This document shows, one piece after another, positions 1 through 64,000 of a stretch of DNA of 64,000 bases (positions within the stretch are counted from its first letter, which is position 1; the number at the start of each line of letters is the position of its first letter). The stretch is from Achromobacter aloeverae. GTDB lineage: Bacteria > Pseudomonadota > Gammaproteobacteria > Burkholderiales > Burkholderiaceae_B. The stretch covers positions 806,001 to 870,000 of the forward strand of contig NZ_PYAL01000002.1 in NCBI RefSeq assembly GCF_004121055.1. The letters run 5' to 3'. The position numbers were made by a program, and so were the translations under genes. The notes under the pieces were generated by a model. The model was not told the DNA's origin. It searched no databases and saw only the letters and a list, made by a program, of their open reading frames with translations.

Positions 1-353
1 ACAGCGCCAACTATGACGCCGTGCTGATTCCCGGCGGACGCGCCCCCGAATACCTGCGCCTGAACGACCGGGTGCTGGACCTGGTCCGGGAATTCGCCCG
101 CGCCGGCAAGCCCATCGCCGCCGTCTGCCACGGCGCCCAAATACTGGCGGCGGCCGGCGTCATCGAAGGCAGGAAGATCTCCGCGTATCCGGCCTGCGCG
201 CCCGAAGTGCGGCTGGCCCGCGCCGAGTACGTCGAGCTGGCCTGGCCCGACGCCATCACCGACGGGCAGTTCGTCACGGCGCCCGCCTGGACGGCCCACA
301 GCAACTGGATCGCGCAATTCCTCGCGCTGCTGGGCACGCGCATCGCGCATTGA
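1..353 (+). CDS. DJ-1/PfpI family protein, C-terminal part (5' end outside window)
   Basis: The reading frame is open from the window edge (first full codon at base 3) to TGA at 351-353, giving about 116 residues of a class I glutamine-amidotransferase-like fold. The stretch VLIPGGRAPEYLR followed by AVCHGAQILAAAG is the hallmark of this family: the Cys of the AVCHG nucleophile elbow is the reactive cysteine. Members act as proteases, deglycases, glutathione-independent glyoxalases or chaperones in the cytoplasm; which applies here cannot be decided. The next gene, a glyoxalase I-like protein, begins 13 bases downstream, and a D-lactate dehydrogenase follows further on, so an aldehyde-detoxifying role is plausible. 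The N-terminal half is not in the window. Confidence 0.85.
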   Translation, partial: SANYDAVLIPGGRAPEYLRLNDRVLDLVREFARAGKPIAAVCHGAQILAAAGVIEGRKISAYPACAPEVRLARAEYVELAWPDAITDGQFVTAPAWTAHSNWIAQFLALLGTRIAH

Positions 354-366
354 ACGGGTGGCGGGC

Positions 367-765
367 ATGGCAAAACTCATACACACGATGATCCGCGTGC
401 GCGATCTCGATCGCTCTCTCGCGTTCTACGAGGCCGTGTTCGGCCTGAAGACCAGCCACAGGCTGGACTTCGACGACTTCACGCTGGTCTACCTGCGCAA
501 TGGCGAAAGCGAAGCGGAGCTCGAACTGACGTGGAACAAGGGCAGGGCCGAGCCCTATACCCACGGCGACGGCTACGGCCATGTGGCCTTCGTGGTCGAC
601 GATGCCAAGCAGGAACGGGAACGTCTCGTCGACCAGGGATACACCCCCAACGACCTGCGCGAATTCCATGCGGGCGACGGCAGCCTGCTGGCGCGCTATT
701 TCTTCATCGTGGATCCGGACGGCTACAAGGTGGAGGTTCTCGAACGGCATGGGCATTACCGGTAG
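367..765 (+). CDS. Glyoxalase I-like VOC protein (lactoylglutathione lyase family)
   Basis: A 132-residue single-domain vicinal-oxygen-chelate protein. Lactoylglutathione lyase turns the hemithioacetal of methylglyoxal and glutathione into S-D-lactoylglutathione. The four metal ligands of E. coli GloA appear to be kept: His6 in HTMIRV, Glu53 in ELTWN, His72 in GYGHVAF and Glu123 in GYKVEVLE. DPDGY near the C-terminus is also typical. I chose ATG 367 because it places the ligand His6 as in GloA; a GTG at 358 would add three residues. It lies 13 bases after the DJ-1 gene and is probably cotranscribed. It could instead be a VOC member with another substrate, although the Glu/His set favours glyoxalase I. 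Confidence 0.85.
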   Translation: MAKLIHTMIRVRDLDRSLAFYEAVFGLKTSHRLDFDDFTLVYLRNGESEAELELTWNKGRAEPYTHGDGYGHVAFVVDDAKQERERLVDQGYTPNDLREFHAGDGSLLARYFFIVDPDGYKVEVLERHGHYR

Positions 766-850
766 CGCGGACGCCGGCATGGCCGGCGCGGCGCTGCCCA
801 CAACGACCGACGAATCCGGGGAGCCACCCGGTAGAGGAAGGAGACAAACA

Positions 851-1468
851 ATGAAATCAACGACGATTCGGGTCGCCGTCGCCGAGGCGAGCGGCGCGGC
901 CAGGCCGGCAAGGGCCTTCGACATCCCGCTTACCCGGCGCGAATGGCTGAAGGGCACGGGCGTGCTGTTCGGCACGCTGGCGCTGTCTTCCACATTGGCC
1001 ATGTTCGCGCCCAGCCGCGCGTGGGCGCTGGCGCTCACACGGCTCGATACCCACCAGGGCGACGTCCTGCTGGCGCTGACCCGGCGCATCTACCCGCACG
1101 CGAAGCTGGATGACGCGGTCTACGCGCTGGTGGTCAAGAGCCTGGACGAGAAGGCGGCCGGCGACGCCGCCGTGCAGGCCCAGCTCGCCGCCGGCGTGCA
1201 GAAGCTCGATGGCATGGCGCAGGGAGACTGGCTCAAGCGCGCGCCCGCGGACCAGGATCGCGACGTGGCCGCGCTGGCCGGCTCGCCCTTCTTCGAAACC
1301 GTGCGCTCGACCGCCGTGGTGGCGCTGTACGCGAATCCGCTGGCCTACGCCCACTTCGGCTATGGCGCCAACGCGGGGGACGGCGGCTACCTGGCCACGG
1401 GCTTCAACGCCCTGGCGTGGTTGCCCGATCCACCGCCGCAGGATAGCGGCCCGGTCCCGACGAACTGA
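851..1468 (+). CDS. Tat-exported small subunit of a GMC-type dehydrogenase (gluconate 2-dehydrogenase subunit 3-like)
   Basis: A 205-residue protein starting at ATG 851 behind a clear GGAAGGAG-type ribosome site. Residues about 28-60 form a twin-arginine signal (TRREWLKGTG followed by a hydrophobic stretch ending near AWALA). The remainder, containing LTRRIYPHAKLDD and FGYGANAGDGGYLATGF, resembles the small subunit of membrane-bound gluconate/sorbitol-type dehydrogenases. That subunit is needed for export and maturation of the flavoprotein, which carries no signal of its own. The FAD subunit starts 17 bases downstream, confirming the pair. It should work in the periplasm. Family assignment rests on length, signal and partner rather than a catalytic motif. 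Confidence 0.8.
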   Translation: MKSTTIRVAVAEASGAARPARAFDIPLTRREWLKGTGVLFGTLALSSTLAMFAPSRAWALALTRLDTHQGDVLLALTRRIYPHAKLDDAVYALVVKSLDEKAAGDAAVQAQLAAGVQKLDGMAQGDWLKRAPADQDRDVAALAGSPFFETVRSTAVVALYANPLAYAHFGYGANAGDGGYLATGFNALAWLPDPPPQDSGPVPTN

Positions 1469-1485
1469 GCACCAGGAGAAAAGAC

Positions 1486-3084
1486 ATGTCAGAGACTGAA
1501 CTGCAAGGCCAGCACGGCAAGACGTTCGCGCTGGACGACGACCAGGTCGTGGTCATCATCGGCTCGGGGGCGGGCGGCGGCACCTTGGCCAATGAACTGG
1601 CCCAGAAAGGCGTGGACGTGGTTATCCTGGAGGCGGGCAAGCTGCATACGCGCGCCGATTTCCTGACCGACGAATGGGGCTCCTTCCAGCAGCTGGCGTG
1701 GCTGGACAAGCGGCGGTCCTCGGGCAGCTACCAGCTGGCGAAGGATTTTCCCAACCTGCCGGCCTGGATCTGCAAGACGGTGGGCGGGACGTCGGTGCAT
1801 TGGGCCGGCGCCAGCCTGCGCATCCAGCCGTACGAGTTCAAGGCGCGCACGACCTATGGCGATATTCCCGGCGCGACCCTGCTGGACTGGCCGTTGACGC
1901 GCGACGAACTCGATCCGTACTACGACCGCGCCGAGAAAAAACTGGGCGTGACGCGCACTAACGGCGCGCCAGGCCTGCCCGGCAACAACAACTTCAAGAT
2001 CTTCCACGCCGGCGCCGCCAAGATCGGCTACAAGCACGTGAATACGGGGCACATGGCGATCAATAGCGTGCCGCAGGACGACAGGCCGCATTGCTATCAG
2101 CGCGGCTTCTGTTTCCAGGGCTGTCGGTTCGGCGCGAAGTGGTCCACGCTGTACACGGAGCTGCCTCGCGCCATCGTCACCGGCCACGCGGAGCTGCGCA
2201 CCGAGGCCCACGTGGCGCGCATCGAGCACGATGACCGCGGCCGCGTCAACGCCGTGGTGTATTACGATGCCCAGGGCAAGCTGCAAAGGCAGAAGGCGCG
2301 GGCGGTGGCGGTGGCCGGCAATTCGATCGAAACGCCACGCCTGCTGCTGAACTCGCATTCGGCGCGCTACCCGCGCGGCCTGGCCAACACGTCGGACCAG
2401 GTGGGACGCAACTACATGCGGCACACCACCGGGTCGGTGTACGCGACCTTCAAGGAAAAGGTCGATATGTACAAGGGGACGGTCATGGCCGGCATCGTGG
2501 AGGACGAGGCCCGCCACGATCCCAAGCGCGGTTTCGCCGGCGGCTATCACCTGGAGACCATTTCGCTGGGGCTGCCATTCTATGCCGCCTTCCTCAAGCC
2601 GGGCGCCTGGGGCGCGGACTTCGCCCACGCGATGGACCAGTATGCCTACACGGCCGGCCTGTGGATCGTCGGGGAGGATATGCCGCGCGCCGACAACCGC
2701 GTGACGCTGGATACGGAGCTGAAGGACCAGTACGGCTTGCCGGTGGCCAACGTGCATTTCGACGATCACGCCAATGACACCGCGATGCGCGAGCATGCCT
2801 TCAGGCAGTCCGAGGCGCTGTACAAGGCGGTCGATGCCGTCGATGTGTACCGGGTGCCGCCGTATCCCTCGACGCATAACCTGGGCACCGCGCGCATGAG
2901 CGCACGCGCGGAGGACGGCGTGGTCAACAAGCACGGGCAGGCGCACGATATCCCCAACCTGTTCGTGGCGGACGGCAGCCAGTTCACGACCGGGGCGGCG
3001 GAAAATCCCACGCTGACCATCGTCACGCTGGCGATCCGCCAGGCGGACTATATCGCCGGGCAGATGAAGGCGCGGGCGATCTGA
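1486..3084 (+). CDS. GMC family FAD-dependent dehydrogenase, large subunit
   Basis: A 532-residue flavoprotein starting at ATG 1486 after AGGAG. The FAD-binding Rossmann motif GSGAGG lies at residues 26-31, followed by the acidic end of beta-2 in VVILEAG. The C-terminal GMC_oxred_C region contains THNLGTARM and AENPTLTIV, where the family's active-site His and Asn reside. It oxidises an alcohol or sugar/sugar acid. With the Tat-exported small subunit it would be co-exported and act in the periplasm, feeding electrons to the respiratory chain. The usual third gene, a cytochrome c subunit, is absent here, so the electron acceptor is unknown. Substrate cannot be read from the sequence. Confidence 0.9.
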   Translation: MSETELQGQHGKTFALDDDQVVVIIGSGAGGGTLANELAQKGVDVVILEAGKLHTRADFLTDEWGSFQQLAWLDKRRSSGSYQLAKDFPNLPAWICKTVGGTSVHWAGASLRIQPYEFKARTTYGDIPGATLLDWPLTRDELDPYYDRAEKKLGVTRTNGAPGLPGNNNFKIFHAGAAKIGYKHVNTGHMAINSVPQDDRPHCYQRGFCFQGCRFGAKWSTLYTELPRAIVTGHAELRTEAHVARIEHDDRGRVNAVVYYDAQGKLQRQKARAVAVAGNSIETPRLLLNSHSARYPRGLANTSDQVGRNYMRHTTGSVYATFKEKVDMYKGTVMAGIVEDEARHDPKRGFAGGYHLETISLGLPFYAAFLKPGAWGADFAHAMDQYAYTAGLWIVGEDMPRADNRVTLDTELKDQYGLPVANVHFDDHANDTAMREHAFRQSEALYKAVDAVDVYRVPPYPSTHNLGTARMSARAEDGVVNKHGQAHDIPNLFVADGSQFTTGAAENPTLTIVTLAIRQADYIAGQMKARAI

Positions 3085-3093
3085 GCAGGGCGG

Positions 3094-3128
3094 CCAGGGC
3101 GGTCCTTGCCCGGGCCGGGCCGCCCTGG
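3094..3128 (+). terminator. GC hairpin after the GMC dehydrogenase operon
   Basis: CCAGGGCGG at 3094-3102 pairs perfectly with CCGCCCTGG at 3120-3128 (9-bp stem, 17-nt loop), ten bases after the stop codon. There is no U-tract after it (CTTATGATT follows), so it may attenuate or protect mRNA rather than be a classic intrinsic terminator. Confidence 0.45.
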
Positions 3129-3189
3129 CTTATGATTGCAGTCGACGCACGCCGGCGGGCATCAGCGTGCCCACTTCCAGGAGTGAAGC

Positions 3190-3540
3190 ATGTGCAAGAT
3201 ATACGTCAACACGGATCCCATCCTCTATGAATCACGCACCCGCTCCCTGCGCATACATGGCGTGGTGACCACCGTGCGCCTGGAGAACCTGTTCTGGGAC
3301 GTCCTGCAGGAGATCGCCGAGCGGGAAGGCCTGACCACCAGCCAGTTCGCCATCAAGCTGCACGACGAATTGCTGGCTCGCCATGGCGAGATGACGATGA
3401 GTTTCGCGTCCTTCTTGCGAGTCTGCTGCTTGCGCTACCTGTCGCTGGGCGCGGGACGGGCCCACGGCGAGGAACGGGACGACGCGCCCTTGCGCGAGAC
3501 GCCGCGGCAGTTCCAGCCCATGGTCGTACGGGCGGTCTGA
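3190..3540 (+). CDS. Ribbon-helix-helix domain protein
   Basis: A 116-residue protein starting at ATG 3190 with AGGAG seven bases upstream. Residues about 15-75 match the RHH_4 type of ribbon-helix-helix domain: RSLRIHGVVTTVRLEN would supply the DNA-contacting strand, then two helices (FWDVLQEIAEREG and TSQFAIKLHDELLA). Such proteins are small dimeric regulators, sometimes linked to ATPases, but none lies nearby. It is separated from the GMC operon by a hairpin, and the D-lactate dehydrogenase starts 16 bases downstream, so the two are probably cotranscribed. The last 35 residues are charged and low in predicted structure. The target is unknown. Confidence 0.75.
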   Translation: MCKIYVNTDPILYESRTRSLRIHGVVTTVRLENLFWDVLQEIAEREGLTTSQFAIKLHDELLARHGEMTMSFASFLRVCCLRYLSLGAGRAHGEERDDAPLRETPRQFQPMVVRAV

Positions 3541-3556
3541 CGATGAAGGATATGCA

Positions 3557-5284
3557 GTGAGGGACAGTGCGCGGACGCCGGCGAGCGACAGGGCCGCCTT
3601 GATCGAGACGTGCCGGAATATTTTAGGGCCCACCCATGTGCTGACGGACGCGGCCGCGACGCGCCGCTATCGCCGGGGTTTCCGCTTTGGCGAAGGTGCC
3701 GCGCTGGCGGTGCTGCGGCCGGGCACGCTGGTGGCGCTGTGGCAGGTCTTGCAGGCCTGCGTCGCGGCCGACGTGGCGGTCATCGCCCAGGCCTCCAACA
3801 CGGGACTGACGGGTGGGTCCACGCCCGACGGCGAGGACTACGGGCGGCCCGTGGTCATCATCAGCATGGCGCGCCTGCGCACGGTGCACGTCATCGAAGC
3901 GGGGCGGCAGGTGGTGTGCTTGCCGGGCGCGACGCTGGACCAGCTGGAGAAAACGCTCAAGCCGCTGGGACGCGAGCCGCATTCGGTCATCGGCTCGTCC
4001 TGCATCGGCGCGTCCGTCATCGGCGGCGTGTGCAACAACTCGGGCGGCGCGCTGGTGCGGCGCGGTCCGGCCTATACGGAACTGGCGCTCTACGCCCAGG
4101 TCGACGCTGGTGGCGAATTGAAGCTGGTCAATCACCTGGGCATCGCGCTGGGCGATGCGCCGGAGGCCATGCTGGCGCGCCTGGACCGGGGCGACTGGCC
4201 GGCCAGCGCCGTCAGCCCCGATGCGGGAGCCGCCTCCGACCACGGCTACGCCAGCCATGTGCGGGATATCGAAGCCGCCACGCCGGCACGCTACAACGCC
4301 GACCCCTTGCGGCTGCACGAGGCCTCGGGGTCCGCCGGCAAGCTGATGGTGTTCGCGGTGCGGCTCGATACCTTTCCGATCGAAAGCGGCGCCCGGGTGT
4401 TCTATATCGGCACCAACGACCCCGGCGAACTGACCGATATCCGCCGCCATATGCTGGCCAATTTCACCAGCCTGCCCATCGCCGGCGAGTACCTGCACCG
4501 CGACGCCTTCGATATCGCGGAGCGCTACGGCAAGGACATGTTCTTGCTGATCGAGCACCTGGGCACGCAGCGCCTGCCGGCATTGTTCGCGATGAAGAGC
4601 CGCTGCGACGCCTTTTTCGAGCGTTTCGGCTGGCTGCCGCGCAACCTGACCGACCGGCTCATGCAGGCGGCCAGCCGTCTGTTTCCCAGCCATCTGCCGG
4701 CGCGCCTGAAGGCGTTCCGGGAGCGCTATGAGCATCACTTGATGCTCAAGGTGTCGGCCGACTCCGTCGACGAGACGCGCGCGCATCTACAGGCGTATTT
4801 CGCCGGTCATGATGGCGATTTCTTCCTGTGCGATGACGAGGAAGGACGCAAGGCCTTCCTGCATCGCTTCGCCGCGGCCGGCGCCGCCGTGCGCTACCGG
4901 GCCATGCACCCGGAGCAGGTCGAGGACATCGTGGCGCTGGACATCGCCCTGCGGCGCAACGACAGGGACTGGGTCGAGCGTTTGCCGGCCGAGATGGAGC
5001 GGGCCATCGCGATCAAGCTGTACTACGGCCATTTCTTCTGCCATGTCTTTCACCAGGACTACATCGTCCGCAAGGGTGAGGACTGCCTGGCGCTGGAGCA
5101 CGCGATGTGGCGGCTGCTTGACGAGCGCGGCGCGGAATACCCGGCCGAGCATAACGTCGGCCACCTGTACGACGCCAAGCCGGCCCTGCGCGCGTTCTAC
5201 CAGGGGCTGGACCCGTGCAACTGCCTGAATCCCGGCATCGGGCATATGTCCAAGCGGCCGTACTATCGGGATGACGAGGCCTAA
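3557..5284 (+). CDS. dld: D-lactate dehydrogenase, quinone-dependent
   Basis: A 575-residue FAD enzyme close in length to E. coli Dld (571). It oxidises D-lactate to pyruvate at the inner face of the cytoplasmic membrane and reduces quinone. The PCMH-type FAD-binding region includes ASNTGLTGGSTPDG and IGGVCNNSGGALVRRG; the C-terminal membrane-binding and cap region follows, with EHNVGHLY and DPCNCLNPGIGHMSKR near the end. Start is GTG 3557: GAAGGA lies about ten bases upstream, while the overlapping ATG at 3552 reaches a stop after two codons. Together with the glyoxalase I-like gene upstream it could complete methylglyoxal disposal to pyruvate, although the hydrolase GloB is not in the window. 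Confidence 0.93.
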   Translation: MRDSARTPASDRAALIETCRNILGPTHVLTDAAATRRYRRGFRFGEGAALAVLRPGTLVALWQVLQACVAADVAVIAQASNTGLTGGSTPDGEDYGRPVVIISMARLRTVHVIEAGRQVVCLPGATLDQLEKTLKPLGREPHSVIGSSCIGASVIGGVCNNSGGALVRRGPAYTELALYAQVDAGGELKLVNHLGIALGDAPEAMLARLDRGDWPASAVSPDAGAASDHGYASHVRDIEAATPARYNADPLRLHEASGSAGKLMVFAVRLDTFPIESGARVFYIGTNDPGELTDIRRHMLANFTSLPIAGEYLHRDAFDIAERYGKDMFLLIEHLGTQRLPALFAMKSRCDAFFERFGWLPRNLTDRLMQAASRLFPSHLPARLKAFRERYEHHLMLKVSADSVDETRAHLQAYFAGHDGDFFLCDDEEGRKAFLHRFAAAGAAVRYRAMHPEQVEDIVALDIALRRNDRDWVERLPAEMERAIAIKLYYGHFFCHVFHQDYIVRKGEDCLALEHAMWRLLDERGAEYPAEHNVGHLYDAKPALRAFYQGLDPCNCLNPGIGHMSKRPYYRDDEA

Positions 5285-5286
5285 CG

Positions 5287-5318
5287 GCCGGCCCTGACGC
5301 CCGTGGGGCAGGGCCGGC
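5287..5318. terminator. Bidirectional hairpin between convergent dld and lyase genes
   Basis: GCCGGCCCTG (5287-5296) and CAGGGCCGGC (5309-5318) form a perfect 10-bp stem with a 12-nt loop, starting three bases after the dld stop. Convergent position suggests termination for both sides; no U-tract is present. Confidence 0.55.
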
Positions 5319-5366
5319 GGCCGCGCATCCGACGCCTGCGCGGCCCTCGCAACGCCTGCCGCGGTT

Positions 5367-6989
5367 TCAGTTGGCCGGCTTGCCGCCCGAGGCCAGCAGC
5401 GTGTCGAAGTCCTTGTCCAGGCGCGCCAGGGAGTCGTCGATGTGCGCCCGGTGGGTCTTGATCCAGTTCTCCTGCAACGCCAGGTTCTCGCGCGCTTCCT
5501 TCAGCATCCGCTCCATCTCCGCCGGCTGCGGGCCGCCCGAGGTGGCGCGCGCCTTGACGATGGCCACGGGATCCAGCGACGCGCGGAATTCCGCCTCGGA
5601 CATGGGCAGCTCCTGCGGATACTTGCTGCCCTTGACGACGTCGGCATAGATGCGTTTCGCGTCGGCGTAGGGGAAGTCCAGCGGCTTGATGTCGTGCTGC
5701 CGCGCGTACTCCACCACGTCGGACGCGAAATGATGGCCCTCGCGGAACGGCAGCTTGTACTTGCGCATGAGCAGGTCCGCCAATTCCTGGGACGCCGTCC
5801 AGTCGCTGTTCAGTTCTTCCAGGGCGCGATCCGGGTTGATGACCAAGGCCTTGAGAATACGGTCCCATTTCTTCAGCGCCTTGATGGCGGCATCGACCAT
5901 GGCGGAGTTCTGGTCCACCTCCTTGGGGTCGGGCATGCCCGGCGTGATGTTGTGGGTCTGGAGGATGGGGCCCATGGCCAGCGTCAGGGCCGTCGAGGCA
6001 TCGCTGCGGGTCGAGTTCAGCAGGCCGGGATTGCGCTTCTGCGGCATCGCGCTGGACACATACGTATTGCCGCCGCCTTCCTGCAGGAGGATCCACGGAC
6101 GCGACTGGGCGTACTGCGTCATGATGTCCTGGATGAAATTGCCGGTGTGCAAACCGATGGCGGTCACGATGGAGGAGACTTCCACCGGTTCGTCCATGGA
6201 CGATAGCTGCGCGGCGTCGTACGCGTTGTCGACCAGCCTGGCGTAGCCCAGGTAGTCCGCCATGCGCTTGCGGTCCAGCGGCCAGCTGGTGCCATTGAGC
6301 ACCGTGGTGCCCATGGGCGAACGGTCGACGCGCGCATAGGTCTCGCGGATGCGTTCGGCGTCGCGCTGCAGGGCGGCGGCGAAACCCAGCAGATAGTGGC
6401 CGTAGCTGTTGGGCTGGGCGGCCACGCCGTTGGTGTAGTTGGGAACGATGGTGTCTACATGCTTGGCCGCCAGGTCGACCAGGGTCCGGGACGTGGCGTG
6501 CAATTGATCGGCCAGCGCCAGCAGCTTGTCGCGCAGGATGGCGGAGCGGTAGGTGGCATGCATGTCCTGGCTGGAGCGGCCGGCATGCAGCAGCGTGACG
6601 TCCAGGCCACCGGCCTTGATCAGCAGCGGTTCGAAGGTGATGACCGTGGACGGACGTTTGCCGCCGGGCTGGTTGCCGTCGTCGATGACTTTCTGCACGG
6701 CCGCCGCCAGGCGGGGCGCCATGGACTTGTCGAGGAGCCCTTCGTCGGTGTTGATGACCGCGGTGGCCTTGTTGATTTCGCCCAGCCAGAAGAATTCGTC
6801 GCGGACGGGCTTGGCGGGGACCTTGGGCGCGGGCTTGTCCGCGGCGGTTTTTTCCGTCGCGGGGGCCGCGTGGGCAGGGCCCGACGCCGAATTGTCGGCG
6901 GCTTGCGCGGCGGCCAGGCCGGGGGCGCAAGCGATGGCGATACAGAGGCAAAGGGGAGATAGGCGGAGTCTCATGGCTGTTCTCGTCAT
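5367..6989 (-). CDS. Exported argininosuccinate lyase-like protein (fumarase/aspartase superfamily)
   Basis: A 540-residue protein on the minus strand. The superfamily signature is plain: SSAMPQKRNP at 312-321, the loop with the catalytic serine. HAGRSSQD at about 135-142 resembles the TGRSRNDQ region of argininosuccinate lyases, and TNGVAAQPNSYGHYLL resembles their second conserved region. Unlike cytosolic enzymes it begins with a signal peptide (hydrophobic core about residues 8-27, AAAQA cleavage) followed by an Ala/Pro/Lys-rich stretch to residue 62. It should therefore act outside the cytoplasm, cleaving a C-N bond in an amino-acid adduct; known relatives also split compounds such as EDDS. 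ATG 6974 is an alternative start that still gives a signal peptide. No argininosuccinate synthase is nearby. Confidence 0.8.
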   Translation of the reverse strand: MTRTAMRLRLSPLCLCIAIACAPGLAAAQAADNSASGPAHAAPATEKTAADKPAPKVPAKPVRDEFFWLGEINKATAVINTDEGLLDKSMAPRLAAAVQKVIDDGNQPGGKRPSTVITFEPLLIKAGGLDVTLLHAGRSSQDMHATYRSAILRDKLLALADQLHATSRTLVDLAAKHVDTIVPNYTNGVAAQPNSYGHYLLGFAAALQRDAERIRETYARVDRSPMGTTVLNGTSWPLDRKRMADYLGYARLVDNAYDAAQLSSMDEPVEVSSIVTAIGLHTGNFIQDIMTQYAQSRPWILLQEGGGNTYVSSAMPQKRNPGLLNSTRSDASTALTLAMGPILQTHNITPGMPDPKEVDQNSAMVDAAIKALKKWDRILKALVINPDRALEELNSDWTASQELADLLMRKYKLPFREGHHFASDVVEYARQHDIKPLDFPYADAKRIYADVVKGSKYPQELPMSEAEFRASLDPVAIVKARATSGGPQPAEMERMLKEARENLALQENWIKTHRAHIDDSLARLDKDFDTLLASGGKPAN

Positions 6990-7181
6990 GGCCCGGTGCC
7001 GGGCTGGTGTGGGTCGATGCCGGCCAAGGCCGGTCCAACGGGAAGGAGCATTCTATCCAAGGCCCGGGGCGGGGCGCTTTCGGTTGGCTGAATGTCATGT
7101 CGTTCATATATCATCGCCGCACTCCGGCGCCTGCCCAGCAGGCCATAGGCCAGACCATCGCCAGGAATCAGGAAATACGAA

Positions 7182-8387
7182 ATGCCTCTCTTGCCACCGA
7201 CCGAAGAGCGTCCCACTGCCTGGGAGGTGTTCCTCATTTTTCTACGCCTGGGCCTGACGTCATTCGGCGGCCCGATCGCCCACCTGGGCTATTTCCGCAC
7301 CGAATTCGTGACACGGCGGCGCTGGCTGTCGGAGCGCAGCTATGCCGACCTGGTGGCGCTGTGCCAGTTCCTGCCCGGCCCGGCCAGCAGCCAGGTCGGC
7401 ATGGCCCTGGGGCTTACGCGGTCGGGTTATGCCGGCGCGCTGGCGGCCTGGGCCGGTTTCACGTTGCCCTCGGCAATAGTCTTGATCCTGCTGGCGTTGG
7501 GCGTTTCCAACTACGGCGACTTTATCCCGCCCGGGGTCCTGCATGGCCTGAAAGTCGTGGCCGTGGCGGTGGTCGCGCAGGCGGTGTGGGGGATGGCGCG
7601 CAATCTCTGCCCGGACGTCACGCGGATCACGCTGATGGCCGTGGCCGCCTGTGGCGCGCTGCTGGCGCCCGCGGCGTGGGGGCAAATCGCCATGATGGCC
7701 CTGGCGGCGGCCGTGGGATTGCTGCTATGCAAACCGAAGCAGGACGCGGCGCACGAACCGCTGCCCATCCCGGTCGGACATCGCGCCGGCGCGATCTGGC
7801 TGGCGCTGTTCTTCGTGCTGCTGCTGGGACTGCCCGTGTTGGCCGGATGGATGCCCAGCCGTCCGCTGGCCATGGTCGATGCGTTCTACCGCTCCGGCGC
7901 GCTGGTCTTCGGCGGCGGCCACGTGGTGATGCCCTTGCTGCAGGCCGAGGTCGTGCCGCCCGGCTGGGTGGGCAACGATGCCTTTCTCGCCGGCTACGGC
8001 GCCGCGCAGGCGGTACCGGGTCCCTTGTTCACCTTCGCCGCGTTCCTGGGCGCGTCCATGAACGGGGCGCCCACTGGATGGACGGGCGGGCTGCTGTGCC
8101 TGGTGGCGATCTTCGCCCCGTCCTTCCTGCTGGTTGCCGGGGCCTTGCCGTTCTGGGAGCGCTTGCGGCGCAGCCGGCATGCGCAGGCGGGGCTGGCGGG
8201 GATCAACGCCGGCGTGGTCGGCCTGCTGGTGGCCGCGTTGTACCAGCCCGTGTGGACCAGCGCCGTGCTGCGTCCCGCGGACTTCGGCCTGGCGCTGGTG
8301 GCCCTGGTCGCCCTGATGTTCTGGAAGCTGCCGCCCTGGCTGGTCGTGGCGGGCAGCGCCGCGGCGGGCTGGCTGATAGGCGCCTGA
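7182..8387 (+). CDS. chrA: Chromate transporter (CHR family, two-domain form)
   Basis: A 401-residue integral membrane protein with two homologous CHR domains. The family landmarks are present in each half: FLRLGLTSFGGPIAHLGYF and CQFLPGPASSQVGMALG in the first, and a reduced version with SGALVFGGGHVVMPLL and GYGAAQAVPGPLFTFAAF in the second. ChrA exports chromate across the cytoplasmic membrane; its length is normal for long-chain ChrA. It stands alone between the divergent lyase gene and a convergent hydrolase, with no chrB regulator beside it. Many CHR proteins in soil and host-associated bacteria have no proven chromate role, so the substrate is from family only. Confidence 0.9.
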   Translation: MPLLPPTEERPTAWEVFLIFLRLGLTSFGGPIAHLGYFRTEFVTRRRWLSERSYADLVALCQFLPGPASSQVGMALGLTRSGYAGALAAWAGFTLPSAIVLILLALGVSNYGDFIPPGVLHGLKVVAVAVVAQAVWGMARNLCPDVTRITLMAVAACGALLAPAAWGQIAMMALAAAVGLLLCKPKQDAAHEPLPIPVGHRAGAIWLALFFVLLLGLPVLAGWMPSRPLAMVDAFYRSGALVFGGGHVVMPLLQAEVVPPGWVGNDAFLAGYGAAQAVPGPLFTFAAFLGASMNGAPTGWTGGLLCLVAIFAPSFLLVAGALPFWERLRRSRHAQAGLAGINAGVVGLLVAALYQPVWTSAVLRPADFGLALVALVALMFWKLPPWLVVAGSAAAGWLIGA

Positions 8388-8405
8388 CCCGGCGGGGCAG
8401 GCGCC
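8379..8405. terminator. Hairpin overlapping the chrA stop codon
   Basis: GGCGCCTG (8379-8386) pairs with CAGGCGCC (8398-8405), an 8-bp perfect stem with an 11-nt loop, between two convergent genes. The left arm covers the last codons of chrA. Confidence 0.5.
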
Positions 8406-8414
8406 CGGCCCGGC

Positions 8415-10259
8415 TCAGGCCTTGCGCAGCGGCAGCACGATGGATGACGCATGGCGTCCGCCCGTGCCCAGCGTGAGCCTGGGCGGCCGCCCGTGCGGAA
8501 CCTGGCCGCAATGGTCGGCATCATGGCCGGCGATGGACACCCGGATGCGGCTGCCGCTCGCGAAACGCCATGCCGTCGGCAGCAAGGCCAGTTCGACGCG
8601 TTCGAACCGCCCGGGCACCAGGGGCGCGGCGTCCTCGCGGCGGAAGCTGTGGAAGGGCCATGTCGTGCGGTACCCGGTCGGGCAGGGCGAGACCTTGCGG
8701 TGCAGCAGGCGCAAGATGCCTTCCGTCACGTAGCGCTCGCGGCCGTCGGCCTCGATCTCGCTCAGGTAGACATACACGGCGGCGTCGGGTTCGCTGCTGG
8801 CCACCCAAAGGTCGATCACCGCATGGCCGCCCAATTCGGTCGGCGCGTCCAGCGGCGCGGAGGTGAAGCTGGCCATGAGGTCCGTGCGTCCCTGCCAGTC
8901 AGGGTAGTACTCGGTGCTGTTGATCGCGGCGATGCGTTCGTAGCGGGTGCCGGCGCCGGTGCCCAGCGAGAAATCCACCTGGTAGTCTTGCTGGCTGGTG
9001 TCGGCGGATGCGCTGGCTGCCAGTTCTCCTCGCGGCGCCAGGTGCAGGCGGGTGGCGGGCTCGTCGCCATGGGGTGGCCATTGCGTGGCGCTGCGCCATT
9101 GCTCGGCATGCAGCGCGTAATAGTGGATGGGCGCCTCCTTGCGCAGGCCGGTATCCAGGCCCAGCAGGTATTCATCGAAGAATCGCAGCGCCTCCGCCAG
9201 CCAGGGGGCGTCGGCCATTTGCGTGGCGCGCCACGGCGATACGTCGATGCGCGCGCCGTGGTCCCAAGGGCCCAGCATGAGATGGCGCGGATTCCGGTCC
9301 AGCGTCAGGTAGCGCGAGATGGCGCTGTTCATGTAGCCGGCGCCGTCCATCCAGCCGGAAATCGACAGCACGGCCACGTCTTGCGGGATCTGGTCCGCCA
9401 GGCTGTAGGGGCTGAAGGTGGCCGAGCTGAAGCTGGCGTCGTAGGGCAGGGGTTCTTCGCGGAAGCGGAACTCCGGCATGAATTCGGTTTGGCGGAAGTT
9501 GCCCAGGTGCTCGTGCACGGCCTGCTTCAGCAGCGCGCCGTCGGGATCCTCGTCGACCGGCTGCGGCCCGGCGAAATCCGGGTTCGCGTAGTACACGAAG
9601 CGGTGCAGCATTTCGCGCCGGTCATGGTCCATCGCCACCATCAGGTCGTCATAGCTTTGCGTCAGCGCCTTGAGCTGGATGCCGCCTGGATAGTAGTTGT
9701 CCGTATAGGTGTCCCAGACCGAGAAGAGCGGCGCGATTGCCTTCAGCGCCGGATGGCGCGTCGCCGCAAGGAAGTCGGAGGCGGCGCCCAGGTAGGAAAT
9801 GCCGGTGGCGCCTACCACGCCCGTGGACCACGGCTGGGCGACGATCCAGTCGACGACTTCATGGCTGTCGTCGCGTTCGCGGGGCGACCGGAAGCTGTCG
9901 CGCGTCCCGAAACTGGCGCCGGTGCCGCGCACGTCGATCGCGACCACGGCATAGCCGCGCGGCACGAAGTAGTCGCGCAGCTTGGCGATGTTGGGCGCGC
10001 GCTCGCCGCTGCCGCCAGGCTTGATGTTGAAGCGGCGGTAGTAGGGCGTGAACAGCGTGATCGTGGGAAAGCGCGTCGCGGCCGTCTTGCCGGGGGCGGC
10101 CCGTGGAATGTAGACGTCGATCGCCAACCGGCAGCCGTCGCGCATGGCCAGGTAGCGCGAGGACGGCTCGGGAACGACGTAATCGACGGGCCGGCGTTCC
10201 GCATAGGCTTGCGGCGGCACGGACCAGGCCTGGTCTTCATTCTTGGCGTACGGGGGCAT
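8415..10259 (-). CDS. CocE/NonD family serine hydrolase (X-Pro dipeptidyl-peptidase S15 fold)
   Basis: A 614-residue cytoplasmic alpha/beta hydrolase. The nucleophile elbow GISYLG places the catalytic serine at about residue 155, and the oxyanion-hole tyrosines of the family fit TPYYRR (72-75). AIDVRGTGAS and the C-terminal jelly-roll domain (from about residue 390, ending in SRIRVSIAGHDADHCG) are also typical. Members hydrolyse esters or amides such as cocaine or acylated beta-lactams; the natural substrate here is unknown. There is no signal peptide. A LysR regulator starts 211 bases away in the opposite direction, the standard layout for a regulator controlling its divergent neighbour. Confidence 0.88.
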   Translation of the reverse strand: MPPYAKNEDQAWSVPPQAYAERRPVDYVVPEPSSRYLAMRDGCRLAIDVYIPRAAPGKTAATRFPTITLFTPYYRRFNIKPGGSGERAPNIAKLRDYFVPRGYAVVAIDVRGTGASFGTRDSFRSPRERDDSHEVVDWIVAQPWSTGVVGATGISYLGAASDFLAATRHPALKAIAPLFSVWDTYTDNYYPGGIQLKALTQSYDDLMVAMDHDRREMLHRFVYYANPDFAGPQPVDEDPDGALLKQAVHEHLGNFRQTEFMPEFRFREEPLPYDASFSSATFSPYSLADQIPQDVAVLSISGWMDGAGYMNSAISRYLTLDRNPRHLMLGPWDHGARIDVSPWRATQMADAPWLAEALRFFDEYLLGLDTGLRKEAPIHYYALHAEQWRSATQWPPHGDEPATRLHLAPRGELAASASADTSQQDYQVDFSLGTGAGTRYERIAAINSTEYYPDWQGRTDLMASFTSAPLDAPTELGGHAVIDLWVASSEPDAAVYVYLSEIEADGRERYVTEGILRLLHRKVSPCPTGYRTTWPFHSFRREDAAPLVPGRFERVELALLPTAWRFASGSRIRVSIAGHDADHCGQVPHGRPPRLTLGTGGRHASSIVLPLRKA

Positions 10260-10431
10260 GGCGTTTCCTTGGGGGTGTGCTCGGAATATCGCCGGCTATG
10301 TTAGAGAGCGATGCCGATTCCTGCCAATATTTGATGTGGATGGTGCCATAGGAAAATGCGATCCCGGATGTTGAATGCTGTACCGGCGGTTGGCGCCAGT
10401 AGTGCACCGCGTCGCACACTGCGAACGTCCT

Positions 10432-10445
10432 ATCTTCGTTAAGAT
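10432..10445. promoter_or_regulatory. Short palindrome upstream of the LysR gene, possible autoregulatory site
   Basis: ATCTT-CGTT-AAGAT is a perfect dyad 25 bases before ATG 10471, in an AT-richer island between divergent genes. The 11-mer ATAGGATTTTC follows at 10458-10468 and recurs exactly at 12686-12696, upstream of the Bug gene transcribed the other way. This may mark sites of the same regulator. Confidence 0.35.
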
Positions 10446-10470
10446 TCCATCAGCCAAATAGGATTTTCTG

Positions 10471-11442
10471 ATGGATCTGCGCCAACTCAAGTATTTCGTC
10501 CGCATCGTCGAGCTCGAAAGCATCACCGCCGCCGCGGAAACGCTGCATATCGCGCAACCGTCGCTGAGCCAGCACGTGGCCAACCTTGAAAAGGAACTGG
10601 AAACGCCGCTGCTGGTGCGCGGTCCCGGCGGCGTGCGCGCCACCGAGGCCGGCAAGTTGCTGTATCGCCACGCCAAGGTCATGCTGCGGCAGGCGGAGGA
10701 AGCCAAGTCGGCAATCAAGCACGGGCGCGACACGCCCTCGGGCCATGTGAAAGTGGGATTGCCCACCAGCACTTCGCGCATACTGGCCCTGCCCTTGATC
10801 GAAGCCGTGGCCAGCCGTTATCCGGAGGTCGTGCTGGAAGTGGTGGAGGGCAGCAGTAGCGACCTGGCGACGGCGGTGTCCATGCACCGCCTGGACCTTT
10901 CCGTGGCCATGGACGCGCGGCCGCAGCCGGCGCGCATGACGGTTACGCCCCTGCTGACCGAGGAACTGTTCCTGGTCGGACCGCCGCTGGGCCTGGACGC
11001 GGTGACCCTGCGCCAGATGTCGACGATGCCGCTGGTGCTGCCCAGCTTTCCGAACTCCATCCGGGTATTGGCCGCGCGGGCCTTCGCGGAAGAGGACCTG
11101 TCCTTGCGCCTGGTGGTGGAGACCAGCGCCGTGTCCGTCCTGCTGACGCTGGTGCGCGAGGGCAAGGGCTGGACCGTGCTGCCGTCGTCGGCGCTGGTCG
11201 GACCGGAGGCCCGTTCGGAGAACATCGTCGCCACGCGCATCGCCAGCCCAGAGTTTCGACGCCGGGTGTCCGTATGCATGTCGGTGTCGACCGAGAAAAG
11301 CGTGGCGTGCACGCATGTCCATCAGGCGCTTATCGACGTGGCGGCCGGGCTGGTGGCGGATGGCCGCTGGACGGGCGTGCAATGGCAGGGAGAGCGGCCG
11401 CTGCCGGGGCGCCAGCCGAACAGGCCGCTGACGCGGCCGTAA
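10471..11442 (+). CDS. LysR family transcriptional regulator
   Basis: A 323-residue LTTR. The N-terminal winged helix (residues 1-60) begins MDLRQLKYFVRIVE and contains AAETLHIAQPSLSQHVANLE, whose first residues resemble the Nac/Cbl-like group. The effector-binding domain spans about 90-295. The last 25 residues are Pro/Arg-rich and probably disordered. It is divergent from the CocE-type hydrolase gene (8415-10259) and convergent with a Bug receptor gene, so it most likely controls the hydrolase, perhaps also the receptor. The inducer is unknown. Confidence 0.9.
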   Translation: MDLRQLKYFVRIVELESITAAAETLHIAQPSLSQHVANLEKELETPLLVRGPGGVRATEAGKLLYRHAKVMLRQAEEAKSAIKHGRDTPSGHVKVGLPTSTSRILALPLIEAVASRYPEVVLEVVEGSSSDLATAVSMHRLDLSVAMDARPQPARMTVTPLLTEELFLVGPPLGLDAVTLRQMSTMPLVLPSFPNSIRVLAARAFAEEDLSLRLVVETSAVSVLLTLVREGKGWTVLPSSALVGPEARSENIVATRIASPEFRRRVSVCMSVSTEKSVACTHVHQALIDVAAGLVADGRWTGVQWQGERPLPGRQPNRPLTRP

Positions 11443-11480
11443 TCGGCGCCGCTGCCGTCGCGGCTTCGATGGGCCCCGCC

Positions 11481-11573
11481 GCTGCCGCGGCCGTGGTGGG
11501 CCCGACCGCTGCCGCGGCCGTGGTGGGCCCGACCGCTGCCGCGGCCGTGGTGAGCCCGGCCGCTGCCGCGGCC
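11481..11573. repeat. 27-bp GC-rich tandem repeat between convergent genes
   Basis: Three full units of 27 bp start with GCTGCCGCGGCCGTGGTG at 11481, 11508 and 11535; the first two are identical and the third differs by two bases. A 12-base partial unit (11562-11573) abuts the stop codon of the Bug gene, and a degenerate unit precedes them. Each unit carries the 8-bp palindrome GCCGCGGC. There are no spacers, so it is not a CRISPR array; it looks like a minisatellite (VNTR). Confidence 0.85.
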
Positions 11574-12569
11574 TCAGTCGACCTGGATGCCGTTCTTGGC
11601 GATGAACTCGCCCCAGAAGCGCGCGTCCTGGTCGGCGCGGGCGCGCATTTCCTCGGCGCTGCCCTGCAAGGGAACGAAGTAGAGGTCCTTCAGCTTCTTG
11701 TTGATGGCGGGGTCCGCGATGGCCGCCTGTACGGCCCCGTTCAGCTTGCGCACCACCGCCTGGTCCATGCCGGCCGGGCCGACGATGGCGAACCAGCCCG
11801 GCATGGGCGGCACGTCCAAGCCGGACTCCTTCAGCGTCGGGACCGTGGGCAGGTCGTTGGCGCGCTGGTCGGCCAGGACGGCCAGCGGGACGACATTGCC
11901 GGCCCGGATCTGCGGCAAGGCCGAACCCAGCACGCTGGTCATCAGGTCGACCTGCCCGCCCATCACCGCGTTCAGCGCGGGACCGGAACCCTTGTACGGG
12001 ATATGCTTGAGCTTGATGCCGGCGCCGCTGGCTATCAGTTCCGTGGACAGGTGCGTCGAGTTGCCGGCGCCCGCGCTGGCGAAGGTAATCGCATTGGGCG
12101 CCGCCTTGGCGGCCGCGATGAGCTGCGGCAGCGTCTTGTAAGGGGTGTTCTTGCCGGCGACCAGCACGAAGGGCGTATCGACGACCGGCGCGACATAGGT
12201 GTAGTCCTTGTCCGCGTCGTAGGGCAGGTTCTTGTACAGCTTGGGATTGAAGCTCATCTGCGACACGCCGGCCAGCAGCAGGGTATAGCCGTCGGCGGGC
12301 GACTTCGCGACGTAGGACATGGCGACGATGCCATTGGCGCCGGGTTTGTTCTCCACCACCACCGACGCGCCCAGAGCGCTGCCCATCTTGTCGCCCAGCA
12401 GGCGGACAACGACGTCGCCCCCCGAGCCGGCGGACTGCGGGACGATCAGGCGGATGGGGTGATCGGGGAACCCGGCGGCATGGGCGCCGGGCAGGGCGAG
12501 GACGGACGCGAGCACGGCCGTGCCGGCGAGGGCGGCGCGGCGTGCGCCGGATAAACGGATACTGAACAT
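11574..12569 (-). CDS. Bug-type (TctC) periplasmic substrate receptor
   Basis: A 331-residue solute receptor of the tripartite tricarboxylate transporter family. The signal peptide covers about residues 1-31 (ALPGAHA cleavage). The mature start FPDHPIRLIVPQSAGSGGD, then VVENKPGANG and HIPYKGSGPALNAVMGGQVD, are Bug signatures. Start ATG 12569 is preceded by AAGGGA; an in-frame extension to 12653 lacks a ribosome site. Bug proteins bind small carboxylates, amino acids or related anions in the periplasm. No TctA/TctB membrane partners are nearby. The upstream region on the minus strand holds the palindrome at 12676-12689. Confidence 0.93.
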   Translation of the reverse strand: MFSIRLSGARRAALAGTAVLASVLALPGAHAAGFPDHPIRLIVPQSAGSGGDVVVRLLGDKMGSALGASVVVENKPGANGIVAMSYVAKSPADGYTLLLAGVSQMSFNPKLYKNLPYDADKDYTYVAPVVDTPFVLVAGKNTPYKTLPQLIAAAKAAPNAITFASAGAGNSTHLSTELIASGAGIKLKHIPYKGSGPALNAVMGGQVDLMTSVLGSALPQIRAGNVVPLAVLADQRANDLPTVPTLKESGLDVPPMPGWFAIVGPAGMDQAVVRKLNGAVQAAIADPAINKKLKDLYFVPLQGSAEEMRARADQDARFWGEFIAKNGIQVD

Positions 12570-12675
12570 CGGTTTCCCTTGAAGTGACATGCCATACGCG
12601 TTTCTTATGACGAATAGGCCGCGCAGGCGTGCTCCATCGTAGGGAGACGGCATCGCCAGGGCAAATATCGCTTTT

Positions 12676-12689
12676 CTATGCGCGCATAG
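12676..12689. promoter_or_regulatory. 14-bp perfect palindrome upstream of a Bug gene
   Basis: CTATGCGCGCATAG lies 107 bases before the Bug ATG at 12569. It overlaps ATAGGATTTTC (12686-12696), an 11-mer also found directly before the LysR start at 10471. Candidate operator; the binding protein is not known. Confidence 0.4.
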
Positions 12690-12708
12690 GATTTTCCTTT
12701 ATCCGTAT

Positions 12709-14388
12709 TTACCCCGTGCGCGGCCGTTCCAATGCGCGCGGCCGTCCCACTTTCCGGCGCAAGCGCGCCAGGCCGATCACCACGCCCGTCAGGCTCAGGG
12801 CCAGTCCGCCAAGGCTCAGGACGATCAGTACGCCGGCGCGCCATCCGTCGTCCCGCAACATCGCAGGCAAATCCCAGCTATGCAGGAAGTTGAACAACCA
12901 ACGGCCGCGACGCTGCGCGCGATCCGCGCTCAGCGCCATGTCGCCCGTGCGTGGGTCCAGGTAGACCCACGTGTCGGCGCCGTCAGCGTACGTCAGCCGC
13001 CAGGCCGGCAGTCGCCGTTCCAGTCCGCCGTTCATGGCTTCCGGCGCGCGGCCGTAGTAGTAATCGTCGTAGCGTTCCAGCCATCGCATGTCCATCAGGG
13101 CAGCGGTGTTCAGGCGGGCGGCGGCGGCGCGCAAGGTCGCTTGCGGCCAATGCGCCAGGATGCGCGGCGCGGCATTTCCGGTACCGGCATCAGCGCCGGC
13201 GGTGGCACTAGCAGTAGCACCCGCAGCAGCACCGGCGCCATCGGCGTCGCCCTTGTCTTCGCCGCCTGCGCCGCCCCCCACCATGTCCATCACCAGCCGG
13301 GTGCGATCGGCGCCGTCGCGCGCCAGCAGATAGGGCTGGCCGCCCAGCACCCGCCAGGCGATCTCGCGCGGCGCGAAGCCCGTCGCCTGCAAGGCCCGCA
13401 GCGCGTCGGCGGCCGCAACCGCGGGGCGAACCGTGCCGGGCAGGCCGCCGCGATAAGCCGCGACATCGGGCCGCTGGCCCTGCGCCGCGAATATGCCCAG
13501 CGGATTCATCGACATCAGGCCGCTGAATATCCAGGTGCACGTAATGGCCGCGAAGACCAGGCCGGTAATGTGATGCCAGCGCAGGTAGAAGTCGCGATAC
13601 GGGGAACGCTTGCCCGATTTGTAGCGGCCACGGAAACGCCAGCGCCAGATGCCGGCCAGCGTCCCGGTCAATGCCACGATGGTGCCGCCCGCCGACAGTA
13701 CGATGACGATCCAGCTCCATCCCGGATCGACGGGCCGGTCGCGCAGGAAATACAGCCAATGCAGCCAGGCGCCGACATAGTTCCAGGCGCGTTGCGACAG
13801 CGGGGCGTCCAGCACCACCTCGCCGGTGGCCGACGAGATGTAGAGCAGGGTGCGCGCGTCATCGTCCAACTGTACGCGCAGCAGCGGCCGGTGCGGGTTC
13901 AGCGCGCTGGAATGGGTCCAGCGGTCCTCGGTCACGGTGTCGACATAGCGGGCGGCGGCGTCGGGCGGGCCTTCCCTGGCCGGGGTTCCGGCGCTGGCGG
14001 CGGCCCAGGCCCGTGCCGCCGCCTCGGCCGCCGCGGGGCTGGCGCGTGGCAGCACCTGGCCGTTCGCGGCATCGATGACGGACAGCCGCCCCGCGCCGTC
14101 GCGCACGCGGTACGCCGGCCGTCCCGCCACCGAGGTCAGGACGATCTCGGTGGCGTTCGCCGGTTCGCCCACGCGCGCCAGCGCCTGCGCGACGGGTATC
14201 CGCACCTGGTCCGCGTCGAGTGCGGGCAGATGCGCCATGCGCTCCCACGGCGTCAGCTTGGGATAGCCGATGAACAGCATTACCACGCCGCTGACGAACC
14301 ACAGCGCCATCAGCAGGCAGGCACCGATGCCCATCCAGCGGTGCACCAGGTACACCGCGCGTTTGAAGGACGACCAGGCGGTTCCCAT
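12709..14388 (-). CDS. PepSY-associated inner-membrane protein (ferric-reductase-like)
   Basis: A 559-residue protein with four predicted membrane helices at about 20-41, 226-248, 272-294 and 517-541, and two periplasmic PepSY-like regions between them. Histidines sit at helix ends (VHRWMG, LHWLYF, RWHHITG, FNFLHSWD), the pattern of PepSY_TM proteins suspected to bind haem and reduce ferric or cupric complexes after outer-membrane uptake. A Gly/Ala/Asp-rich linker at 371-407 is unusually long. It begins ten bases after the TonB-receptor stop, with AGGA in the junction, so the two form an operon. Role in metal or siderophore reduction is inferred from this context. Confidence 0.85.
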   Translation of the reverse strand: MGTAWSSFKRAVYLVHRWMGIGACLLMALWFVSGVVMLFIGYPKLTPWERMAHLPALDADQVRIPVAQALARVGEPANATEIVLTSVAGRPAYRVRDGAGRLSVIDAANGQVLPRASPAAAEAAARAWAAASAGTPAREGPPDAAARYVDTVTEDRWTHSSALNPHRPLLRVQLDDDARTLLYISSATGEVVLDAPLSQRAWNYVGAWLHWLYFLRDRPVDPGWSWIVIVLSAGGTIVALTGTLAGIWRWRFRGRYKSGKRSPYRDFYLRWHHITGLVFAAITCTWIFSGLMSMNPLGIFAAQGQRPDVAAYRGGLPGTVRPAVAAADALRALQATGFAPREIAWRVLGGQPYLLARDGADRTRLVMDMVGGGAGGEDKGDADGAGAAAGATASATAGADAGTGNAAPRILAHWPQATLRAAAARLNTAALMDMRWLERYDDYYYGRAPEAMNGGLERRLPAWRLTYADGADTWVYLDPRTGDMALSADRAQRRGRWLFNFLHSWDLPAMLRDDGWRAGVLIVLSLGGLALSLTGVVIGLARLRRKVGRPRALERPRTG

Positions 14389-14398
14389 GGAGGCTGTC

Positions 14399-16765
14399 CT
14401 AGAACTTGTAGTTCATGGTCAACTCCACGCGCCGGCCGTCGTCGTACAGCCATTGCGTGGCGTTGTAGTACGCCGTGGTGGCGTAGTGGCGGTCGAAGAT
14501 GTTGAAGCCCCGCAGCGTGAAGGAGAGGTCGCGCCGCGCGTCCCACTTCAATGCCAGGTCGGTCGTGGTGTAGGCCCCCATCTCCAGCGTATTGGCGCGG
14601 TCGGCATAGCGCCGGCCAACATAGCGCAGGCCCGCGCTGGCCGTCCATTGCGGCAGGAAACGCCAGCTCAGCCAGACGTTGGCCAGCCGTTCGGGCACGT
14701 TGGCCGGCACGTTGCCGGCCCGCGATACCGCGACCCCGCCGACGGATTCGGTGAAGTCGTCGTAGCGTGCCCGCAGCACCGTGGCGTTGGCGTCCAGGCG
14801 CCAGTCGCGCGCAAGCGCCAGGCCGAGCGTGGCCTCGATGCCGCGCGACGATTGCTGGCCCACCTGCACGCTGGTGGACGGATCGAGGGTGTCGGCCGTG
14901 ACCAGGTTCTTCTTCACGATGCGATAACCCGCGAGGGTGAAGTCGCCATTGCCGTCGAGAAAGGATTGCTTCAGGCCGATCTCGACCTGGCGGCCGGTGG
15001 CCATGCTGAAGCCGCTGTTCGAGGGCGACAGCATCAACAGGGCGCTGACCGGGTCCGCCGCTTCCGCGTACTGGCCGTAGACGGACAGGTCGGGCGTCAG
15101 GTCGTAGACCGTGCCCAGGCGCCAGCCGGTATGGGAATAGCGTTGATCGAAGGCCTGCTGGTCGAGCACCAGGTCGCGCCGTGACACATCGACGTGGTCG
15201 TAGCGCAGGCCGCCGACCACCGACCATTTGTCGGTCAGCGACAGCCGGTCTTCGCCGTACAGCGCGTACTGGGTCGCCTTGTTGCGATACTTCGGCACGG
15301 TGCCCGCGACATTGATGAAATCGCCATGGCCGAAGTCGTAGGGGTCGACATAGGTCGTGCCGGAATAGGGCGAATTATTGGTGTGCTTGAAGCTGCTGTG
15401 GCTGGCGTCGAAGCCGACGGAAACCTGGTTGGCCAGGCCCAGCACGTGTCCCTTGAACGTGGCGTCGGTCGTCGCGCCGAGTTCCGACTGGTCATGCAGG
15501 ATCTCGGTGTAGGACGAACGCTGGATCAAACCGCTGGATGGCTGCCAGGTGTAGTACTCCGCGTCGCGCCAGTGGCGGTGGCTGTCCACCTGGTACAGGC
15601 GCGTGCGCACGGTGGTGTCCTCGTTGGGCGTCCATTGCGCCGAAAGCTCGGTCCAGCGGTCGTCGTACTTGATCATCGAGTCGCCGACGTTGTAGTTCTT
15701 CTTGCGGATCGAGTCGTCGAGATGGCCGTCGATCAAGGGCGTGCCGAAATAGCGCATGGGCTGTTGCCAGCCCTGGGCGTAGCTCAGCGTCATGCTGAAC
15801 TCGGGGGACACGGTCAACTTCACGGCGCCGGAGATACTGAGATTTTTCGAATCGCCCATGTCCACCCAGTTTCCCGAATGGTTGCCGCTGATATCGAAAC
15901 GATAGGACAGTTTGTCGTTGATGGCGCCCCCGCTGCCGAAGGCCAGGCGCTGCGTGTCCTCCGTGCCGACGGTGGCCTGGATCTCGTTCTCGATGGGGCC
16001 GTTGGAGGGCTTCTTGGGGATCACGTTGACCACGCCGCCGATCGCGCCTTCGCCGTAGATCACGGACGCGGGGCCGCGCAGCACCTCGATGCGGTCTATG
16101 GACCACGTATCGAAGGGAAAGGTGACGCCCAGGCCGCCGTATTGGCGCAGCCCGTCATAGAGCTGCATCACCGAAGTCGAATCGGTGAAGCCGCGCACCG
16201 ACAGCCCGGATCCGCCGTTGCCGGGATGGGCGATATTGCTGAAGCCCGGCGCGCGCGTGATGGCATCGACCAGGCTGGCGTCGCCGCGTTGCTCCAGCTG
16301 GGCGCGGTTTATCGTGTCGACGCTGGCGGGCGTCTGGCGCGGCGTCAGGCCGAGGTTGGAGCCGGTCGTCGCGGGGACGTCCAGCGGCGCGTTGTCCTGC
16401 TGCGCGGTGACTGTTATCGGCGCCAGCGTGGTGGTCGGCGCATTGTCGCCGGCGGATAGTGGCGCGCTGCCCGTCCGCGCCGGAGTAGCCGGGGCCGCCG
16501 GGGCCGCCGGGGCCGCCGGGGCCGCCGGGGCCGTCGGGGCGGTCGAAGCCGCCGCCGTCGTGCCGGCGTCCGCGGCCCATGCGGCCGGCGCCGCCAGGGC
16601 AGGACCGAACACGGCCAGCAGGGACAGGGCCAGCCGCGACAGCGCCTGCCTGCCGTGCAAGCGCGGGGTGGCACGGCGGATGGGTACCCGGAGACGCCGG
16701 GCGCGGGAAGGATGGGTGACAGGCAGGGGCGACCGGTGAGCCGGCCGCAAGGAAGTACCGTTCAT
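14399..16765 (-). CDS. TonB-dependent outer-membrane receptor (siderophore/metal type)
   Basis: A 788-residue receptor. A long N-terminus ends in a signal peptide (hydrophobic core about 42-62, cleavage near AAWAA). Then come a Pro/Ala linker (76-96), a TonB-box-like segment (TLAPITVTAQ, 113-122), the plug (about 135-250, with RAPGFSNIAH and GGLRQYGG-like loops and EVLRGPASVIYGEGAIGGV) and a beta-barrel ending in the aromatic terminus NYKF. It imports a ferric siderophore or another metal complex using TonB energy. ATG 16765 is the only start between the upstream non-coding-like extension and the signal; no good ribosome site is visible. A PepSY gene follows directly and a DUF2946 gene lies upstream, suggesting copper or iron uptake. 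Confidence 0.9.
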   Translation of the reverse strand: MNGTSLRPAHRSPLPVTHPSRARRLRVPIRRATPRLHGRQALSRLALSLLAVFGPALAAPAAWAADAGTTAAASTAPTAPAAPAAPAAPAAPATPARTGSAPLSAGDNAPTTTLAPITVTAQQDNAPLDVPATTGSNLGLTPRQTPASVDTINRAQLEQRGDASLVDAITRAPGFSNIAHPGNGGSGLSVRGFTDSTSVMQLYDGLRQYGGLGVTFPFDTWSIDRIEVLRGPASVIYGEGAIGGVVNVIPKKPSNGPIENEIQATVGTEDTQRLAFGSGGAINDKLSYRFDISGNHSGNWVDMGDSKNLSISGAVKLTVSPEFSMTLSYAQGWQQPMRYFGTPLIDGHLDDSIRKKNYNVGDSMIKYDDRWTELSAQWTPNEDTTVRTRLYQVDSHRHWRDAEYYTWQPSSGLIQRSSYTEILHDQSELGATTDATFKGHVLGLANQVSVGFDASHSSFKHTNNSPYSGTTYVDPYDFGHGDFINVAGTVPKYRNKATQYALYGEDRLSLTDKWSVVGGLRYDHVDVSRRDLVLDQQAFDQRYSHTGWRLGTVYDLTPDLSVYGQYAEAADPVSALLMLSPSNSGFSMATGRQVEIGLKQSFLDGNGDFTLAGYRIVKKNLVTADTLDPSTSVQVGQQSSRGIEATLGLALARDWRLDANATVLRARYDDFTESVGGVAVSRAGNVPANVPERLANVWLSWRFLPQWTASAGLRYVGRRYADRANTLEMGAYTTTDLALKWDARRDLSFTLRGFNIFDRHYATTAYYNATQWLYDDGRRVELTMNYKF
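16491..16535. repeat. 9-bp tandem repeat inside the TonB-receptor gene
   Basis: Five consecutive GGGGCCGCC-type units (the last with one change) encode a Pro/Ala spacer (APAAPAAP...) just after the signal peptide. Copy number could vary by slippage without shifting the frame. Confidence 0.85.
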
Positions 16766-17057
16766 ATGGGGAGCTGCCGTTGAAACGAACCGTGGGGAGG
16801 CCGCGCGCAAGGCGGCGGCCGTGGTCGATGCGGTCAGGCGGGGCGGCGTTGCGGGACGGGCGTGCCCGGGCTCAGGTGTGGCGGGGTGACTCCATGTCCG
16901 GGCTGGCGCGCGGCGCGTCGGCGTTGCGGGCAGAGCATGGCGGTACTCGACAATGAGCGGGGACGCCCCGGCACGCACGATCGCCGCGGGCGCGCAGGCG
17001 GATCAGGCCAGCGTGCCATCCGGACGACGGCATCGAACCATCGCGGGGCGGAGCGGT

Positions 17058-17477
17058 TCAGGCGGCGGGCGGCCCGCGTGGCCGGCCCGGTGAACTGGCG
17101 AGCAGGCCTTGCGCCGGCGGCGGCGCATCAACGGTGAAATCCGGCAGGCGCACCGGATCGGAGGGCAGGGCCCACGCCAACAGATAGAGCGTGGGCAGCA
17201 AGGCTGCGCCAGCCATGGCGCAGCCGCCGCTGCAGCAATGGGGCAGGGTGTTGCCATGCACGGCGGCGGCCTTGGATGCGGAGGCGCTGTCTCCCGCGTC
17301 CAGGGTAATCACGCGTGGGCCCGCGGCCGTGCAAATAATCGTCGTGGCGCCGCCGTCCTTGGACGACACCACCGTCCCGGCCAGGGCCGACGCCGACATG
17401 AGCGAATAAAAGGCGATCACGAACGCCGCGAATGTCGCGAACCAGGATGTGGCTCTGCTGCGGGTTCCGGAGCGCAT
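17058..17477 (-). CDS. DUF2946 family protein, putative metal-associated
   Basis: A 139-residue protein beginning at ATG 17477 with one N-terminal hydrophobic segment (about 11-33) and a second at about 88-104. Between them lie Cys49 and the cluster HCCSGGC (80-86), followed by AMAG; this Cys/His arrangement is characteristic of DUF2946 proteins, which are often encoded with TonB-dependent copper or iron receptors. It would be membrane-anchored with the cluster outside the cytoplasm. The TonB receptor follows on the same strand after 292 bases. Metal binding is inferred from the Cys/His cluster. The frame continues upstream as a spurious open frame antisense to the next gene. Confidence 0.75.
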   Translation of the reverse strand: MRSGTRSRATSWFATFAAFVIAFYSLMSASALAGTVVSSKDGGATTIICTAAGPRVITLDAGDSASASKAAAVHGNTLPHCCSGGCAMAGAALLPTLYLLAWALPSDPVRLPDFTVDAPPPAQGLLASSPGRPRGPPAA

Positions 17478-17654
17478 GGCTTTGTTCGGTGGTTTCGTAC
17501 GGCTTTGAGAAAAATCGCCTGGAAATTTGCAGCGGATGGTATCACGGGCGACCGCGCCGCGGCCAGGGGAAGCGGGGCGAGGCGAGGCAAGGAACGCCAT
17601 TTGCGCCCTCCCGCCTGTTCTTGTCGAAACCAGCTCATCCATCGGGAGTTTCAT

Positions 17655-19451
17655 ATGGCCATCACTGTTGGCGATTTCCTGGTCGACCGCCTGTATGCCT
17701 GGGGCGTGCGCCGTATTTTTGGTTACCCAGGCGACGGCATCAATGGCGTGTTCGGCGCCTTGCGGCGGGCACGCGGCAAGATCGAGTTCGTGCAGGCGCG
17801 TCACGAGGAAATGGCTGCGTTCATGGCCAGCGCCCATGCAAAATTTACGGGTGAGCTGGGCGTGTGCATCGCCACGTCCGGACCGGGCGCGTCCCATTTG
17901 CTGACAGGGCTCTACGACGCCCGCATGGATCATGTGCCGGTCCTCGCCATTGCCGGGCAGCAGGCGCGCGCGTCCCTGGGCGGGCATTACCAGCAGGAAC
18001 TGGACCTGGTCTCCATGTTCAAGGACGTCGCGGGGGCCTATATCCAGCAGGCGGTGTTGCCCGGCCAGGTGCGTCATCTGGTCGACCGCGCCGTCCGCAC
18101 GGCGCTGGCGGAACGCAAGGTCACCGCGCTGGTGCTGCCCAATGACCTGCAGGAACTGGAGTACGAACCGCCGGGCCGCAAGCATGGGACGGTGCATTCC
18201 GGAATCGGGTACCAGCCGCCGCGGCTGCTTCCTTTCAAGGAAGACCTGGAGCGCGCGGCCGAGGTCCTGAATGCTGGAAAAAAGGTTGCGATCCTGGTCG
18301 GGGCGGGCGCCTTGTCGGCCACGGATGAGGTGCTTGCCGTGGCCGATCGCCTGGGCGCGGGCGTGGCCAAGGCGCTGCTGGGCAAGGCGGTGCTCCCCGA
18401 TGACCAGCCCTGGGTCACCGGATCCATCGGTCTGCTGGGCACCAAGCCCAGCTTCGAGATGATGGAGGCCTGCGACACCCTGTTGATGATCGGATCCGGC
18501 TTTCCCTACTCGGAGTTCCTGCCCAAGGAAGGCGCCGCGCGCGGGGTGCAGATCGACATCAAGGCCGACATGCTCAGCTTGCGCTATCCCATGGAGGTCA
18601 ACCTGGTGGGCGACAGCGCCCTGACCCTGCGCGAACTGCTGCCGCTGCTGGAGCAGAAGACCGACACGCGTTGGCGCGATGACATCGCCCATTGGACCGA
18701 ACGCTGGTGGAAAACGTTGGAGAAGCGGGCCTTGGAGCCCGGGCGGGAAGGCGTGAATCCACAACGTGCCGTTTGGGAGCTGTCGCCGCGCACGCCCGCG
18801 GACGCCATCGTCACCAGCGATTCCGGATCCGTGGCCAACTGGTATGCGCGGGACTTGAAGGTGCAGCGCGGCATGATGTGCTCGCTGTCGGGCGGACTGG
18901 CGTCCATGGGCGCGGCGGTTCCTTATGCGATCGCCGCCAAGTTTGCCCATCCGCAACGGCCGGTCATCGCGCTGGTGGGCGACGGCGCCATGCAGATGAA
19001 CAACATGGCTGAATTGATTACCGTCGCCAAGTATTGGGAACAGTGGGCCGACCCCCGATGGATATGCATGGTCCTGAATAACGGCGACTTGAACCAGGTG
19101 ACGTGGGAGCAGCGCGTCCTGAACGGCGACCCCAAGTTCTCCGCGTCGCAGGACATTCCTTCCATTCCCTATCACGCGTTCGCGGAAATGATAGGCCTGA
19201 AGGGCATATACGTCGACAAGGACGACATGCTGGGCGCGGCGTGGGACAGCGCCTTGCACGCGGACCGTCCCGTGGTCATCGAAGTGAAGGCAGACCCCAG
19301 CGTGCCGCCGCTGCCGCCGCATATCACCATGACGCAGGCGCGCGCGTTCGGCAAGGCGCTGCTGCAGGGCGACCCGGACCAGGGCAACGTGATGATCGAC
19401 ACGGCGCGCCAGGTGCTCGGCAGCGTATTGCCGGGTGGGCACGGCGGATAG
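17655..19451 (+). CDS. Thiamine-diphosphate enzyme, pyruvate oxidase/acetolactate synthase family (PoxB-like)
   Basis: A 598-residue enzyme starting at ATG 17655 behind GGGAG. The three-domain layout is standard: an N-terminal PYR domain with the catalytic glutamate in RHEEMA (E51), a central domain, and a C-terminal PP domain with the ThDP motif running from GDGAMQMNN to VLNNGDL. It resembles PoxB and related cytosolic or membrane-associated pyruvate:quinone oxidoreductases more than acetolactate synthases, as no small regulatory subunit is near. It stands alone, divergent from the DUF2946 gene and convergent with the transketolase genes. Which 2-keto acid it decarboxylates is not visible. 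Confidence 0.85.
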   Translation: MAITVGDFLVDRLYAWGVRRIFGYPGDGINGVFGALRRARGKIEFVQARHEEMAAFMASAHAKFTGELGVCIATSGPGASHLLTGLYDARMDHVPVLAIAGQQARASLGGHYQQELDLVSMFKDVAGAYIQQAVLPGQVRHLVDRAVRTALAERKVTALVLPNDLQELEYEPPGRKHGTVHSGIGYQPPRLLPFKEDLERAAEVLNAGKKVAILVGAGALSATDEVLAVADRLGAGVAKALLGKAVLPDDQPWVTGSIGLLGTKPSFEMMEACDTLLMIGSGFPYSEFLPKEGAARGVQIDIKADMLSLRYPMEVNLVGDSALTLRELLPLLEQKTDTRWRDDIAHWTERWWKTLEKRALEPGREGVNPQRAVWELSPRTPADAIVTSDSGSVANWYARDLKVQRGMMCSLSGGLASMGAAVPYAIAAKFAHPQRPVIALVGDGAMQMNNMAELITVAKYWEQWADPRWICMVLNNGDLNQVTWEQRVLNGDPKFSASQDIPSIPYHAFAEMIGLKGIYVDKDDMLGAAWDSALHADRPVVIEVKADPSVPPLPPHITMTQARAFGKALLQGDPDQGNVMIDTARQVLGSVLPGGHGG

Positions 19452-19511
19452 CGCTCCCGCGGGGCCGGGGCGGGGAAACCGCCGCCGCGGCCCACGCCCC
19501 GCCACGCAATC

Positions 19512-20486
19512 CTATTCGCCGCGTCCCAGCAAACCCTCGAACCTGCGGGTGATTCCTTCCGCATCCATCCCGAATTCCCGGAACAGATACGGCGTGGTGG
19601 CGCCGTAGCCGAAGGCATCGGGCACGCCCACGCGGGCAAAGCGCAGGGCGCAGCCCGCTTCGGCGATCTGTTCCGCCAGCGCGGAGCCCAGGCCGCCGAC
19701 GATGGAATGGTTCTCCACGGTCAAGACGGTACCGGCCGCGCGCGCCAGCGCCAGCAGGTCGGCGCTGAGCGGCTTGAGCCGCGTCACCGCGACCACGCCG
19801 ACGTGGATCCCCCGCGCGGCCAGCCGTTCGGCGGCGTCGTGCGCCTCGGGTACGCCAAGTCCAGATGCCAGTATCAATCCATCGGCGCCTTCCCGCAGCC
19901 GCGTGTAGCCGCGGCCGGCCGAGGGTGGCGCGACGGCGCCGGCGGCCTGCGGCTTGGCCCGCGCCAGGCGCAGGTAGACCGGCCCGTCGTGCGCCACGGC
20001 TTCGGCCACGGCGTCCTCGACCTGGCCCGGCGCCGGTTCCAGGATGCGCATATTGGGCAGGGCACGCATCATCGCGATATCGTCGATGGCCTGGTGGCTC
20101 ACGCCCAGCAGGGTATCGAGCCCAGGGATGAATCCCACCACCTTGGCGTTCAGGCGCGGATAGGCGATCTGCATGGCCACCTGGTCGTAGGCCCGCCGCG
20201 TGGCGAAAACGCTGAAGGTGTGCACGAAGGGAATGCGGCCGCAGCGGGCCATGCCGCCCGCCATGCCCATCATGTTGGCCTCGGCGATGCCGACCTGGAA
20301 GAACTGGTCGGGCAGGGCGTCGCGCAGCAGGTCGGTCTCGGTCGGGCCGCTGAGGTCGGCCGTGAGGGCGACGATGCGCGGGTCGCGCCGGGCGGCGGCC
20401 AGCAGGGCCGACCCATAGGGCTTGGCCGCCACGCCCAGGGCGGAGCGGTCGGTAAAGTCATTGACGGTCAGCGTGGGCGAGTTCAT
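19512..20486 (-). CDS. Split transketolase, C-terminal subunit
   Basis: A 324-residue protein matching the pyrimidine-binding and C-terminal domains of transketolase/DXS. FFQVGIAEANMMGMAGGMA contains the glutamate that activates ThDP, and FVHTFSVFATRRAYDQV follows; the C-terminal domain spans about 190-320. Start ATG 20486 overlaps the stop of the N-terminal subunit by four bases (ATGA), and GGAGG precedes it, so the two are translationally coupled. Together they would form one enzyme that moves a two-carbon ketol group. Split transketolases of this kind usually serve special catabolic routes rather than the pentose phosphate pathway. Confidence 0.88.
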   Translation of the reverse strand: MNSPTLTVNDFTDRSALGVAAKPYGSALLAAARRDPRIVALTADLSGPTETDLLRDALPDQFFQVGIAEANMMGMAGGMARCGRIPFVHTFSVFATRRAYDQVAMQIAYPRLNAKVVGFIPGLDTLLGVSHQAIDDIAMMRALPNMRILEPAPGQVEDAVAEAVAHDGPVYLRLARAKPQAAGAVAPPSAGRGYTRLREGADGLILASGLGVPEAHDAAERLAARGIHVGVVAVTRLKPLSADLLALARAAGTVLTVENHSIVGGLGSALAEQIAEAGCALRFARVGVPDAFGYGATTPYLFREFGMDAEGITRRFEGLLGRGE

Positions 20487-21337
20487 GCGCGGACCTCCTG
20501 TGCGTCCAGTTCTTCCAGGGCCTTGGTCGCCGTCTCGGGCGGCAGGCGCAGGTTGTGGCCCAGTATTCCTTCGAGCGAGGGCGCGCCCTTGCCGACCAGG
20601 GTGCGGGCGATGATGCAATGCGGCTGCCCGGGCGTCGCGCGTACGCGGGCCAGCATCGCGAGGATGGCGTCCATATCGTTGCCGTCGATGTCCTCGACGC
20701 GCCAGCCGAAGGCGCGCCACTTGTCGGCCAAGGGCTCATGCGGCTGCACCTGGTCGATATGGCCCTCGACCTGCATGTCGTTTGCATCGATGACCAGGCA
20801 AAGGTTGTCCAGCCGCCAGTTGCCCGCGGCCATGGCCGCTTCCCAGACCTGGCCTTCCTGCAGTTCGCCATCGCCCAGCATGACGAAGACGCGGCTGTCG
20901 CTGCCCGTGCGCTTGAGCGTGGCGGCCATGCCGACGCCCACCGAGAGTCCCTGGCCCAGGGACCCGCACGTGGCCTCTATCATCGGGCCGAGCCGTTCGG
21001 AGGCGTTGATCTCCAGCGGGGAGCCGTCGTCGCAATAGCTGTCGAGCAGGGCCGGCGGGAAATAGCCGCGCGCCGCCAACGTCGCGTAGAAGATGGCGGT
21101 GTTGTGCGCGGTGGACAGGATGAAGCGGTCGCGTTCCGGCCAGTCGGGCGTCTGCGGGCGCTGGCGAAGTTCGGCGAAGTACAGGGCCGCGAACAGGTCC
21201 GCGGCGCCCAGGCCTTGCTGTACGTAGCCCTGGCCGGTGCGCGCCACCATGCGCACGACCTGCTTGCGCAGGGCGAGCGCGATGGCGCGCAGTTCACCGA
21301 CGGCGCGCGTGGGTTCGAAACGAAGTTCGGTATGCAT
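20483..21337 (-). CDS. Split transketolase, N-terminal (ThDP-binding) subunit
   Basis: A 284-residue protein equivalent to the PP domain of transketolase. MLGDGELQEGQVWEA is the ThDP/Mg motif, ILSTAHNTAIFYATLA holds the conserved histidine, and GSLGQGLSVGVGMA is the usual glycine-rich loop. ATG 21337 with GAGGAAA upstream gives the proper family start; the frame extends to 21430 only as artefact. It lies 13 bases after the class III aminotransferase gene and overlaps the C-terminal subunit by four bases, so aminotransferase, N-subunit and C-subunit form one operon. A repressor site (22655-22681) precedes that operon. Confidence 0.88.
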   Translation of the reverse strand: MHTELRFEPTRAVGELRAIALALRKQVVRMVARTGQGYVQQGLGAADLFAALYFAELRQRPQTPDWPERDRFILSTAHNTAIFYATLAARGYFPPALLDSYCDDGSPLEINASERLGPMIEATCGSLGQGLSVGVGMAATLKRTGSDSRVFVMLGDGELQEGQVWEAAMAAGNWRLDNLCLVIDANDMQVEGHIDQVQPHEPLADKWRAFGWRVEDIDGNDMDAILAMLARVRATPGQPHCIIARTLVGKGAPSLEGILGHNLRLPPETATKALEELDAQEVRA

Positions 21338-21350
21338 GGGACGGGTTTCC

Positions 21351-22619
21351 TCACAGATGCGCCGCGAGGCGGGCGCAGGCGTGGTCGGTGACTTGCAATG
21401 CGAGATCGATGTCCTGGACCGTGTGCGCAAGACTCAGGAACATGTTGTGCTTGTGGTGCAGATATACGCCGTGCTTGATGGCCTCGGCGGCGAAATACGC
21501 GCCCTTGGCGTAATCCGGGTCGTCCTCGAACAGTACCGAAGGCAGTTGCGCGGGGCCGCTCTGCCGGATGGCCAGGCCGTGGCGTTGCGCCTGCCGGGCC
21601 AGGCCGTCGCGCAAACGCTGTCCCACTTGTTCGAAGTGCCGGACGGCATGGTTGTTTTCCAGGACGTCCAGGGTGGCCAGCGCGGCGGCCATGGCGACGC
21701 CGCCCATCCAGAACGAACCCGTGACGTAGACTTCCTGCGCGGCCTGGCGGAAGGCCTCGTTGCCGGTGACGGCCGCCAGGGCGTAGCCGTTCGCGATGGC
21801 CTTGCTCCAGGCCGACAGGTCGGGGCGCACGCCCAGGGCCTCCCAGCTGCCTTGCATGGAAAGGCGAAAGCCGGCGCGCACCTCGTCAAGGATCAGGGCC
21901 GCCCCTTTGCGATCGCACAAGGCACGTGCCGTCCGCGCGAACGCGGCGGTGGGCAGTTCCTGCGGCTGTCCCATATCGTGGCGGAAGGCGGAAACAAGGA
22001 TGGCGGCCAAGTCGTCGCCGGCCTCGCGCACGGCCGCTTCCAGGCTCTCGACATCGTTGTAGCGGAAGTAGATGAGGTGGGCGCGGTCTTCCACCGTGAC
22101 GCCCGCCAGCGATGGCGAGCACCAGGGCACGGCGCCGTGGTAGGCGCCCTTGGCCAGTACGATCTTGCGTTTGCGGGTGCCCGCGCGCGCCATGGTCACC
22201 GCCGTGGTGGTCGCGTCCGTGCCGTTTTTCTGGAAGACGGCCCAGTCGGCGTGTGGCAAGAGCCCCACCAGCCGTTCGGCAAGCTCCACCAGCCGCGCGC
22301 TGGGGCCGTTCATGCAATCGCCCAGCGCCGCCTGGCGCCGCGCCGCCTCTTCGACAGCGGGGTGCTGGTGGCCGACGATGATGGGTCCCCAACTGCACAT
22401 GAAATCCAGGTATTCGCGCCCGTCGACGTCCCACAAGCGGCAGCCTTGGGCGCGCTCGTAGAACTGCGGATAGCCCGGCGGCAGCAGCTTGGCGTTCAGG
22501 TGGCCATACATGCCGCCGGGAATGACGCGGGCCGCGCGCCGGCGCAACGCTGCCTCGTCGAGAACACCACTACTGCCAGGATCCGCTGCCGGTAAAAAGG
22601 CGGGTGTAAGGGCGGTCAT
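21351..22619 (-). CDS. Class III PLP aminotransferase/aminomutase (glutamate-1-semialdehyde aminomutase-like)
   Basis: A 422-residue PLP enzyme beginning at ATG 22619 after AGGAAGG. ALILDEVRAGFR carries the Asp (about 245) that binds the PLP ring nitrogen, and WSKAIANGYALAA carries the Schiff-base lysine (about 273). QKNGTDATTTAV is the phosphate-binding loop region, close to the SGTEAT of HemL. It is unlikely to be the housekeeping HemL, because it sits first in a regulated operon with a split transketolase. A role as an amino-compound transaminase or aminomutase in catabolism is inferred. A 27-bp palindrome lies 36 bases upstream of the start. Confidence 0.85.
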   Translation of the reverse strand: MTALTPAFLPAADPGSSGVLDEAALRRRAARVIPGGMYGHLNAKLLPPGYPQFYERAQGCRLWDVDGREYLDFMCSWGPIIVGHQHPAVEEAARRQAALGDCMNGPSARLVELAERLVGLLPHADWAVFQKNGTDATTTAVTMARAGTRKRKIVLAKGAYHGAVPWCSPSLAGVTVEDRAHLIYFRYNDVESLEAAVREAGDDLAAILVSAFRHDMGQPQELPTAAFARTARALCDRKGAALILDEVRAGFRLSMQGSWEALGVRPDLSAWSKAIANGYALAAVTGNEAFRQAAQEVYVTGSFWMGGVAMAAALATLDVLENNHAVRHFEQVGQRLRDGLARQAQRHGLAIRQSGPAQLPSVLFEDDPDYAKGAYFAAEAIKHGVYLHHKHNMFLSLAHTVQDIDLALQVTDHACARLAAHL

Positions 22620-22654
22620 ATTCCTTCCTGTCTGTGCGCTGCGGTTGTTTATGC

Positions 22655-22681
22655 GAACACGATACATGATATATGATGTTC
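22655..22681. promoter_or_regulatory. 27-bp palindromic operator, copy 1 (upstream of aminotransferase-transketolase operon)
   Basis: The site begins GAACACGATA and ends ATATATGATGTTC, with the middle ATG between, so its ends are inverted (GAACA/TGTTC). Reverse-complementing the site at 23619-23645 gives the same sequence at 23 of 27 positions. It lies 36 bases before ATG 22619. The GntR/FCD protein encoded next door is the obvious binder. Confidence 0.7.
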
Positions 22682-22724
22682 TCGTAAACGGGAAAGCACC
22701 GGGTAGAAACCCGCCCCGCGATCC

Positions 22725-23468
22725 TTACTTGCGCGCGGTCTTGCGCGGCGCGCGCCTGACTGATTTGGTCGAGGATTTCTTGACGGGCTCGACGTCCTTG
22801 CCGTCGATGCTGGCCAGGTAGTTGATGAACTGCTCGCCGCCCTCGATCAGGTCCTGCTCGACCGCGGTCTTCAGCGCCTGCGGGTTGCCGGCCTTGATCG
22901 CCGCGATGATCTGCTGGTGCTGGTGGTCGCCGTGGTAGGTCGGATGGCCGTGCGGATAGAGGTAGTTCAGCAGCGGCCCCGCCTGTATCCACAGGCGTTC
23001 GAGGATGTCCGTCAACTGGCCCATGCCGGAACGGCGATAGAGGAGGAAGTGGAAATCGAAATTCGACTGCACCGCCTGCGGATAGTCCTTTTCCTGTTCG
23101 GCGCGGACCAGCGTGGCGTGGGTGCGTTCGAGGTCGGCGATGAAATCGGCGTCGACGTGGGGCAGGGCCTCGACGGCGGCCATGGGTTCGAGCAGCAGGC
23201 GCAGGCGCCGGATCTCCATGTATTCGGCCAGCGACAGGCGGCGGGTGAGGAAGTAATAGCCCGCCTTCATCTCGATGGCGCCGTCGTTGGCCAGCAGCAG
23301 GATGGCCTCGCGCACGGGCGTTTCGCTGACTTCCAGGTCGGCGGCGAGCTCCTTGATCTTCAGGCGTTCGCCGGGCTGGAAGCGGCCGGACATGAGGCGG
23401 TCGCGCAGGGTGTGGTAGACCTGGCCGGTCAGGCTCGTGCGGGTGACGGACGGTTGCTCGATTGCCAT
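22725..23468 (-). CDS. GntR family regulator, FCD (FadR-like) type
   Basis: A 247-residue regulator. The N-terminal GntR winged helix spans about 12-75: VYHTLRDRLMSGRFQPGERL, then ELAADLEVSETPVREAILLL. An all-helical FCD ligand domain follows (about 85-220), with RRLRLLLEPMAA and HFLLYRRSG. The C-terminus is a basic tail (KKSSTKSVRRAPRKTARK), unusual for the family and perhaps DNA-binding. Start ATG 23468 is chosen from the domain; the open frame further upstream has no good start. It lies between two operons that carry near-identical 27-bp palindromes, so it probably represses both and responds to a substrate or intermediate. Confidence 0.92.
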   Translation of the reverse strand: MAIEQPSVTRTSLTGQVYHTLRDRLMSGRFQPGERLKIKELAADLEVSETPVREAILLLANDGAIEMKAGYYFLTRRLSLAEYMEIRRLRLLLEPMAAVEALPHVDADFIADLERTHATLVRAEQEKDYPQAVQSNFDFHFLLYRRSGMGQLTDILERLWIQAGPLLNYLYPHGHPTYHGDHQHQQIIAAIKAGNPQALKTAVEQDLIEGGEQFINYLASIDGKDVEPVKKSSTKSVRRAPRKTARK

Positions 23469-23618
23469 GGTGTCTGGAAGGTGGGACGTGGTCGTATTGT
23501 AGGGAGGATGGACGCAGCCGCCGGGCGACCGCCGCGATGCGTCGCCGCGCGCGGATCGTGTCCGCGCCGGGCTGGCCGCTTCCCCTAGTAGAACTACTGA
23601 TATCGGGATAGGTTGTAA

Positions 23619-23645
23619 AAACACCATATATTATATATCGTGTTC
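23619..23645. promoter_or_regulatory. 27-bp palindromic operator, copy 2 (upstream of ABC importer operon)
   Basis: On the plus strand the site contains ACACCATATATTATATATCG and ends GTGTTC. Its reverse complement agrees with the site at 22655-22681 at 23 of 27 positions. It sits 32 bases before ATG 23678 in the divergent region between the GntR gene and the importer operon. The AT-rich centre stands out in GC-rich surroundings. Confidence 0.7.
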
Positions 23646-23677
23646 AGCATTCGTCCTGAACCGCAAGGGGTCCAAGC

Positions 23678-25225
23678 ATGGTTTTCAAACGCACACTGAT
23701 GGTCGCGGCGCTGCTCGGCGCGATGTCCCTGGCTACGGCGGCCCCCGCGGCGGAGGATGCGCCGAAGAAAGGCGGAACGCTGGTCTATGCCGACCTCTCG
23801 GGCCCCAACACCCTGGATCCGCAGGTCGCCGCCAGCATGGTGGACCTGGAAGTCGTCCATCACCTGTATGAAGGCCTGGTGGCCATGGATGCCAAGTACA
23901 ACGCCAAGCCCATGCTGGCGCGCGAGGCCAAGGCCAGCGACGACAACAAGACCTATACCTTCATCCTGCGCAAGGGCGTCAAGTTCCACAACGGCAAGGT
24001 CATGACATCGGCCGACGTCAAGGCAACGTTCGAACGCTATGCGCGCGTCAGTCCCAACAAGTCCGTGCTGGACGACGTGGCGGGCTATGAGACGCCGGAT
24101 GCGGACACCTTCGTCATCCACCTCAAGCATCCCAATACGGTCTTCCTGGACGTGCTGAAGACGCCGGTCTACCCCTTCGTCATCCTGCCGGCCGAGGAAA
24201 AGGACAAGCCCGCGCGCGGTGTCGACGTCATCGGCACCGGCCCGTTCAAGCTGGGGCAGTGGGTCAAGGACAGCTACCTGACCTTGCAGCGCTTCGACGG
24301 CTACACGCCCGACGACAGCGCCAGCGGACCGGACGGCCTGGCCGGCAAGCGTACGGCCTATGTGGACACGGTGCGCTTCAATTTCGTGCCGGAGGCCAAT
24401 GCCCGCGTCGCCGCCATGCAGACGGGCGAGGCGGTGTTCACCGCGGCCATTCCGCCCGAGCTGCTCGCGCGCCTGAAGTCGATGAAGCACCTGGAGTCGT
24501 TCACGACGTATCCCGCCTGCCAGCAGTACTTCATCGTCAATACCCAGCAGCCGCCCACCGACAAGACCGAAGTGCGGCAGGCCATACGCACGGCGGTGCA
24601 CGTGGACGACATCATGAAAGTGATAGGCGCGTCGCGCAAGAATCACTCGATGGTGTATCCGGACGGCCCTTACTACGGGGGCGAGGTCACCGACGGCCGC
24701 TACAACCAGAACGATCCGAAGAAGGCTGCGGAACTGCTCAAGCAGGCGGGCTACCAGAACGAGCCCATCGTGCTGCAGACCAACAACAACTACGACTACA
24801 TGCGCGACGCCTTGCTGGTGCTGTCGGAACAGTTGAAGAAGGGCGGCATGAACGCCAAGATGGACATCACCGACTGGACCACCAACGCCTCCAACATGCA
24901 GTCCGGCAAGGGCAACTGGAATGTGTCGACCACCACGTTCTGCGCCAATCCGCTGCTGGGCCCGCAACAGTGGCAGGCCATGATCTACAACTTCCCGCAC
25001 GTCAAGAACGACAAGGTGCTGGACGACGCCTACGATGCGTTCTACAAGACGCCCGACCTGGCCGGCCGCAAGGCCGCGTGGCTGACCATCGAGCAGCGTG
25101 TGCTCGACCAGGCCTACATGATCAAGGTGGCCGACCGCGGCAATGTCCAGGTGATCAATACCCGCAAGGCGGGCGGCTTCGAGCCGTACTACCTGAATCA
25201 TTTCTGGAACGTCTGGCTCAAGTAA
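23678..25225 (+). CDS. ABC importer substrate-binding protein, peptide/nickel/opine (SBP_bac_5) family
   Basis: A 515-residue periplasmic receptor starting at ATG 23678 with AAGGGG upstream. Signal peptide about 1-25 (AAPAA cleavage), then KKGGTLVYADLSGPNTLDPQ, the usual mature start of family 5 receptors. Also typical are HLYEGLVAMDA, the segment LRKGVKFHNGKVMTSADVKA (which surrounds the family signature) and VIGTGPFKLGQW. It captures a small peptide-like or other solute and delivers it to the permease pair encoded 13 bases downstream. It is first in a six-gene operon (23678-30820) that ends with a dimethylformamidase-like enzyme, so its ligand may be an amide. Confidence 0.93.
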   Translation: MVFKRTLMVAALLGAMSLATAAPAAEDAPKKGGTLVYADLSGPNTLDPQVAASMVDLEVVHHLYEGLVAMDAKYNAKPMLAREAKASDDNKTYTFILRKGVKFHNGKVMTSADVKATFERYARVSPNKSVLDDVAGYETPDADTFVIHLKHPNTVFLDVLKTPVYPFVILPAEEKDKPARGVDVIGTGPFKLGQWVKDSYLTLQRFDGYTPDDSASGPDGLAGKRTAYVDTVRFNFVPEANARVAAMQTGEAVFTAAIPPELLARLKSMKHLESFTTYPACQQYFIVNTQQPPTDKTEVRQAIRTAVHVDDIMKVIGASRKNHSMVYPDGPYYGGEVTDGRYNQNDPKKAAELLKQAGYQNEPIVLQTNNNYDYMRDALLVLSEQLKKGGMNAKMDITDWTTNASNMQSGKGNWNVSTTTFCANPLLGPQQWQAMIYNFPHVKNDKVLDDAYDAFYKTPDLAGRKAAWLTIEQRVLDQAYMIKVADRGNVQVINTRKAGGFEPYYLNHFWNVWLK

Positions 25226-25238
25226 GGATAAGCGGCCC

Positions 25239-26186
25239 ATGTCCCGTATCGTGTCCGCGCGGATCGCCCAGGCGCTGCCTGTGATGTTGATCGTGGCGAT
25301 CCTCACCTTCTTCCTGATGCACATGCTGCCCGGCGACCCGGCGGTCATCATCGCCGGCGACCAGGCCGGGCCGGAGGCCGTGGCGGCGATCCGCCACAGC
25401 CTGGGCCTGGACCGGCCCCTGCCGGAACAGCTCTGGCTGTGGCTGACGCACCTGGCGCACGGCAATTTCGGCGATTCGCTGGTGCTCAACCAGCCGGTGT
25501 TGCAGGCGGTCACCGAGCGCCTGCCGGTGACCCTGTCGCTGGCGGCCGTGGCCTTCGTCATCACCGTGCCCGTGGGCGTGGGCCTGGGCATCGTGGCGGC
25601 ATTCTGGCGCAACTCGTGGATCGATTCCGCCGTGATGGGCTTCGCCCTGCTGGGCGTGTCGGTGCCCAGTTTCTGGGTCGGCACCATCTCGGTGATTCTT
25701 TTCAGCGTCAACCTGGGGTGGCTGCCGACGGCGGGCTATGTGCCGATCGCCGAAGGCGGGGTGGGGGAGTGGTTCGCCTCGCTGATCCAGCCGGCGGTGG
25801 TGCTGGCCTTGTTCCAGATCGGCTTCCTGGCGCGCATGACAAGGTCCGAAATGCTGGAAATCCTCGACCAGGATTTCGTACGCACGGCCCGCGCCAAGGG
25901 CGTATCGGAGTTCGCCACGGTGGGCAAGCACGCTTTCCGCAATACGCTGGTGTCGGTGGTGACGGTGGGCGGCTACATCCTGAGCCTGCTTATCGGCGGA
26001 TCGGTGGTGGTCGAGCAGGTGTTCGCGCTGCCCGGCGTGGGACGGCTGCTGGTGCAGGCCATCATGTCGCGCGACTACCCGACGGTGCAGGGCACGATGC
26101 TGCTGCTGGGCTTCGCTTTCGTATTGATCAACGTGTTGATCGACGTGCTCTATACCTATCTGGACCCACGGGTGCGCTATGACTGA
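25239..26186 (+). CDS. ABC importer permease, DppB-type
   Basis: A 315-residue inner-membrane permease with six predicted helices. The N-terminus [20 protein letters not shown] is the first helix; [11 protein letters not shown] is the family's periplasmic-loop marker. The EAA loop that contacts the ATPases is [20 protein letters not shown], and [20 protein letters not shown] near the end is typical of DppB/OppB. Its stop overlaps the next gene by eight bases, so translation of the two permeases is coupled. Confidence 0.93.
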
Positions 26187-27087
26187 CATCGCAACGGACC
26201 TCGCCATCGACAAGGCCGCGGCCCAGGGCGATATCGCGCCCCCGCAGCCGCGTACGCTGGTGCTCAAGCGGCTGTGGCGGCATCGCTCCTTCCGTATCGG
26301 CGCGATCGTCCTGCTGCTGATCGTCGGCACCGCGCTGCTGGCGCCCTGGATCAGCTCGGGCGACCCGCTGACCATGCAGATGGTGAATCGCTTCCATGCG
26401 CCATCCGGCGAGTTCCCCTTCGGCGCCGACCAGTATGGACGCGACGTCTATACGCGGGTGCTGTACGGCGCGCGGCTGTCGCTGTGGATCGGGTTCAGCG
26501 TGGCCATCCTGTCGGCCATCGGCGGCGCGGTGGTGGGCATGGCGGCCGGCTATTTCTCGCGCCTCGATTCCATCCTGATGCGCTTCATGGACGCCTTGCT
26601 GGCGTTCCCCGCCATCCTGCTGGCCATCGGCATCAATGCGGTGCTGGGACCGCAGGTGCACAGCGTCATCGTCGCTCTGTCCTGTGCGTACGTGCCGCGT
26701 ACCGCCCGCATCGTGCGCGCGTCGGTCCTGGTCATCCGGCGGCTGGACTACGTCGACGCGGCGCGCATCAGCGGCGCCGGCGCCTGGCGCATCCTGACGC
26801 GGCACATCCTGCCCAATACGCTGGCGCCCTTGCTGGTGTCGCTGACCTTCGTGTTCGCCTACGCCATCCTGGCGGAGGCCACGCTCAGCTACCTGGGCAT
26901 CGGCCCACCGCCGCCCACGCCCAGCTGGGGCAACATTATTTCCGAAGGCCGCGACTACGCGGTGGAGTCGTGGTGGATCATGCTCTTTCCCGGCCTGGCC
27001 ATCAGCCTGTCGGCGCTGGCCATCAACCTCCTGGGCGATGGGTTGCGCGACGTCCTGGACCCGCGCTTGAAAGTGGAGGGCAACTGA
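26179..27087 (+). CDS. ABC importer permease, DppC-type
   Basis: A 302-residue permease partner of the preceding gene. A cytoplasmic N-terminus (about 1-45) is followed by six helices. [20 protein letters not shown] is the classic DppC/OppC N-terminal marker, and the EAA loop includes [20 protein letters not shown]. The region [19 protein letters not shown] is also characteristic. It ends one base before the ATPase gene begins. The pair forms the translocation channel for the solute bound by the 23678-25225 receptor. Confidence 0.93.
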
Positions 27088-28086
27088 ATGGCCCTGTTGG
27101 AAGTCGAGAACCTGAACGTGGAGTTCCGCGGCGACGGCGGCTGGACCCGCGCCGTCAGCGATGTGGGTTTTTCCCTGGACGAGAATGCGTCGCTGGGCAT
27201 CGTGGGCGAATCGGGCAGCGGCAAGAGCGTGTGCGCGCTGTCCATCCTGCGGCTGCATCACCGGCGCATGTCGCGCATGCCGGGGTCGCGCATCCGCTAT
27301 GACGGCCGCGACCTGTTGACGCTGTCCAACCGCGAACTGCGCCAGGTGCGCGGCGCGGATATCGCGATGATCTTCCAGGATCCCATGACATCGCTGAATC
27401 CGGTGCTGACCATCGCCGACCAGATCGGCGAGACGCTGCGCATCCACCAGGGCCTGGATCGCGCGGCGGCGCGCCGCCGAGCCGTGGAGTTGCTGGACAT
27501 GGTGCGCATTCCGGACGCGGCGCGGCGGGTGGATGAGTATCCGCATCGCCTGTCGGGCGGCATGCGCCAGCGGGTGATGATCGCCATGGCCATCGCCTGC
27601 CGTCCGCGCCTGCTGATCGCCGACGAGCCGACCACGGCGCTGGACGTGACCATCCAGGCGCAGATCATGCAGCTGCTGCGCGAGTTGCAGGCAGAGATCG
27701 GCATGTCCGTCATCCTGATTTCCCACGACCTGGGCCTGGTCGCCGAATTCGTGCAGCGCGTCGTGGTGATGTACGCCGGGCATGTGGTGGAGGAGGCCGA
27801 CGCCGCCGATATCTTCACGCGGCCGCTGCATCCCTATACCGAAGGCCTGTTGCGCGCGATTCCCAAGCTGGACCACGACGCCCGCCGCTTGCCCGCGATA
27901 CCGGGCAACATCCCGGCGGCGGGCAACTGGCCGCAAGGCTGTCGCTTCAGTCCCCGCTGCGCGCTCGCGGAACCCGCCTGCCGGGCCGCGCCGGTGCCCC
28001 TGGATGCGCTGGCCACCGGCCGGCGCCTGCGCTGCCCGCCGCGGCGCGCCATCGCGCGGGACGGCATGCCGGAGGCTGTCGTATGA
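27088..28086 (+). CDS. ABC importer ATP-binding protein, DppD-type
   Basis: A 332-residue ATPase. Walker A GESGSGKS at 40-47, the signature LSGGMRQRVMIAMAIA, Walker B RLLIADEPTTALD and the switch histidine in LISHDLGLV are all intact. The C-terminal oligopeptide-transporter extension contains the cysteine cluster region (CRFSPRCALAEPAC), which in related ATPases can hold an iron-sulfur centre. It directly follows the permease gene and overlaps the second ATPase gene by four bases (ATGA). Confidence 0.93.
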   Translation: MALLEVENLNVEFRGDGGWTRAVSDVGFSLDENASLGIVGESGSGKSVCALSILRLHHRRMSRMPGSRIRYDGRDLLTLSNRELRQVRGADIAMIFQDPMTSLNPVLTIADQIGETLRIHQGLDRAAARRRAVELLDMVRIPDAARRVDEYPHRLSGGMRQRVMIAMAIACRPRLLIADEPTTALDVTIQAQIMQLLRELQAEIGMSVILISHDLGLVAEFVQRVVVMYAGHVVEEADAADIFTRPLHPYTEGLLRAIPKLDHDARRLPAIPGNIPAAGNWPQGCRFSPRCALAEPACRAAPVPLDALATGRRLRCPPRRAIARDGMPEAVV

Positions 28087-29144
28087 GCGCGCTCGGCCTA
28101 TCGAAGCCCCCGGAAGGAGGCGTGCAAGGACAGTTTGGCGCCCCGGCCAATCAACCACCCATCGTACAGGTGGACGGCCTGACGCGCGAGTTCAGGCTGG
28201 GGAGTAGCGCCGGCCATGCCGTCCTGCGCGCCGTCGACAACGTCAGTTTCCGGATCGGCCTGGGCGAGACCCTGGGCCTGGTCGGCGAATCCGGCTCCGG
28301 CAAGTCCACCATAGGTCGCATGATGATAGGCCTGTTGCCGCCATCGAGCGGCGACATCCGCCTGTTCGGCAAATCGATCGCGGGCAAGCCCGGACAGGCC
28401 AACCTGAAAGCCGTGCGCCATCGCCTGCAGTTCGTCTTCCAGGATCCATATTCGTCCTTGAATCCTCGCATGCGCGTAGGCGACGCCGTGGCCGAGCCCA
28501 TCGACATTGCCGGCAAGCTGGACGGCAAGGCGCGCGCGCAACGCGTGGCCGAACTCTTCGAAATGGTGGGCCTGCCGCCGTCCTTCGCCGGCCGCTTTCC
28601 GCATGAATTCTCCGGCGGCCAGCGCCAGCGTATCGTCATCGCGCGCGCCCTGGCGCTGAACCCCGACTTCGTCGTCTGCGACGAGGCCGTGGCGTCGCTG
28701 GACGTGTCCATGCAGGCGCAGATCGTCAATCTGTTGATGGACCTGCAGGACAAGCTGGGCCTGAGCTACCTGTTCATCGCGCACGACCTGGCGGTGGTGC
28801 GGGCGATCTCGCAGCGGGTGGCGGTGCTGTACGCGGGCGAGGTGGTGGAGATCGGCGAAAAGCGCCGGCTCTATGCCTGGCCGCGCCATCCCTACACGCA
28901 GGCGCTGCTCAAGGCGGTGCCGCGCCCCGAGGTCGGCCGGCCGCGCCAGCCTCCCATCAAGGGCGAGCTGCTGAGCGTGCTGGACAAGCCCACGGGTTGC
29001 AGCCTGGCGCCGCGCTGCCCGCACGCCGTCGAACGCTGCCGCGCGGAAAAACCGCGACTGCGCGAAGTCGAGGCGGGCTGGCAGGTCGCTTGCCACTTCC
29101 ATGAAACCATCAGCCCGGCTGCGCCGGGCATCACGTCCCTTTAA
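28083..29144 (+). CDS. ABC importer ATP-binding protein, DppF-type
   Basis: A 353-residue ATPase. Walker A GESGSGKS at 68-75, the signature FSGGQRQRIVIARALA, Walker B region FVVCDEAVASLD and switch histidine in FIAHDLAVV are present. Note that Walker B ends with CDEAV rather than the more common DEPV/DEPT; the catalytic glutamate is kept. The C-terminal extension again has a cysteine cluster (CSLAPRCPHAVERC). An N-terminal extension of about 28 residues precedes the domain. It overlaps the DppD-type gene by four bases and precedes the dimethylformamidase-like gene by 14. Confidence 0.93.
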   Translation: MSALGLSKPPEGGVQGQFGAPANQPPIVQVDGLTREFRLGSSAGHAVLRAVDNVSFRIGLGETLGLVGESGSGKSTIGRMMIGLLPPSSGDIRLFGKSIAGKPGQANLKAVRHRLQFVFQDPYSSLNPRMRVGDAVAEPIDIAGKLDGKARAQRVAELFEMVGLPPSFAGRFPHEFSGGQRQRIVIARALALNPDFVVCDEAVASLDVSMQAQIVNLLMDLQDKLGLSYLFIAHDLAVVRAISQRVAVLYAGEVVEIGEKRRLYAWPRHPYTQALLKAVPRPEVGRPRQPPIKGELLSVLDKPTGCSLAPRCPHAVERCRAEKPRLREVEAGWQVACHFHETISPAAPGITSL

Positions 29145-29158
29145 AAGGAATCCGTCTC

Positions 29159-30820
29159 ATGTCTCGCGCTCGTCCCGAGTTCGGTGCCTTCAACCAGCGT
29201 CCCCGTCCCACCAGCGTCATGCATCCGGACCAGGGATGGCATGTCTCGCACTGGTACGAGGCGCCGCGCGAGGATCCCGCGCTGCCCGAAGTCTACGTGT
29301 ACACGAACGCGATGTCGTACGCGCCGGGCGAGACGGTGGTCTTCCACGGCTCCAGCACGGCGCCGCGCTTCAGCCTGGAAATCTGGCGCGACGGCGTCAC
29401 GCCGGACTGCGTGCACGCGCGCGACGATGTGCCGGGCGAGTTCGTCGCCATGCCGCCGACCGCGTATCGCGATGGCTGCGGCTGGCCGGAAGTGCATCGG
29501 TGGACGGTGCCGACGGATGCGGCCAGCGGTTTCTATCGCATTGCGGCGTGGTGCGAGCGGGCCGACGGGTCCCGTTTCCTGCAGCATCACTTCTTCGTCG
29601 TGCGCCCCGCGGCGGGCCAGCCCAGGCAGCCGGGCCGTTTCCTGTTCCTGTTGTCGACGTCGACGTGGACCGCCTATAACGATTGGGGAGGCGCCAATTC
29701 GTATGACGGCATCGACGGTCCGAACGGCAAGCAGTTCTCGCCGACCCTGAGCATCCTGCGCCCCTGGACGCGCGGGCTGGTGTGGCTGCCGCCCGGCGCG
29801 CCTCGCCTGTGCGATCCGCTGCCGCGCGGCGCGGGCGAGGCGCCCCGGTATCCGACCAAGGAATGGGCCTACACCAATGGCTATGCCCAGTACTACGCGT
29901 CGTCGGGCTGGGCGCAGTTCGAACGCCATTTCGCGGTATGGGCTGAACGCGAGGGCTACGCCTTCGATACCATCACGCAGACCGACCTGCATTACCGCCC
30001 AGAACTGCTCGATGCCTACAGCGCCGTGGTGATCGCCGGCCATGACGAATACTGGACCCGCCAGATGCGCGAGGCCATCGACCGCTATGTGGACGGCGGC
30101 GGCCGCGTGGCGCGTTTCGCCGGCAACTTCATGTGGCAGATCCGGTTGGAGGAGGAGGGCGCGCGCCAGGTCTGCTACAAGGCGCGGGCCGACACGGAAG
30201 ACCCGGTCGCCGGGGGCCCCGATAAGACCTACCTGACGGGGGCCTGGGAGCAGCAGTCCGTGAACTGGCCCGGCGCGACCACGTTCGGCGTCAATGGCTG
30301 GCGCGGCACCTATTCGTCCTGGGGCGGTTTCGCGCCGCGCGCGAGTCGCGGGTTCACGGTGTACCGGCCGCGCCATTGGGCCTTCGCCGGCCTGGACATG
30401 CACTACGGCGACGTGCTTGGCGCGGAGGCCGGCATCTTCGCCTACGAAGTGGATGGCGTGGAGTACACGTTCCGCCATGGCCTGCCGTATCCGACCCACG
30501 AGGATGGGGTGCCCATGAATACGGAGATCCTGGCGTTGTCGCCGGCCGTGCACGACGAGGAAATGCACGATGGCGAGGGCTTCCGGTACTACATCAAGGC
30601 CGACGGGGCGGCGCGCCGCACCAGGGCCTTGTGCGGCGACGACAGCCCGGAGGCGATCGAGCGCTACAAGTACGGCTGCGGGGTCATCGTCTCGTTTACC
30701 CGTGGCAAGGGCGAGGTTTTCACCGCCGGCAGCTGCGAGTGGGTCATGGGATTGACCAGGAACTGTCCCTATACGCAGGGGGTCACGCGCAACGTGCTGA
30801 ATCGCTTCCTGGCGGAGTAG
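29159..30820 (+). CDS. N,N-dimethylformamidase large-subunit-like protein (DMFA2_C family)
   Basis: A 553-residue protein resembling the C-terminal part of the large subunit of N,N-dimethylformamidase, an iron enzyme that hydrolyses the amide bond of dimethylformamide. Recognisable segments are LLSTSTWTAYNDWGGANSYD, the Rossmann-like AVVIAGHDEYWTRQMREAID with DGGGRVARFAGNFMWQIR, and RPRHWAFAGLDMHYGD. It lacks the N-terminal portion of the 760-residue DmfA2, and no small-subunit gene is nearby, so it is probably a stand-alone enzyme with another substrate. No signal peptide: cytoplasmic. As the last gene of the ABC importer operon it likely processes the imported compound. The iron ligands could not be mapped by eye. 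Confidence 0.75.
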   Translation: MSRARPEFGAFNQRPRPTSVMHPDQGWHVSHWYEAPREDPALPEVYVYTNAMSYAPGETVVFHGSSTAPRFSLEIWRDGVTPDCVHARDDVPGEFVAMPPTAYRDGCGWPEVHRWTVPTDAASGFYRIAAWCERADGSRFLQHHFFVVRPAAGQPRQPGRFLFLLSTSTWTAYNDWGGANSYDGIDGPNGKQFSPTLSILRPWTRGLVWLPPGAPRLCDPLPRGAGEAPRYPTKEWAYTNGYAQYYASSGWAQFERHFAVWAEREGYAFDTITQTDLHYRPELLDAYSAVVIAGHDEYWTRQMREAIDRYVDGGGRVARFAGNFMWQIRLEEEGARQVCYKARADTEDPVAGGPDKTYLTGAWEQQSVNWPGATTFGVNGWRGTYSSWGGFAPRASRGFTVYRPRHWAFAGLDMHYGDVLGAEAGIFAYEVDGVEYTFRHGLPYPTHEDGVPMNTEILALSPAVHDEEMHDGEGFRYYIKADGAARRTRALCGDDSPEAIERYKYGCGVIVSFTRGKGEVFTAGSCEWVMGLTRNCPYTQGVTRNVLNRFLAE

Positions 30821-30841
30821 TCGGAGGTAGCGCGAAGTAGT

Positions 30842-30877
30842 ATGGAGCAGTGGCCCGCCATGGAGCAGTGACCCGCC
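30842..30877. repeat. Tandem 18-bp direct repeat
   Basis: ATGGAGCAGTGGCCCGCC at 30842-30859 is followed at once by the same sequence with one base changed (30860-30877). No function is apparent. Confidence 0.8.
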
Positions 30878-30987
30878 GGGCCGCCAGGAGGCACAGGGGG
30901 CGCAATGAGGCGCCATTGCGCACCACGGCGGCGCATTTCCTGGTGCGGCGCCATATCGCGCACCGTCACGCGCGATTGTTGAGGCAT

Positions 30988-31019
30988 ATCGATAAAAGCA
31001 TTGGATTTTTTCATTTGTG
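30988..31019. promoter_or_regulatory. 32-bp element shared with 34579-34610, upstream of Bug-OYE operon
   Basis: Starts ATCGATAAAAGCAT and ends in TTTTTCATTTGTG. About 22 of 32 positions match the element upstream of hyuA at 34579-34610, including an unbroken TTTTTCATTTGT. It lies 103 bases before ATG 31122. Candidate binding site of the LysR protein encoded at 33490-34452. Confidence 0.5.
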
Positions 31020-31121
31020 CGGCCTTCCGCCCCGCGCCGATAGTTGAGGGGAGGGAACACGCCGGCGTGCGCGCCGGCGGTTCCGAGCCAATAAACAGGC
31101 AGCACCAAGGGGCACTATCCA

Positions 31122-32111
31122 ATGCGTACGCTACGCCATACCGCAAGCGCGCTGCTTGCCGCGGTTTTCTGTTTGCTGGGCCTGGCGGGCGGCGGCCAGG
31201 CCCGCGCCGACGAGTATCCCTCGCGTCCCATACGCATGATCATCCCGTGGTCGGTGGGCGGGTCCACCGACATGCTGGGCCGCCTGCTGGCCGAGGGCAT
31301 GGGCAAGCGCCTGGGCGCTGCCATCGTGGTCGAGAACAAGCCGGGCGCCACGGGGACCATCGGCTATGCGCAGGTGGCGCGTTCGCCGGGTGACGGCTAC
31401 ACCTTGCTGCTGGGCACCAACAGCACCTTCGCCATCGCGCCGCATTTCTACCACGACCTGCCCTACGACCTGCAACGCGATTTCCGCCCCATCGGCATGA
31501 TAGGCGCCAACCAGCAGGTGCTGTGCGTACAGCCGCAGGCGCCGTACAAGACGGTGGCCGACCTGGTCAAGGCGGCGAAGGCCAAGCCCGGCGTCATCAA
31601 TTACGCGTCCTCCGGCGTCGGCGGTTCCAGCCATCTGGCAACGGAACTGTTGATGTCCACCACGGGCATCAACATGATGCACGTGCCTTACCGGGGCGGC
31701 GCGCCCGCGGTGCAGGCCTTGCTGGGGGGACAGACCGAAGTCGGCTTCGTCGACATCAGCGTGGCCGAGCCCCTGATCCACAGTGGCAAGCTGCGCGCGC
31801 TGGGAACCAGCGGCGCCAGCCGCGCGCCCTTGCTGCCCGACGTGCCCACGCTGGCCGAGTCGGGCGTGCCGGGCTTCGAGTCGCTGACCACGTTCGGGCT
31901 GTTCGTGCCCGCCGGCACGTCCGACGCCATCGTGCGCAAGTTGAACGCGGTGCTCAACGAAAGCCTGGCGGACGACAAGTTGTCCAGGCAGCTGGCCGCG
32001 CAAGGCTACGAACTGACGCCGGGCGCCGCCCAGGCCTATACCGCCTACGCCGCCGAGGAAACCCGCAAGTGGGGGACCCTGATCGCCCAGCGGCATATCT
32101 CCCTGCCTTGA
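31122..32111 (+). CDS. Bug-type (TctC) periplasmic substrate receptor
   Basis: A 329-residue receptor; signal peptide about 1-29 (GGGQARA cleavage). Mature marker YPSRPIRMIIPWSVGGSTD, then VVENKPGATGTIGYAQV, NYASSGVGGSSHLATEL and HVPYRGGAPAVQALLGGQTE. It is followed 70 bases later by an old-yellow-enzyme reductase, so its ligand may be a precursor of that enzyme's unsaturated carbonyl substrate. No TctAB partners are present. The 32-bp element upstream suggests shared control with the hyuA region. Confidence 0.93.
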   Translation: MRTLRHTASALLAAVFCLLGLAGGGQARADEYPSRPIRMIIPWSVGGSTDMLGRLLAEGMGKRLGAAIVVENKPGATGTIGYAQVARSPGDGYTLLLGTNSTFAIAPHFYHDLPYDLQRDFRPIGMIGANQQVLCVQPQAPYKTVADLVKAAKAKPGVINYASSGVGGSSHLATELLMSTTGINMMHVPYRGGAPAVQALLGGQTEVGFVDISVAEPLIHSGKLRALGTSGASRAPLLPDVPTLAESGVPGFESLTTFGLFVPAGTSDAIVRKLNAVLNESLADDKLSRQLAAQGYELTPGAAQAYTAYAAEETRKWGTLIAQRHISLP

Positions 32112-32181
32112 CCCCGCACCGTCCACCGACGACGGTGCATCGTCCTCGTCCAACGCCCTCTTTCCACGGAATCGAACATCC

Positions 32182-33351
32182 ATGATGGCCGCCCAGCCCG
32201 ATGTCGCCGCCCATCCCTTGCCGCAACTCTTCACGCCGTACACCTTGCGCGGCCTGACGCTGCGCAACCGCGTCGTCGTCTCCCCCATGTGCCAGTATGT
32301 CTCGCGCGATGGCGCGGCCACGGACTGGCATCTCGTGCACCTGGGGAAGTTCGCCATGGGCGGCGCCGGCCTGGTCTTCTGCGAGGAAACCGCTGTCGAG
32401 GCGAGCGGGCGCAAGACCTACGGCTGCGCCGGCATGTATGACGATCGCCACGTGGCCGCCGCCCGACGGGTCAACGACTTCATCCATGCGGCCGGCGCGG
32501 CCTCGGGCATCCAGCTGGGGCATGCGGGGCGCAAGGCTTCCTGCGGGCCACCCTGGACCAACTTCCGTCCGCTGACCGACGACGATGCCCGCCAGGGCAT
32601 GCCGCCCTGGCGCGGTGTGTCCGCCAGCGAGCTGCCGGCCAAGCCCGGCGCGCTGGTTCCCCATGCGCTGGACGAGGACGGGATACGCGCCATGATCCGG
32701 ACCTGGCGCACGGCGGCGCAGCGCAGCGTCGACGCCGGCTACGACGTATGCGAAGTGCATGGCGCGCATGGCTACCTGATCCACCAGTTCCTCTCCCCGC
32801 TGGCCAACCAGCGGACCGACGGCTGGGGTGGCGACCTGGCTGGCCGCATGCGCCTGGCCCTGGAGATCGCCGAGGCGGTGCGCCAGGCCTGGCCGGCGGA
32901 CAAGCCGGTCTTCTTCCGCGTGTCCGCCGTCGACGGCGAAGGCGGCGCCTGGAACATGGACGACACCGTGGCGCTGTCGCGCGCGCTGCGGGAGCGCGGC
33001 ATCGACATGGTGACCTGCTCGTCGGGCGGCATCAACGGCCCGCTGAACATGGCGGTGGTGCCGCGCGTCCCGGGCTACCAGGTGCCCTATGCGGAGCGCG
33101 TGCGCAAGGAGGCGGGCATCGCCACGTGCGCGGTGGGCCTGATCACCGAGCCGGCGCACGCGGAGCGCATTCTTGGACAGGGCCAGGCGGACCTGGTCGC
33201 GCTGGCGCGCGAACTGATGGTCGATCCCAATTGGCCAGTGCGCGCGGCACACGCCCTGGGCGTGCCGGACTACCTGGGGCTGCTGCCCAAGGATTACGCG
33301 TGGTGGCTGCGGCGGCGCGAGGATATCCGCGCGTTGAGCCAGGCATCGTAG
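32182..33351 (+). CDS. NADH:flavin oxidoreductase, old yellow enzyme (YqjM class)
   Basis: A 389-residue FMN TIM-barrel enzyme. YqjM-class active-site residues are visible: Cys37 and Tyr39 in SPMCQYVS, the substrate-binding pair His193/His196 in EVHGAHGYLIHQFLSP, and QLGHAGRKAS for FMN contact; NQRTDGWGG follows. It reduces activated C=C bonds of enals, enones or maleimides using NAD(P)H. The start ATG 32182 is followed by a second ATG at 32185; either could be used. Probably cotranscribed with the preceding Bug gene. The two may serve breakdown of an unsaturated acid or ketone, but the natural substrate is unknown. Confidence 0.92.
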   Translation: MMAAQPDVAAHPLPQLFTPYTLRGLTLRNRVVVSPMCQYVSRDGAATDWHLVHLGKFAMGGAGLVFCEETAVEASGRKTYGCAGMYDDRHVAAARRVNDFIHAAGAASGIQLGHAGRKASCGPPWTNFRPLTDDDARQGMPPWRGVSASELPAKPGALVPHALDEDGIRAMIRTWRTAAQRSVDAGYDVCEVHGAHGYLIHQFLSPLANQRTDGWGGDLAGRMRLALEIAEAVRQAWPADKPVFFRVSAVDGEGGAWNMDDTVALSRALRERGIDMVTCSSGGINGPLNMAVVPRVPGYQVPYAERVRKEAGIATCAVGLITEPAHAERILGQGQADLVALARELMVDPNWPVRAAHALGVPDYLGLLPKDYAWWLRRREDIRALSQAS

Positions 33352-33408
33352 TCCGGAGGGGCGGCCCAGGACCGGCTTGGCGTGCGCGTAGGGCGCGTGG
33401 CTGCGGTC

Positions 33409-33497
33409 TATGCCTCTGGCCTACGCCTTTTGCGTATGCCTCCGGCCCATGCGTGTGCCCTATGCGTGAATGCGTACGTCCTACGCGCCCTATGCGT
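33409..33497. repeat. Short-period repetitive stretch after the OYE gene
   Basis: TATGCCTCYGGCC occurs at 33409 and 33435, and GCCCTATGCGT at 33457 and 33487, within a run of related TATGCG/TACGC words. It fills the space between two convergent genes and overlaps the last codons of the LysR gene. No strong terminator hairpin was found here. Confidence 0.6.
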
Positions 33498-34452
33498 CCG
33501 GCGTGCCGGACGCTGGGGCTATGGACAGCGTGATGCCCTCCGGCAATTCCCGCTCGCCCAGGGTGTCCATCAATGCCTGCTGCAGGGCCTGCGCGGTCGA
33601 GGACAGCGATCGCAGGCTGCGCGATACCAGGAACAGCTCCCGGTACAACACCGGGTCGCGCAGCATGCGAAAGGGCAGTTTTTCCAGTTGGTGGGTGGAC
33701 GCGGTCAGGCGCGGCAGGATGCACAGCCTGCCGCCGAGTTGCAGCATGGGATAGAGCGAGGTCGAGCTGGACACTTCCTCGCGCGGTTCGGCCACGTCGA
33801 AGTCCTGCAGGGTCTGGCGATGCACGATGCCGACCTGCGTGTCGGAAGCCAGGCCCACCAGGTCGTCCCGGTGCGCGGAGACCTGCGACCAGTGGACTTC
33901 GCCGGACGGCGTGGCCAGCGGGTGATCGGCGCTGCACGCGATGCCGTAGCGGTCGCGCAGCAGGGGTACGTAGTCCAGGTCGTCGTAGTCCATCAGGCGG
34001 CTGGTGATGCCGAAGTCGACGTCGCCATCGCGCACGCGGCGTTCGATCTCCGCCGAGCCGGCCTCCCGCACGGACAGCGTGACGTGCGGATAGTCGGCCT
34101 GGAAGCGGGGCAGCGCGGGAATCAGCAGCCAAGCGACGATGGACGGCGCGGCGGCGATGCGCAGATGGCCATGCTGTTGCAGGGCCACGGCGCGCAGGTC
34201 GCTGATCATGGTGTCGAACTGCTGCAGCAGGGTCTTGGCCTGCTGGTGCAGGTGGCGGGCGGCCGGGGTCAGGGTGACGCTGCGCGTGGTGCGCTCGAAC
34301 AGCTTGACGCCCACGTCTTCCTCCAGCTGGTGGATGGTGGAGCTGAGGGAAGACTGCGTCAGGAACAGGCGTTCCGCCGCGCGGGTAAACGAACCCGTGT
34401 CGGCGACCGCGACGAAGCTGCGCAGATGGCGCAGCGTGATGAGCGTGGACAT
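33490..34452 (-). CDS. LysR family transcriptional regulator
   Basis: A 320-residue LTTR. The winged helix (about 1-62) reads TLRHLRSFVAVADTGSFTRA, then AERLFLTQSSLSSTIHQLEE; the effector domain spans about 92-295. ATG 34452 is the domain-based start; no clear ribosome site precedes it. The gene is convergent with the OYE gene and divergent from hyuA. A 32-bp element occurs both in its divergent region (34579-34610) and before the Bug-OYE operon (30988-31019), so it may control both. The stop lies in a repetitive segment. Confidence 0.92.
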   Translation of the reverse strand: MSTLITLRHLRSFVAVADTGSFTRAAERLFLTQSSLSSTIHQLEEDVGVKLFERTTRSVTLTPAARHLHQQAKTLLQQFDTMISDLRAVALQQHGHLRIAAAPSIVAWLLIPALPRFQADYPHVTLSVREAGSAEIERRVRDGDVDFGITSRLMDYDDLDYVPLLRDRYGIACSADHPLATPSGEVHWSQVSAHRDDLVGLASDTQVGIVHRQTLQDFDVAEPREEVSSSTSLYPMLQLGGRLCILPRLTASTHQLEKLPFRMLRDPVLYRELFLVSRSLRSLSSTAQALQQALMDTLGERELPEGITLSIAPASGTPDA

Positions 34453-34478
34453 GTCAGGCGGCGATGGGCGTGGGTATA

Positions 34479-34520
34479 GGCGACCAGGCGAGGGCGACCA
34501 GGCGAGGGCGACCAAGTGGA
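34479..34520. repeat. Three tandem 14-bp units upstream of the LysR gene
   Basis: GGCGACCAGGCGAG is repeated exactly at 34479 and 34493, with a diverged third unit at 34507-34520. The array lies 27-68 bases upstream of the LysR start and probably falls in its leader. Confidence 0.85.
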
Positions 34521-34578
34521 GACGACCGCGCGGCGCGGCGGCGCCGGCGCGCGCAGGGTCCCAGCATATATAGGCTGC

Positions 34579-34610
34579 ATCGCTGAATCAATCCGAATTT
34601 TTCATTTGTA
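34579..34610. promoter_or_regulatory. 32-bp element shared with 30988-31019, in the LysR/hyuA divergent region
   Basis: Starts ATCGCTGAATCAAT and ends TTTTTCATTTGTA. Positioned 55 bases before GTG 34665 (hyuA) and 127 bases from the LysR start. Both copies carry an AT-N10-AT block followed by TTTTTCATTTGT, with the same spacing. Confidence 0.5.
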
Positions 34611-34664
34611 GGTGTAAATCCCGACCCCTATCATTTTTCCATTCAGTCACGAGGGAGCATCAGC

Positions 34665-36797
34665 GTGGAGTCTTCGACTAGGCAGTCCGACGGCAAGGCG
34701 GCGCAAGGGCTGCGCATCGCCGTCGATATCGGCGGCACGTTCACGGACGGCGTCGCCATCCGCGAATCCGATGGCCGCATCTGGGTGGGCAAGACGTTGA
34801 CCACGCCGGACGATCCGGGCGTGGCCGTGTCCACGGTAATCGCCAGCCTGTTGTCGCAGGCGGACGCCGAGGGCGATGTGCTGGAGGAGGTGGTGCACGG
34901 CACCACGCTGGTGACCAACACCTTGATCGAGCGCAAGGGCGTGGCGACGGCGCTGGTGACCACCCAGGGCATGCGCGACGCGCTCGATATCGGCCGCGAA
35001 TGGCGTTACGACCTGTACGACCTGGAGCTGGCCTTGCCGGAACCGCTCATCGCGGTCGAGCGACGGGTGCAGGCGGACGAGCGCCTGGGCGCGGCGGGGC
35101 AGGTGCTGACGCCGTTGACCAGGCAGGAGCTGGACCGCATCGCCCACGCCGTGCGCGCGCTGGACGTGCCGTCCGTGGCGGTGTCCCTGCTGCATTCCTA
35201 CATCAACGACGAACATGAACGCGCCATCGGCGCCCACCTGCAAGAGGCCTTGCCCGGCGTGGAGGTGTCGCTGTCCTCGGATATGGCGCGCGAACTCAAG
35301 GAGTTCGAGCGGACCTCGACCGTCGCCGCCAATGCCTACGTCAAGCCCATCGTGGCGGACTACCTGCGCCAGCTGGGCACGCGCATCGATGCCGTGCATC
35401 CTGGAATACCCTTGCGCATCATGGTCTCCAGCGGCGGCTTCACGTCGGCGCGGGCGGCCGCGCATACGCCGATTTTCCTGCTGGAGTCGGGGCCGGCCGC
35501 CGGCGTGCTGTCGGCCTTGAATACAGCGCGCGCGCAGGGACTGCGCCAGGTCCTGGCCTTCGACATGGGCGGCACGACGGCCAAGGCCTGCGCCGTCACC
35601 GAGGGCGAGCCGCCGATCGCCTACAGTTTCGAGTGCGCGCGGGTGCATCGCTTCAAGCGCGGGTCCGGGCTACCCATCCTGATTCCCAGCATCGACCTGA
35701 TCGAGATCGGCGCCGGCGGCGGCTCCATCGCGCATGTCAACCGCCTGGGCCTGCTCAATATCGGTCCGGAGTCGTCCGGCTCGGTGCCTGGCCCCGCCTG
35801 CTACGGCAATGGCGGCACCGACGTCACGGTCACCGATGCGGACCTGGTCCTGGGCTACCTGAACCCGGACAACTTCCTGGGCGGCGAGATGCGCCTGCGC
35901 AAGGACCTGGCCCTGGAAGGCATGCAGCGCCTGGCCGACCAGCTGGGCATGGCGCCCCTGGAAGTCGCATGGGGCATCCACGACATGGTCAACGAGAACA
36001 TGGCCAGCGCAGCGCGCATCCACATCGCCGAGAAAGGGCACGACCCGCGCGATTTCACCTTCGTCGCCACGGGCGGCGCGGGACCGGTGCATGCGGCCGA
36101 GGTGGCGCGCAAGCTGCGCATCCCGCGCCTGCTGGCGTCGATCGCGGCGGGCGCCGGGTCCTGCCTGGGCATGCTGGCCGCGCCGGCGCGCGCGGACCGC
36201 AGCTGGTCGCAGCCCGCCTTGCTGGGCGAGATCGACTGGGGCGACGTCAATGCGCGCCTGGCGGACCTGCGTGCCGACGCACAGGATGAACTGCTGGCTT
36301 CGGGCGCCGACGCCGGCAGCCTGTCCTGGACCATAGGCGCGGAGATGCGCTACTACGGCCAGGGCGACAACGTGCCGGTGGCGCTCGACTGGCGGGAGTT
36401 CGATATCGAGGGCGAGCAGGCCGGCGCCGAAGTCATGCGCGCGGTCTTCGAGCAGCGGTATCGTGAACTCTACGGGCACCTGGTGCCAGGCGCCTTGCCG
36501 CAGGTGCTGACCTGGCGCCTGACGGGGCGCTCCGTCGTCGGCGCGCGTCGCTTCTCCTGGGGCGGCGCGCGCGACGGCGGCGGCGTCGCGCCGCGGCAGC
36601 GCGACATCTATCTACCCTTGCAACGCGGCTTCCGCGCCGTGAACGTCCACGAGCGTTACGCGCTGCCGCCGGGCACCCGCCTGCAAGGGCCGCTGGTGCT
36701 CGAAGAACGGGAATCGACGCTGGTCGTGCCTTTCGCGGCGGACGTGGACATCCTGCCCGACCTGACCGTTTCCGTGACCCTCAAGGAGTTCGAATAA
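34665..36797 (+). CDS. hyuA: Hydantoinase/oxoprolinase family protein, subunit A
   Basis: A 710-residue ATP-dependent subunit starting at GTG 34665 with GAGGGA eight bases upstream. The N-terminal Hydant_A_N domain opens with IAVDIGGTFTDGV (phosphate-binding loop of the actin/hexokinase-like fold); HGTTLVTNTLIERKG follows. The second phosphate loop lies in LAFDMGGTTAKA, and GAGGGSIAHV is characteristic of HyuA. The C-terminal domain ends near 705. With HyuB it forms an ATP-dependent amidohydrolase or carboxylase such as N-methylhydantoinase, 5-oxoprolinase or acetophenone carboxylase. The stop codon overlaps the hyuB start by one base. The substrate is unknown. Confidence 0.93.
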   Translation: MESSTRQSDGKAAQGLRIAVDIGGTFTDGVAIRESDGRIWVGKTLTTPDDPGVAVSTVIASLLSQADAEGDVLEEVVHGTTLVTNTLIERKGVATALVTTQGMRDALDIGREWRYDLYDLELALPEPLIAVERRVQADERLGAAGQVLTPLTRQELDRIAHAVRALDVPSVAVSLLHSYINDEHERAIGAHLQEALPGVEVSLSSDMARELKEFERTSTVAANAYVKPIVADYLRQLGTRIDAVHPGIPLRIMVSSGGFTSARAAAHTPIFLLESGPAAGVLSALNTARAQGLRQVLAFDMGGTTAKACAVTEGEPPIAYSFECARVHRFKRGSGLPILIPSIDLIEIGAGGGSIAHVNRLGLLNIGPESSGSVPGPACYGNGGTDVTVTDADLVLGYLNPDNFLGGEMRLRKDLALEGMQRLADQLGMAPLEVAWGIHDMVNENMASAARIHIAEKGHDPRDFTFVATGGAGPVHAAEVARKLRIPRLLASIAAGAGSCLGMLAAPARADRSWSQPALLGEIDWGDVNARLADLRADAQDELLASGADAGSLSWTIGAEMRYYGQGDNVPVALDWREFDIEGEQAGAEVMRAVFEQRYRELYGHLVPGALPQVLTWRLTGRSVVGARRFSWGGARDGGGVAPRQRDIYLPLQRGFRAVNVHERYALPPGTRLQGPLVLEERESTLVVPFAADVDILPDLTVSVTLKEFE

Positions 36798-38365
36798 TGC
36801 AAACCGTTGCGGACCCCGGCGCCTCGGTGGCGTCCCGTTTCGACCCCATCGAGCTGGAGATCCTCTGGCGCCGTCTCATCAGCATCGTGGACGAGGCCTC
36901 CACCGCTTTCGTGCGCACCTGCTTTTCCACGCTGGTGCGGGACGCCAACGACTTCGCCGTGGTGCTGACCGACGCCCAGGGCCGGTCGCTGGCGCAGTCG
37001 ACCATGAGCATCCCTTCCTTCATCGGCAGCCTGCCGGCCACGGTGAAGCATTTCCTCAAGAAGTACCCGGCCGAGACGCTGCGGCCCGGCGACGTGCTGG
37101 TGACCAACGATCCGTGGATGGGCACGGGTCACATTCATGACGTCAACACCGTCATGCCCATCTTCTTTCGGGGCCGCCTGGTGGCCTTCGCGGCCCTGGT
37201 GTCGCACCTGCCCGATATCGGTGGCCGGTTGCGCAGCAACGCCAACCGCGAGATCTACGAGGAGGGCTTGCAGATTCCCATGCTCAAGCTCATGGACCAG
37301 GGCCGCGTCAACGAGACGCTGGTGGACATGATCCGCCAGAATATTCGCGTGCCCGAGCAGGGCCTGGGCGACGTCTGGGCGCAGGTCAGCGCCTGCCGCA
37401 TGATGGAGGAGCGGCTGCTGCCCCTGCTGGAGAAGATAGACCTGGACGCGCTGGGCGCGGCCATACGCCGGCGTTCGGAGACGGCCATGCGCGAGGCCAT
37501 CGCCGCCTTGCCCGACGGGGTGTACGAGTCGGAGGTGTTGCATGACGGCTTCGAGGAACCCATCCGCATCCACTGCAAGCTCACCGTGGCGGGCGACGCG
37601 ATAGCCATCGACTACGCCGGTTCCAGTCCGCAGCAGCCGCGCGCGGTGAACGTGGTGCCCATCTACGCCTTCGCCTATTCGGCCTATCCCATCAAGGCCT
37701 TGCTGTGCCCCGAGGTGCCCAACAACGAGGGCGGTTTCCTGCCCATCACCACGCAGGCGCCCCTGGGGTCCATCCTCAATCCGACCTATCCTGCCGCTTC
37801 GGGCGGGCGGGGGGCCATCGGCCACATGCTGTCGCCCGCGATCTTCCTGGCGCTGGCGGACGTCCTGCCGGAGCGTGTGTGGGCGTCGGGGTCGGCCAAT
37901 TCTTCGGTGACCATGTTCGGCCAGTATCGTGGCCGGCCTTTCAACGTCGTCAATTTCATCAATGGCGGGCAGGGCGCGACGGCGGCGCGCGACGGCTACT
38001 CGGCGATTTCCTTCCCCGCCAACCTGGGCAATACGCCGGTGGAAATGATGGAAGCGCTGGCGCCCATCGTCGTGCACAAGCGCGAGATCCGGCGCGGCAG
38101 CGGCGGCGCGGGACAGCATCGCGGCGGCGACGGGCTGACCTTCGAGTTCGAGATCACGCCCGAGGCGTCCAGCGTGGCGACGTCTTTCCTGATGACGCGC
38201 CTGAAGTTCCCGCCGCCGGGCCTGAACGGCGGCGAAGCCGGACAGCGCGGCCGCCTGATGGTGAACGGACAGGAGCTCGATCCCACGGAGCAGCGCATAC
38301 TCAAGCCGGGCGACCGGGTGGTGATGGAAAGCGCGGGCGGAGGGGGATACGGCGCTCGTGGATGA
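36797..38365 (+). CDS. hyuB: Hydantoinase/oxoprolinase family protein, subunit B
   Basis: A 522-residue Hydantoinase_B protein whose ATG shares one base with the hyuA stop (TAATG), giving translational coupling. Family markers: FDPIELEILWRRLISIVDEA at the start, VTNDPWMGTGHIHDVNTVMP, and GGAGQHRGGDGLTFEFEI near the end. Two-subunit separation is the usual bacterial form, in contrast to fused eukaryotic oxoprolinase. It is followed by a MarR regulator on the same strand 149 bases downstream. Confidence 0.93.
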   Translation: MQTVADPGASVASRFDPIELEILWRRLISIVDEASTAFVRTCFSTLVRDANDFAVVLTDAQGRSLAQSTMSIPSFIGSLPATVKHFLKKYPAETLRPGDVLVTNDPWMGTGHIHDVNTVMPIFFRGRLVAFAALVSHLPDIGGRLRSNANREIYEEGLQIPMLKLMDQGRVNETLVDMIRQNIRVPEQGLGDVWAQVSACRMMEERLLPLLEKIDLDALGAAIRRRSETAMREAIAALPDGVYESEVLHDGFEEPIRIHCKLTVAGDAIAIDYAGSSPQQPRAVNVVPIYAFAYSAYPIKALLCPEVPNNEGGFLPITTQAPLGSILNPTYPAASGGRGAIGHMLSPAIFLALADVLPERVWASGSANSSVTMFGQYRGRPFNVVNFINGGQGATAARDGYSAISFPANLGNTPVEMMEALAPIVVHKREIRRGSGGAGQHRGGDGLTFEFEITPEASSVATSFLMTRLKFPPPGLNGGEAGQRGRLMVNGQELDPTEQRILKPGDRVVMESAGGGGYGARG

Positions 38366-38514
38366 GCGGGGTCGCCGGGGATCGGCTTTCTCCGCGCGAG
38401 CGTGCGCCGCGGGCGCCGCGGCCGCCGTGGCCGGGCCCGCCGGCCGGGCCGCGGTGGCGCATGTGCTGCGTGAGACAATGCGGGTCGTGTCATCTATCGT
38501 GGAGACGACCCTAC

Positions 38515-39057
38515 ATGACCAGCGACAAGCCGCCGGTGGCGGCGAAGCGCCGCGTGAAACGGCCGCGGCCCAAGCACCTGAGCGATATGTTTTCCTATCG
38601 CCTCAACCGCCTCGCGTTCATCTCCAGCCGTATTGCCGCGGGCATCAACGAACATCGCTATGGCATAGGCCCGCGCGAATGGCGCATCATGGGCCTGCTC
38701 GGTACGTCGGCGCCCATGGCCTTGAATGCGGTGGCGAAGGAAGCCAACATAGACAAGAGCCAGGCAAGCCGGACCGTCGCGGACATGATAGAGCGGGGCT
38801 TGGTCCGGCGCAGCGCCGACGAGGCGGACGGCCGTGGCATACGGCTGGCCCTCACCGACAAGGGGCGCGCGCTTTTCGATGAGATGTTCCCGGCCGCCAT
38901 CGAGCGCAACGAGGCAGTGCTGTCGGTCTTGACGGGGGAGGAGCGGGACGCGCTGGATGCCATCATGGACAAGCTGACGGCGCACGGGCTGGAGATGATG
39001 AAGTCGCTCAAGGACGAGATGGCCACACGCCGCGGGCGCGGCGCCGGGCCGCGTTAG
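38515..39057 (+). CDS. MarR family transcriptional regulator
   Basis: A 180-residue winged-helix protein starting at ATG 38515 with GGAG ten bases upstream. The N-terminus is basic (KRRVKRPRPKH). The core (about 25-150) contains YGIGPREWRIMGLLG, the recognition helix region NIDKSQASRTVADMIERGL and the wing RRSADEADGRGIRLALT. MarR dimers bind short palindromes and release them on binding aromatic or other small ligands. It is convergent with the CoA-transferase gene; the palindrome GTTGATATTATCAAC upstream of that operon (41338-41352) is a good candidate target. Confidence 0.9.
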   Translation: MTSDKPPVAAKRRVKRPRPKHLSDMFSYRLNRLAFISSRIAAGINEHRYGIGPREWRIMGLLGTSAPMALNAVAKEANIDKSQASRTVADMIERGLVRRSADEADGRGIRLALTDKGRALFDEMFPAAIERNEAVLSVLTGEERDALDAIMDKLTAHGLEMMKSLKDEMATRRGRGAGPR

Positions 39058-39082
39058 GCGCGGGGGCGGGTCCCGGTCGTGG

Positions 39083-40339
39083 TCATGCGTCCGTCCCCTG
39101 TGCCTGGACAGCGGCGCCGTCCGCGATCATGCGGCCTATCGTGGCGTCGTCCAGTCCCAGTTCGCGCAGGATCTCCGTGGTGTGCTCGCCGATGCGCGGC
39201 GCGGGGATACGCAGGGAGGGCTCGAAGCCGGTCATGGAGACGGGCACCTTGATATCCTTGACCCGGCCCTGGGTGGGATGGTCCACCGTGCGCACCAGGC
39301 CGACGTCGACCATGTGAGGGTCGCGCAGCAACGAATCCACGGTGTGGCAGGGCATGGCCGGAATATCGTGTTCCGCCAGCACCCGCACCCAATGCGCCGT
39401 CCCTTGCCTGGCGATTTCTTCAGCACGGACCTGGAAGAACTCCTTGATGTGGTCGATGCGCCCCGGCGCATTGTTGAAGCGCTGGTCCTGCTTCAGGTCC
39501 GGTCGCCCGAAGGCGTCGAACAGGGCCAGCACCTGCGCGTCCGTGTTGGTGGTGATGCAGATGTGGCCGTCCAGGGTCTTCACTGGCCGGGCGTTGGCGT
39601 CGAGCAGGCGCTTGTCGCCACTGCTGCCTATGGCCGGTTCGAAGGTCTCGCCGTAGAGGTGCTCGCTCAGCAGCAAGGACGCATAGCTTTCGAACATGGG
39701 AACTTCGATGTAGCGCGCGCCGGCCTGGCTTTCGCGGGCGAGCAGGGCAACCAGGATGGCGTTGGCGACCATCAAGGCGGCGGTGCGGTCCACCACGACA
39801 TAGGGCACGTAGCGCGGCTCGCCGCCGTCCTGGGCGGCAAACAGGCTGGCCAGGCCCGTCCCGCCTTGCAGGATGGAGTCATAGGCCGGACGTTCGGCGT
39901 ACGGGCCCGACGTGCCAAAGCCCACGATGTTGCAGTAGATCAATTCGGGATTGATGGCCTTGAGCGTATCGAAATCCAATCCCAGCTTACGGACCGCATC
40001 GGTACGCATGTTGTTGACGAACACGTCCGAGCCGCGCAGCAGGTCGTACACCGTCTCGCGGGTGCCCGGCTTCTTGAGGTCCAGCGCGATGCTGCGCTTG
40101 TTGCGGTTCATGTGCATGAACTTGCCCGACATGCCGGGCGTGGGCGAGCGGCCGGATATCCAGCGGATGATGTCTCCGGATGGATGCTCCAGCTTGGTCA
40201 CGGCCGCGCCGTAGTCCGCCAGGACCTGGGTCGCGTAGGGGCCGACGACGGCCGATGTCACGTCCAGGATACGGAAACCCGCAAGCGGGAGCTGGGCAGC
40301 GCCGATGCAATGGCGGGGCGTCGTGAGGGCATGCGTCAT
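39083..40339 (-). CDS. CaiB/BaiF (family III) CoA-transferase
   Basis: A 418-residue enzyme moving CoA between carboxylic acids. The conserved N-terminal region ILDVTSAVVGPYATQVLADY and the nucleotide-fold segment VTKLEHPSGD are present, and the catalytic aspartate is Asp154 in RPAYDSILQGG, matching Asp169 of formyl-CoA transferase. MNRNKRSIALDLKKPG is another family marker. It starts two bases downstream of the Bug gene's stop, so receptor and CoA-transferase form a two-gene operon. The imported carboxylate may be activated by this enzyme; its identity is not known. Confidence 0.93.
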   Translation of the reverse strand: MTHALTTPRHCIGAAQLPLAGFRILDVTSAVVGPYATQVLADYGAAVTKLEHPSGDIIRWISGRSPTPGMSGKFMHMNRNKRSIALDLKKPGTRETVYDLLRGSDVFVNNMRTDAVRKLGLDFDTLKAINPELIYCNIVGFGTSGPYAERPAYDSILQGGTGLASLFAAQDGGEPRYVPYVVVDRTAALMVANAILVALLARESQAGARYIEVPMFESYASLLLSEHLYGETFEPAIGSSGDKRLLDANARPVKTLDGHICITTNTDAQVLALFDAFGRPDLKQDQRFNNAPGRIDHIKEFFQVRAEEIARQGTAHWVRVLAEHDIPAMPCHTVDSLLRDPHMVDVGLVRTVDHPTQGRVKDIKVPVSMTGFEPSLRIPAPRIGEHTTEILRELGLDDATIGRMIADGAAVQAQGTDA

Positions 40340-40341
40340 GG

Positions 40342-41310
40342 CTACTCGGCGGTAATGTGCGCTTTTTCGATCAGCGTCTTGTAGCGTGCGGTTTCGTCGG
40401 CCACCAGGCGGGTCAGGTCTTGCGGCGATCCCGCGAGCGGCTCGTTGCCTGTGGCTTCGAAGGCTTTCACCAGGGCGGGATCGTGCAGCGCGGCGACGAT
40501 GGCGGCGTTGAGACGGTTGACGACGGCGGGGTCCATGTCCCTGGGGCCGAAGATCGCGAACCAGTTGCTCGCCTGGAAGTGCGGCAGCCCGGACTCCATC
40601 AGGGTGGGAACGTCGGGCAGGTCGTGTTCGCGCTTGTCGCCGGTCGTGGCATAGCCCTGGACGGCGCCGCTCTTGACCTGTTGGGTGACCGTGGGTACGG
40701 AGTCGAACAAGAGGTCGATATTGCCGCCCATGATGTCGTTGAGCGCGCCGGCGGTGCCCTTGTAAGGCACGTTACGGATCTTCAAGCCCGTTTCCGCCAG
40801 GAACTGGATGGCGACCAGGTGCGTGTTGGAGCCGATGCCGGCATTGCCGATGGTCAGCTCGTTCGGGCGCTGCCCGGCATATTCGGTCAGGCTCTTCACA
40901 TCGTGCGCCGGCAGTCCCTTGCGGCCCATCAGCACGTACTCGAACCGCGACACCGCGCCGATGGGGGTGAAGTCCTTGACCGCGTCGTAGCCGACGTCCT
41001 TCTGGATGTAGGGATTGATGACGAACGCCGCGGCGCTGCCCAGCAGCAGGGTATAGCCGTCGGGCTTTTCCTTGGCGACGCCGCGCGTGGCCAGCATGCC
41101 GCCCGCGCCAGGCCGGTTCTCGACGACCACGCTCTGGTGCAGTTGCTCCCCCAGGGGCTTGGCAAGGGTCCGTGCCACCAGGTCGCTGCCGCCGCCCGCG
41201 GAAAAGCCGACCACCAGCCGGATCGGCCTGTCGGGGTAGGCATCGGCGTGCGCCGACGCGGCGGCGCAGGATAGCGCGGCGAGCGCCGCGACACGAACCA
41301 GGGTCTTCAT
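40342..41310 (-). CDS. Bug-type (TctC) periplasmic substrate receptor
   Basis: A 322-residue receptor with signal peptide about 1-22 (AASAHA cleavage). Markers: YPDRPIRLVVGFSAGGGSD, VVENRPGAGGMLATRGV and NVPYKGTAGALNDIMGGNID. It is the first gene of an operon with the CaiB-type CoA-transferase, which suggests a carboxylate ligand that is then CoA-activated. A perfect 15-bp palindrome lies 27 bases upstream of the start in an AT-rich promoter region. Confidence 0.93.
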   Translation of the reverse strand: MKTLVRVAALAALSCAAASAHADAYPDRPIRLVVGFSAGGGSDLVARTLAKPLGEQLHQSVVVENRPGAGGMLATRGVAKEKPDGYTLLLGSAAAFVINPYIQKDVGYDAVKDFTPIGAVSRFEYVLMGRKGLPAHDVKSLTEYAGQRPNELTIGNAGIGSNTHLVAIQFLAETGLKIRNVPYKGTAGALNDIMGGNIDLLFDSVPTVTQQVKSGAVQGYATTGDKREHDLPDVPTLMESGLPHFQASNWFAIFGPRDMDPAVVNRLNAAIVAALHDPALVKAFEATGNEPLAGSPQDLTRLVADETARYKTLIEKAHITAE

Positions 41311-41337
41311 CTGTCTCCATCCACGGTTTGTTATTTA

Positions 41338-41352
41338 GTTGATATTATCAAC
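41338..41352. promoter_or_regulatory. 15-bp palindrome, probable operator of the Bug/CoA-transferase operon
   Basis: GTTGATA-T-TATCAAC is a perfect dyad 27 bases upstream of ATG 41310. Outer flanks TTATT and AATAA are also complementary, offset by two bases on one side. Size and symmetry suit a MarR dimer, and a MarR gene lies at 38515-39057. Confidence 0.6.
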
Positions 41353-41383
41353 AATAAGGTGGATTTCGACAACTAGTTTCAGA

Positions 41384-41974
41384 TCAAGCTGGTCCGGCGA
41401 GAAAGGATCGCAAGCGCCGGACGATGGATCGCGGATCGTCTTCCAGGCTGTAATGGCCGGCATCCTGCAATGCATGGATGTCGGCACGCGGATAGATGTC
41501 GCGGAATAGCGGCAGGAAATGCTCGGCCCGCAGCGTCCGGTCCGCCATGCCCCAGATGGCCATGGCGGGCAGGGCGGCGATGGTTTTCCTGGCCGCGGCG
41601 TCGGGGGTCTCCATGCGATGCGCACCGTCCGCGGAACCGCGCGCCCATCCGATGGCGCCGGCGCAATCGGCGGGGGTGGCGAAGCGGGCGCCATAGGCGC
41701 GCAGCCACGTGTCGTCGATCAGGTCGTTGCGCTCGAATCCGTTGAGTTTCAGGGTGCTCAGGATGTTGTAGCCCAGTTCACTCAGCACGTTCTCCAGGCG
41801 GCCCTGCGCCGCTGCCCCAAGGATCCACTGGAACCACGGCGAGGCCTGCGCGTTGCGGGCCAGGCGGTCCGCGAGCTGTTCCTGGCCGAAAGGCGTCGGT
41901 CCGTTGATGCTGACGATGCGCCGGATGCGGTCCGGGTGGTGGTGGAGGTTTGCGGGTGCGGGACGGCGAGTCAC
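41384..41974 (-). pseudogene. Alpha/beta hydrolase, N-terminally truncated relic
   Basis: About 190 residues correspond to only the second half of an alpha/beta hydrolase. HPDRIRRIVSINGP is the strand-helix that normally follows the nucleophile elbow; then come the cap region, IWGMADRTL (acid residue) and DAGHYSLEDDP (catalytic histidine). The HGxP oxyanion segment and the GxSxG nucleophile are missing. The frame runs from GTG 41974, overlapping the stop of the intact MFS gene by four bases, and the homologous part begins about ten codons in. The missing half is not found in other frames of the MFS gene. Most likely a deletion joined the MFS gene to the remaining hydrolase fragment. Confidence 0.75.
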
Positions 41975-43470
41975 TCGTCGCGGCGGAAGGCGGGCCGGGC
42001 GGCCGCGGGCGTCTTGCCGGTCAAGCGGGTCGAAAGCAGGCCGGCGACGATCAACAGGGCTACATTGCAGGCCATGGCGACGGCGTAGGCATGCCTGTAG
42101 CCGGCGGCGCCGGACGGCTGACCGCCAAGGACGCTGTAGAAGACACCGCCGACGATGGCGACGCCCAGCGCGGCGCCGATCTGGAAGGTGGAAATGACGA
42201 TGCCGGAGGCCAGGCCGGCGTGGCGGGGCGGGACATCCCCGATAACCGCCTTGATGACGGAAGGCATCACCAGGCCGTAGCCGATTCCCGCCACGGTCAG
42301 GGCTATTGCCGTTTCGCGCCAGGCGTCCGCTCCTATCGTCAAGATTGACGCGCCGAATCCCAATATCTGGATAAAGAATCCCAGGGTAAGGGCTCGCGTA
42401 CCCAGTTCACGCATCAATCGGGCTGCGCCGAAGGAGGCCAGGAAATAGCCCATGCCGAAAGGCAAGGTGCGCAGGCCCGCGTCCAGGGGCGTCAGGCCGA
42501 GACCGCTTTGCAAGTAGACGGAGAAGGTAAGGTAGAACGCGGACAGCATGTAGTAGAGCAAGGCCATCGCGACACCGATCACATAACGGCGCTGCTTGAA
42601 CAGGCCGAGCTCGACCAGCGGATTGCCGCCCCCGGCCGCCAGGCGGCGCTCGTGGCGAACGAAGGCGGACAGGGCGAGAGGCGTGCTTGCCAGCATGAAC
42701 AGTGTCCAGGCGGACCAACCCGTCTCCCGGCCTTCGATGAGCGGATAGACCAGCAGGCCCAGCGTCAAGGACAGCAGCAGCACTCCGCGCACGTCCAGGC
42801 CCTGCCCGGAATCGCCGGCGGTCGTGGGGAGCAGGCAGGCGCCGCCGATGCTGGCCGCCAATCCTATCGGCACGTTCACGAGGAAGATCGCCTGCCACGC
42901 CAGGCCAAGAGGATGGAGCGTGACCAGCGCGCCGCCAAGGATCTGCCCGGCGATGTTGGCGAGACCGAAAGTCGCGCCATAGAGCGCCAGGGCCTTGCCT
43001 TGTTCCGCGGCGGGAAACAGGGTGCGGATCGATGCGAGCACCTGGGGCGCCATGATGGTCGCGGTGAGGCCCTGCAACATCCGGGACGCGATCAGGGCGG
43101 CAGGGGTGGTGGCCGTCCCACACAGGATGGAGGCAATCGTGAAACCCAGGACGCCGAGCAGAAACATGCGTTTGCGCCCCAGCCAGTCGCCCAGGCGGCC
43201 GCCAGTGATCAAGAACACCGCATAGGTGGCGGCGTAGGCCGAAATGACGAACTGCGTATCGCTGACCGTCGCGCCCAGATCGCGGCGAATTTCCGGCAAG
43301 GCGAGGTTGACGACATTGAAATCCAGGATGGGCAGGAACGCGCCGGTTAGCAGGACGGGCAAGGCCAGCCAACGGCGCGGATGGCCGTCTTGCGGGTAGC
43401 CGGCGGCTGACGGCAACGCATGGGAGGGACGCGGGATGGCGCGCGGGGGATCGAGGCGGGGCATGGTCAT
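41971..43470 (-). CDS. MFS drug-efflux transporter, EmrB/QacA (DHA2) type
   Basis: A 499-residue protein with about 14 predicted membrane helices. Motifs: LDFNVVNLALPEIRRDLG in the first helix, GGRLGDWLGRKRMFLLG (motif A) and the motif C-like GLANIAGQILGGALV. It would expel toxic compounds using the proton gradient. The gene is divergent from a LysR regulator 134 bases away, the common regulator-pump pair. Two possible ATG starts are at 43470 and 43464; neither has a strong ribosome site. Its 3' end is where the hydrolase relic is joined. Confidence 0.92.
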   Translation of the reverse strand: MTMPRLDPPRAIPRPSHALPSAAGYPQDGHPRRWLALPVLLTGAFLPILDFNVVNLALPEIRRDLGATVSDTQFVISAYAATYAVFLITGGRLGDWLGRKRMFLLGVLGFTIASILCGTATTPAALIASRMLQGLTATIMAPQVLASIRTLFPAAEQGKALALYGATFGLANIAGQILGGALVTLHPLGLAWQAIFLVNVPIGLAASIGGACLLPTTAGDSGQGLDVRGVLLLSLTLGLLVYPLIEGRETGWSAWTLFMLASTPLALSAFVRHERRLAAGGGNPLVELGLFKQRRYVIGVAMALLYYMLSAFYLTFSVYLQSGLGLTPLDAGLRTLPFGMGYFLASFGAARLMRELGTRALTLGFFIQILGFGASILTIGADAWRETAIALTVAGIGYGLVMPSVIKAVIGDVPPRHAGLASGIVISTFQIGAALGVAIVGGVFYSVLGGQPSGAAGYRHAYAVAMACNVALLIVAGLLSTRLTGKTPAAARPAFRRDE

Positions 43471-43580
43471 GTGTCGTAGCGCGGTTTTTTCGGCGGAGGC
43501 AGGGCCGGTGGCCTGGATCGGCCATGGCGACGCGAGACACAGTGTGCGGACGCACAGGGATAATGTACAGATATGGTAGA

Positions 43581-43595
43581 TTATTTAAGACATAA
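43581..43595. promoter_or_regulatory. LysR-type T-N11-A box between MFS and LysR genes
   Basis: TTAT-N7-ATAA dyad (T at 43582, A at 43594) in the only AT-rich stretch of the divergent intergenic region, nine bases before ATG 43605. The position suits autorepression of the LysR gene. Confidence 0.4.
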
Positions 43596-43604
43596 CAATT
43601 TTGG

Positions 43605-44480
43605 ATGATCAGCATGGCCGTCCTGGATGTTGAATCTGTCAGCGCCTTTGTCCTGGTGGCCGACCTGGGCAGTTTCACGAAGGCCGCGCATGCGCTCGGC
43701 ACCTCGCAGGCGGCTGTCAGCGTGAAACTCAAGCGCCTGGAGGACAGGCTGGGTTACCGCCTGCTGGAGCGCACGCCGCGCAAGGTTCGCTTGTCCGCGC
43801 GGGGGGCGGGGTTTCTCAAGCCCGCGCGTCATTTCATCGCGGCGCACGAGCAGGCGTTGAGCGGACTGGAGCGAGGTCCCCGCCGCCTGGCGATAGGCTT
43901 CAGCGACCAGGTTGCCGGGCCGGGCTTGCCGGGGCTGCTGGCGAACCTGCGCGCGCACGATCCGGCGCTGTTGATGGAGGTGCGCATCGAAGGTTCGGCC
44001 AAGCTGCTGGAGGCCTACGACCGCGGCCTGCTCGACGCCGTGATCGCGCGCAACAGCGACGGATACCGCGAAGGCGCGCTGTTGCTGCGTGAACGCCTCG
44101 GGTGGTTTGCCGCGCCCACGTGGGACCGCGAGGAAGGGCTGCCCTTGCCTTTGGCCTCGTTGACGGTCGACTGCGGCATACGCGGGCTGGCGACGGCCGC
44201 GCTGGACGCGGCGGGCATCGCGTGGACCGAGGTCTTCATCGGCGGCGGGACGGCCGCGGTGGGGGCCGCGGTATCGGCCGGCCTGGGCATCGCGCCCATT
44301 CCTTACAGCATGGCGCCGGCCGATACGGTGGAGATCGGGCAGGCGCATGGCCTGCCGCCCTTGCCGGATTCCGACATCATCCTGATCAGCGCCGTTGGCG
44401 ACCCCGCCACGCGGGCCGCGCTAAGGACAGTGGCGGCGTCATTCCGCGGCGGCGAGGCGTCGCGCCGCGGGCAGGGATGA
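43605..44480 (+). CDS. LysR family transcriptional regulator
   Basis: A 291-residue LTTR (288 if ATG 43614 is used, which fits the usual family start better). Winged helix: SVSAFVLVADLGSFTKAAHA, LGTSQAAVSVKLKRLEDRLG. The effector domain covers about 90-285. The gene is divergent from the EmrB-type pump at 41971-43470 and probably regulates it. It ends in a 12-bp-stem hairpin shared with the convergent integrase gene. Confidence 0.9.
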   Translation: MISMAVLDVESVSAFVLVADLGSFTKAAHALGTSQAAVSVKLKRLEDRLGYRLLERTPRKVRLSARGAGFLKPARHFIAAHEQALSGLERGPRRLAIGFSDQVAGPGLPGLLANLRAHDPALLMEVRIEGSAKLLEAYDRGLLDAVIARNSDGYREGALLLRERLGWFAAPTWDREEGLPLPLASLTVDCGIRGLATAALDAAGIAWTEVFIGGGTAAVGAAVSAGLGIAPIPYSMAPADTVEIGQAHGLPPLPDSDIILISAVGDPATRAALRTVAASFRGGEASRRGQG

Positions 44481-44484
44481 CGCG

Positions 44485-44519
44485 GCGGCCCAGGCCGCGG
44501 GGCTCACGGCCTGGGCCGC
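44485..44519. terminator. Strong bidirectional hairpin between LysR and integrase genes
   Basis: GCGGCCCAGGCC (44485-44496) pairs perfectly with GGCCTGGGCCGC (44508-44519): 12-bp stem, 11-nt loop. It begins five bases after the LysR stop and covers the last codons of the integrase gene. Confidence 0.6.
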
Positions 44520-45625
44520 TCGGCAGCTTGCGGCTCGCCGTCCAGCAAGCGGCCGCCGCGCGAGGATAGCGCTTCGCCGGCGCGGTGATAGCCGATGACG
44601 CTGGCCACGCTGGCGTGATTGCTCAGGGCCATGGTTTCGCCCAGGGGCAGGCCCTGGCGTCCCGCCTCGGTAATGAAACCCGAGCGCAGGCTGTGGGCGG
44701 CGTAATCGCCTTCCAGGCCCGCCTGGGCCGCGCGCGCCTGGACGATCTTGCGCACGGCTTCGGCGCTCAGGCCCTCGCCGATGACGCCGCCGCGGCGCAC
44801 CCGGCGAAACAGCGGCCCGGTGGTGATGCCGGCGGCCGCCAGCCACGCATCCAGCGCCAGCGCGGCGCGGCCTACGACCGGTTTGTGGCTGTCGGCGCGC
44901 GCCACGCCTTCCTGGTTGGTCTTGGAATAGGCGAGGGTGTAGAGATAGCCCTCGGCCACGCGCCGGGTGTTCTCCATCGTGGCGCGGACCACCTCGGAAC
45001 GCCGGCGGCCGCCGCTGGCCCAGGCGAACAACAGCAGGGCGCGATCGCGCAGGCCAGCCAGGGATTCGTCGCAGGTGGCCAGCAGCCGCTCCAGCGGTTC
45101 GCGGGTCAGCGCATCCTTGCGGGCGCTGCGCACGCCGCGCTTGGCATAGGCGCTGCGGGTGCGTTCCAGCACGGCTTGCACGGCGCGGTCGCGGCAGGGA
45201 TTGGGCAGCGAGCGGGTTTCGTGGGCCTCCGACAGGACGGCCAGGCGGTGGCGCACCGTGGCCAGCTTGTAGGGGCCGGGCCGGCGCTTGACCTTGGCCG
45301 AGACCAGTGCGGCGTCGACCTCGGCGGGCAGGTCGTGCACCAGCGCCTGGCCTTCCAGGTGCTCGACATGATCGGCGATGAACTGCAGCACGGTGTCGAC
45401 CGCGACCGGCAGCGCCAGGGCGCGCCGCATGCGCAGCTGGTGCCAGGCCGCCCAGTATTGAATGGCCGAGCGATAGGACGCCATCGTATTGTCCGCGCTG
45501 CCCTCGCGCAGCAGCGCGCGTATCGACGCATCGCTGGCGCCCAGGCCATGCGCCGGCTCGCCGACGGGGGCGAGCCATTCGGCGAGGCTGGTGGGAGATG
45601 CGGACGGTGGCGGTGTTTCCTTCAT
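44504..45625 (-). CDS. Tyrosine recombinase/site-specific integrase
   Basis: A 373-residue recombinase with all catalytic residues in order: Arg208 (GGRRRSEVV), Lys235 (YSKTNQEG), His311-x-x-Arg314 (HSLRSGF), His337 (SNHASVAS) and the nucleophile Tyr346 (VIGYHRAG), nine residues after His337 as in XerD. The N-terminal core-binding domain spans about 35-165. Its ATG 45625 overlaps the stop of the upstream MFS gene (ATGA), so it is translationally coupled to a transporter, which is odd for an integrase. No excisionase, attachment site or other mobile gene is near. It may be a domesticated or long-resident recombinase. Confidence 0.9.
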   Translation of the reverse strand: MKETPPPSASPTSLAEWLAPVGEPAHGLGASDASIRALLREGSADNTMASYRSAIQYWAAWHQLRMRRALALPVAVDTVLQFIADHVEHLEGQALVHDLPAEVDAALVSAKVKRRPGPYKLATVRHRLAVLSEAHETRSLPNPCRDRAVQAVLERTRSAYAKRGVRSARKDALTREPLERLLATCDESLAGLRDRALLLFAWASGGRRRSEVVRATMENTRRVAEGYLYTLAYSKTNQEGVARADSHKPVVGRAALALDAWLAAAGITTGPLFRRVRRGGVIGEGLSAEAVRKIVQARAAQAGLEGDYAAHSLRSGFITEAGRQGLPLGETMALSNHASVASVIGYHRAGEALSSRGGRLLDGEPQAAERPRP

Positions 45626-46884
45626 CGCGACGAACTTAACACGTTTGCCGGCATCGCCTTGGCGCGCCGGGCGGCTCGCACCCACAGCAGGGTCATCGCC
45701 GCCGCCAGCGCCAGCAGCGGGAACGTGACCAGGTTCAGGCTGGTCCAGCCATAGCGTTCCAGCACCGGGCCCGCTCCCAGCGTCGCCAGCGCGGTCAGCA
45801 CGTAGCGGATCAATTCGGCCGTGCCCTGGACGCGGGCACGTTCGGACGGCCGGTGGGAGGAGGCGAGGAGGGCGGTGCCGCCGACGTACATGAAATTCCA
45901 TCCTATGCCCAGGCATAGCAGGGCCACATAAAAGGACGACAGCGTCGTGGACGACATGGCGACGATCCCGCAGAGTGCGCTCAGCCCCATGCCGGCGAAC
46001 AGCACCGCCGGCATGCCAAGGCGCTTGATCAGGCGGCCGGCGAAGAAGGACGGCGCATACATGCCGACCAGGTGCCACTGGATGATGTTGGCGCCGTCGT
46101 CGATCGTATGGTGACAGGCGACGGCCGCCAGCGGCGCGGCGGTCATGGTGAACATCATGACGACGCCGCCGATGGCGTTGTTGGCCAGCGCGGCCAGCGA
46201 TATGGGCTGGCGCAGGACGACGCCGACCGGCCGCGGCGGCAGCTCGGCGTCCTGTTTCAGGACGCCCGTCGGCTCGACGTCGCGGTAGCAGACCCCGATC
46301 AATAGCGCCGACAGGAAACCGAGCAGGGCGACCACCATGTAGGATCCGGCGAATACCGTGGACATGAGGTCCCGGCTCCAGGCGGCCAGGGCCGGTCCCA
46401 GTACCGCCGCGATCACGCCGCCGGTCAGCACGATGGAAATGACGCGCGCCTTGTGCGCTTCCTCCACGGCGTCGGCGGCCGCCAGCCGATAGTACTGGGC
46501 AAAGGCCTGGAACACCCCCACGGCGGCGGTGCCGATGCAGAACAGCCAGAAGTGCCCATGGATCACGGCCCAGACGGAGACCAGCCCGCCCATGCCGCCG
46601 GTCACGGCGCCGATGATGAAGCCCCATCGACGGCCCAGGCGCTGCATCAGCAGCGACGCGAACAGCGTGACCACGGCCGCGGCCACGGTGATCATGGCGA
46701 ACGGCAGCGTTGCCAGCGACTTGTCGGGCGCAAGCTGGTAGCCGGTCAGGCCTGTCAGCGTGAGGTCGACCGCGATGGAAGCGGTGAACAACCCCTGCGC
46801 GATGGCCAGGACCGTGGCGTTGCCGCGGCTGGAGGGGCCTTCGGCGTTCGGCGGCACGTCAGAGTGGGGTCGGATGGCGTTCAT
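45622..46884 (-). CDS. MFS transporter
   Basis: A 420-residue, about 12-helix major facilitator starting at ATG 46884 with a GGAGG ribosome site. The loop between helices 2 and 3 has a motif A-like segment (LLMQRLGRRWGFIIGAV), and AQYYRLAAADAVEEAHKARV is conserved in YfcJ/YnfM-like members annotated as MFS permeases of unknown substrate. It is divergent from a GlxA-type regulator; paired inverted 16-bp arms lie between them (47028-47093). Its stop overlaps the integrase start, suggesting one mRNA. Substrate unknown. Confidence 0.9.
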   Translation of the reverse strand: MNAIRPHSDVPPNAEGPSSRGNATVLAIAQGLFTASIAVDLTLTGLTGYQLAPDKSLATLPFAMITVAAAVVTLFASLLMQRLGRRWGFIIGAVTGGMGGLVSVWAVIHGHFWLFCIGTAAVGVFQAFAQYYRLAAADAVEEAHKARVISIVLTGGVIAAVLGPALAAWSRDLMSTVFAGSYMVVALLGFLSALLIGVCYRDVEPTGVLKQDAELPPRPVGVVLRQPISLAALANNAIGGVVMMFTMTAAPLAAVACHHTIDDGANIIQWHLVGMYAPSFFAGRLIKRLGMPAVLFAGMGLSALCGIVAMSSTTLSSFYVALLCLGIGWNFMYVGGTALLASSHRPSERARVQGTAELIRYVLTALATLGAGPVLERYGWTSLNLVTFPLLALAAAMTLLWVRAARRAKAMPANVLSSSR

Positions 46885-47207
46885 GCCCGGCCTCCGTGCA
46901 GGGGGCAGGACGCAAGGCGTGGCGGGAGATGCATGGACGGATTTCCTGGGGCTTCGGGATGTCGGGATGGCGCGCCTGGCGGGGTGCGCCATGGACGGCA
47001 TTCTCGACAAGCGCCCGTCACGCGCAAAGGACAAAGATCCCTCTTTTCAGGACATGCGTCTCATGATGGCGGTTTTTGAGGGATACGTGTCCTTTCCGTC
47101 ATCCCGTTTTCCGGGCATCATCCAGCATGCGGGACATGGAAGACTTCGCCGGACCACGCAACGCGGGCGCGTACGTCCGCCCCGGCGCAACAGGAGACGG
47201 CCAGGCA
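46885..47207. other. 323-base divergent intergenic region, MFS / AraC-type regulator
   Basis: No gene is supported. An in-frame extension of the regulator to 47076 exists but lacks homology-like content. The region contains the inverted 16-bp arms at 47028-47043 and 47078-47093 and an extra AGGACATG at 47049-47056, so it is mainly regulatory. Confidence 0.55.
47028..47093. promoter_or_regulatory. Inverted pair of 16-bp half-sites upstream of the MFS and GlxA-type genes
   Basis: AGGACAAAGATCCCTC at 47028-47043 recurs in inverse orientation as GAGGGATACGTGTCCT at 47078-47093; the arms agree at 13 of 16 positions and are separated by 34 bases. The conserved blocks are AGGACA and ATCCCTC. Arm length suits monomers of an AraC-family protein, such as the one encoded at 47208-48188. 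Confidence 0.6.
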
Positions 47208-48188
47208 ATGGACAAGGTGAACCCAGGACAGGCGTCAGGCAGCCCGACGCGCGATATCGGCTTCCTCGTCTATCCGGAATTCCAGATACAGGATTTGAGC
47301 GGACCCTTGTCGGCGTTCGATATCTCCAATCGCATCGCCGGCGGTAGCGCCTATCGCTGCCACGTCGTCTCCACCGAAGGCGGGGGCGTCGTCAGCACCT
47401 CCGGGCTGGAAGTGGTGACGCGCAAGCTGCGCACCATGCCCTATGACACCTTGATCGTCGCCGGCGGCCAGGGTTCGCACGATCCCTTCCGATCGCCGTC
47501 GATAACCACCTACCTGGCGCGGGCCGCGATGCGCCGCACGCGCCGCATCGCCAGCGTCTGCACGGGCGCTTTCATCCTGGCGGCCGCGGGCCTGCTGGAC
47601 GGGCGCACGGCGACGACCCATTGGCAGCACGCCATCCGGCTGCAGCGCATGTTCCCGCAGGTCAAGGTCGATGGCGACCGCATCTACACGCGCGATGCGC
47701 ATATCTGGACCTCTGCGGGAATCACCGCGGGCATCGACCTGGCGCTGGCCATGATAGAGGAGGACCTGGGCCAGGAAGTGGCGCGGCAGACGGCGCGGAT
47801 GCTGGTCGTGTACTACCGCCGACCGGGCGGACAGTCCCAATTCTCGGCCCTGGCCGAAATGGAGCCGGAGTCCGACCGCATCCGCACGGTTCTCGCCTAC
47901 ATGCGGGAGCACCTTAACAAAGAACTATCCACGGAGAAGCTGGCGGAAGTCGCCTGCCTGAGCCCCCGGCAATTCGGTCGCGCGTTCCTGGCCGAAACAG
48001 GCGAAACCCCAGCCAAGGCGGTGGAGCGCCTGCGCGTGGAAGTCGCGCGCCCCCGCGTGGAAGCGGGCAAGGAACCCATCGAACGCATCGCCCAGTCGGT
48101 CGGCTTCGTCGACCCCGAACGCATGCGGCGCGCCTTCGTCCGCCTGTTGGGCCACCCGCCGCAAAGCGTACGCCGCATGGCGGTGTGA
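47208..48188 (+). CDS. GlxA-type transcriptional regulator (DJ-1/PfpI domain plus AraC helix-turn-helix)
   Basis: A 326-residue protein. Residues about 15-185 form a DJ-1/PfpI-like domain (IGFLVYPEFQIQDLSGP, then IASVCTGAFILAAAGLLDG with a cysteine at the elbow, HWQHA and DAHIWTSAGITAGIDLAL). Residues about 220-326 form the AraC-type DNA-binding domain with LAEVACLSPRQFGRAFLAET and IAQSVGFVDPERMRRAFVR. Start ATG 47208 is preceded by AGGAG at 12 bases; ATG 47127 is the alternative. Such regulators often sense amino-acid derivatives or quaternary amines (GbdR, ArgR types). Divergent from the MFS/integrase operon, which it probably controls. Confidence 0.9.
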   Translation: MDKVNPGQASGSPTRDIGFLVYPEFQIQDLSGPLSAFDISNRIAGGSAYRCHVVSTEGGGVVSTSGLEVVTRKLRTMPYDTLIVAGGQGSHDPFRSPSITTYLARAAMRRTRRIASVCTGAFILAAAGLLDGRTATTHWQHAIRLQRMFPQVKVDGDRIYTRDAHIWTSAGITAGIDLALAMIEEDLGQEVARQTARMLVVYYRRPGGQSQFSALAEMEPESDRIRTVLAYMREHLNKELSTEKLAEVACLSPRQFGRAFLAETGETPAKAVERLRVEVARPRVEAGKEPIERIAQSVGFVDPERMRRAFVRLLGHPPQSVRRMAV

Positions 48189-48385
48189 TGCGCGCGCGGC
48201 TACTGCGCCCGAGCCTGGCGGGGCGCTGGCCGTGCGTCCCCGCCATGCCGGCGGAAGTGGTAAGGTCGCGTCTCGGGCAGTGCTAGACCGCGGCCCTTGC
48301 CAGCGTATCCAGGCCCTGGTCGCGCCGGGTGCCGGGCGCTGGCGGAGCGACAACTACAACTTTCGAATCCCACGGAGACAAGCCG

Positions 48386-49366
48386 ATGAAGTCGGTTTCA
48401 CTTATCAAGGCATTGGCATTGACCATACTTGGCGGCGCCGCGCTGGGCGCGCACGCCGAAACCTATCCGGCCCGCCCGATCACCCTTATCGTTCCCTATC
48501 CGGCGGGCGGGACCACCGATATCGCCGCGCGCACCATCGCCCAGGCCATGGGGCCCTTTCTCAAGCAATCCATCGTCGTGGACAACCGCGCGGGCGCGGG
48601 CGGCAACATCGGCATGGGGGTGGTCAAGCGCGCCCATCCCGATGGCTACACCATAGGCATGGGCACCATCGGCACGCAGACCATCAACCAGTACCTGTAC
48701 AGCGACATGCCCTTCGACCCGGCGAAGGATTTCGCGCCGCTGGCCATGGTCTTCACGACGCCCAACGTGATCGCCGTGAGCGCCACGTCGGACATGAAGA
48801 CCGTGCAGGACCTGTTCGCCAAGGCCAAGGCCAACAAGAACAAGCCGTTGACCTACGGCTCGCCCGGTATCGGCTCGTCGGTGCACCTGACCGGCGCGTA
48901 CCTGGAGCAAGCCGCCGGCATCCAGATGCTGCACGTCCCGTTCAAGGGCGTTTCCGGCTCGATGCCCGCGCTGATCGGCGGCCAGATCGACATCCTGCTG
49001 GACAACCTGCCCAGCACGCTCAGCCAGCTCAAGGATGGGACGCGCGTTCGTGCGCTGGCCGTCACGTCGGCCCGGCGTTCGCCTTCCTTGCCCGACGTGC
49101 CTACCGTGGCGGAAGCGGGCCTGAAGGACTTCGACGTTACGGCCTGGTTCGCGCTGTACGCGCCGGCCGGCACGCCACCCGAGGTGCAGGCGACGCTGAT
49201 CGACGCCGCGAAAAAGGCCCTGGCGACGCCGGAGGTGAAGGCGCAACTGGCGTCCGTGGGCGCCAGCGGCGGCACGCTGACCGGCGCCGACCTGTCCGCC
49301 TTCGAAGTGCAGGAACGTCAGCGCTGGAGCAAGCTCATCAAAGAGCGCAACATCACGACCAACTGA
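48386..49366 (+). CDS. Bug-type (TctC) periplasmic substrate receptor
   Basis: A 326-residue receptor starting at ATG 48386 after CGGAGA; signal peptide about 1-24 (ALGAHA cleavage). Markers: YPARPITLIVPYPAGGTTD, VVDNRAGAGGNIGMGVV, TYGSPGIGSSVHLTGAYL and HVPFKGVSGSMPALIGGQID. It stands alone between the AraC-type regulator and a convergent IclR regulator; the nearby TauD-amidohydrolase operon could be its functional partner, but this is only proximity. Two hairpin repeats follow its stop. Confidence 0.93.
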   Translation: MKSVSLIKALALTILGGAALGAHAETYPARPITLIVPYPAGGTTDIAARTIAQAMGPFLKQSIVVDNRAGAGGNIGMGVVKRAHPDGYTIGMGTIGTQTINQYLYSDMPFDPAKDFAPLAMVFTTPNVIAVSATSDMKTVQDLFAKAKANKNKPLTYGSPGIGSSVHLTGAYLEQAAGIQMLHVPFKGVSGSMPALIGGQIDILLDNLPSTLSQLKDGTRVRALAVTSARRSPSLPDVPTVAEAGLKDFDVTAWFALYAPAGTPPEVQATLIDAAKKALATPEVKAQLASVGASGGTLTGADLSAFEVQERQRWSKLIKERNITTN

Positions 49367-49380
49367 TCCGGCAAGGCGGC

Positions 49381-49436
49381 CGCCGGCGTTTCCCGCTCAC
49401 GCCGGTGCGCCGCCGGCGTTTCCCGCTCACGCCGGC
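49381..49436. repeat. Two direct copies of a hairpin-forming 30-bp unit
   Basis: A 25-bp sequence starting CGCCGGCGTTTCCCGCTCAC is present at 49381-49405 and again at 49411-49435 (period 30). Each copy folds as GCCGGCG-N11-CGCCGGC (the first with a G-T end pair). The tandem hairpins lie just after a Bug gene and before the convergent IclR gene, so they may end transcription or stabilise mRNA ends. Confidence 0.75.
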
Positions 49437-49493
49437 GCACCGGCCCACGCATCCCAAGGCCCCCGCTCGCCCCTGGCGCGCCACTTCCCCTTT

Positions 49494-50231
49494 TCACCGC
49501 TCCGTCACGCGAGCGCACAAATCCATCACCAGCCGGCTCAAGGTTTTCTGGTTGCGTTCGATGCGCTGGGTCGGCGCCGCGATCACGATCGCATAGAGCT
49601 GTCCGTTCAGCCACACGAAGTTTCCTATCGAGGAGACTTCCAGCTGGTAGCCGCCGATGGACATGAACCAGCCCCGCTTGACGCCTTCCTCCACCTGCTT
49701 GAGCAAGGCGGCGCCGTTGGTGATGGTGTTCGGCGAGAATCGTTCAAACTGCATCCTGTTCACCAGCGCCACGCGCTCCGCCTTCGGCATGCCGCCCAGC
49801 AGGCTCAGGCCGGCCGCGCCTATGTACAGGGGGCGGCGCTCGCCCGCCGTGCCCGCGAAGCGCAGCGCCTGCCGGCCTTGCACGATTTCCAGGTAATGCG
49901 ACATGAGGTCCTGGCGACGCGCCAGGAACACCGATTCGCCGGTGGCCTCGCTGAGCTCTTCCAGCAAGGGCATCAGGTCCTTGAGGAAAGGATCCTCCTC
50001 CACGATGACACGCATCTCCTCGTACAGCTTGCGCGTCGGGTAATAGTCCTTCGTATCGTCGCGATTGGCCAGGTAGCCGTGCGCCTCCAGCGTGCGCAGC
50101 AAGGCCTGGCAGCTGGACTTCGGCATCTCCAGCCGCTGGCTGACGGTAGCGAGGGATGCCGGCTTCTTGAGCTCCGAAAACAGTTGAAAAACCTGCAGCG
50201 CGCGTACGGCGCTCTTCACATCTGCGCTCAC
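49494..50231 (-). CDS. IclR family transcriptional regulator
   Basis: A 245-residue regulator starting at GTG 50231, with GAGGA upstream. Winged helix about 5-65 (VKSAVRALQVFQLFSELKKP, SLATVSQRLEMPKSSCQALL, RTLEAHGYL); effector domain about 75-240 with ALRFAGTAGERRPLYIGAAG and the C-terminal GGYQLEVSSIGNFVW. It is divergent from the TauD-type gene 94 bases away and most likely controls that four-gene catabolic operon in response to its substrate or an intermediate. Confidence 0.92.
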   Translation of the reverse strand: MSADVKSAVRALQVFQLFSELKKPASLATVSQRLEMPKSSCQALLRTLEAHGYLANRDDTKDYYPTRKLYEEMRVIVEEDPFLKDLMPLLEELSEATGESVFLARRQDLMSHYLEIVQGRQALRFAGTAGERRPLYIGAAGLSLLGGMPKAERVALVNRMQFERFSPNTITNGAALLKQVEEGVKRGWFMSIGGYQLEVSSIGNFVWLNGQLYAIVIAAPTQRIERNQKTLSRLVMDLCARVTER

Positions 50232-50311
50232 TTATGTCCTCGGTCTGTGCGTCGATTACACGCGCATTCTATGCGAAAGGATGGTTGCGGAATAAAAAGG
50301 CCGCGCGTATT

Positions 50312-50327
50312 ATCAGTTCTACCTGAT
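50312..50327. promoter_or_regulatory. Palindrome at the TauD-type gene start, possible IclR site
   Basis: ATCAG-N6-CTGAT overlaps the chosen ATG (50326), and GTTC-N8-GAAC is interleaved with it (50316-50331). If translation really begins at ATG 50347 or 50356, these dyads would lie upstream of the coding region and suit an operator. Weak evidence. Confidence 0.25.
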
Positions 50328-51249
50328 GAACGTAGCGTACACATACATGAACGATATGAACGATGCCGTGAATCAAATGGAGCAAGGATCGGCCGCTGAA
50401 CTTGCTGATTTCAAGACGCTGCGCGTCGTGCCCATGGCGGGCGCATTGGGCGCGGAGATATTCGGAGTCAACCTGTCCGAAGCGCTGGAGGCCCCGGTCC
50501 TCGATGAGGTGAAGCGGGCCTATCACCAGTTCGGCGTAATCTTTTTCCGCGACCAGGACGTCTCGGATCTCGATCTCGCCCGGTTCGCCAGGTATTTCGG
50601 TGAACTGGCGGTGCTGCCGCCGCACCGCCAGCATCCGGGCTCACTGCCAGAGCTGCTGGTGATAGACAAGAAGCCGGAGACCAAGCTGGTGTTCGGGTGG
50701 GAGTGGCACTCCGACACGACGCACCTGGAGATTCCGCCGCTGGGGTCGGTCCTGGCCGCGAAACGGCTGCCGACCGTGGGCGGCGACACGCTGTTCGCGA
50801 ATCAGTATCTGGCCTACGACACGCTTTCCGGCGGCATGAAGAGGATGCTAGACGGCATGAGGGCCGTGCACTCGAACGGGCGCATCCTGTCGTCGCTGGA
50901 AGCCGATGACGTCCTGGCGCCGGGCCAGGGCGTGGGTAGCGCCAAGACGACGATATCCGCCGTGCATCCGGTGGTGCGCACCCATCCGGTGACAGGGCGC
51001 AAGGCCTTGTTCGTCAACGAGATGCATACCGAGCGCTTCAAGGACATGACCATCGCGGAAAGCGCGCCGCTGTTGCGCTTCCTGTACGACCATTCCACGC
51101 GCCCGGAATTCACCTGCCGCTTCCGCTGGGCGCCCGGCTCGGTCGCCTTCTGGGACAACCGCTGCCTGCAGCATCTGGCGCTGGACGATTACCACGGCCA
51201 GCGGCGGCTCATGCATCGGGTGCAGATCCGCGGCACCAGGCCCGTGTAG
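50326..51249 (+). CDS. TauD/TfdA family Fe(II)/2-oxoglutarate-dependent dioxygenase
   Basis: A 307-residue oxygenase. The iron-binding facial triad is intact: His128 and Asp130 in WEWHSDTTH and His283 in CLQHLALDDYHGQRRLMHR; Arg294 would bind 2-oxoglutarate, at the same 11-residue spacing as in TauD. It hydroxylates a substrate, often releasing sulfite, an aldehyde or an ether-linked group. The start is uncertain: ATGs at 50326, 50347 and 50356 all lack a clear ribosome site, and the fold begins only near residue 32. First gene of an operon with an amidohydrolase, aldehyde dehydrogenase and hydroxyacid dehydrogenase. Confidence 0.92.
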   Translation: MNVAYTYMNDMNDAVNQMEQGSAAELADFKTLRVVPMAGALGAEIFGVNLSEALEAPVLDEVKRAYHQFGVIFFRDQDVSDLDLARFARYFGELAVLPPHRQHPGSLPELLVIDKKPETKLVFGWEWHSDTTHLEIPPLGSVLAAKRLPTVGGDTLFANQYLAYDTLSGGMKRMLDGMRAVHSNGRILSSLEADDVLAPGQGVGSAKTTISAVHPVVRTHPVTGRKALFVNEMHTERFKDMTIAESAPLLRFLYDHSTRPEFTCRFRWAPGSVAFWDNRCLQHLALDDYHGQRRLMHRVQIRGTRPV

Positions 51250-51326
51250 CTGGCCGGTCGAGGTACGTACGCCCGTGACGCGGGACTGACGCCCGACCGC
51301 CGCAATATCGATAAGGAGCGATACCG

Positions 51327-52400
51327 ATGCCTGACATCCAGGACGAGGACTTGCCTGTCGTTGCACACAAGCCGCCCGCCGCGAGCGCGGGAACGGCCAT
51401 CGAGGCGGCGATCGATCCCGATCTGCCCATCATCGATCCGCATCACCATTTTTCGTCTCATTGGGGCGGGTATTTCGTCGAGGACCTGCGGGCCGACATG
51501 CAGTCGGGACATGCGGTGGCGGCGACGGTCTACATACAGTGCGGCCACGCCTACCGCGCCGACGGTCCCGAGGCTTTGAAACCGGTCGGCGAAACCGAGT
51601 ACGTGGTGGCGCAATGCGCGGCGGCGGGCAGGGTCGGCAAGGCGGGCAGGATGGACAAGGCGGACAGGGGCATCGCCGCCGGCATCGTCGGCCATGCGGA
51701 CCTGCGGCTGGGCGAGGACGTGGACGAGGTGCTGGCGGCGCACATCGAAGCCGGCCAGGGCCGCTTCCGGGGCATCCGGCATTCGGGCGCGCGGCATCCC
51801 GCCTTCAAGCATGGCGTGCTGTCCAGGCCGCCGGCGGGCTTGTACGGCGACCCGGCGTTTCGCAAGGGATACGCTCGGCTGGGCGCCCATGGCTTGTCGT
51901 TCGACGCCTGGATCTACCACCCGCAGATCGATGAAGTGATTTCGCTGGCCCAGGCGTTTCCCGATATTCCCTTGATCCTGGATCATGTGGGCGGCGTGCT
52001 GGGTGTCGGCCCCTATGCGGACGATCGTCCCCGGGCATTGCAGGAATGGCTGCCCGAACTCAAGCGCCTGGCGGCCTGCCCCAATGTCCGCGTAAAGCTG
52101 GGCGGCCTGGGCACCGCTACCTTCGGCTTCGACTTTTCGCAGGCGCGGCGCCCGCCCGATTCCGAAATGTTGGCGGCGCTATGGCGTCCGTACTTCGAAC
52201 CCTGTCTCGAATTGTTCGGCGCCGACCGCTGCATGTTCGAAAGCAACTTCCCTGTCGATCGTAGCGCCGGATCCTACGCCGTACTCTGGAACGCCTTCAA
52301 GCGCATCGCGCAGGCGGCCAGTCCGGACGAACGTTCGGCGCTGTTCCATGGCACCGCCGCCGCCACGTATCGACTGGCGCCCTTGGTGGCGATCGGCTGA
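51327..52400 (+). CDS. Amidohydrolase 2 family metal-dependent hydrolase/decarboxylase
   Basis: A 357-residue TIM-barrel protein starting at ATG 51327 with AAGGAG upstream. IIDPHHHF (His39/His41) supplies the first metal-binding pair, GRFRGIRHSGARHP, the barrel segment FPDIPLILDHVGG and the terminal region RCMFESNFPVDR (the aspartate) are typical of the family that includes 2-pyrone-4,6-dicarboxylate hydrolase and ACMSD-like enzymes. A short Lys/Gly/Asp insertion (about 100-113, GKAGRMDKAD) is unusual. Second gene of the TauD operon; it may hydrolyse the product or a lactone. Substrate unknown. Confidence 0.88.
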   Translation: MPDIQDEDLPVVAHKPPAASAGTAIEAAIDPDLPIIDPHHHFSSHWGGYFVEDLRADMQSGHAVAATVYIQCGHAYRADGPEALKPVGETEYVVAQCAAAGRVGKAGRMDKADRGIAAGIVGHADLRLGEDVDEVLAAHIEAGQGRFRGIRHSGARHPAFKHGVLSRPPAGLYGDPAFRKGYARLGAHGLSFDAWIYHPQIDEVISLAQAFPDIPLILDHVGGVLGVGPYADDRPRALQEWLPELKRLAACPNVRVKLGGLGTATFGFDFSQARRPPDSEMLAALWRPYFEPCLELFGADRCMFESNFPVDRSAGSYAVLWNAFKRIAQAASPDERSALFHGTAAATYRLAPLVAIG

Positions 52401-52467
52401 GGGCGTTCGCGTACGGGCTACATCGCGCGCCGCGCGTTTAAGACCAACCAGGTGGAGACCATCCAGC

Positions 52468-53943
52468 ATGAAATCCTATGAGATGTTCATCGACGGCGCA
52501 TGGACGCCGGGCACGGAGCGGCAGCGCTTCGAGACCTTGAATCCCTACACCCAGGTTCCGTGGGCCACGATACCCCAGGCATCGACGGAAGACGTGCGGT
52601 CGGCGATCGCGGCCGCCCGGCGCGCCTTCGATTCGGGCTGGCGCCGCATGCCGGGCCTGAAGCGCGCGGCCTTGATGAATCGCCTGGCCGACATCATTGA
52701 ACGCGAGGCAAAGCCGCTGTCCGTGATCGAGTCGACGGACAACGGCAAGGTCATCCGGGAGACCAGCGCGCAGATGCTCTATACCGCGCGCGTTTTCCGA
52801 TATTTCGCCGGCATGGCGGACAAGCAGCGCGGCAGCACGATACCGCTGGACCATCCGGATATCTTCGATTTCACGGTGCGCGAGCCCTATGGCGTGGTCG
52901 CGCTGATCACGGCATGGAATTCCCCCATCGCGCTTCTTGCCAACAAGCTGCCGGCCGCGCTGGCCGCCGGCAACTGCGCGGTCATCAAGCCTTCCGAACA
53001 TGCGTCCGCCAGCACGCTCGAATTCTGCCGTTTCGTGGAGGAGGCGGGTTTCCCGCCGGGCGTCATCAATGTGGTGACTGGCGACGGCAAGGTCGGCGCG
53101 GCCTTGACGGAGCTGGAGGGCGTCGACAAGATCAGCTTCACGGGCAGCCCCGGCGTCGGCCGGCGCGTCGCGGCCGCCGGCGCGCAACGCCTGGTTCCGG
53201 TCACGCTGGAACTGGGCGGCAAATCGCCCAACATCATTTTCGATGATGCGGACCTGCCGCGCGCCATCGTCGGCGCGCTGGCCGGCATTTTCGCGGCGAC
53301 GGGGCAAACATGCATCGCGGGATCGCGCTTGCTGGTGCAGCGCCCGGTCTATGACACGGTGGTGGAGCGCCTGGTCGAGCGCGCCAACCGCATCGTCATG
53401 GGCAATCCCCTGGAGGCGGTGACCGAGATGGGCACCGCGGCGAACCGCCCCCAGTACGACCGTATCCTGGCCGCCATCGAACAGGCTAAGGACCAGGGCG
53501 CCAAGGTGGCGGCCGGTGGGGGCGGCGCCACCGATCCGGCGCTCAAGGACGGGCTGTTCATCAAGCCGACCATCTTCCGCGACGTGCATCCGGAGATGGC
53601 CGTCGCCCAAACCGAAATATTCGGTCCGGTGCTGTCCGTGATTCCGTTCGATACCGAAGAGCAGGCCATCGCCATCGCCAACGGCACCAGGCTGGGGCTG
53701 GCCTCGGGCGTCTGGACGCAGGACATTTCGCGGGCCTTGCGGATGATACACGCAATGGATGCCGGGGTTGTCTGGGTCAACACCTATCGCATGGTGTCGG
53801 CGCAGGCGCCGTTCGGCGGACGCAAGGAAAGCGGATATGGGAAGGAGCGGGGCGAGGAAGGCCTGCTTGAATTCAGCGTGCTCAAGAACGTCATGGTGGA
53901 TTTTTCCGGAGAGGACCGGGATCCGTTCGCGGCGAAGACGTGA
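52468..53943 (+). CDS. NAD(P)-dependent aldehyde dehydrogenase
   Basis: A 491-residue enzyme starting at ATG 52468 after AGGTGGAG. Catalytic residues are all in place: Asn151 (TAWNSP), Glu248 (LELGGKSPN) and Cys282 (GQTCIAGS). The NAD-binding stretch FTGSPGVGRR (224-233) and the terminal APFGGRKESGYGKERGEEGL are typical. It oxidises an aldehyde to a carboxylic acid. In this operon the aldehyde may come from the TauD-type oxygenase reaction or from amidohydrolase-linked cleavage. Confidence 0.94.
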   Translation: MKSYEMFIDGAWTPGTERQRFETLNPYTQVPWATIPQASTEDVRSAIAAARRAFDSGWRRMPGLKRAALMNRLADIIEREAKPLSVIESTDNGKVIRETSAQMLYTARVFRYFAGMADKQRGSTIPLDHPDIFDFTVREPYGVVALITAWNSPIALLANKLPAALAAGNCAVIKPSEHASASTLEFCRFVEEAGFPPGVINVVTGDGKVGAALTELEGVDKISFTGSPGVGRRVAAAGAQRLVPVTLELGGKSPNIIFDDADLPRAIVGALAGIFAATGQTCIAGSRLLVQRPVYDTVVERLVERANRIVMGNPLEAVTEMGTAANRPQYDRILAAIEQAKDQGAKVAAGGGGATDPALKDGLFIKPTIFRDVHPEMAVAQTEIFGPVLSVIPFDTEEQAIAIANGTRLGLASGVWTQDISRALRMIHAMDAGVVWVNTYRMVSAQAPFGGRKESGYGKERGEEGLLEFSVLKNVMVDFSGEDRDPFAAKT

Positions 53944-54000
53944 GGCAGGCGGCCCTAAAGGCAAGGTGAAGATCAAGGTCGAGGAATAAGGAGACTTGTA

Positions 54001-54903
54001 ATGGCGAAGCAACTCGGATTTGTGGGCATCGGTCAGATGGGCGGCGCAATGGCGGCGCATCTCACGCGATCGGGATTTTCCGTGACGGGCTACGACCCCA
54101 GCGAACAGAGCCGCGCTCTCGCGGCCAAGGACGGCGTCAAGGTGGTCACGCAGCTGCGCGATGCGGTGCTGGGCGCGGATGTGGTGCTGACCAGCCTGCC
54201 GAATCCGGCGATCGCGCTGGAGGCCTGGCTGGGGCAGGAGGGCATCCTGGACTATATGGCGGAGGGATCGACAGGCATGGAACTGAGCTCCATCGATCCC
54301 GAAGTCATGCGCCAGATCGCGGCGGCGGCCGCGAAGCGGGGCGTGCGCATGGTGGACGCGCCGGTGAGCGGCGGGCCGCTGGAGGCGGCCGCCGGCCAAT
54401 TGGTGTTGATGACCGGCGGGGAGGAACGCGACATCGAGGCCGTCGGCGACATCCTGGACAGTCTTTCCAGTTCCCGCCACATGACCGGCCCCGTCGGCAC
54501 GGGGAAGACGGTCAAGCTGGTCAACAACATGATGTCCATGGGCAATATCGTGGTTGCCGCGGAAGCCTTCGCGCTGGGAACCGCGGCGGGCGTCGATCCC
54601 AGGACCTTGTTCAACGTGCTGTCGCAGAGCGGCGGGCGGTCCCACCATTTCCTGAAGCGCTTCCCCAAGGCGATCGAAGGCGACTACGCGCCCGGGTTCA
54701 AGATAGAGCTGGGCGAAAAGGATGTCGCGCTGGGAATAGAGCTGGGCCGCAAGCTGATGCAGCCCACCCCCGCGGCATCGCTGGTCAGGGAAATGATCGC
54801 CCTGGGGATGGCGGGCGGGCGCAAGGGGCAGGACGTCGTCGCCATGCTCGACTACTACCTGAGCGCCAACAGCGTCCGCGCCGGCCAGGCCTCCGGTTCC
54901 TGA
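54001..54903 (+). CDS. NAD-dependent beta-hydroxyacid dehydrogenase (3-hydroxyisobutyrate dehydrogenase/tartronate semialdehyde reductase family)
   Basis: A 300-residue enzyme starting at ATG 54001 with AAGGAG upstream. Rossmann motif GIGQMG at 9-14; substrate-binding loop DAPVSGGPLEAAAG (119-132); catalytic Lys172 within VGTGKTVKLVNN. The NADP/NAD choice is not clear: YDPS at the end of beta-2 ends in an acidic residue, which favours NAD. It would interconvert a beta-hydroxyacid and its semialdehyde. Last gene of the TauD operon, 57 bases after the aldehyde dehydrogenase. Confidence 0.92.
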   Translation: MAKQLGFVGIGQMGGAMAAHLTRSGFSVTGYDPSEQSRALAAKDGVKVVTQLRDAVLGADVVLTSLPNPAIALEAWLGQEGILDYMAEGSTGMELSSIDPEVMRQIAAAAAKRGVRMVDAPVSGGPLEAAAGQLVLMTGGEERDIEAVGDILDSLSSSRHMTGPVGTGKTVKLVNNMMSMGNIVVAAEAFALGTAAGVDPRTLFNVLSQSGGRSHHFLKRFPKAIEGDYAPGFKIELGEKDVALGIELGRKLMQPTPAASLVREMIALGMAGGRKGQDVVAMLDYYLSANSVRAGQASGS

Positions 54904-54990
54904 TTTTCCCGGTTCCATGATGGCCGGTATACGCGGGCCGGGACGCGTTCCGCGGCGCTCCGGCGTCCCGGCGCCGGTGGCGGCCGCCGC

Positions 54991-55452
54991 TTATGCCCCG
55001 GCCCCGGGCGCCGGCCGCACCAGCAGCACGGGCACCGGCGACGTCCTTGCCACGCCTTCGGCGACGCTGCCCATGAACATGCGGTCCAGGCCGCGTCGTC
55101 CACGGGTTCCCATGACGACCAGGTCCGCGCCCCATTGCTGGGCCCGCGCAACCACCACGTCGGGAATGCGGCGATCCTCGCATTCCTCCAGCAGGACCTC
55201 GATCGAGGCGTCGTCCTGCCCGAGCCTCTTCCTGGCCGCGTCCAGGATCTCGGCGCCGTGCCGGCGCATGGCCGGCAATACGTCATTGACGAAGACGCTG
55301 TGGCGCTCCATGCCGTGGGAGTACCACAGCGGGTCGATCACATGGAGCAAGAGCACGCGCGCGTCCATCACCGCCTTCATCCGCGCCGCTTCCTCGATGG
55401 CACGCCCGTTTTCCTCGCTACCGTCGACGGGAACCAGGATTTTCTTGTACAT
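54991..55452 (-). CDS. Universal stress protein, UspA family
   Basis: A 153-residue single Usp domain starting at ATG 55452 with GAGGAG upstream. KKILVPVDGSEENG opens the fold, and GTRGRRGLDRMFMGSVAEGV is the G-x2-G-x9-G-S phosphate-binding loop, so it should be of the ATP-binding type. Cytoplasmic stress-resistance protein; convergent with the TauD operon and unlinked in function to its neighbours. Confidence 0.93.
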   Translation of the reverse strand: MYKKILVPVDGSEENGRAIEEAARMKAVMDARVLLLHVIDPLWYSHGMERHSVFVNDVLPAMRRHGAEILDAARKRLGQDDASIEVLLEECEDRRIPDVVVARAQQWGADLVVMGTRGRRGLDRMFMGSVAEGVARTSPVPVLLVRPAPGAGA

Positions 55453-55613
55453 GGCCTTACTCCTCGTGGGTCGGCGCGGGGGCCCGGCGGGCATCGGACG
55501 GCCCGCCCCGGGAAGTGTCCCGCCCGGGAAGTATATTAGGTGCCGCTCGGGGGAGAGGGCTGCGCCGGCGGTCCCAGGTCAGCGAACCGCGCACGCGAGG
55601 AGGGCGGCGATGG

Positions 55614-56609
55614 CTATTCCTTGTCCAGTCCGGCCTTTCTGACGATGGCGCCGTAGCGACCGTATTCCGCCTTGACGAAGGCCTCGAAGTCCGCGCCCGT
55701 CTTGTAGACCAGCGGCGTATCCAGCTTTGCGGCGGCCTCCTGGTAGGCGGCGGTATGCACGGCCTTGTCGCAGGCCGATTCCAACTTGGCGCGCACGGAC
55801 GCGGGCAGCCCCTTGGGCGCGATCAGGCCGCCCCATACCGAAAACGTGATGGGATAGCCCAGTTCCTTGACGGTGGGCACGTCGGGATACGCGGCCAGCC
55901 GGGTATCGCTGAACAGGGCCAGGGGGCGCAGCTTGTATTGCCGGGATACCGTGGGCGTCTCGTCGAACACGTCGATCTGGCCGCCCATCAGGCCGGTCAC
56001 CATCTCGCCCGAACTCTTGTAGGGGACATGCAGCGCGCTGGCGCCGGCCGCGTCCATCAGGCCCTGCATGGACAGATGCAGGACCGTGCCCGTGCCCGAT
56101 GATCCATAGTTGATCTTTCCCGGCTCGCGCCTGGCCGCATCGAGAACGTCTTGCAGGCGGCGCCATGGCGAGCCCGCCTTCACCATCATCATCAAGGGCA
56201 CGTCGTAGGTGCCGCACAGATGGTCGTAGCTGTCCGGCGTGTAGCCGGTCTTGCGGATGACGGGCTGGATGGCTTCGGGACCGACCACGCTCAGGCCGAT
56301 GGTATAGCCGTCATGCGGCGCGCGAGCCAGCTCCGACATGCCGATGGCGCCGCCCGCGCCCGCGCGGTTCTCGATGACGACGCCCTTACCCAGCGTCTCG
56401 GTCAAGGACTTCTGCAGGATGCGCGCCATGATGTCCGACGTGCCCCCCGGTCCGAAGGGCACGATCATGGTGATGGGGCGGGCGGGGTAGCCGTCCTGTG
56501 CCCGCGCGGGCGCCGCCGCCATGGTCGTGGCCATGAGCGCCAGCGTCAGGCACAGGTGAGCGGCATGCCGATGAGGCGGCGTGGATGCGCGGGCGGTGGG
56601 GGCGGTCAT
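55614..56609 (-). CDS. Bug-type (TctC) periplasmic substrate receptor
   Basis: A 331-residue receptor with a long signal peptide (about 1-37, AAAPARA cleavage). Markers: YPARPITMIVPFGPGGTSD, VIENRAGAGGAIGMSEL, NYGSSGTGTVLHLSMQGL and HVPYKSSGEMVTGLMGGQID. It is the last gene of an operon with an aldolase and a sugar-acid dehydratase and begins 33 bases after the aldolase stop. A second Bug gene opens the same operon, so two receptors may serve one pathway. Ligand likely a sugar acid. Confidence 0.93.
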   Translation of the reverse strand: MTAPTARASTPPHRHAAHLCLTLALMATTMAAAPARAQDGYPARPITMIVPFGPGGTSDIMARILQKSLTETLGKGVVIENRAGAGGAIGMSELARAPHDGYTIGLSVVGPEAIQPVIRKTGYTPDSYDHLCGTYDVPLMMMVKAGSPWRRLQDVLDAARREPGKINYGSSGTGTVLHLSMQGLMDAAGASALHVPYKSSGEMVTGLMGGQIDVFDETPTVSRQYKLRPLALFSDTRLAAYPDVPTVKELGYPITFSVWGGLIAPKGLPASVRAKLESACDKAVHTAAYQEAAAKLDTPLVYKTGADFEAFVKAEYGRYGAIVRKAGLDKE

Positions 56610-56642
56610 GATGGGTCTCCGTCGGATCTTGTCGTGATTGCC

Positions 56643-57452
56643 TCAATACACCGTGCTGCTGAATTCGCGCGCCAGGCCGGGCCGTATGGCCTGGATGAAG
56701 GCGGCGGCCTGGCGCATCATCATGCCCATGTCCGACGCCACCGCGACGAAGCGATAGCCGAGGTCCAGGAACTGCCGTACCACCTCGGGCGTGGGGCCGA
56801 CGATGCCGCAGGGCTTGCCCAGGGCGCGGCAGCGCCTGGCCACGTCCTCGATCACGGCCAGCACGTCGGGGTGGGTGATGTTGCCGATATGCCCCATGTT
56901 CGCCGACAGGTCGCCCGGCCCCAGGAAGAAGGCGTCGACGCCCGGCACCGCCGCCATGGCTTCCAGGTTGCGCACGGCCCGCGGCGTCTCCAGCTGGATG
57001 ATGGTGTAGACGGAGTCGTTGGCCCGCGCGCCGTAATCGGCCGCCGTGCCGTAGCCGCTGGCCCGGTGCACGGCGGCGAAGCCGCGCGTTCCTTGCGGCG
57101 GGTACTTGGCGTGGGCCACGGCCTGCGCGGCCTGTTCGGGCGTATCGATGAAAGGGAACATCAGCGTCGCGGCGCCGAGATCCAGCGCGCGCTTGACGCA
57201 AACGGCGTCGTTGGCCGGCAGGCGCGTGACGGCGCAGGCGGATGTCCCCGCGATCGCCTGTAGCGTGTGCAAGGTGTCCTTCTGGTCCATGGGCACGTGC
57301 TCCAGGTCGACGAGCAACCAGTCGAAGCCCGCCCGGCCCATGGCTTCGGCGGTGCTGGTGGCGCCCGACATCAGCCAGGTGCCCAGCGGCACGCCGGGTT
57401 GGGCGAGGCGCTGGCGGAAGAGGTTGACGAGGGGATCGCGGTTCGCGGTCAT
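56643..57452 (-). CDS. HpcH/HpaI family class II aldolase (2-keto-3-deoxy-sugar-acid aldolase)
   Basis: A 269-residue TIM-barrel aldolase starting at ATG 57452 with AAGGAA upstream. FDWLLVDLEHVP (His52 region), VTRLP (Arg77), the metal ligands Glu155 (IIQLETPRAV) and Asp181 (FLGPGDLSANMG) match the 2-dehydro-3-deoxyglucarate aldolase group such as GarL. It should split a 2-keto-3-deoxy sugar acid into pyruvate (or a hydroxypyruvate) and an aldehyde, using Mg or Mn. It follows the dehydratase gene at 65 bases, and the two steps fit: dehydration, then cleavage. Confidence 0.92.
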   Translation of the reverse strand: MTANRDPLVNLFRQRLAQPGVPLGTWLMSGATSTAEAMGRAGFDWLLVDLEHVPMDQKDTLHTLQAIAGTSACAVTRLPANDAVCVKRALDLGAATLMFPFIDTPEQAAQAVAHAKYPPQGTRGFAAVHRASGYGTAADYGARANDSVYTIIQLETPRAVRNLEAMAAVPGVDAFFLGPGDLSANMGHIGNITHPDVLAVIEDVARRCRALGKPCGIVGPTPEVVRQFLDLGYRFVAVASDMGMMMRQAAAFIQAIRPGLAREFSSTVY

Positions 57453-57517
57453 GACAATTCCTTGGCGGCGTGGGCCGGCGCGAGCCGGCGAGGGATGGCG
57501 GGATGGAGCGGGATGCT

Positions 57518-59275
57518 TCAGTAGATCGGCGGTTCCGGCGTGGGCGCGGTGCCTTGCAGGAAGGCGAAGTCGCAGCCTTGGTGGGCCTGGGTGACCTGCT
57601 CCTGGTACAGCTTGGCGTAGCCCCGTGCGTAGGTGCGTTCGGGCGCGCGCCAAGTCGCGCGGCGTGCTTGCAGCTCCGTTTCCGGAACGTCCATGTCCAG
57701 GCGGCGCGCGCCGACGTCCAGGGTGATGCGGTCGCCGTTGCGCAGCAGCGCCAGCGGCCCACCTACGGCGGCTTCGGGGGAAATATGCAGCACGCAGGTA
57801 CCGTAGTGGGTGCCGCTCATGCGCGCGTCGGAAAGGCGCAGCATGTCGCGCACGCCCTGGCGCAACAGTTTTTTGGGGATGGGCAGGTTGCCCCATTCGG
57901 GCATGCCGGGGGCGCCGACCGGGCCGCCGTTGCGCAGGACCAGCACGGTGTCGGCATCCACGTCCAGGTCCGGATCGTTCATCGCCGCCAGCATGTCCTC
58001 GTTGGTATCGAATATCAGGGCGCGGCCAGTGTGCCGCAACAGGCGAGGCGTCGCCGCGGAGGGCTTGATCACCGCGCCGTCGGGACAGAGGTTGCCGCGC
58101 AGCACCGCCAGCGCCAGTCCGGCTTCCGGGCACTCGGGCGTGGCCACCTTCAACGGCCGGTCGGGGTCGCGGATAACCTCATCGTCCTCGCATGCCGTGC
58201 CGTCGATGTTCTCGCCCAGCGAGCGGCCCGTCACCGTCATGGCGCCCAGGTCCAGCCGCGACCGTAGCTTGTTCAGCAGCGCGGGCAGGCCGCCGGCATA
58301 GTGGAAGTCTTCCATCAGGCGGTCGCCCGACGGGAACAGGTTGGCCAGCACGGGAACGTCGCGCGCTATCGCGTCGAGGTCGTCCAGCGCCAGGGCCAGG
58401 CCGGCGCGCCCGGCCATCGCCATCAGGTGCACGGCGGCGTTCGTCGATCCGCCCAGGGCCATGTAGGCGACGATGCCATTGCGCAAGGAACCCTGCGTCA
58501 GCAGGCGCGAGGGACGCAGGTCCTCCCAGACCATGTCGGTGATCCGGCGTCCGCAGGCCCATGCCATGCGGGTGTGCCCGGCATCCATGGCCGGCAGGCT
58601 GCTGGCGCCGGGCAGCGACAGGCCCATGGCCTCGACGATGGCCGTCATCGTGCTCGCTGTTCCCATGGTGTTGCAGGTGCCCGGCGCGCGCGTCATGCGC
58701 GCTTCCAGCGCGATCCATTCCTGGCGGCCGATATTGCCGACCGCGTATTCGTCCCAGTATTTGCGGGTATGGGTGCCGGCGCCCACCGTCTGGCCCTTGT
58801 AGCGATCATTGAGCATGGTGCCCGCCGGACAGTAGATCACCGGCAGGTCCATGGACAGCGCGCCCATGACCAGCCCCGGCGTGGTCTTGTCGCAGCCGCC
58901 CATGAGCACGGCGCCGTCCAGGGGCAGGCTGCGCAGCAGTTCTTCGGCCTCGATGGCCAGGAAGTTGCGATACATCATGGTCGTGGGCTTGACCATCACC
59001 TCGCCCAGGCTCAGTGCCGGCAATTCCAACGGGTAGCCGCCAGCCTGCAGCACGCCCCGCTTGACCGCGGCGGCGCGCTCGCGCAGGTGCGCATGGCAGG
59101 GCGACAGCTCGCTCCAGGTATTGAGGATGCCGATGACCGGCCGACCCATGAATTCCTCGCGGTCCAGCCCCTGTTGCTGCATGCGTTGCCGGTGCGCGAA
59201 CCCGCGCATGTTGTCGGCCGCGAACCAGCGCTGGCTGCGCAGGTCTTCGAGGGCCTTGCGTTTGACGTCGGTCAT
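57518..59275 (-). CDS. IlvD/EDD family sugar-acid dehydratase (arabinonate/xylonate dehydratase-like)
   Basis: A 585-residue dehydratase. Cys60 (ELSPCHAH), Cys128 (GGCDKTTPG) and Cys201 (GTCNTMGTASTM) match the three [2Fe-2S] ligands of Rhizobium L-arabinonate dehydratase (C59, C127, C200); the base is probably Ser487 in ARMSGTHYGT. GRPVIGILNTWSE and the end GYAKLYQEQVTQAHQGCDF also follow that group rather than housekeeping IlvD. It converts an aldonate to a 2-keto-3-deoxyaldonate. ATG 59275 aligns with the paralogue at 61704-63491; an upstream ATG 59329 overlaps the Bug stop (ATGA) and would couple translation, adding 18 residues. Confidence 0.9.
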   Translation of the reverse strand: MTDVKRKALEDLRSQRWFAADNMRGFAHRQRMQQQGLDREEFMGRPVIGILNTWSELSPCHAHLRERAAAVKRGVLQAGGYPLELPALSLGEVMVKPTTMMYRNFLAIEAEELLRSLPLDGAVLMGGCDKTTPGLVMGALSMDLPVIYCPAGTMLNDRYKGQTVGAGTHTRKYWDEYAVGNIGRQEWIALEARMTRAPGTCNTMGTASTMTAIVEAMGLSLPGASSLPAMDAGHTRMAWACGRRITDMVWEDLRPSRLLTQGSLRNGIVAYMALGGSTNAAVHLMAMAGRAGLALALDDLDAIARDVPVLANLFPSGDRLMEDFHYAGGLPALLNKLRSRLDLGAMTVTGRSLGENIDGTACEDDEVIRDPDRPLKVATPECPEAGLALAVLRGNLCPDGAVIKPSAATPRLLRHTGRALIFDTNEDMLAAMNDPDLDVDADTVLVLRNGGPVGAPGMPEWGNLPIPKKLLRQGVRDMLRLSDARMSGTHYGTCVLHISPEAAVGGPLALLRNGDRITLDVGARRLDMDVPETELQARRATWRAPERTYARGYAKLYQEQVTQAHQGCDFAFLQGTAPTPEPPIY

Positions 59276-59325
59276 GTTGCTTGCACCATGTTGCTCTGCA
59301 TCTTGTTGTTTTCCATCTTGTCGCC

Positions 59326-60306
59326 TCATTCCATCCTGATATTGGCCCGCTTGACCAGGTCGCCCATGGCGGCGTAGTCCTTACGCAGGAGCGCCGCGAA
59401 CCGCGCCGGCGTCGAGCTGAGGATGTCGTAGCCCTGCGCCGTCAGCAGGTCGCGGAATTTCGGGTCGCCCAGCACGGCGCCCATGGCCGCATTCAATTGC
59501 GTGACCACGCCAGGCGGCGTGCCATGCCGGACCAGGATGCCGTTCCATACCACGGACGTCGCGTCGGCCACGCCCGCTTCGGCCATCGTCGGCACGCCGG
59601 GCAGCAGGGGAGAGCGCTTGTCGTCCGCGATGGCCAGGGCGCGCAGCTTGCCGCTCCTGACCAGGGGGACGATGGCCGGCAGGTTGTTGAACATCATGGG
59701 AATGCGTCCGCCCAGCAGGTCGTTCAGCGCTTCGGGGCCGCCCTTGTAGGGCACATGGAGCAGCTTGACGGCCGCGCGCAACTGGAATAGCTCGCCCGCC
59801 ATGTGCATGGTGTTGCCGATACCGGCCGACCCGAATTCGAGGCTGCCGGGCTTGCGCCTGGCTGCGTCGATTAGCTGGCCAAGCGTCCGATACGGCGTAT
59901 CGGCGCCCACGACCAGCACATTGGGCATGCTGTGCGTCAGGCTGACCGGTTGCAGGTCGTCCAGCACCGAGTACCCCATGGACGGGTAGATATGCGGATT
60001 GATCGCCAGCGTGCTCAACGACCCCAGCAAGAGGGCATAGCCGTCGGCGGGCAGCCGTTCGGCGACATAGGCGGAACCGATATTGCCGTTGGCGCCAGGC
60101 CGGTTCTCGATGATCACCGTCTGGCGCAGGCGGTCGCCCAAGGCCTGGGCGTAAGGGCGCGCGAACTGGTCGGCGGCGCCACCCGGCGGGTAGGGCACGA
60201 CGAAGGTCAGCGGCCGGTCCGGATAGGACCCGGCCGCGCGGGCCTGCTTGAGCGCCCCCAGGCACAAGGCCGCTGCGGCCCCGACGGTAAAGCCTCGACG
60301 GTTCAT
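59326..60306 (-). CDS. Bug-type (TctC) periplasmic substrate receptor, Tat-like signal
   Basis: A 326-residue receptor starting at ATG 60306 with AAGGAGA upstream. The signal peptide begins MNRRGFTVG, a twin-arginine-like start, and ends near QARAAG. Markers: YPDRPLTFVVPYPPGGAAD, IIENRPGANGNIGSAYV and HVPYKGGPEALNDLLGGRIP. It is first in the operon receptor-dehydratase-aldolase-receptor, 94 bases from the nearer GntR-type operator. The ligand is probably the sugar acid handled by the dehydratase. No TctAB partners are in the window. Confidence 0.93.
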   Translation of the reverse strand: MNRRGFTVGAAAALCLGALKQARAAGSYPDRPLTFVVPYPPGGAADQFARPYAQALGDRLRQTVIIENRPGANGNIGSAYVAERLPADGYALLLGSLSTLAINPHIYPSMGYSVLDDLQPVSLTHSMPNVLVVGADTPYRTLGQLIDAARRKPGSLEFGSAGIGNTMHMAGELFQLRAAVKLLHVPYKGGPEALNDLLGGRIPMMFNNLPAIVPLVRSGKLRALAIADDKRSPLLPGVPTMAEAGVADATSVVWNGILVRHGTPPGVVTQLNAAMGAVLGDPKFRDLLTAQGYDILSSTPARFAALLRKDYAAMGDLVKRANIRME

Positions 60307-60400
60307 GATGTCTCCTTGCTTTTTTTCTCGCGGCTGTCGCGATGAGGGCACTCGCGGGAGCGAATGGCCTGTCGGCGGCGTGGCCTGCGGACGTCTTCGC

Positions 60401-60414
60401 TGTTACCGGTAACA
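60401..60414. promoter_or_regulatory. GntR/IdnR-type LacI-family operator, copy A
   Basis: TGTTACCGGTAACA is a perfect 14-bp palindrome that equals the core of the E. coli gluconate repressor (GntR/IdnR) consensus. It lies between the divergent Bug operon (start 60306) and the LacI-family gene (start 60509). Confidence 0.85.
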
Positions 60415-60423
60415 CGATTCCAT

Positions 60424-60437
60424 GGTTACCGGTAACA
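60424..60437. promoter_or_regulatory. GntR/IdnR-type LacI-family operator, copy B
   Basis: GGTTACCGGTAACA, with a perfect 12-bp palindromic core GTTACCGGTAAC. Its centre is 23 bp from that of copy A, about two helical turns, so two repressor dimers could sit on the same face. Its right half overlaps the predicted -35 box of the LacI-family gene. Confidence 0.8.
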
Positions 60438-60460
60438 TCGGACTCGGCGAAGTCTATAAT
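60432..60460 (+). promoter_or_regulatory. Sigma-70-type promoter of the LacI-family gene
   Basis: TATAAT at 60455-60460 is a perfect -10 box. GTAACA at 60432-60437, 17 bases upstream, matches four of six -35 positions. Overlap with operator copy B implies autorepression. Confidence 0.65.
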
Positions 60461-60508
60461 GCGGTTCCTCCCGCCGTCAATGCGGCGGTCCAGACACGAG
60501 GGGTATCG

Positions 60509-61630
60509 TTGGCAGGCAAGAAGAAGACAGCGGCGCGGCCGGCGCCCGCCGGGCGGCGCAAGATCGCCGCGATCACCATCCATGACGTGGCGGCGCTGGC
60601 GGGCGTCTCCGCCATTTCCATTTCCCGCTACTTCAACCAGCCGGACCGCTTGTCGGAGGAGCTGCGCGCGCGCGTCGAGGACGCCGTCGTCCGGACCGGG
60701 TTCGTGCCCAGCCAGGTGGCGATGGGCCTGGCGTCGGCGCGATCCAAGGTCGTTTGCGCGGTGATTCCCAGCATCGCCAACTCCGTGTTCTCCGAAACCG
60801 TGCAGGGCATGACCGATGTGCTGCGGTCTTCAGGCCACCAACTGCTGCTCGCGACCAGCAACTACGCCATGGCCGAAGAGGAGAGCGCGGTCTGCGCCTT
60901 CGCCGGCTGGCGCCCGGCGGCGATGATACTGACCGGGCCCACCCATACCGAACGCACCGATGCCGTGTTGCGCGCGGCGGGCTGTCCCGTCGTCGAGACC
61001 TGGGACGTGCGTCCGCAGAGACCGTTCCACCAGGTGGGGTTTTCTCACGAGCAGGCGGGCCACGACCAGGCCATGCACCTCCTGGAACAAGGCTTGCGCC
61101 GCATTCGCTTCGTGCGCACCGGCATGCCCGAGGACTTCCGCGCCGAACAGCGCGCGCAGGGCTACGCGCGAGCCATGGAGGCGTCCGGCCTGGCGCCAGA
61201 TGTCCATGTGCCCGCGGACCTGGATCCGTTCGAGGCCGGCGCCAAGGCCATCACGCACTTCGCGGCCGAATCGGCCAGGCGGCGACCGCAGGGCATCATC
61301 TTCGCCAACGACAATATGGCGGCGGGCGCCATCCTGGCCGCGCCCGGACTGGGATTGTCGCTGCCCCTGGACTGCGCCATCGTGGGCTTCGGCGATTTTC
61401 CCATTGCGCGCCGGTTGACCCCCGCGTTGACCACGGTGCATCCGGGCCGCTACGAAATCGGCCGCACCGCGGCCCTGCTGGTTTTGCGGCTGATCGGGGA
61501 GGGCGGCGGCGCCGCGCTGCCGCCGGAACGGCACCTGGTCGACACCGAATTCCATGTACGCGCCAGCTCCATGGTTCGCGTGTCGAAAGGCGCTGGGCGG
61601 CGCACGGGACGACGGCCTTCCGGGGCATGA
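60509..61630 (+). CDS. LacI family transcriptional regulator, GntR (gluconate repressor)-like
   Basis: A 373-residue repressor. The LacI helix-turn-helix spans about 23-46 (TIHDVAALAGVSAISISRYF); the ligand domain follows with AVIPSIANSVFSETVQGMTD and ILTGPTHTERTD, close to the same segments in E. coli GntR (EVLRGIE, ILTERTHTPRT). Start TTG 60509 has GAGGGG six bases upstream; the first ATG in frame (60422) lies inside the operator and ahead of the -35/-10 spacing, so it is unlikely. Divergent from the receptor-dehydratase-aldolase operon. The two TGTTACCGGTAACA-type sites indicate that it represses both directions and is released by a sugar acid. Confidence 0.92.
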   Translation: MAGKKKTAARPAPAGRRKIAAITIHDVAALAGVSAISISRYFNQPDRLSEELRARVEDAVVRTGFVPSQVAMGLASARSKVVCAVIPSIANSVFSETVQGMTDVLRSSGHQLLLATSNYAMAEEESAVCAFAGWRPAAMILTGPTHTERTDAVLRAAGCPVVETWDVRPQRPFHQVGFSHEQAGHDQAMHLLEQGLRRIRFVRTGMPEDFRAEQRAQGYARAMEASGLAPDVHVPADLDPFEAGAKAITHFAAESARRRPQGIIFANDNMAAGAILAAPGLGLSLPLDCAIVGFGDFPIARRLTPALTTVHPGRYEIGRTAALLVLRLIGEGGGAALPPERHLVDTEFHVRASSMVRVSKGAGRRTGRRPSGA

Positions 61631-61703
61631 AGCCGCGGCGCGTAGCTGCCACGGCGCGGCACCGCCCCGGCCTCGTCGCCGGGCTGCGGCCAGAACGCCC
61701 CGG

Positions 61704-63491
61704 TCAGAAGATAGGCGGTTCCGGCGTCGGCGCCGTTCCCGCCAGCGAGCGGAAATCGCAACCCTGGTCCGCCTGCGTGACTTCTGCCTGGTAGATCCGT
61801 GTATAGCCGCGCTGATAGGGCTGTTGGGGCGGCGTCCAGGCTTGCCGGCGGGCGGCGAGTTCGGCTTCCGGCACCAGCATGTCCAGGCGCCGCTCGCCGA
61901 TGTCCAGCCGCACCTGGTCGCCCGTGCGCAACAGGGCCAGGGGGCCGCCAACCGCGGACTCAGGCGCCACGTGCAGGATGCAGGTGCCGTAGTGCGTTCC
62001 GCTCATGCGCCCGTCGGAAATGCGGACCATGTCGCGCACGCCCTGGCGCAGCAGCTTCTTGGGTATGGGCAGGTTGCCCCATTCCGGCATGCCGGGGCCA
62101 CCCACCGGCCCCGCATTGCGCAACACGAGCACGGTGTTCTCGTCGGCGTCCAGGTCGGGATCGTCGACCGCCGCCAGCATTTCTTCGTTGGAGTCGAATA
62201 CCAGCGCGCGGCCGGTATGACGCAAGAGCTTGGGGTTGGCGGCGGAGGGCTTGATCACCGCGCCGTCAGGGCAGAGGTTGCCGTGCAGCACGGCCAGCGC
62301 CATGCCGGCCTCCGGACAGTCGGACGTGGCCGCGATCAAGGGCTGCTCGCAAGTCCGTATGGTGGGCGCCGCCTGCGCCGAGGGTCCTTCGTCCGCGTCG
62401 GGCCAGGCGTCGATTTCCTCGCCCAGGGTGCGTCCCGTGACGGTGAGCGCCGACAGGTCCAGGTGCCCGCGCACCTGCTTGAGCACGGAAGGCAGGCCGC
62501 CGGCGTAGTAGAAGTCTTCCATCAGGTGCTTGCCCGACGGATAGAGGTCGACGATGACCGGGACCGCGCGCGCCACGGCGTCCAGGTCGTCCAGGCCCAG
62601 CGCGATGCCGGCGCGGCCCGCCATCGCCGGCAGGTGGACGGCGGCGTTGGTCGATCCGCCCAGCGCCATGTACGCGACGATGGCGTTCTGGAAGGAGGCG
62701 CGCGTGATGAAGCGCGAGGGCTTGAGGTCTTCCCAGACCATGTCGACGATACGCTGGCCGCAGGCCCAGGCCATGCGGGGATGCGCGCTGTCCACCGCCG
62801 GTATCGCCATGGCGCCCGGTAGCGACAGGCCCAGCGCCTCGGCGATCGCGGTCATGGTGCTGGCCGTGCCCATCGTGTTGCAGGTGCCCGGCGAACGCGC
62901 CATCCGGCCTTCCAGGCGCACCCACTCGTCGTGTCCGATATTGCCGATGGCGTATTCCGCCCAGAACTTCTTGGTGTGCGTCCCCGCGCCCACGGCCTCG
63001 CCGCGATAGCGGTCGTCGAGCAGCGGCCCCGCCGGCAGGTAGATACAGGGGATGTCCATGGACAGCGCGCCCATGATCAGTCCCGGCGTGGTCTTGTCGC
63101 AGCCGCCCATCAGCACCACGCCGTCCAGCGGCAGGCTGCGCATCAGCTCTTCGGCCTCCATGGCGAGGAAGTTGCGGTAGATCATGGTCGTGGGCTTGAC
63201 CATGACCTCGCCCAGGCTCATCGCCGGCAGCTCGAAGGGAAAACCGCCGGCCTGCAGGATGCCGCGCTTGACGGATTCGGCACGCTCGCGCAGGTGCGCA
63301 TGGCAGGGCGACAGCTCGCTCCAGGTATTGAGGATGCCGATGCAGGGCCGGCCCAGGAAGGCCTCGCGGGAAAAGCCCTGTTGCTGCATGCGCTGGCGGT
63401 GGGCGAAGCCGCGTATTTCCTCGTTGGCGAACCAGCGCTGGCTGCGCAACTGGTCCAGCGTCTTGCGGGCGGCGGGGCGGATGGCGCTCAC
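61704..63491 (-). CDS. IlvD/EDD family sugar-acid dehydratase, paralogue 2
   Basis: A 595-residue paralogue of the 57518-59275 enzyme; long stretches are identical (RGFAHRQRMQQQG, GILNTWSELSPCHAHLRERA, MGGCDKTTPGL, GTCNTMGTASTMTAI). The putative [2Fe-2S] ligands are Cys63, Cys131 and Cys204. It carries an extra 10-residue insertion near the middle (DADEGPSAQA) compared with its paralogue. Start GTG 63491 with TGGAGA eight bases upstream. It follows an aldolase paralogue by 24 bases. It may act on a stereoisomer of the substrate of the first enzyme. Confidence 0.9.
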   Translation of the reverse strand: MSAIRPAARKTLDQLRSQRWFANEEIRGFAHRQRMQQQGFSREAFLGRPCIGILNTWSELSPCHAHLRERAESVKRGILQAGGFPFELPAMSLGEVMVKPTTMIYRNFLAMEAEELMRSLPLDGVVLMGGCDKTTPGLIMGALSMDIPCIYLPAGPLLDDRYRGEAVGAGTHTKKFWAEYAIGNIGHDEWVRLEGRMARSPGTCNTMGTASTMTAIAEALGLSLPGAMAIPAVDSAHPRMAWACGQRIVDMVWEDLKPSRFITRASFQNAIVAYMALGGSTNAAVHLPAMAGRAGIALGLDDLDAVARAVPVIVDLYPSGKHLMEDFYYAGGLPSVLKQVRGHLDLSALTVTGRTLGEEIDAWPDADEGPSAQAAPTIRTCEQPLIAATSDCPEAGMALAVLHGNLCPDGAVIKPSAANPKLLRHTGRALVFDSNEEMLAAVDDPDLDADENTVLVLRNAGPVGGPGMPEWGNLPIPKKLLRQGVRDMVRISDGRMSGTHYGTCILHVAPESAVGGPLALLRTGDQVRLDIGERRLDMLVPEAELAARRQAWTPPQQPYQRGYTRIYQAEVTQADQGCDFRSLAGTAPTPEPPIF

Positions 63492-63515
63492 GGCGATGTC
63501 TCCAGGAAAGAAAGG

Positions 63516-64000
63516 TCAGTATTGGCTGTCCGCCGCGGGACCGAGATGCTGGGCATAGCGGGCGGCGACGTCGTCGGCCGCCTTGCGCAGCAGCACCTGG
63601 TCGGTGGCGACGGCGACGAACAGCGCGCCCAGGTCCAGGCAGGCACGGGCCCGCTTCTCGTCCAGCATCAGTATGCCCGGCGCCTTGCCGCAGGCGCGAA
63701 TACGCCGGATGGCGTCGTCGATGGCGGCGCTGACCTTGGGATGCTGCAGCTCGCCGGGATGGCCCATGCTGGCCGACAGGTCGGCCGGTCCGATGAAAAT
63801 GCCGTCGACGCCGTCGACCGCGGCGATGGCTTCGATATTGTCCAGCGCTTCCTCGGTTTCCACCTGCACCAGCAGGCACAGCTCCTTGTCCGCATCGCGC
63901 ACGTAGTCCGCGTCGCGGCCGAAATGGCTGGCGCGCATGGTGCCGCCCATGCCGCGTATGCCATGCGGCGGATAACGCATGGCGGCGACGGCGGCGGCCG
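63516..64000 (-). CDS. HpcH/HpaI family aldolase, paralogue 2 (5' end outside window)
   Basis: The C-terminal 160 residues of a class II aldolase run to the window edge on the minus strand. VQVETEEALDNIEAI contains the metal-binding glutamate and GIFIGPADLSASMGHP the aspartate. RYPPHGIRGMGGTMRAS is the usual segment before them. It resembles the 56643-57452 aldolase, but the C-terminal half differs clearly. It is upstream of dehydratase paralogue 2, so gene order (aldolase, dehydratase) is the reverse of the first module. Confidence 0.88.
   Translation of the reverse strand, partial: AAAVAAMRYPPHGIRGMGGTMRASHFGRDADYVRDADKELCLLVQVETEEALDNIEAIAAVDGVDGIFIGPADLSASMGHPGELQHPKVSAAIDDAIRRIRACGKAPGILMLDEKRARACLDLGALFVAVATDQVLLRKAADDVAARYAQHLGPAADSQY

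Follow-up and report, generated by a model that had tools for sequence, protein, structure and literature searches.

Two near-identical 27-bp sites in the window (the whole 64,000-nucleotide stretch of Achromobacter aloeverae DNA that was analysed) flank a gene for a GntR/FCD protein, and the explanation that best fits the whole locus, held here with considerable confidence, is that they are local operators, of a non-canonical, McbR-like kind, through which this protein would repress the gene runs on both sides of it. The gene order is the C-terminal half of a transketolase, its N-terminal half, an aminotransferase (- strand), site A, gntR (- strand), site B and a transporter run (+ strand). 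Sites A and B are very probably the switches of the regulator encoded between them because they are near-identical, partly palindromic, flank its gene and are kept in the relatives examined. A shared operator of the GntR/FCD protein had been proposed in a sequence-only reading, and comparison supports that proposal in the conservation of the sites, their uniqueness and the restriction of their core. The locus appears ordinary in kind, with a local regulator and two operators, and unusual in the spelling of the operators and the loss of an arginine. What is new is an ATAYAT-N-ATATAT core in an FCD-like layout and the presence of Glu49 in place of the usual Arg.

Operator A lies at 22655..22681 on the + strand (GAACACGATACATGATATATGATGTTC) and has the core ATACAT-G-ATATAT at 22662-22674, while operator B lies at 23619..23645 on the - strand (GAACACGATATATAATATATGGTGTTT) and has the core ATATAT-A-ATATAT. 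Both are near-palindromes (10 of 13 pairs match across the 27 bp at site A and 11 of 13 at site B), and common to both is the 13-bp core ATAYAT-N-ATATAT in the 6-1-6 layout, with outer arms AACA/TGTT. The GAACACG arm faces the downstream gene at each site. This shared orientation and the near-palindromy of each site are additions to the sequence-only reading, whose coordinates and letters, site B being inverted, are exact and whose count of 23 identical positions in 27 was reproduced on recounting. Its estimate of about 32-36 bases to the start codons corresponds to measured distances of 35 bp between site A and the aminotransferase ATG (22619) and of 32 bp between site B and the ATG of the solute-binding protein (23678), and the gene that it placed between the sites is indeed there (22725..23468, - strand). 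The start of gntR is set at 23468 by alignment of orthologues; therefore, site B is 150 bp from it. Alternative ATGs at 22667 and 23627 fall inside the sites and are probably not used as starts, since the aminotransferase start (22619) comes with a Shine-Dalgarno-like GACAGGAAGG and that of gntR is fixed at 23468 by its orthologues.

Nowhere else in the genome do close copies of the sites occur at unrelated loci. A 26-base pattern built from both, with up to three mismatches, has two matches in the window versus none in 100 shuffles, and in the 6,492,157-bp genome it finds only sites A and B (the reversed-pattern control finds 0). The scan of the genome that had been suggested, with a matrix of the two sites, was carried out as pattern and profile scans, and both rank only sites A and B as close matches, in agreement with the earlier view that such matches are unlikely by chance and against its own counter-case of many unrelated copies. 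A looser 23-base pattern (up to three mismatches) has two extra places in the genome, both at the locus of a paralogous regulator. In a genome scan with a 27-position profile made from 20 orthologous sites, including sites A and B themselves, the window sites have E-values of 9.2e-7 and 1.0e-6; the next matches, at C6:475832 (E 0.10) and C6:480807 (E 2.6), are the sites of that paralogous regulator, no others have E<=10, and no further regulon members of this GntR were found in the genome. Among 268 family genomes, all matches to the 23-base pattern with at most one mismatch are at this gntR locus, except for one at a TumE-type toxin gene (G030:C1:64920). With up to two mismatches, the pattern occurs in 15 of 268 genomes versus 20 of 268 for the reversed-pattern control, and the extra matches in other genomes at this threshold are near chance. 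Of the matches away from FCD genes, those at L121 and L122 have as neighbours a zinc-type dehydrogenase and a short gene that matches no Pfam family. The match at L130:1499-1525 (ACACCATATCTAATATATGGTGT), palindrome-like and similar to the operator, lies where a TumE-type toxin gene (PF20126) begins, and a look through its 3-kb stretch revealed no FCD gene.

Failure of the sites to persist at orthologous loci had also been named as grounds for abandoning the proposal; in the aligned orthologous regions both sites are present at 10 of 10 loci. These loci are the window and nine others, of which eight are orthologues from a scan of named genomes and one (L016) is from a family search; L012-L015 and L017 repeat L001, L002, L004, L006 and L008, with identical sites and identities, and are not counted again. 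GntR is 72-95% identical to the window protein in the eight orthologues and 75% in L016. Mean pairwise identity is 0.87 within site A versus 0.40 and 0.36 in its left and right flanks, and 0.86 within site B versus 0.30 and 0.46. Spacing between the sites ranges from 876 to 1109 bp (964 bp in the window). The cores are intact at eight of the 10 loci, with one change per core in L002 and L005, so that site A reads ATACAT in eight and ATACAG in two while site B reads ATATAT in eight and TTATAT in two; L008 and L016 have weaker arms. A distant homologue (L018, 40% identical) is without a site. Regulators with the sequence SETPVREA are rare, being encoded in 10 of the 268 family genomes, and in all 10 there are two core matches (at most one mismatch) around the gene; these genomes were equated with L001-L008 and L016 by their identical site sequences. 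Recent copying of one site from the other, without function, would account for 23 identical positions in 27 but is hardly credible, being contradicted by the retention of a distinct core variant at each site across the 10 loci while the flanks diverged. The likeness of A and B is therefore old and maintained.

Conservation also bears on whether the sites are AT-rich promoter elements or nucleoid-protein sites instead of a specific operator. They are rich in A/T (18 of 27 and 20 of 27 positions in a window of 67.5% GC), and there may be a -10 element that overlaps site A; nevertheless, this explanation is very unlikely, as conservation covers most of the 27 bp, including the arms that contain C and G, the sites are near-palindromic, and general promoters would give many copies whereas the genome has two. 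The candidate promoter of the aminotransferase run (22668..22695, - strand) consists of TTTCCC, a 16-nt spacer and TATATC, the last within operator A, and is a weak candidate. It rests on a GCTTT(A/C/G)C block found in eight of 10 orthologues, 9 bp from site A in six and 8 bp in two; L003 and L007 do not have the block. A consensus promoter/terminator scan of 22550-23750 found nothing, and there is no clear -35 at site B. The gntR gene has a conserved TAMAAT of its own, which in the window lies 27 bp before the start of the gene.

The GntR/FCD regulator has a GntR winged-helix domain (PF00392, 59.1 bits with a cut-off of 27) and an FCD domain (PF07729, 75.6 bits with a cut-off of 24.3), and its predicted model (mean pLDDT 80.4) has six C-terminal helices of at least 11 residues plus one of 4. 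The winged helix, FCD domain and six C-terminal helices place it in the FCD subfamily (VanR group). In the model, Glu49 is the first residue of the recognition helix. This is position 38 of the helix-turn-helix in the numbering of PMC4494728, equal to Arg45 of FadR, and Glu occupies it in the window protein and 9 of 9 orthologues in place of the canonical FadR-type Arg. Among the 56 FCD proteins of the genome, the residue at position 38 is Arg in 50, Lys in 2 and Glu, Ile, Gln and Leu in 1 each. The core (at most one mismatch) is present at two of these 56 FCD loci, the window gntR and the regulator at C6:480004, which are the Glu and the Ile proteins; about 1.5 kb on each side of 55 FCD domains was covered, with 19 kb for L053, and the near core site of the L053 locus is still detected with the usual flank (L110). 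The two proteins are reciprocal best matches in a comparison of all 56 (33% identity, 113 bits). Their next-best relative is in both cases L046 (86 bits to the window protein and 111 bits to the Ile-type, close to the 113 bits that the window protein itself scores against the Ile-type), which has Leu at position 38 and is without the core, as is the Gln-type paralogue. Directly observed are the two sites, the fact that they are unique and conserved, and the confinement of the core to two related regulators of the 56. The link of the sites to this GntR protein is indirect but fairly specific because the core occurs at 2 of 56 FCD loci and those two proteins are mutual best matches without the usual Arg.

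A further alternative is that the sites belong to another transcription factor encoded elsewhere and that the GntR gene is a mere neighbour. The region does hold a second conserved block (GATATCAGTAGTTCTACT, 23587..23604, - strand, defined by alignment of 10 orthologues) between operator B and gntR, and more factors may act here. The block is near SATATCnGTAGTTCTACY, includes the inverted repeat GTAG-TT-CTAC and is conserved at 10 of 10 loci, with deviations in L002 and L005 (GATATGGGGAGTTCTAC); it was not found elsewhere in the genome at up to two mismatches. It is possibly the site of another regulator and might bind an activator. Ownership of sites A and B by a different factor is nonetheless unlikely, given that 10 of 10 loci have both the sites and the gene, that close copies are absent elsewhere in the genome and that this core recurs beside the gene of the best-matching paralogue.

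As putative operators of the GntR protein, the sites resemble those of other FCD regulators in layout and differ from them in spelling. The consensus given for the FadR subfamily is TKGT-N3-ACMA, with Arg-G contacts and with BioR and NanR as exceptions (PMC4494728). In the Atu1419 operator (ATGTATACAT), Arg45 is reported to read an essential G, and a G-to-A change abolished binding (PMC7797058). The AlkR operator (ATTGTCAGACAAT) is described as having a 13-bp footprint with 6-nt arms and a 1-nt centre (PMC12042122), a 6-1-6 layout that is also that of the window cores. Canonical FadR/VanR operators and the window sites alike are palindromic and close to start codons. However, TKGT-N3-ACMA boxes are absent from core A (ATACATGATATAT) and core B (ATATATAATATAT), which thus are not canonical FadR-type operators. 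When aligned by their centres with canonical operators, the window cores have T/A or C/G in place of the G/C pair that Arg45 reads and A in place of the adjoining T, and the G-reading Arg of FadR and Atu1419 is Glu in the window GntR. Acidic residues are said to tend to prefer C (PMC4494728), and Glu49 may contact an operator base in keeping with this preference. DhdR, an FCD repressor of the related bacterium Achromobacter denitrificans whose ligand is reported to be D-2-hydroxyglutarate (PMC8651671), has a structure that is among the fold matches of the window GntR. Its footprinted operator (GTTATCAGATAAC) is a 13-bp inverted repeat in the same report and is also without that G, so an operator lacking the G is already known in this bacterial family; its half-site, GTTATC, is unlike the window core. 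Searches of PMC text for the core spellings returned no paper on a GntR regulator, judged by title and the start of the abstract. ATATAT joined to GntR was not found among the papers listed, a stricter search returned none, and among those listed for the features of this locus none has a title or opening abstract lines that deal with this regulator.

The Ile-type paralogue (G000:C6:480004-480720; L053, L110) carries SITPVREA and has, like the window GntR, an ATATAT-type core, ATATAT-S-ATATAT, and two sites at its locus. These operators (ATATATSATATAT) are at L053:6838 and L053:11813 (G000:C6:475832 and 480807). Its arms differ from those of the window sites, with AATATAS on one side in most loci, and its neighbours encode a periplasmic binding protein (PF13458) and a short-chain dehydrogenase (PF13561). 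Of 48 SITPVREA loci listed, 30 were examined. All 24 of the examined loci in the Ile-type orthologue group have ATATAT-S-ATATAT (at most one mismatch), and the core is absent in all six others (L095, L097, L100, L101, L116 and L117). A one-residue code, in which any non-Arg residue would go with ATATAT, was considered and rejected on account of these six of 30 loci and the Gln and Leu paralogues without the core. The residue at position 38 alone is not predictive of the core because the six SITPVREA loci and L046 are without it. In another genus, a Val-type FCD regulator (L123) and a divergent gene of the dihydrodipicolinate-synthase family have between them tandem overlapping sites at 1500-1550, the first of which (GAACACGATATACGATATATTGTGC) is very similar to the operator. 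A second Val-type group (L137-L141 and L149) has GATGCATCATATWT, which differs from the core by one or two mismatches, and L136 of the same group has no such site.

In a tree of 79 of 113 FCD sequences, made by a quick method with no bootstrap and with the recognition-helix columns left in, the Glu, Ile and Val groups and Escherichia coli McbR form one 23-row clade (SH-aLRT 99) in which position 38 is never Arg or Lys. The next wider clade has 26 rows (SH-aLRT 91), and the core (at most one mismatch) is absent at 11 of these 26, E. coli mcbR/mcbA among them. ATATAT half-sites lie beside Glu, Ile and some Val members of the McbR-like clade. McbR (YncC; FCD, VanR group; PDB 4p9f) is the closest solved relative of the window protein by sequence (E 1e-25) and its best PDB fold match (32% identity, TM 0.75/0.86), and like the window GntR it is without Arg at position 38 (SITPVREA). 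The best NCBIfam match of the window protein is the McbR model NF008504 at 111 bits, compared with 453 for E. coli McbR; since this is below the equivalog cut-off of 225, the protein is McbR-like and not McbR. An ATATAT motif seems to be part of the ChIP-seq result for K-12 McbR, and McbR is said to bind very many AT-rich sites (PMC13343897); by that account the number of sites differs, since the window regulator has two. A simple extension of the core to McbR is disfavoured: a scan of the regions upstream of E. coli mcbR and mcbA found no core at up to two mismatches, and the extension therefore rests on one sentence in PMC13343897. We lean somewhat toward the idea that the McbR-like FCD branch has dropped the Arg-G contact and reads ATATAT/ATACAT in an unchanged 6-1-6 layout, with Glu, Ile or Val and other residues replacing the contact.

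For an FCD regulator about which the searches returned no paper, the locus offers a well-defined operator pair and a likely regulon. It points to a second mode of DNA recognition in a large family of bacterial regulators; such operators would escape motif searches that rely on the GT...AC consensus. Which base replaces the G read by Arg is a testable prediction and, if the reading is true, this locus, whose two operators are unique and conserved, would allow a clean test of the second mode.

The first gene behind operator A encodes a class-III aminotransferase (21351..22619, - strand; PF00202), present at 9 of 9 other orthologous loci. It is followed by the two halves of a split transketolase gene on the same strand: the N-terminal half (20483..21337; PF00456 in a scan of 20483-21331, with the start set from the sequence) and the C-terminal half (19512..20486; PF02779 and PF02780). 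Behind operator B, in the window genome, the first gene of the + strand run encodes a peptide-type (family 5) solute-binding protein (23678..25225; PF00496). Next are ABC permease 1 (25239..26186; below the NCBIfam cut-off, best match Opp2B with 310.8 of 350 bits), ABC permease 2 (26179..27087; PF00528), ABC ATPase 1 (27088..28086; below the NCBIfam cut-off, best match a dipeptide ABC ATPase) and ABC ATPase 2 (28083..29144; PF00005 and PF08352). The conserved run ends with a protein like the beta subunit of N,N-dimethylformamidase (29159..30820; PF20254), whose gene is kept at 7 of 7 orthologous loci read that far. At 8 of 8 orthologous loci outside the genus of the window, the first gene found after site B encodes an acylase of the penicillin-amidase family (PF01804 in L003 at L003:1560-3881, - strand; tblastn in 8 of 8, namely L002-L008 and L164 for L016). 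No acylase was found between site B and the solute-binding protein (23646-23678) in the window or in L001, where the solute-binding protein comes directly after site B. Operator B was retained although the first downstream gene differs. Together with the peptide-type transporter, the acylase and the amidase-like protein suggest that an amide is taken up and hydrolysed.

Ligand-relieved repression is the usual FCD scheme, and by analogy it may apply at this locus. Binding, repression and an inducer, as well as the base contacts considered above, are inferences. A GntR dimer would bind each near-palindrome through the ATAYAT-N-ATATAT core and the AACA/TGTT outer arms. At site A it would probably cover the -10 of the aminotransferase-transketolase run and block the promoter, and at site B it would block the promoter region of the transporter run; the 964-bp spacing might be compatible with looping. 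An imported amide- or peptide-like compound, or its product, would presumably release GntR, and the genes for uptake and breakdown would be turned on together. The split transketolase (19512-21337, - strand), the class-III aminotransferase and the amidase-like genes form a conserved locus that is probably catabolic.
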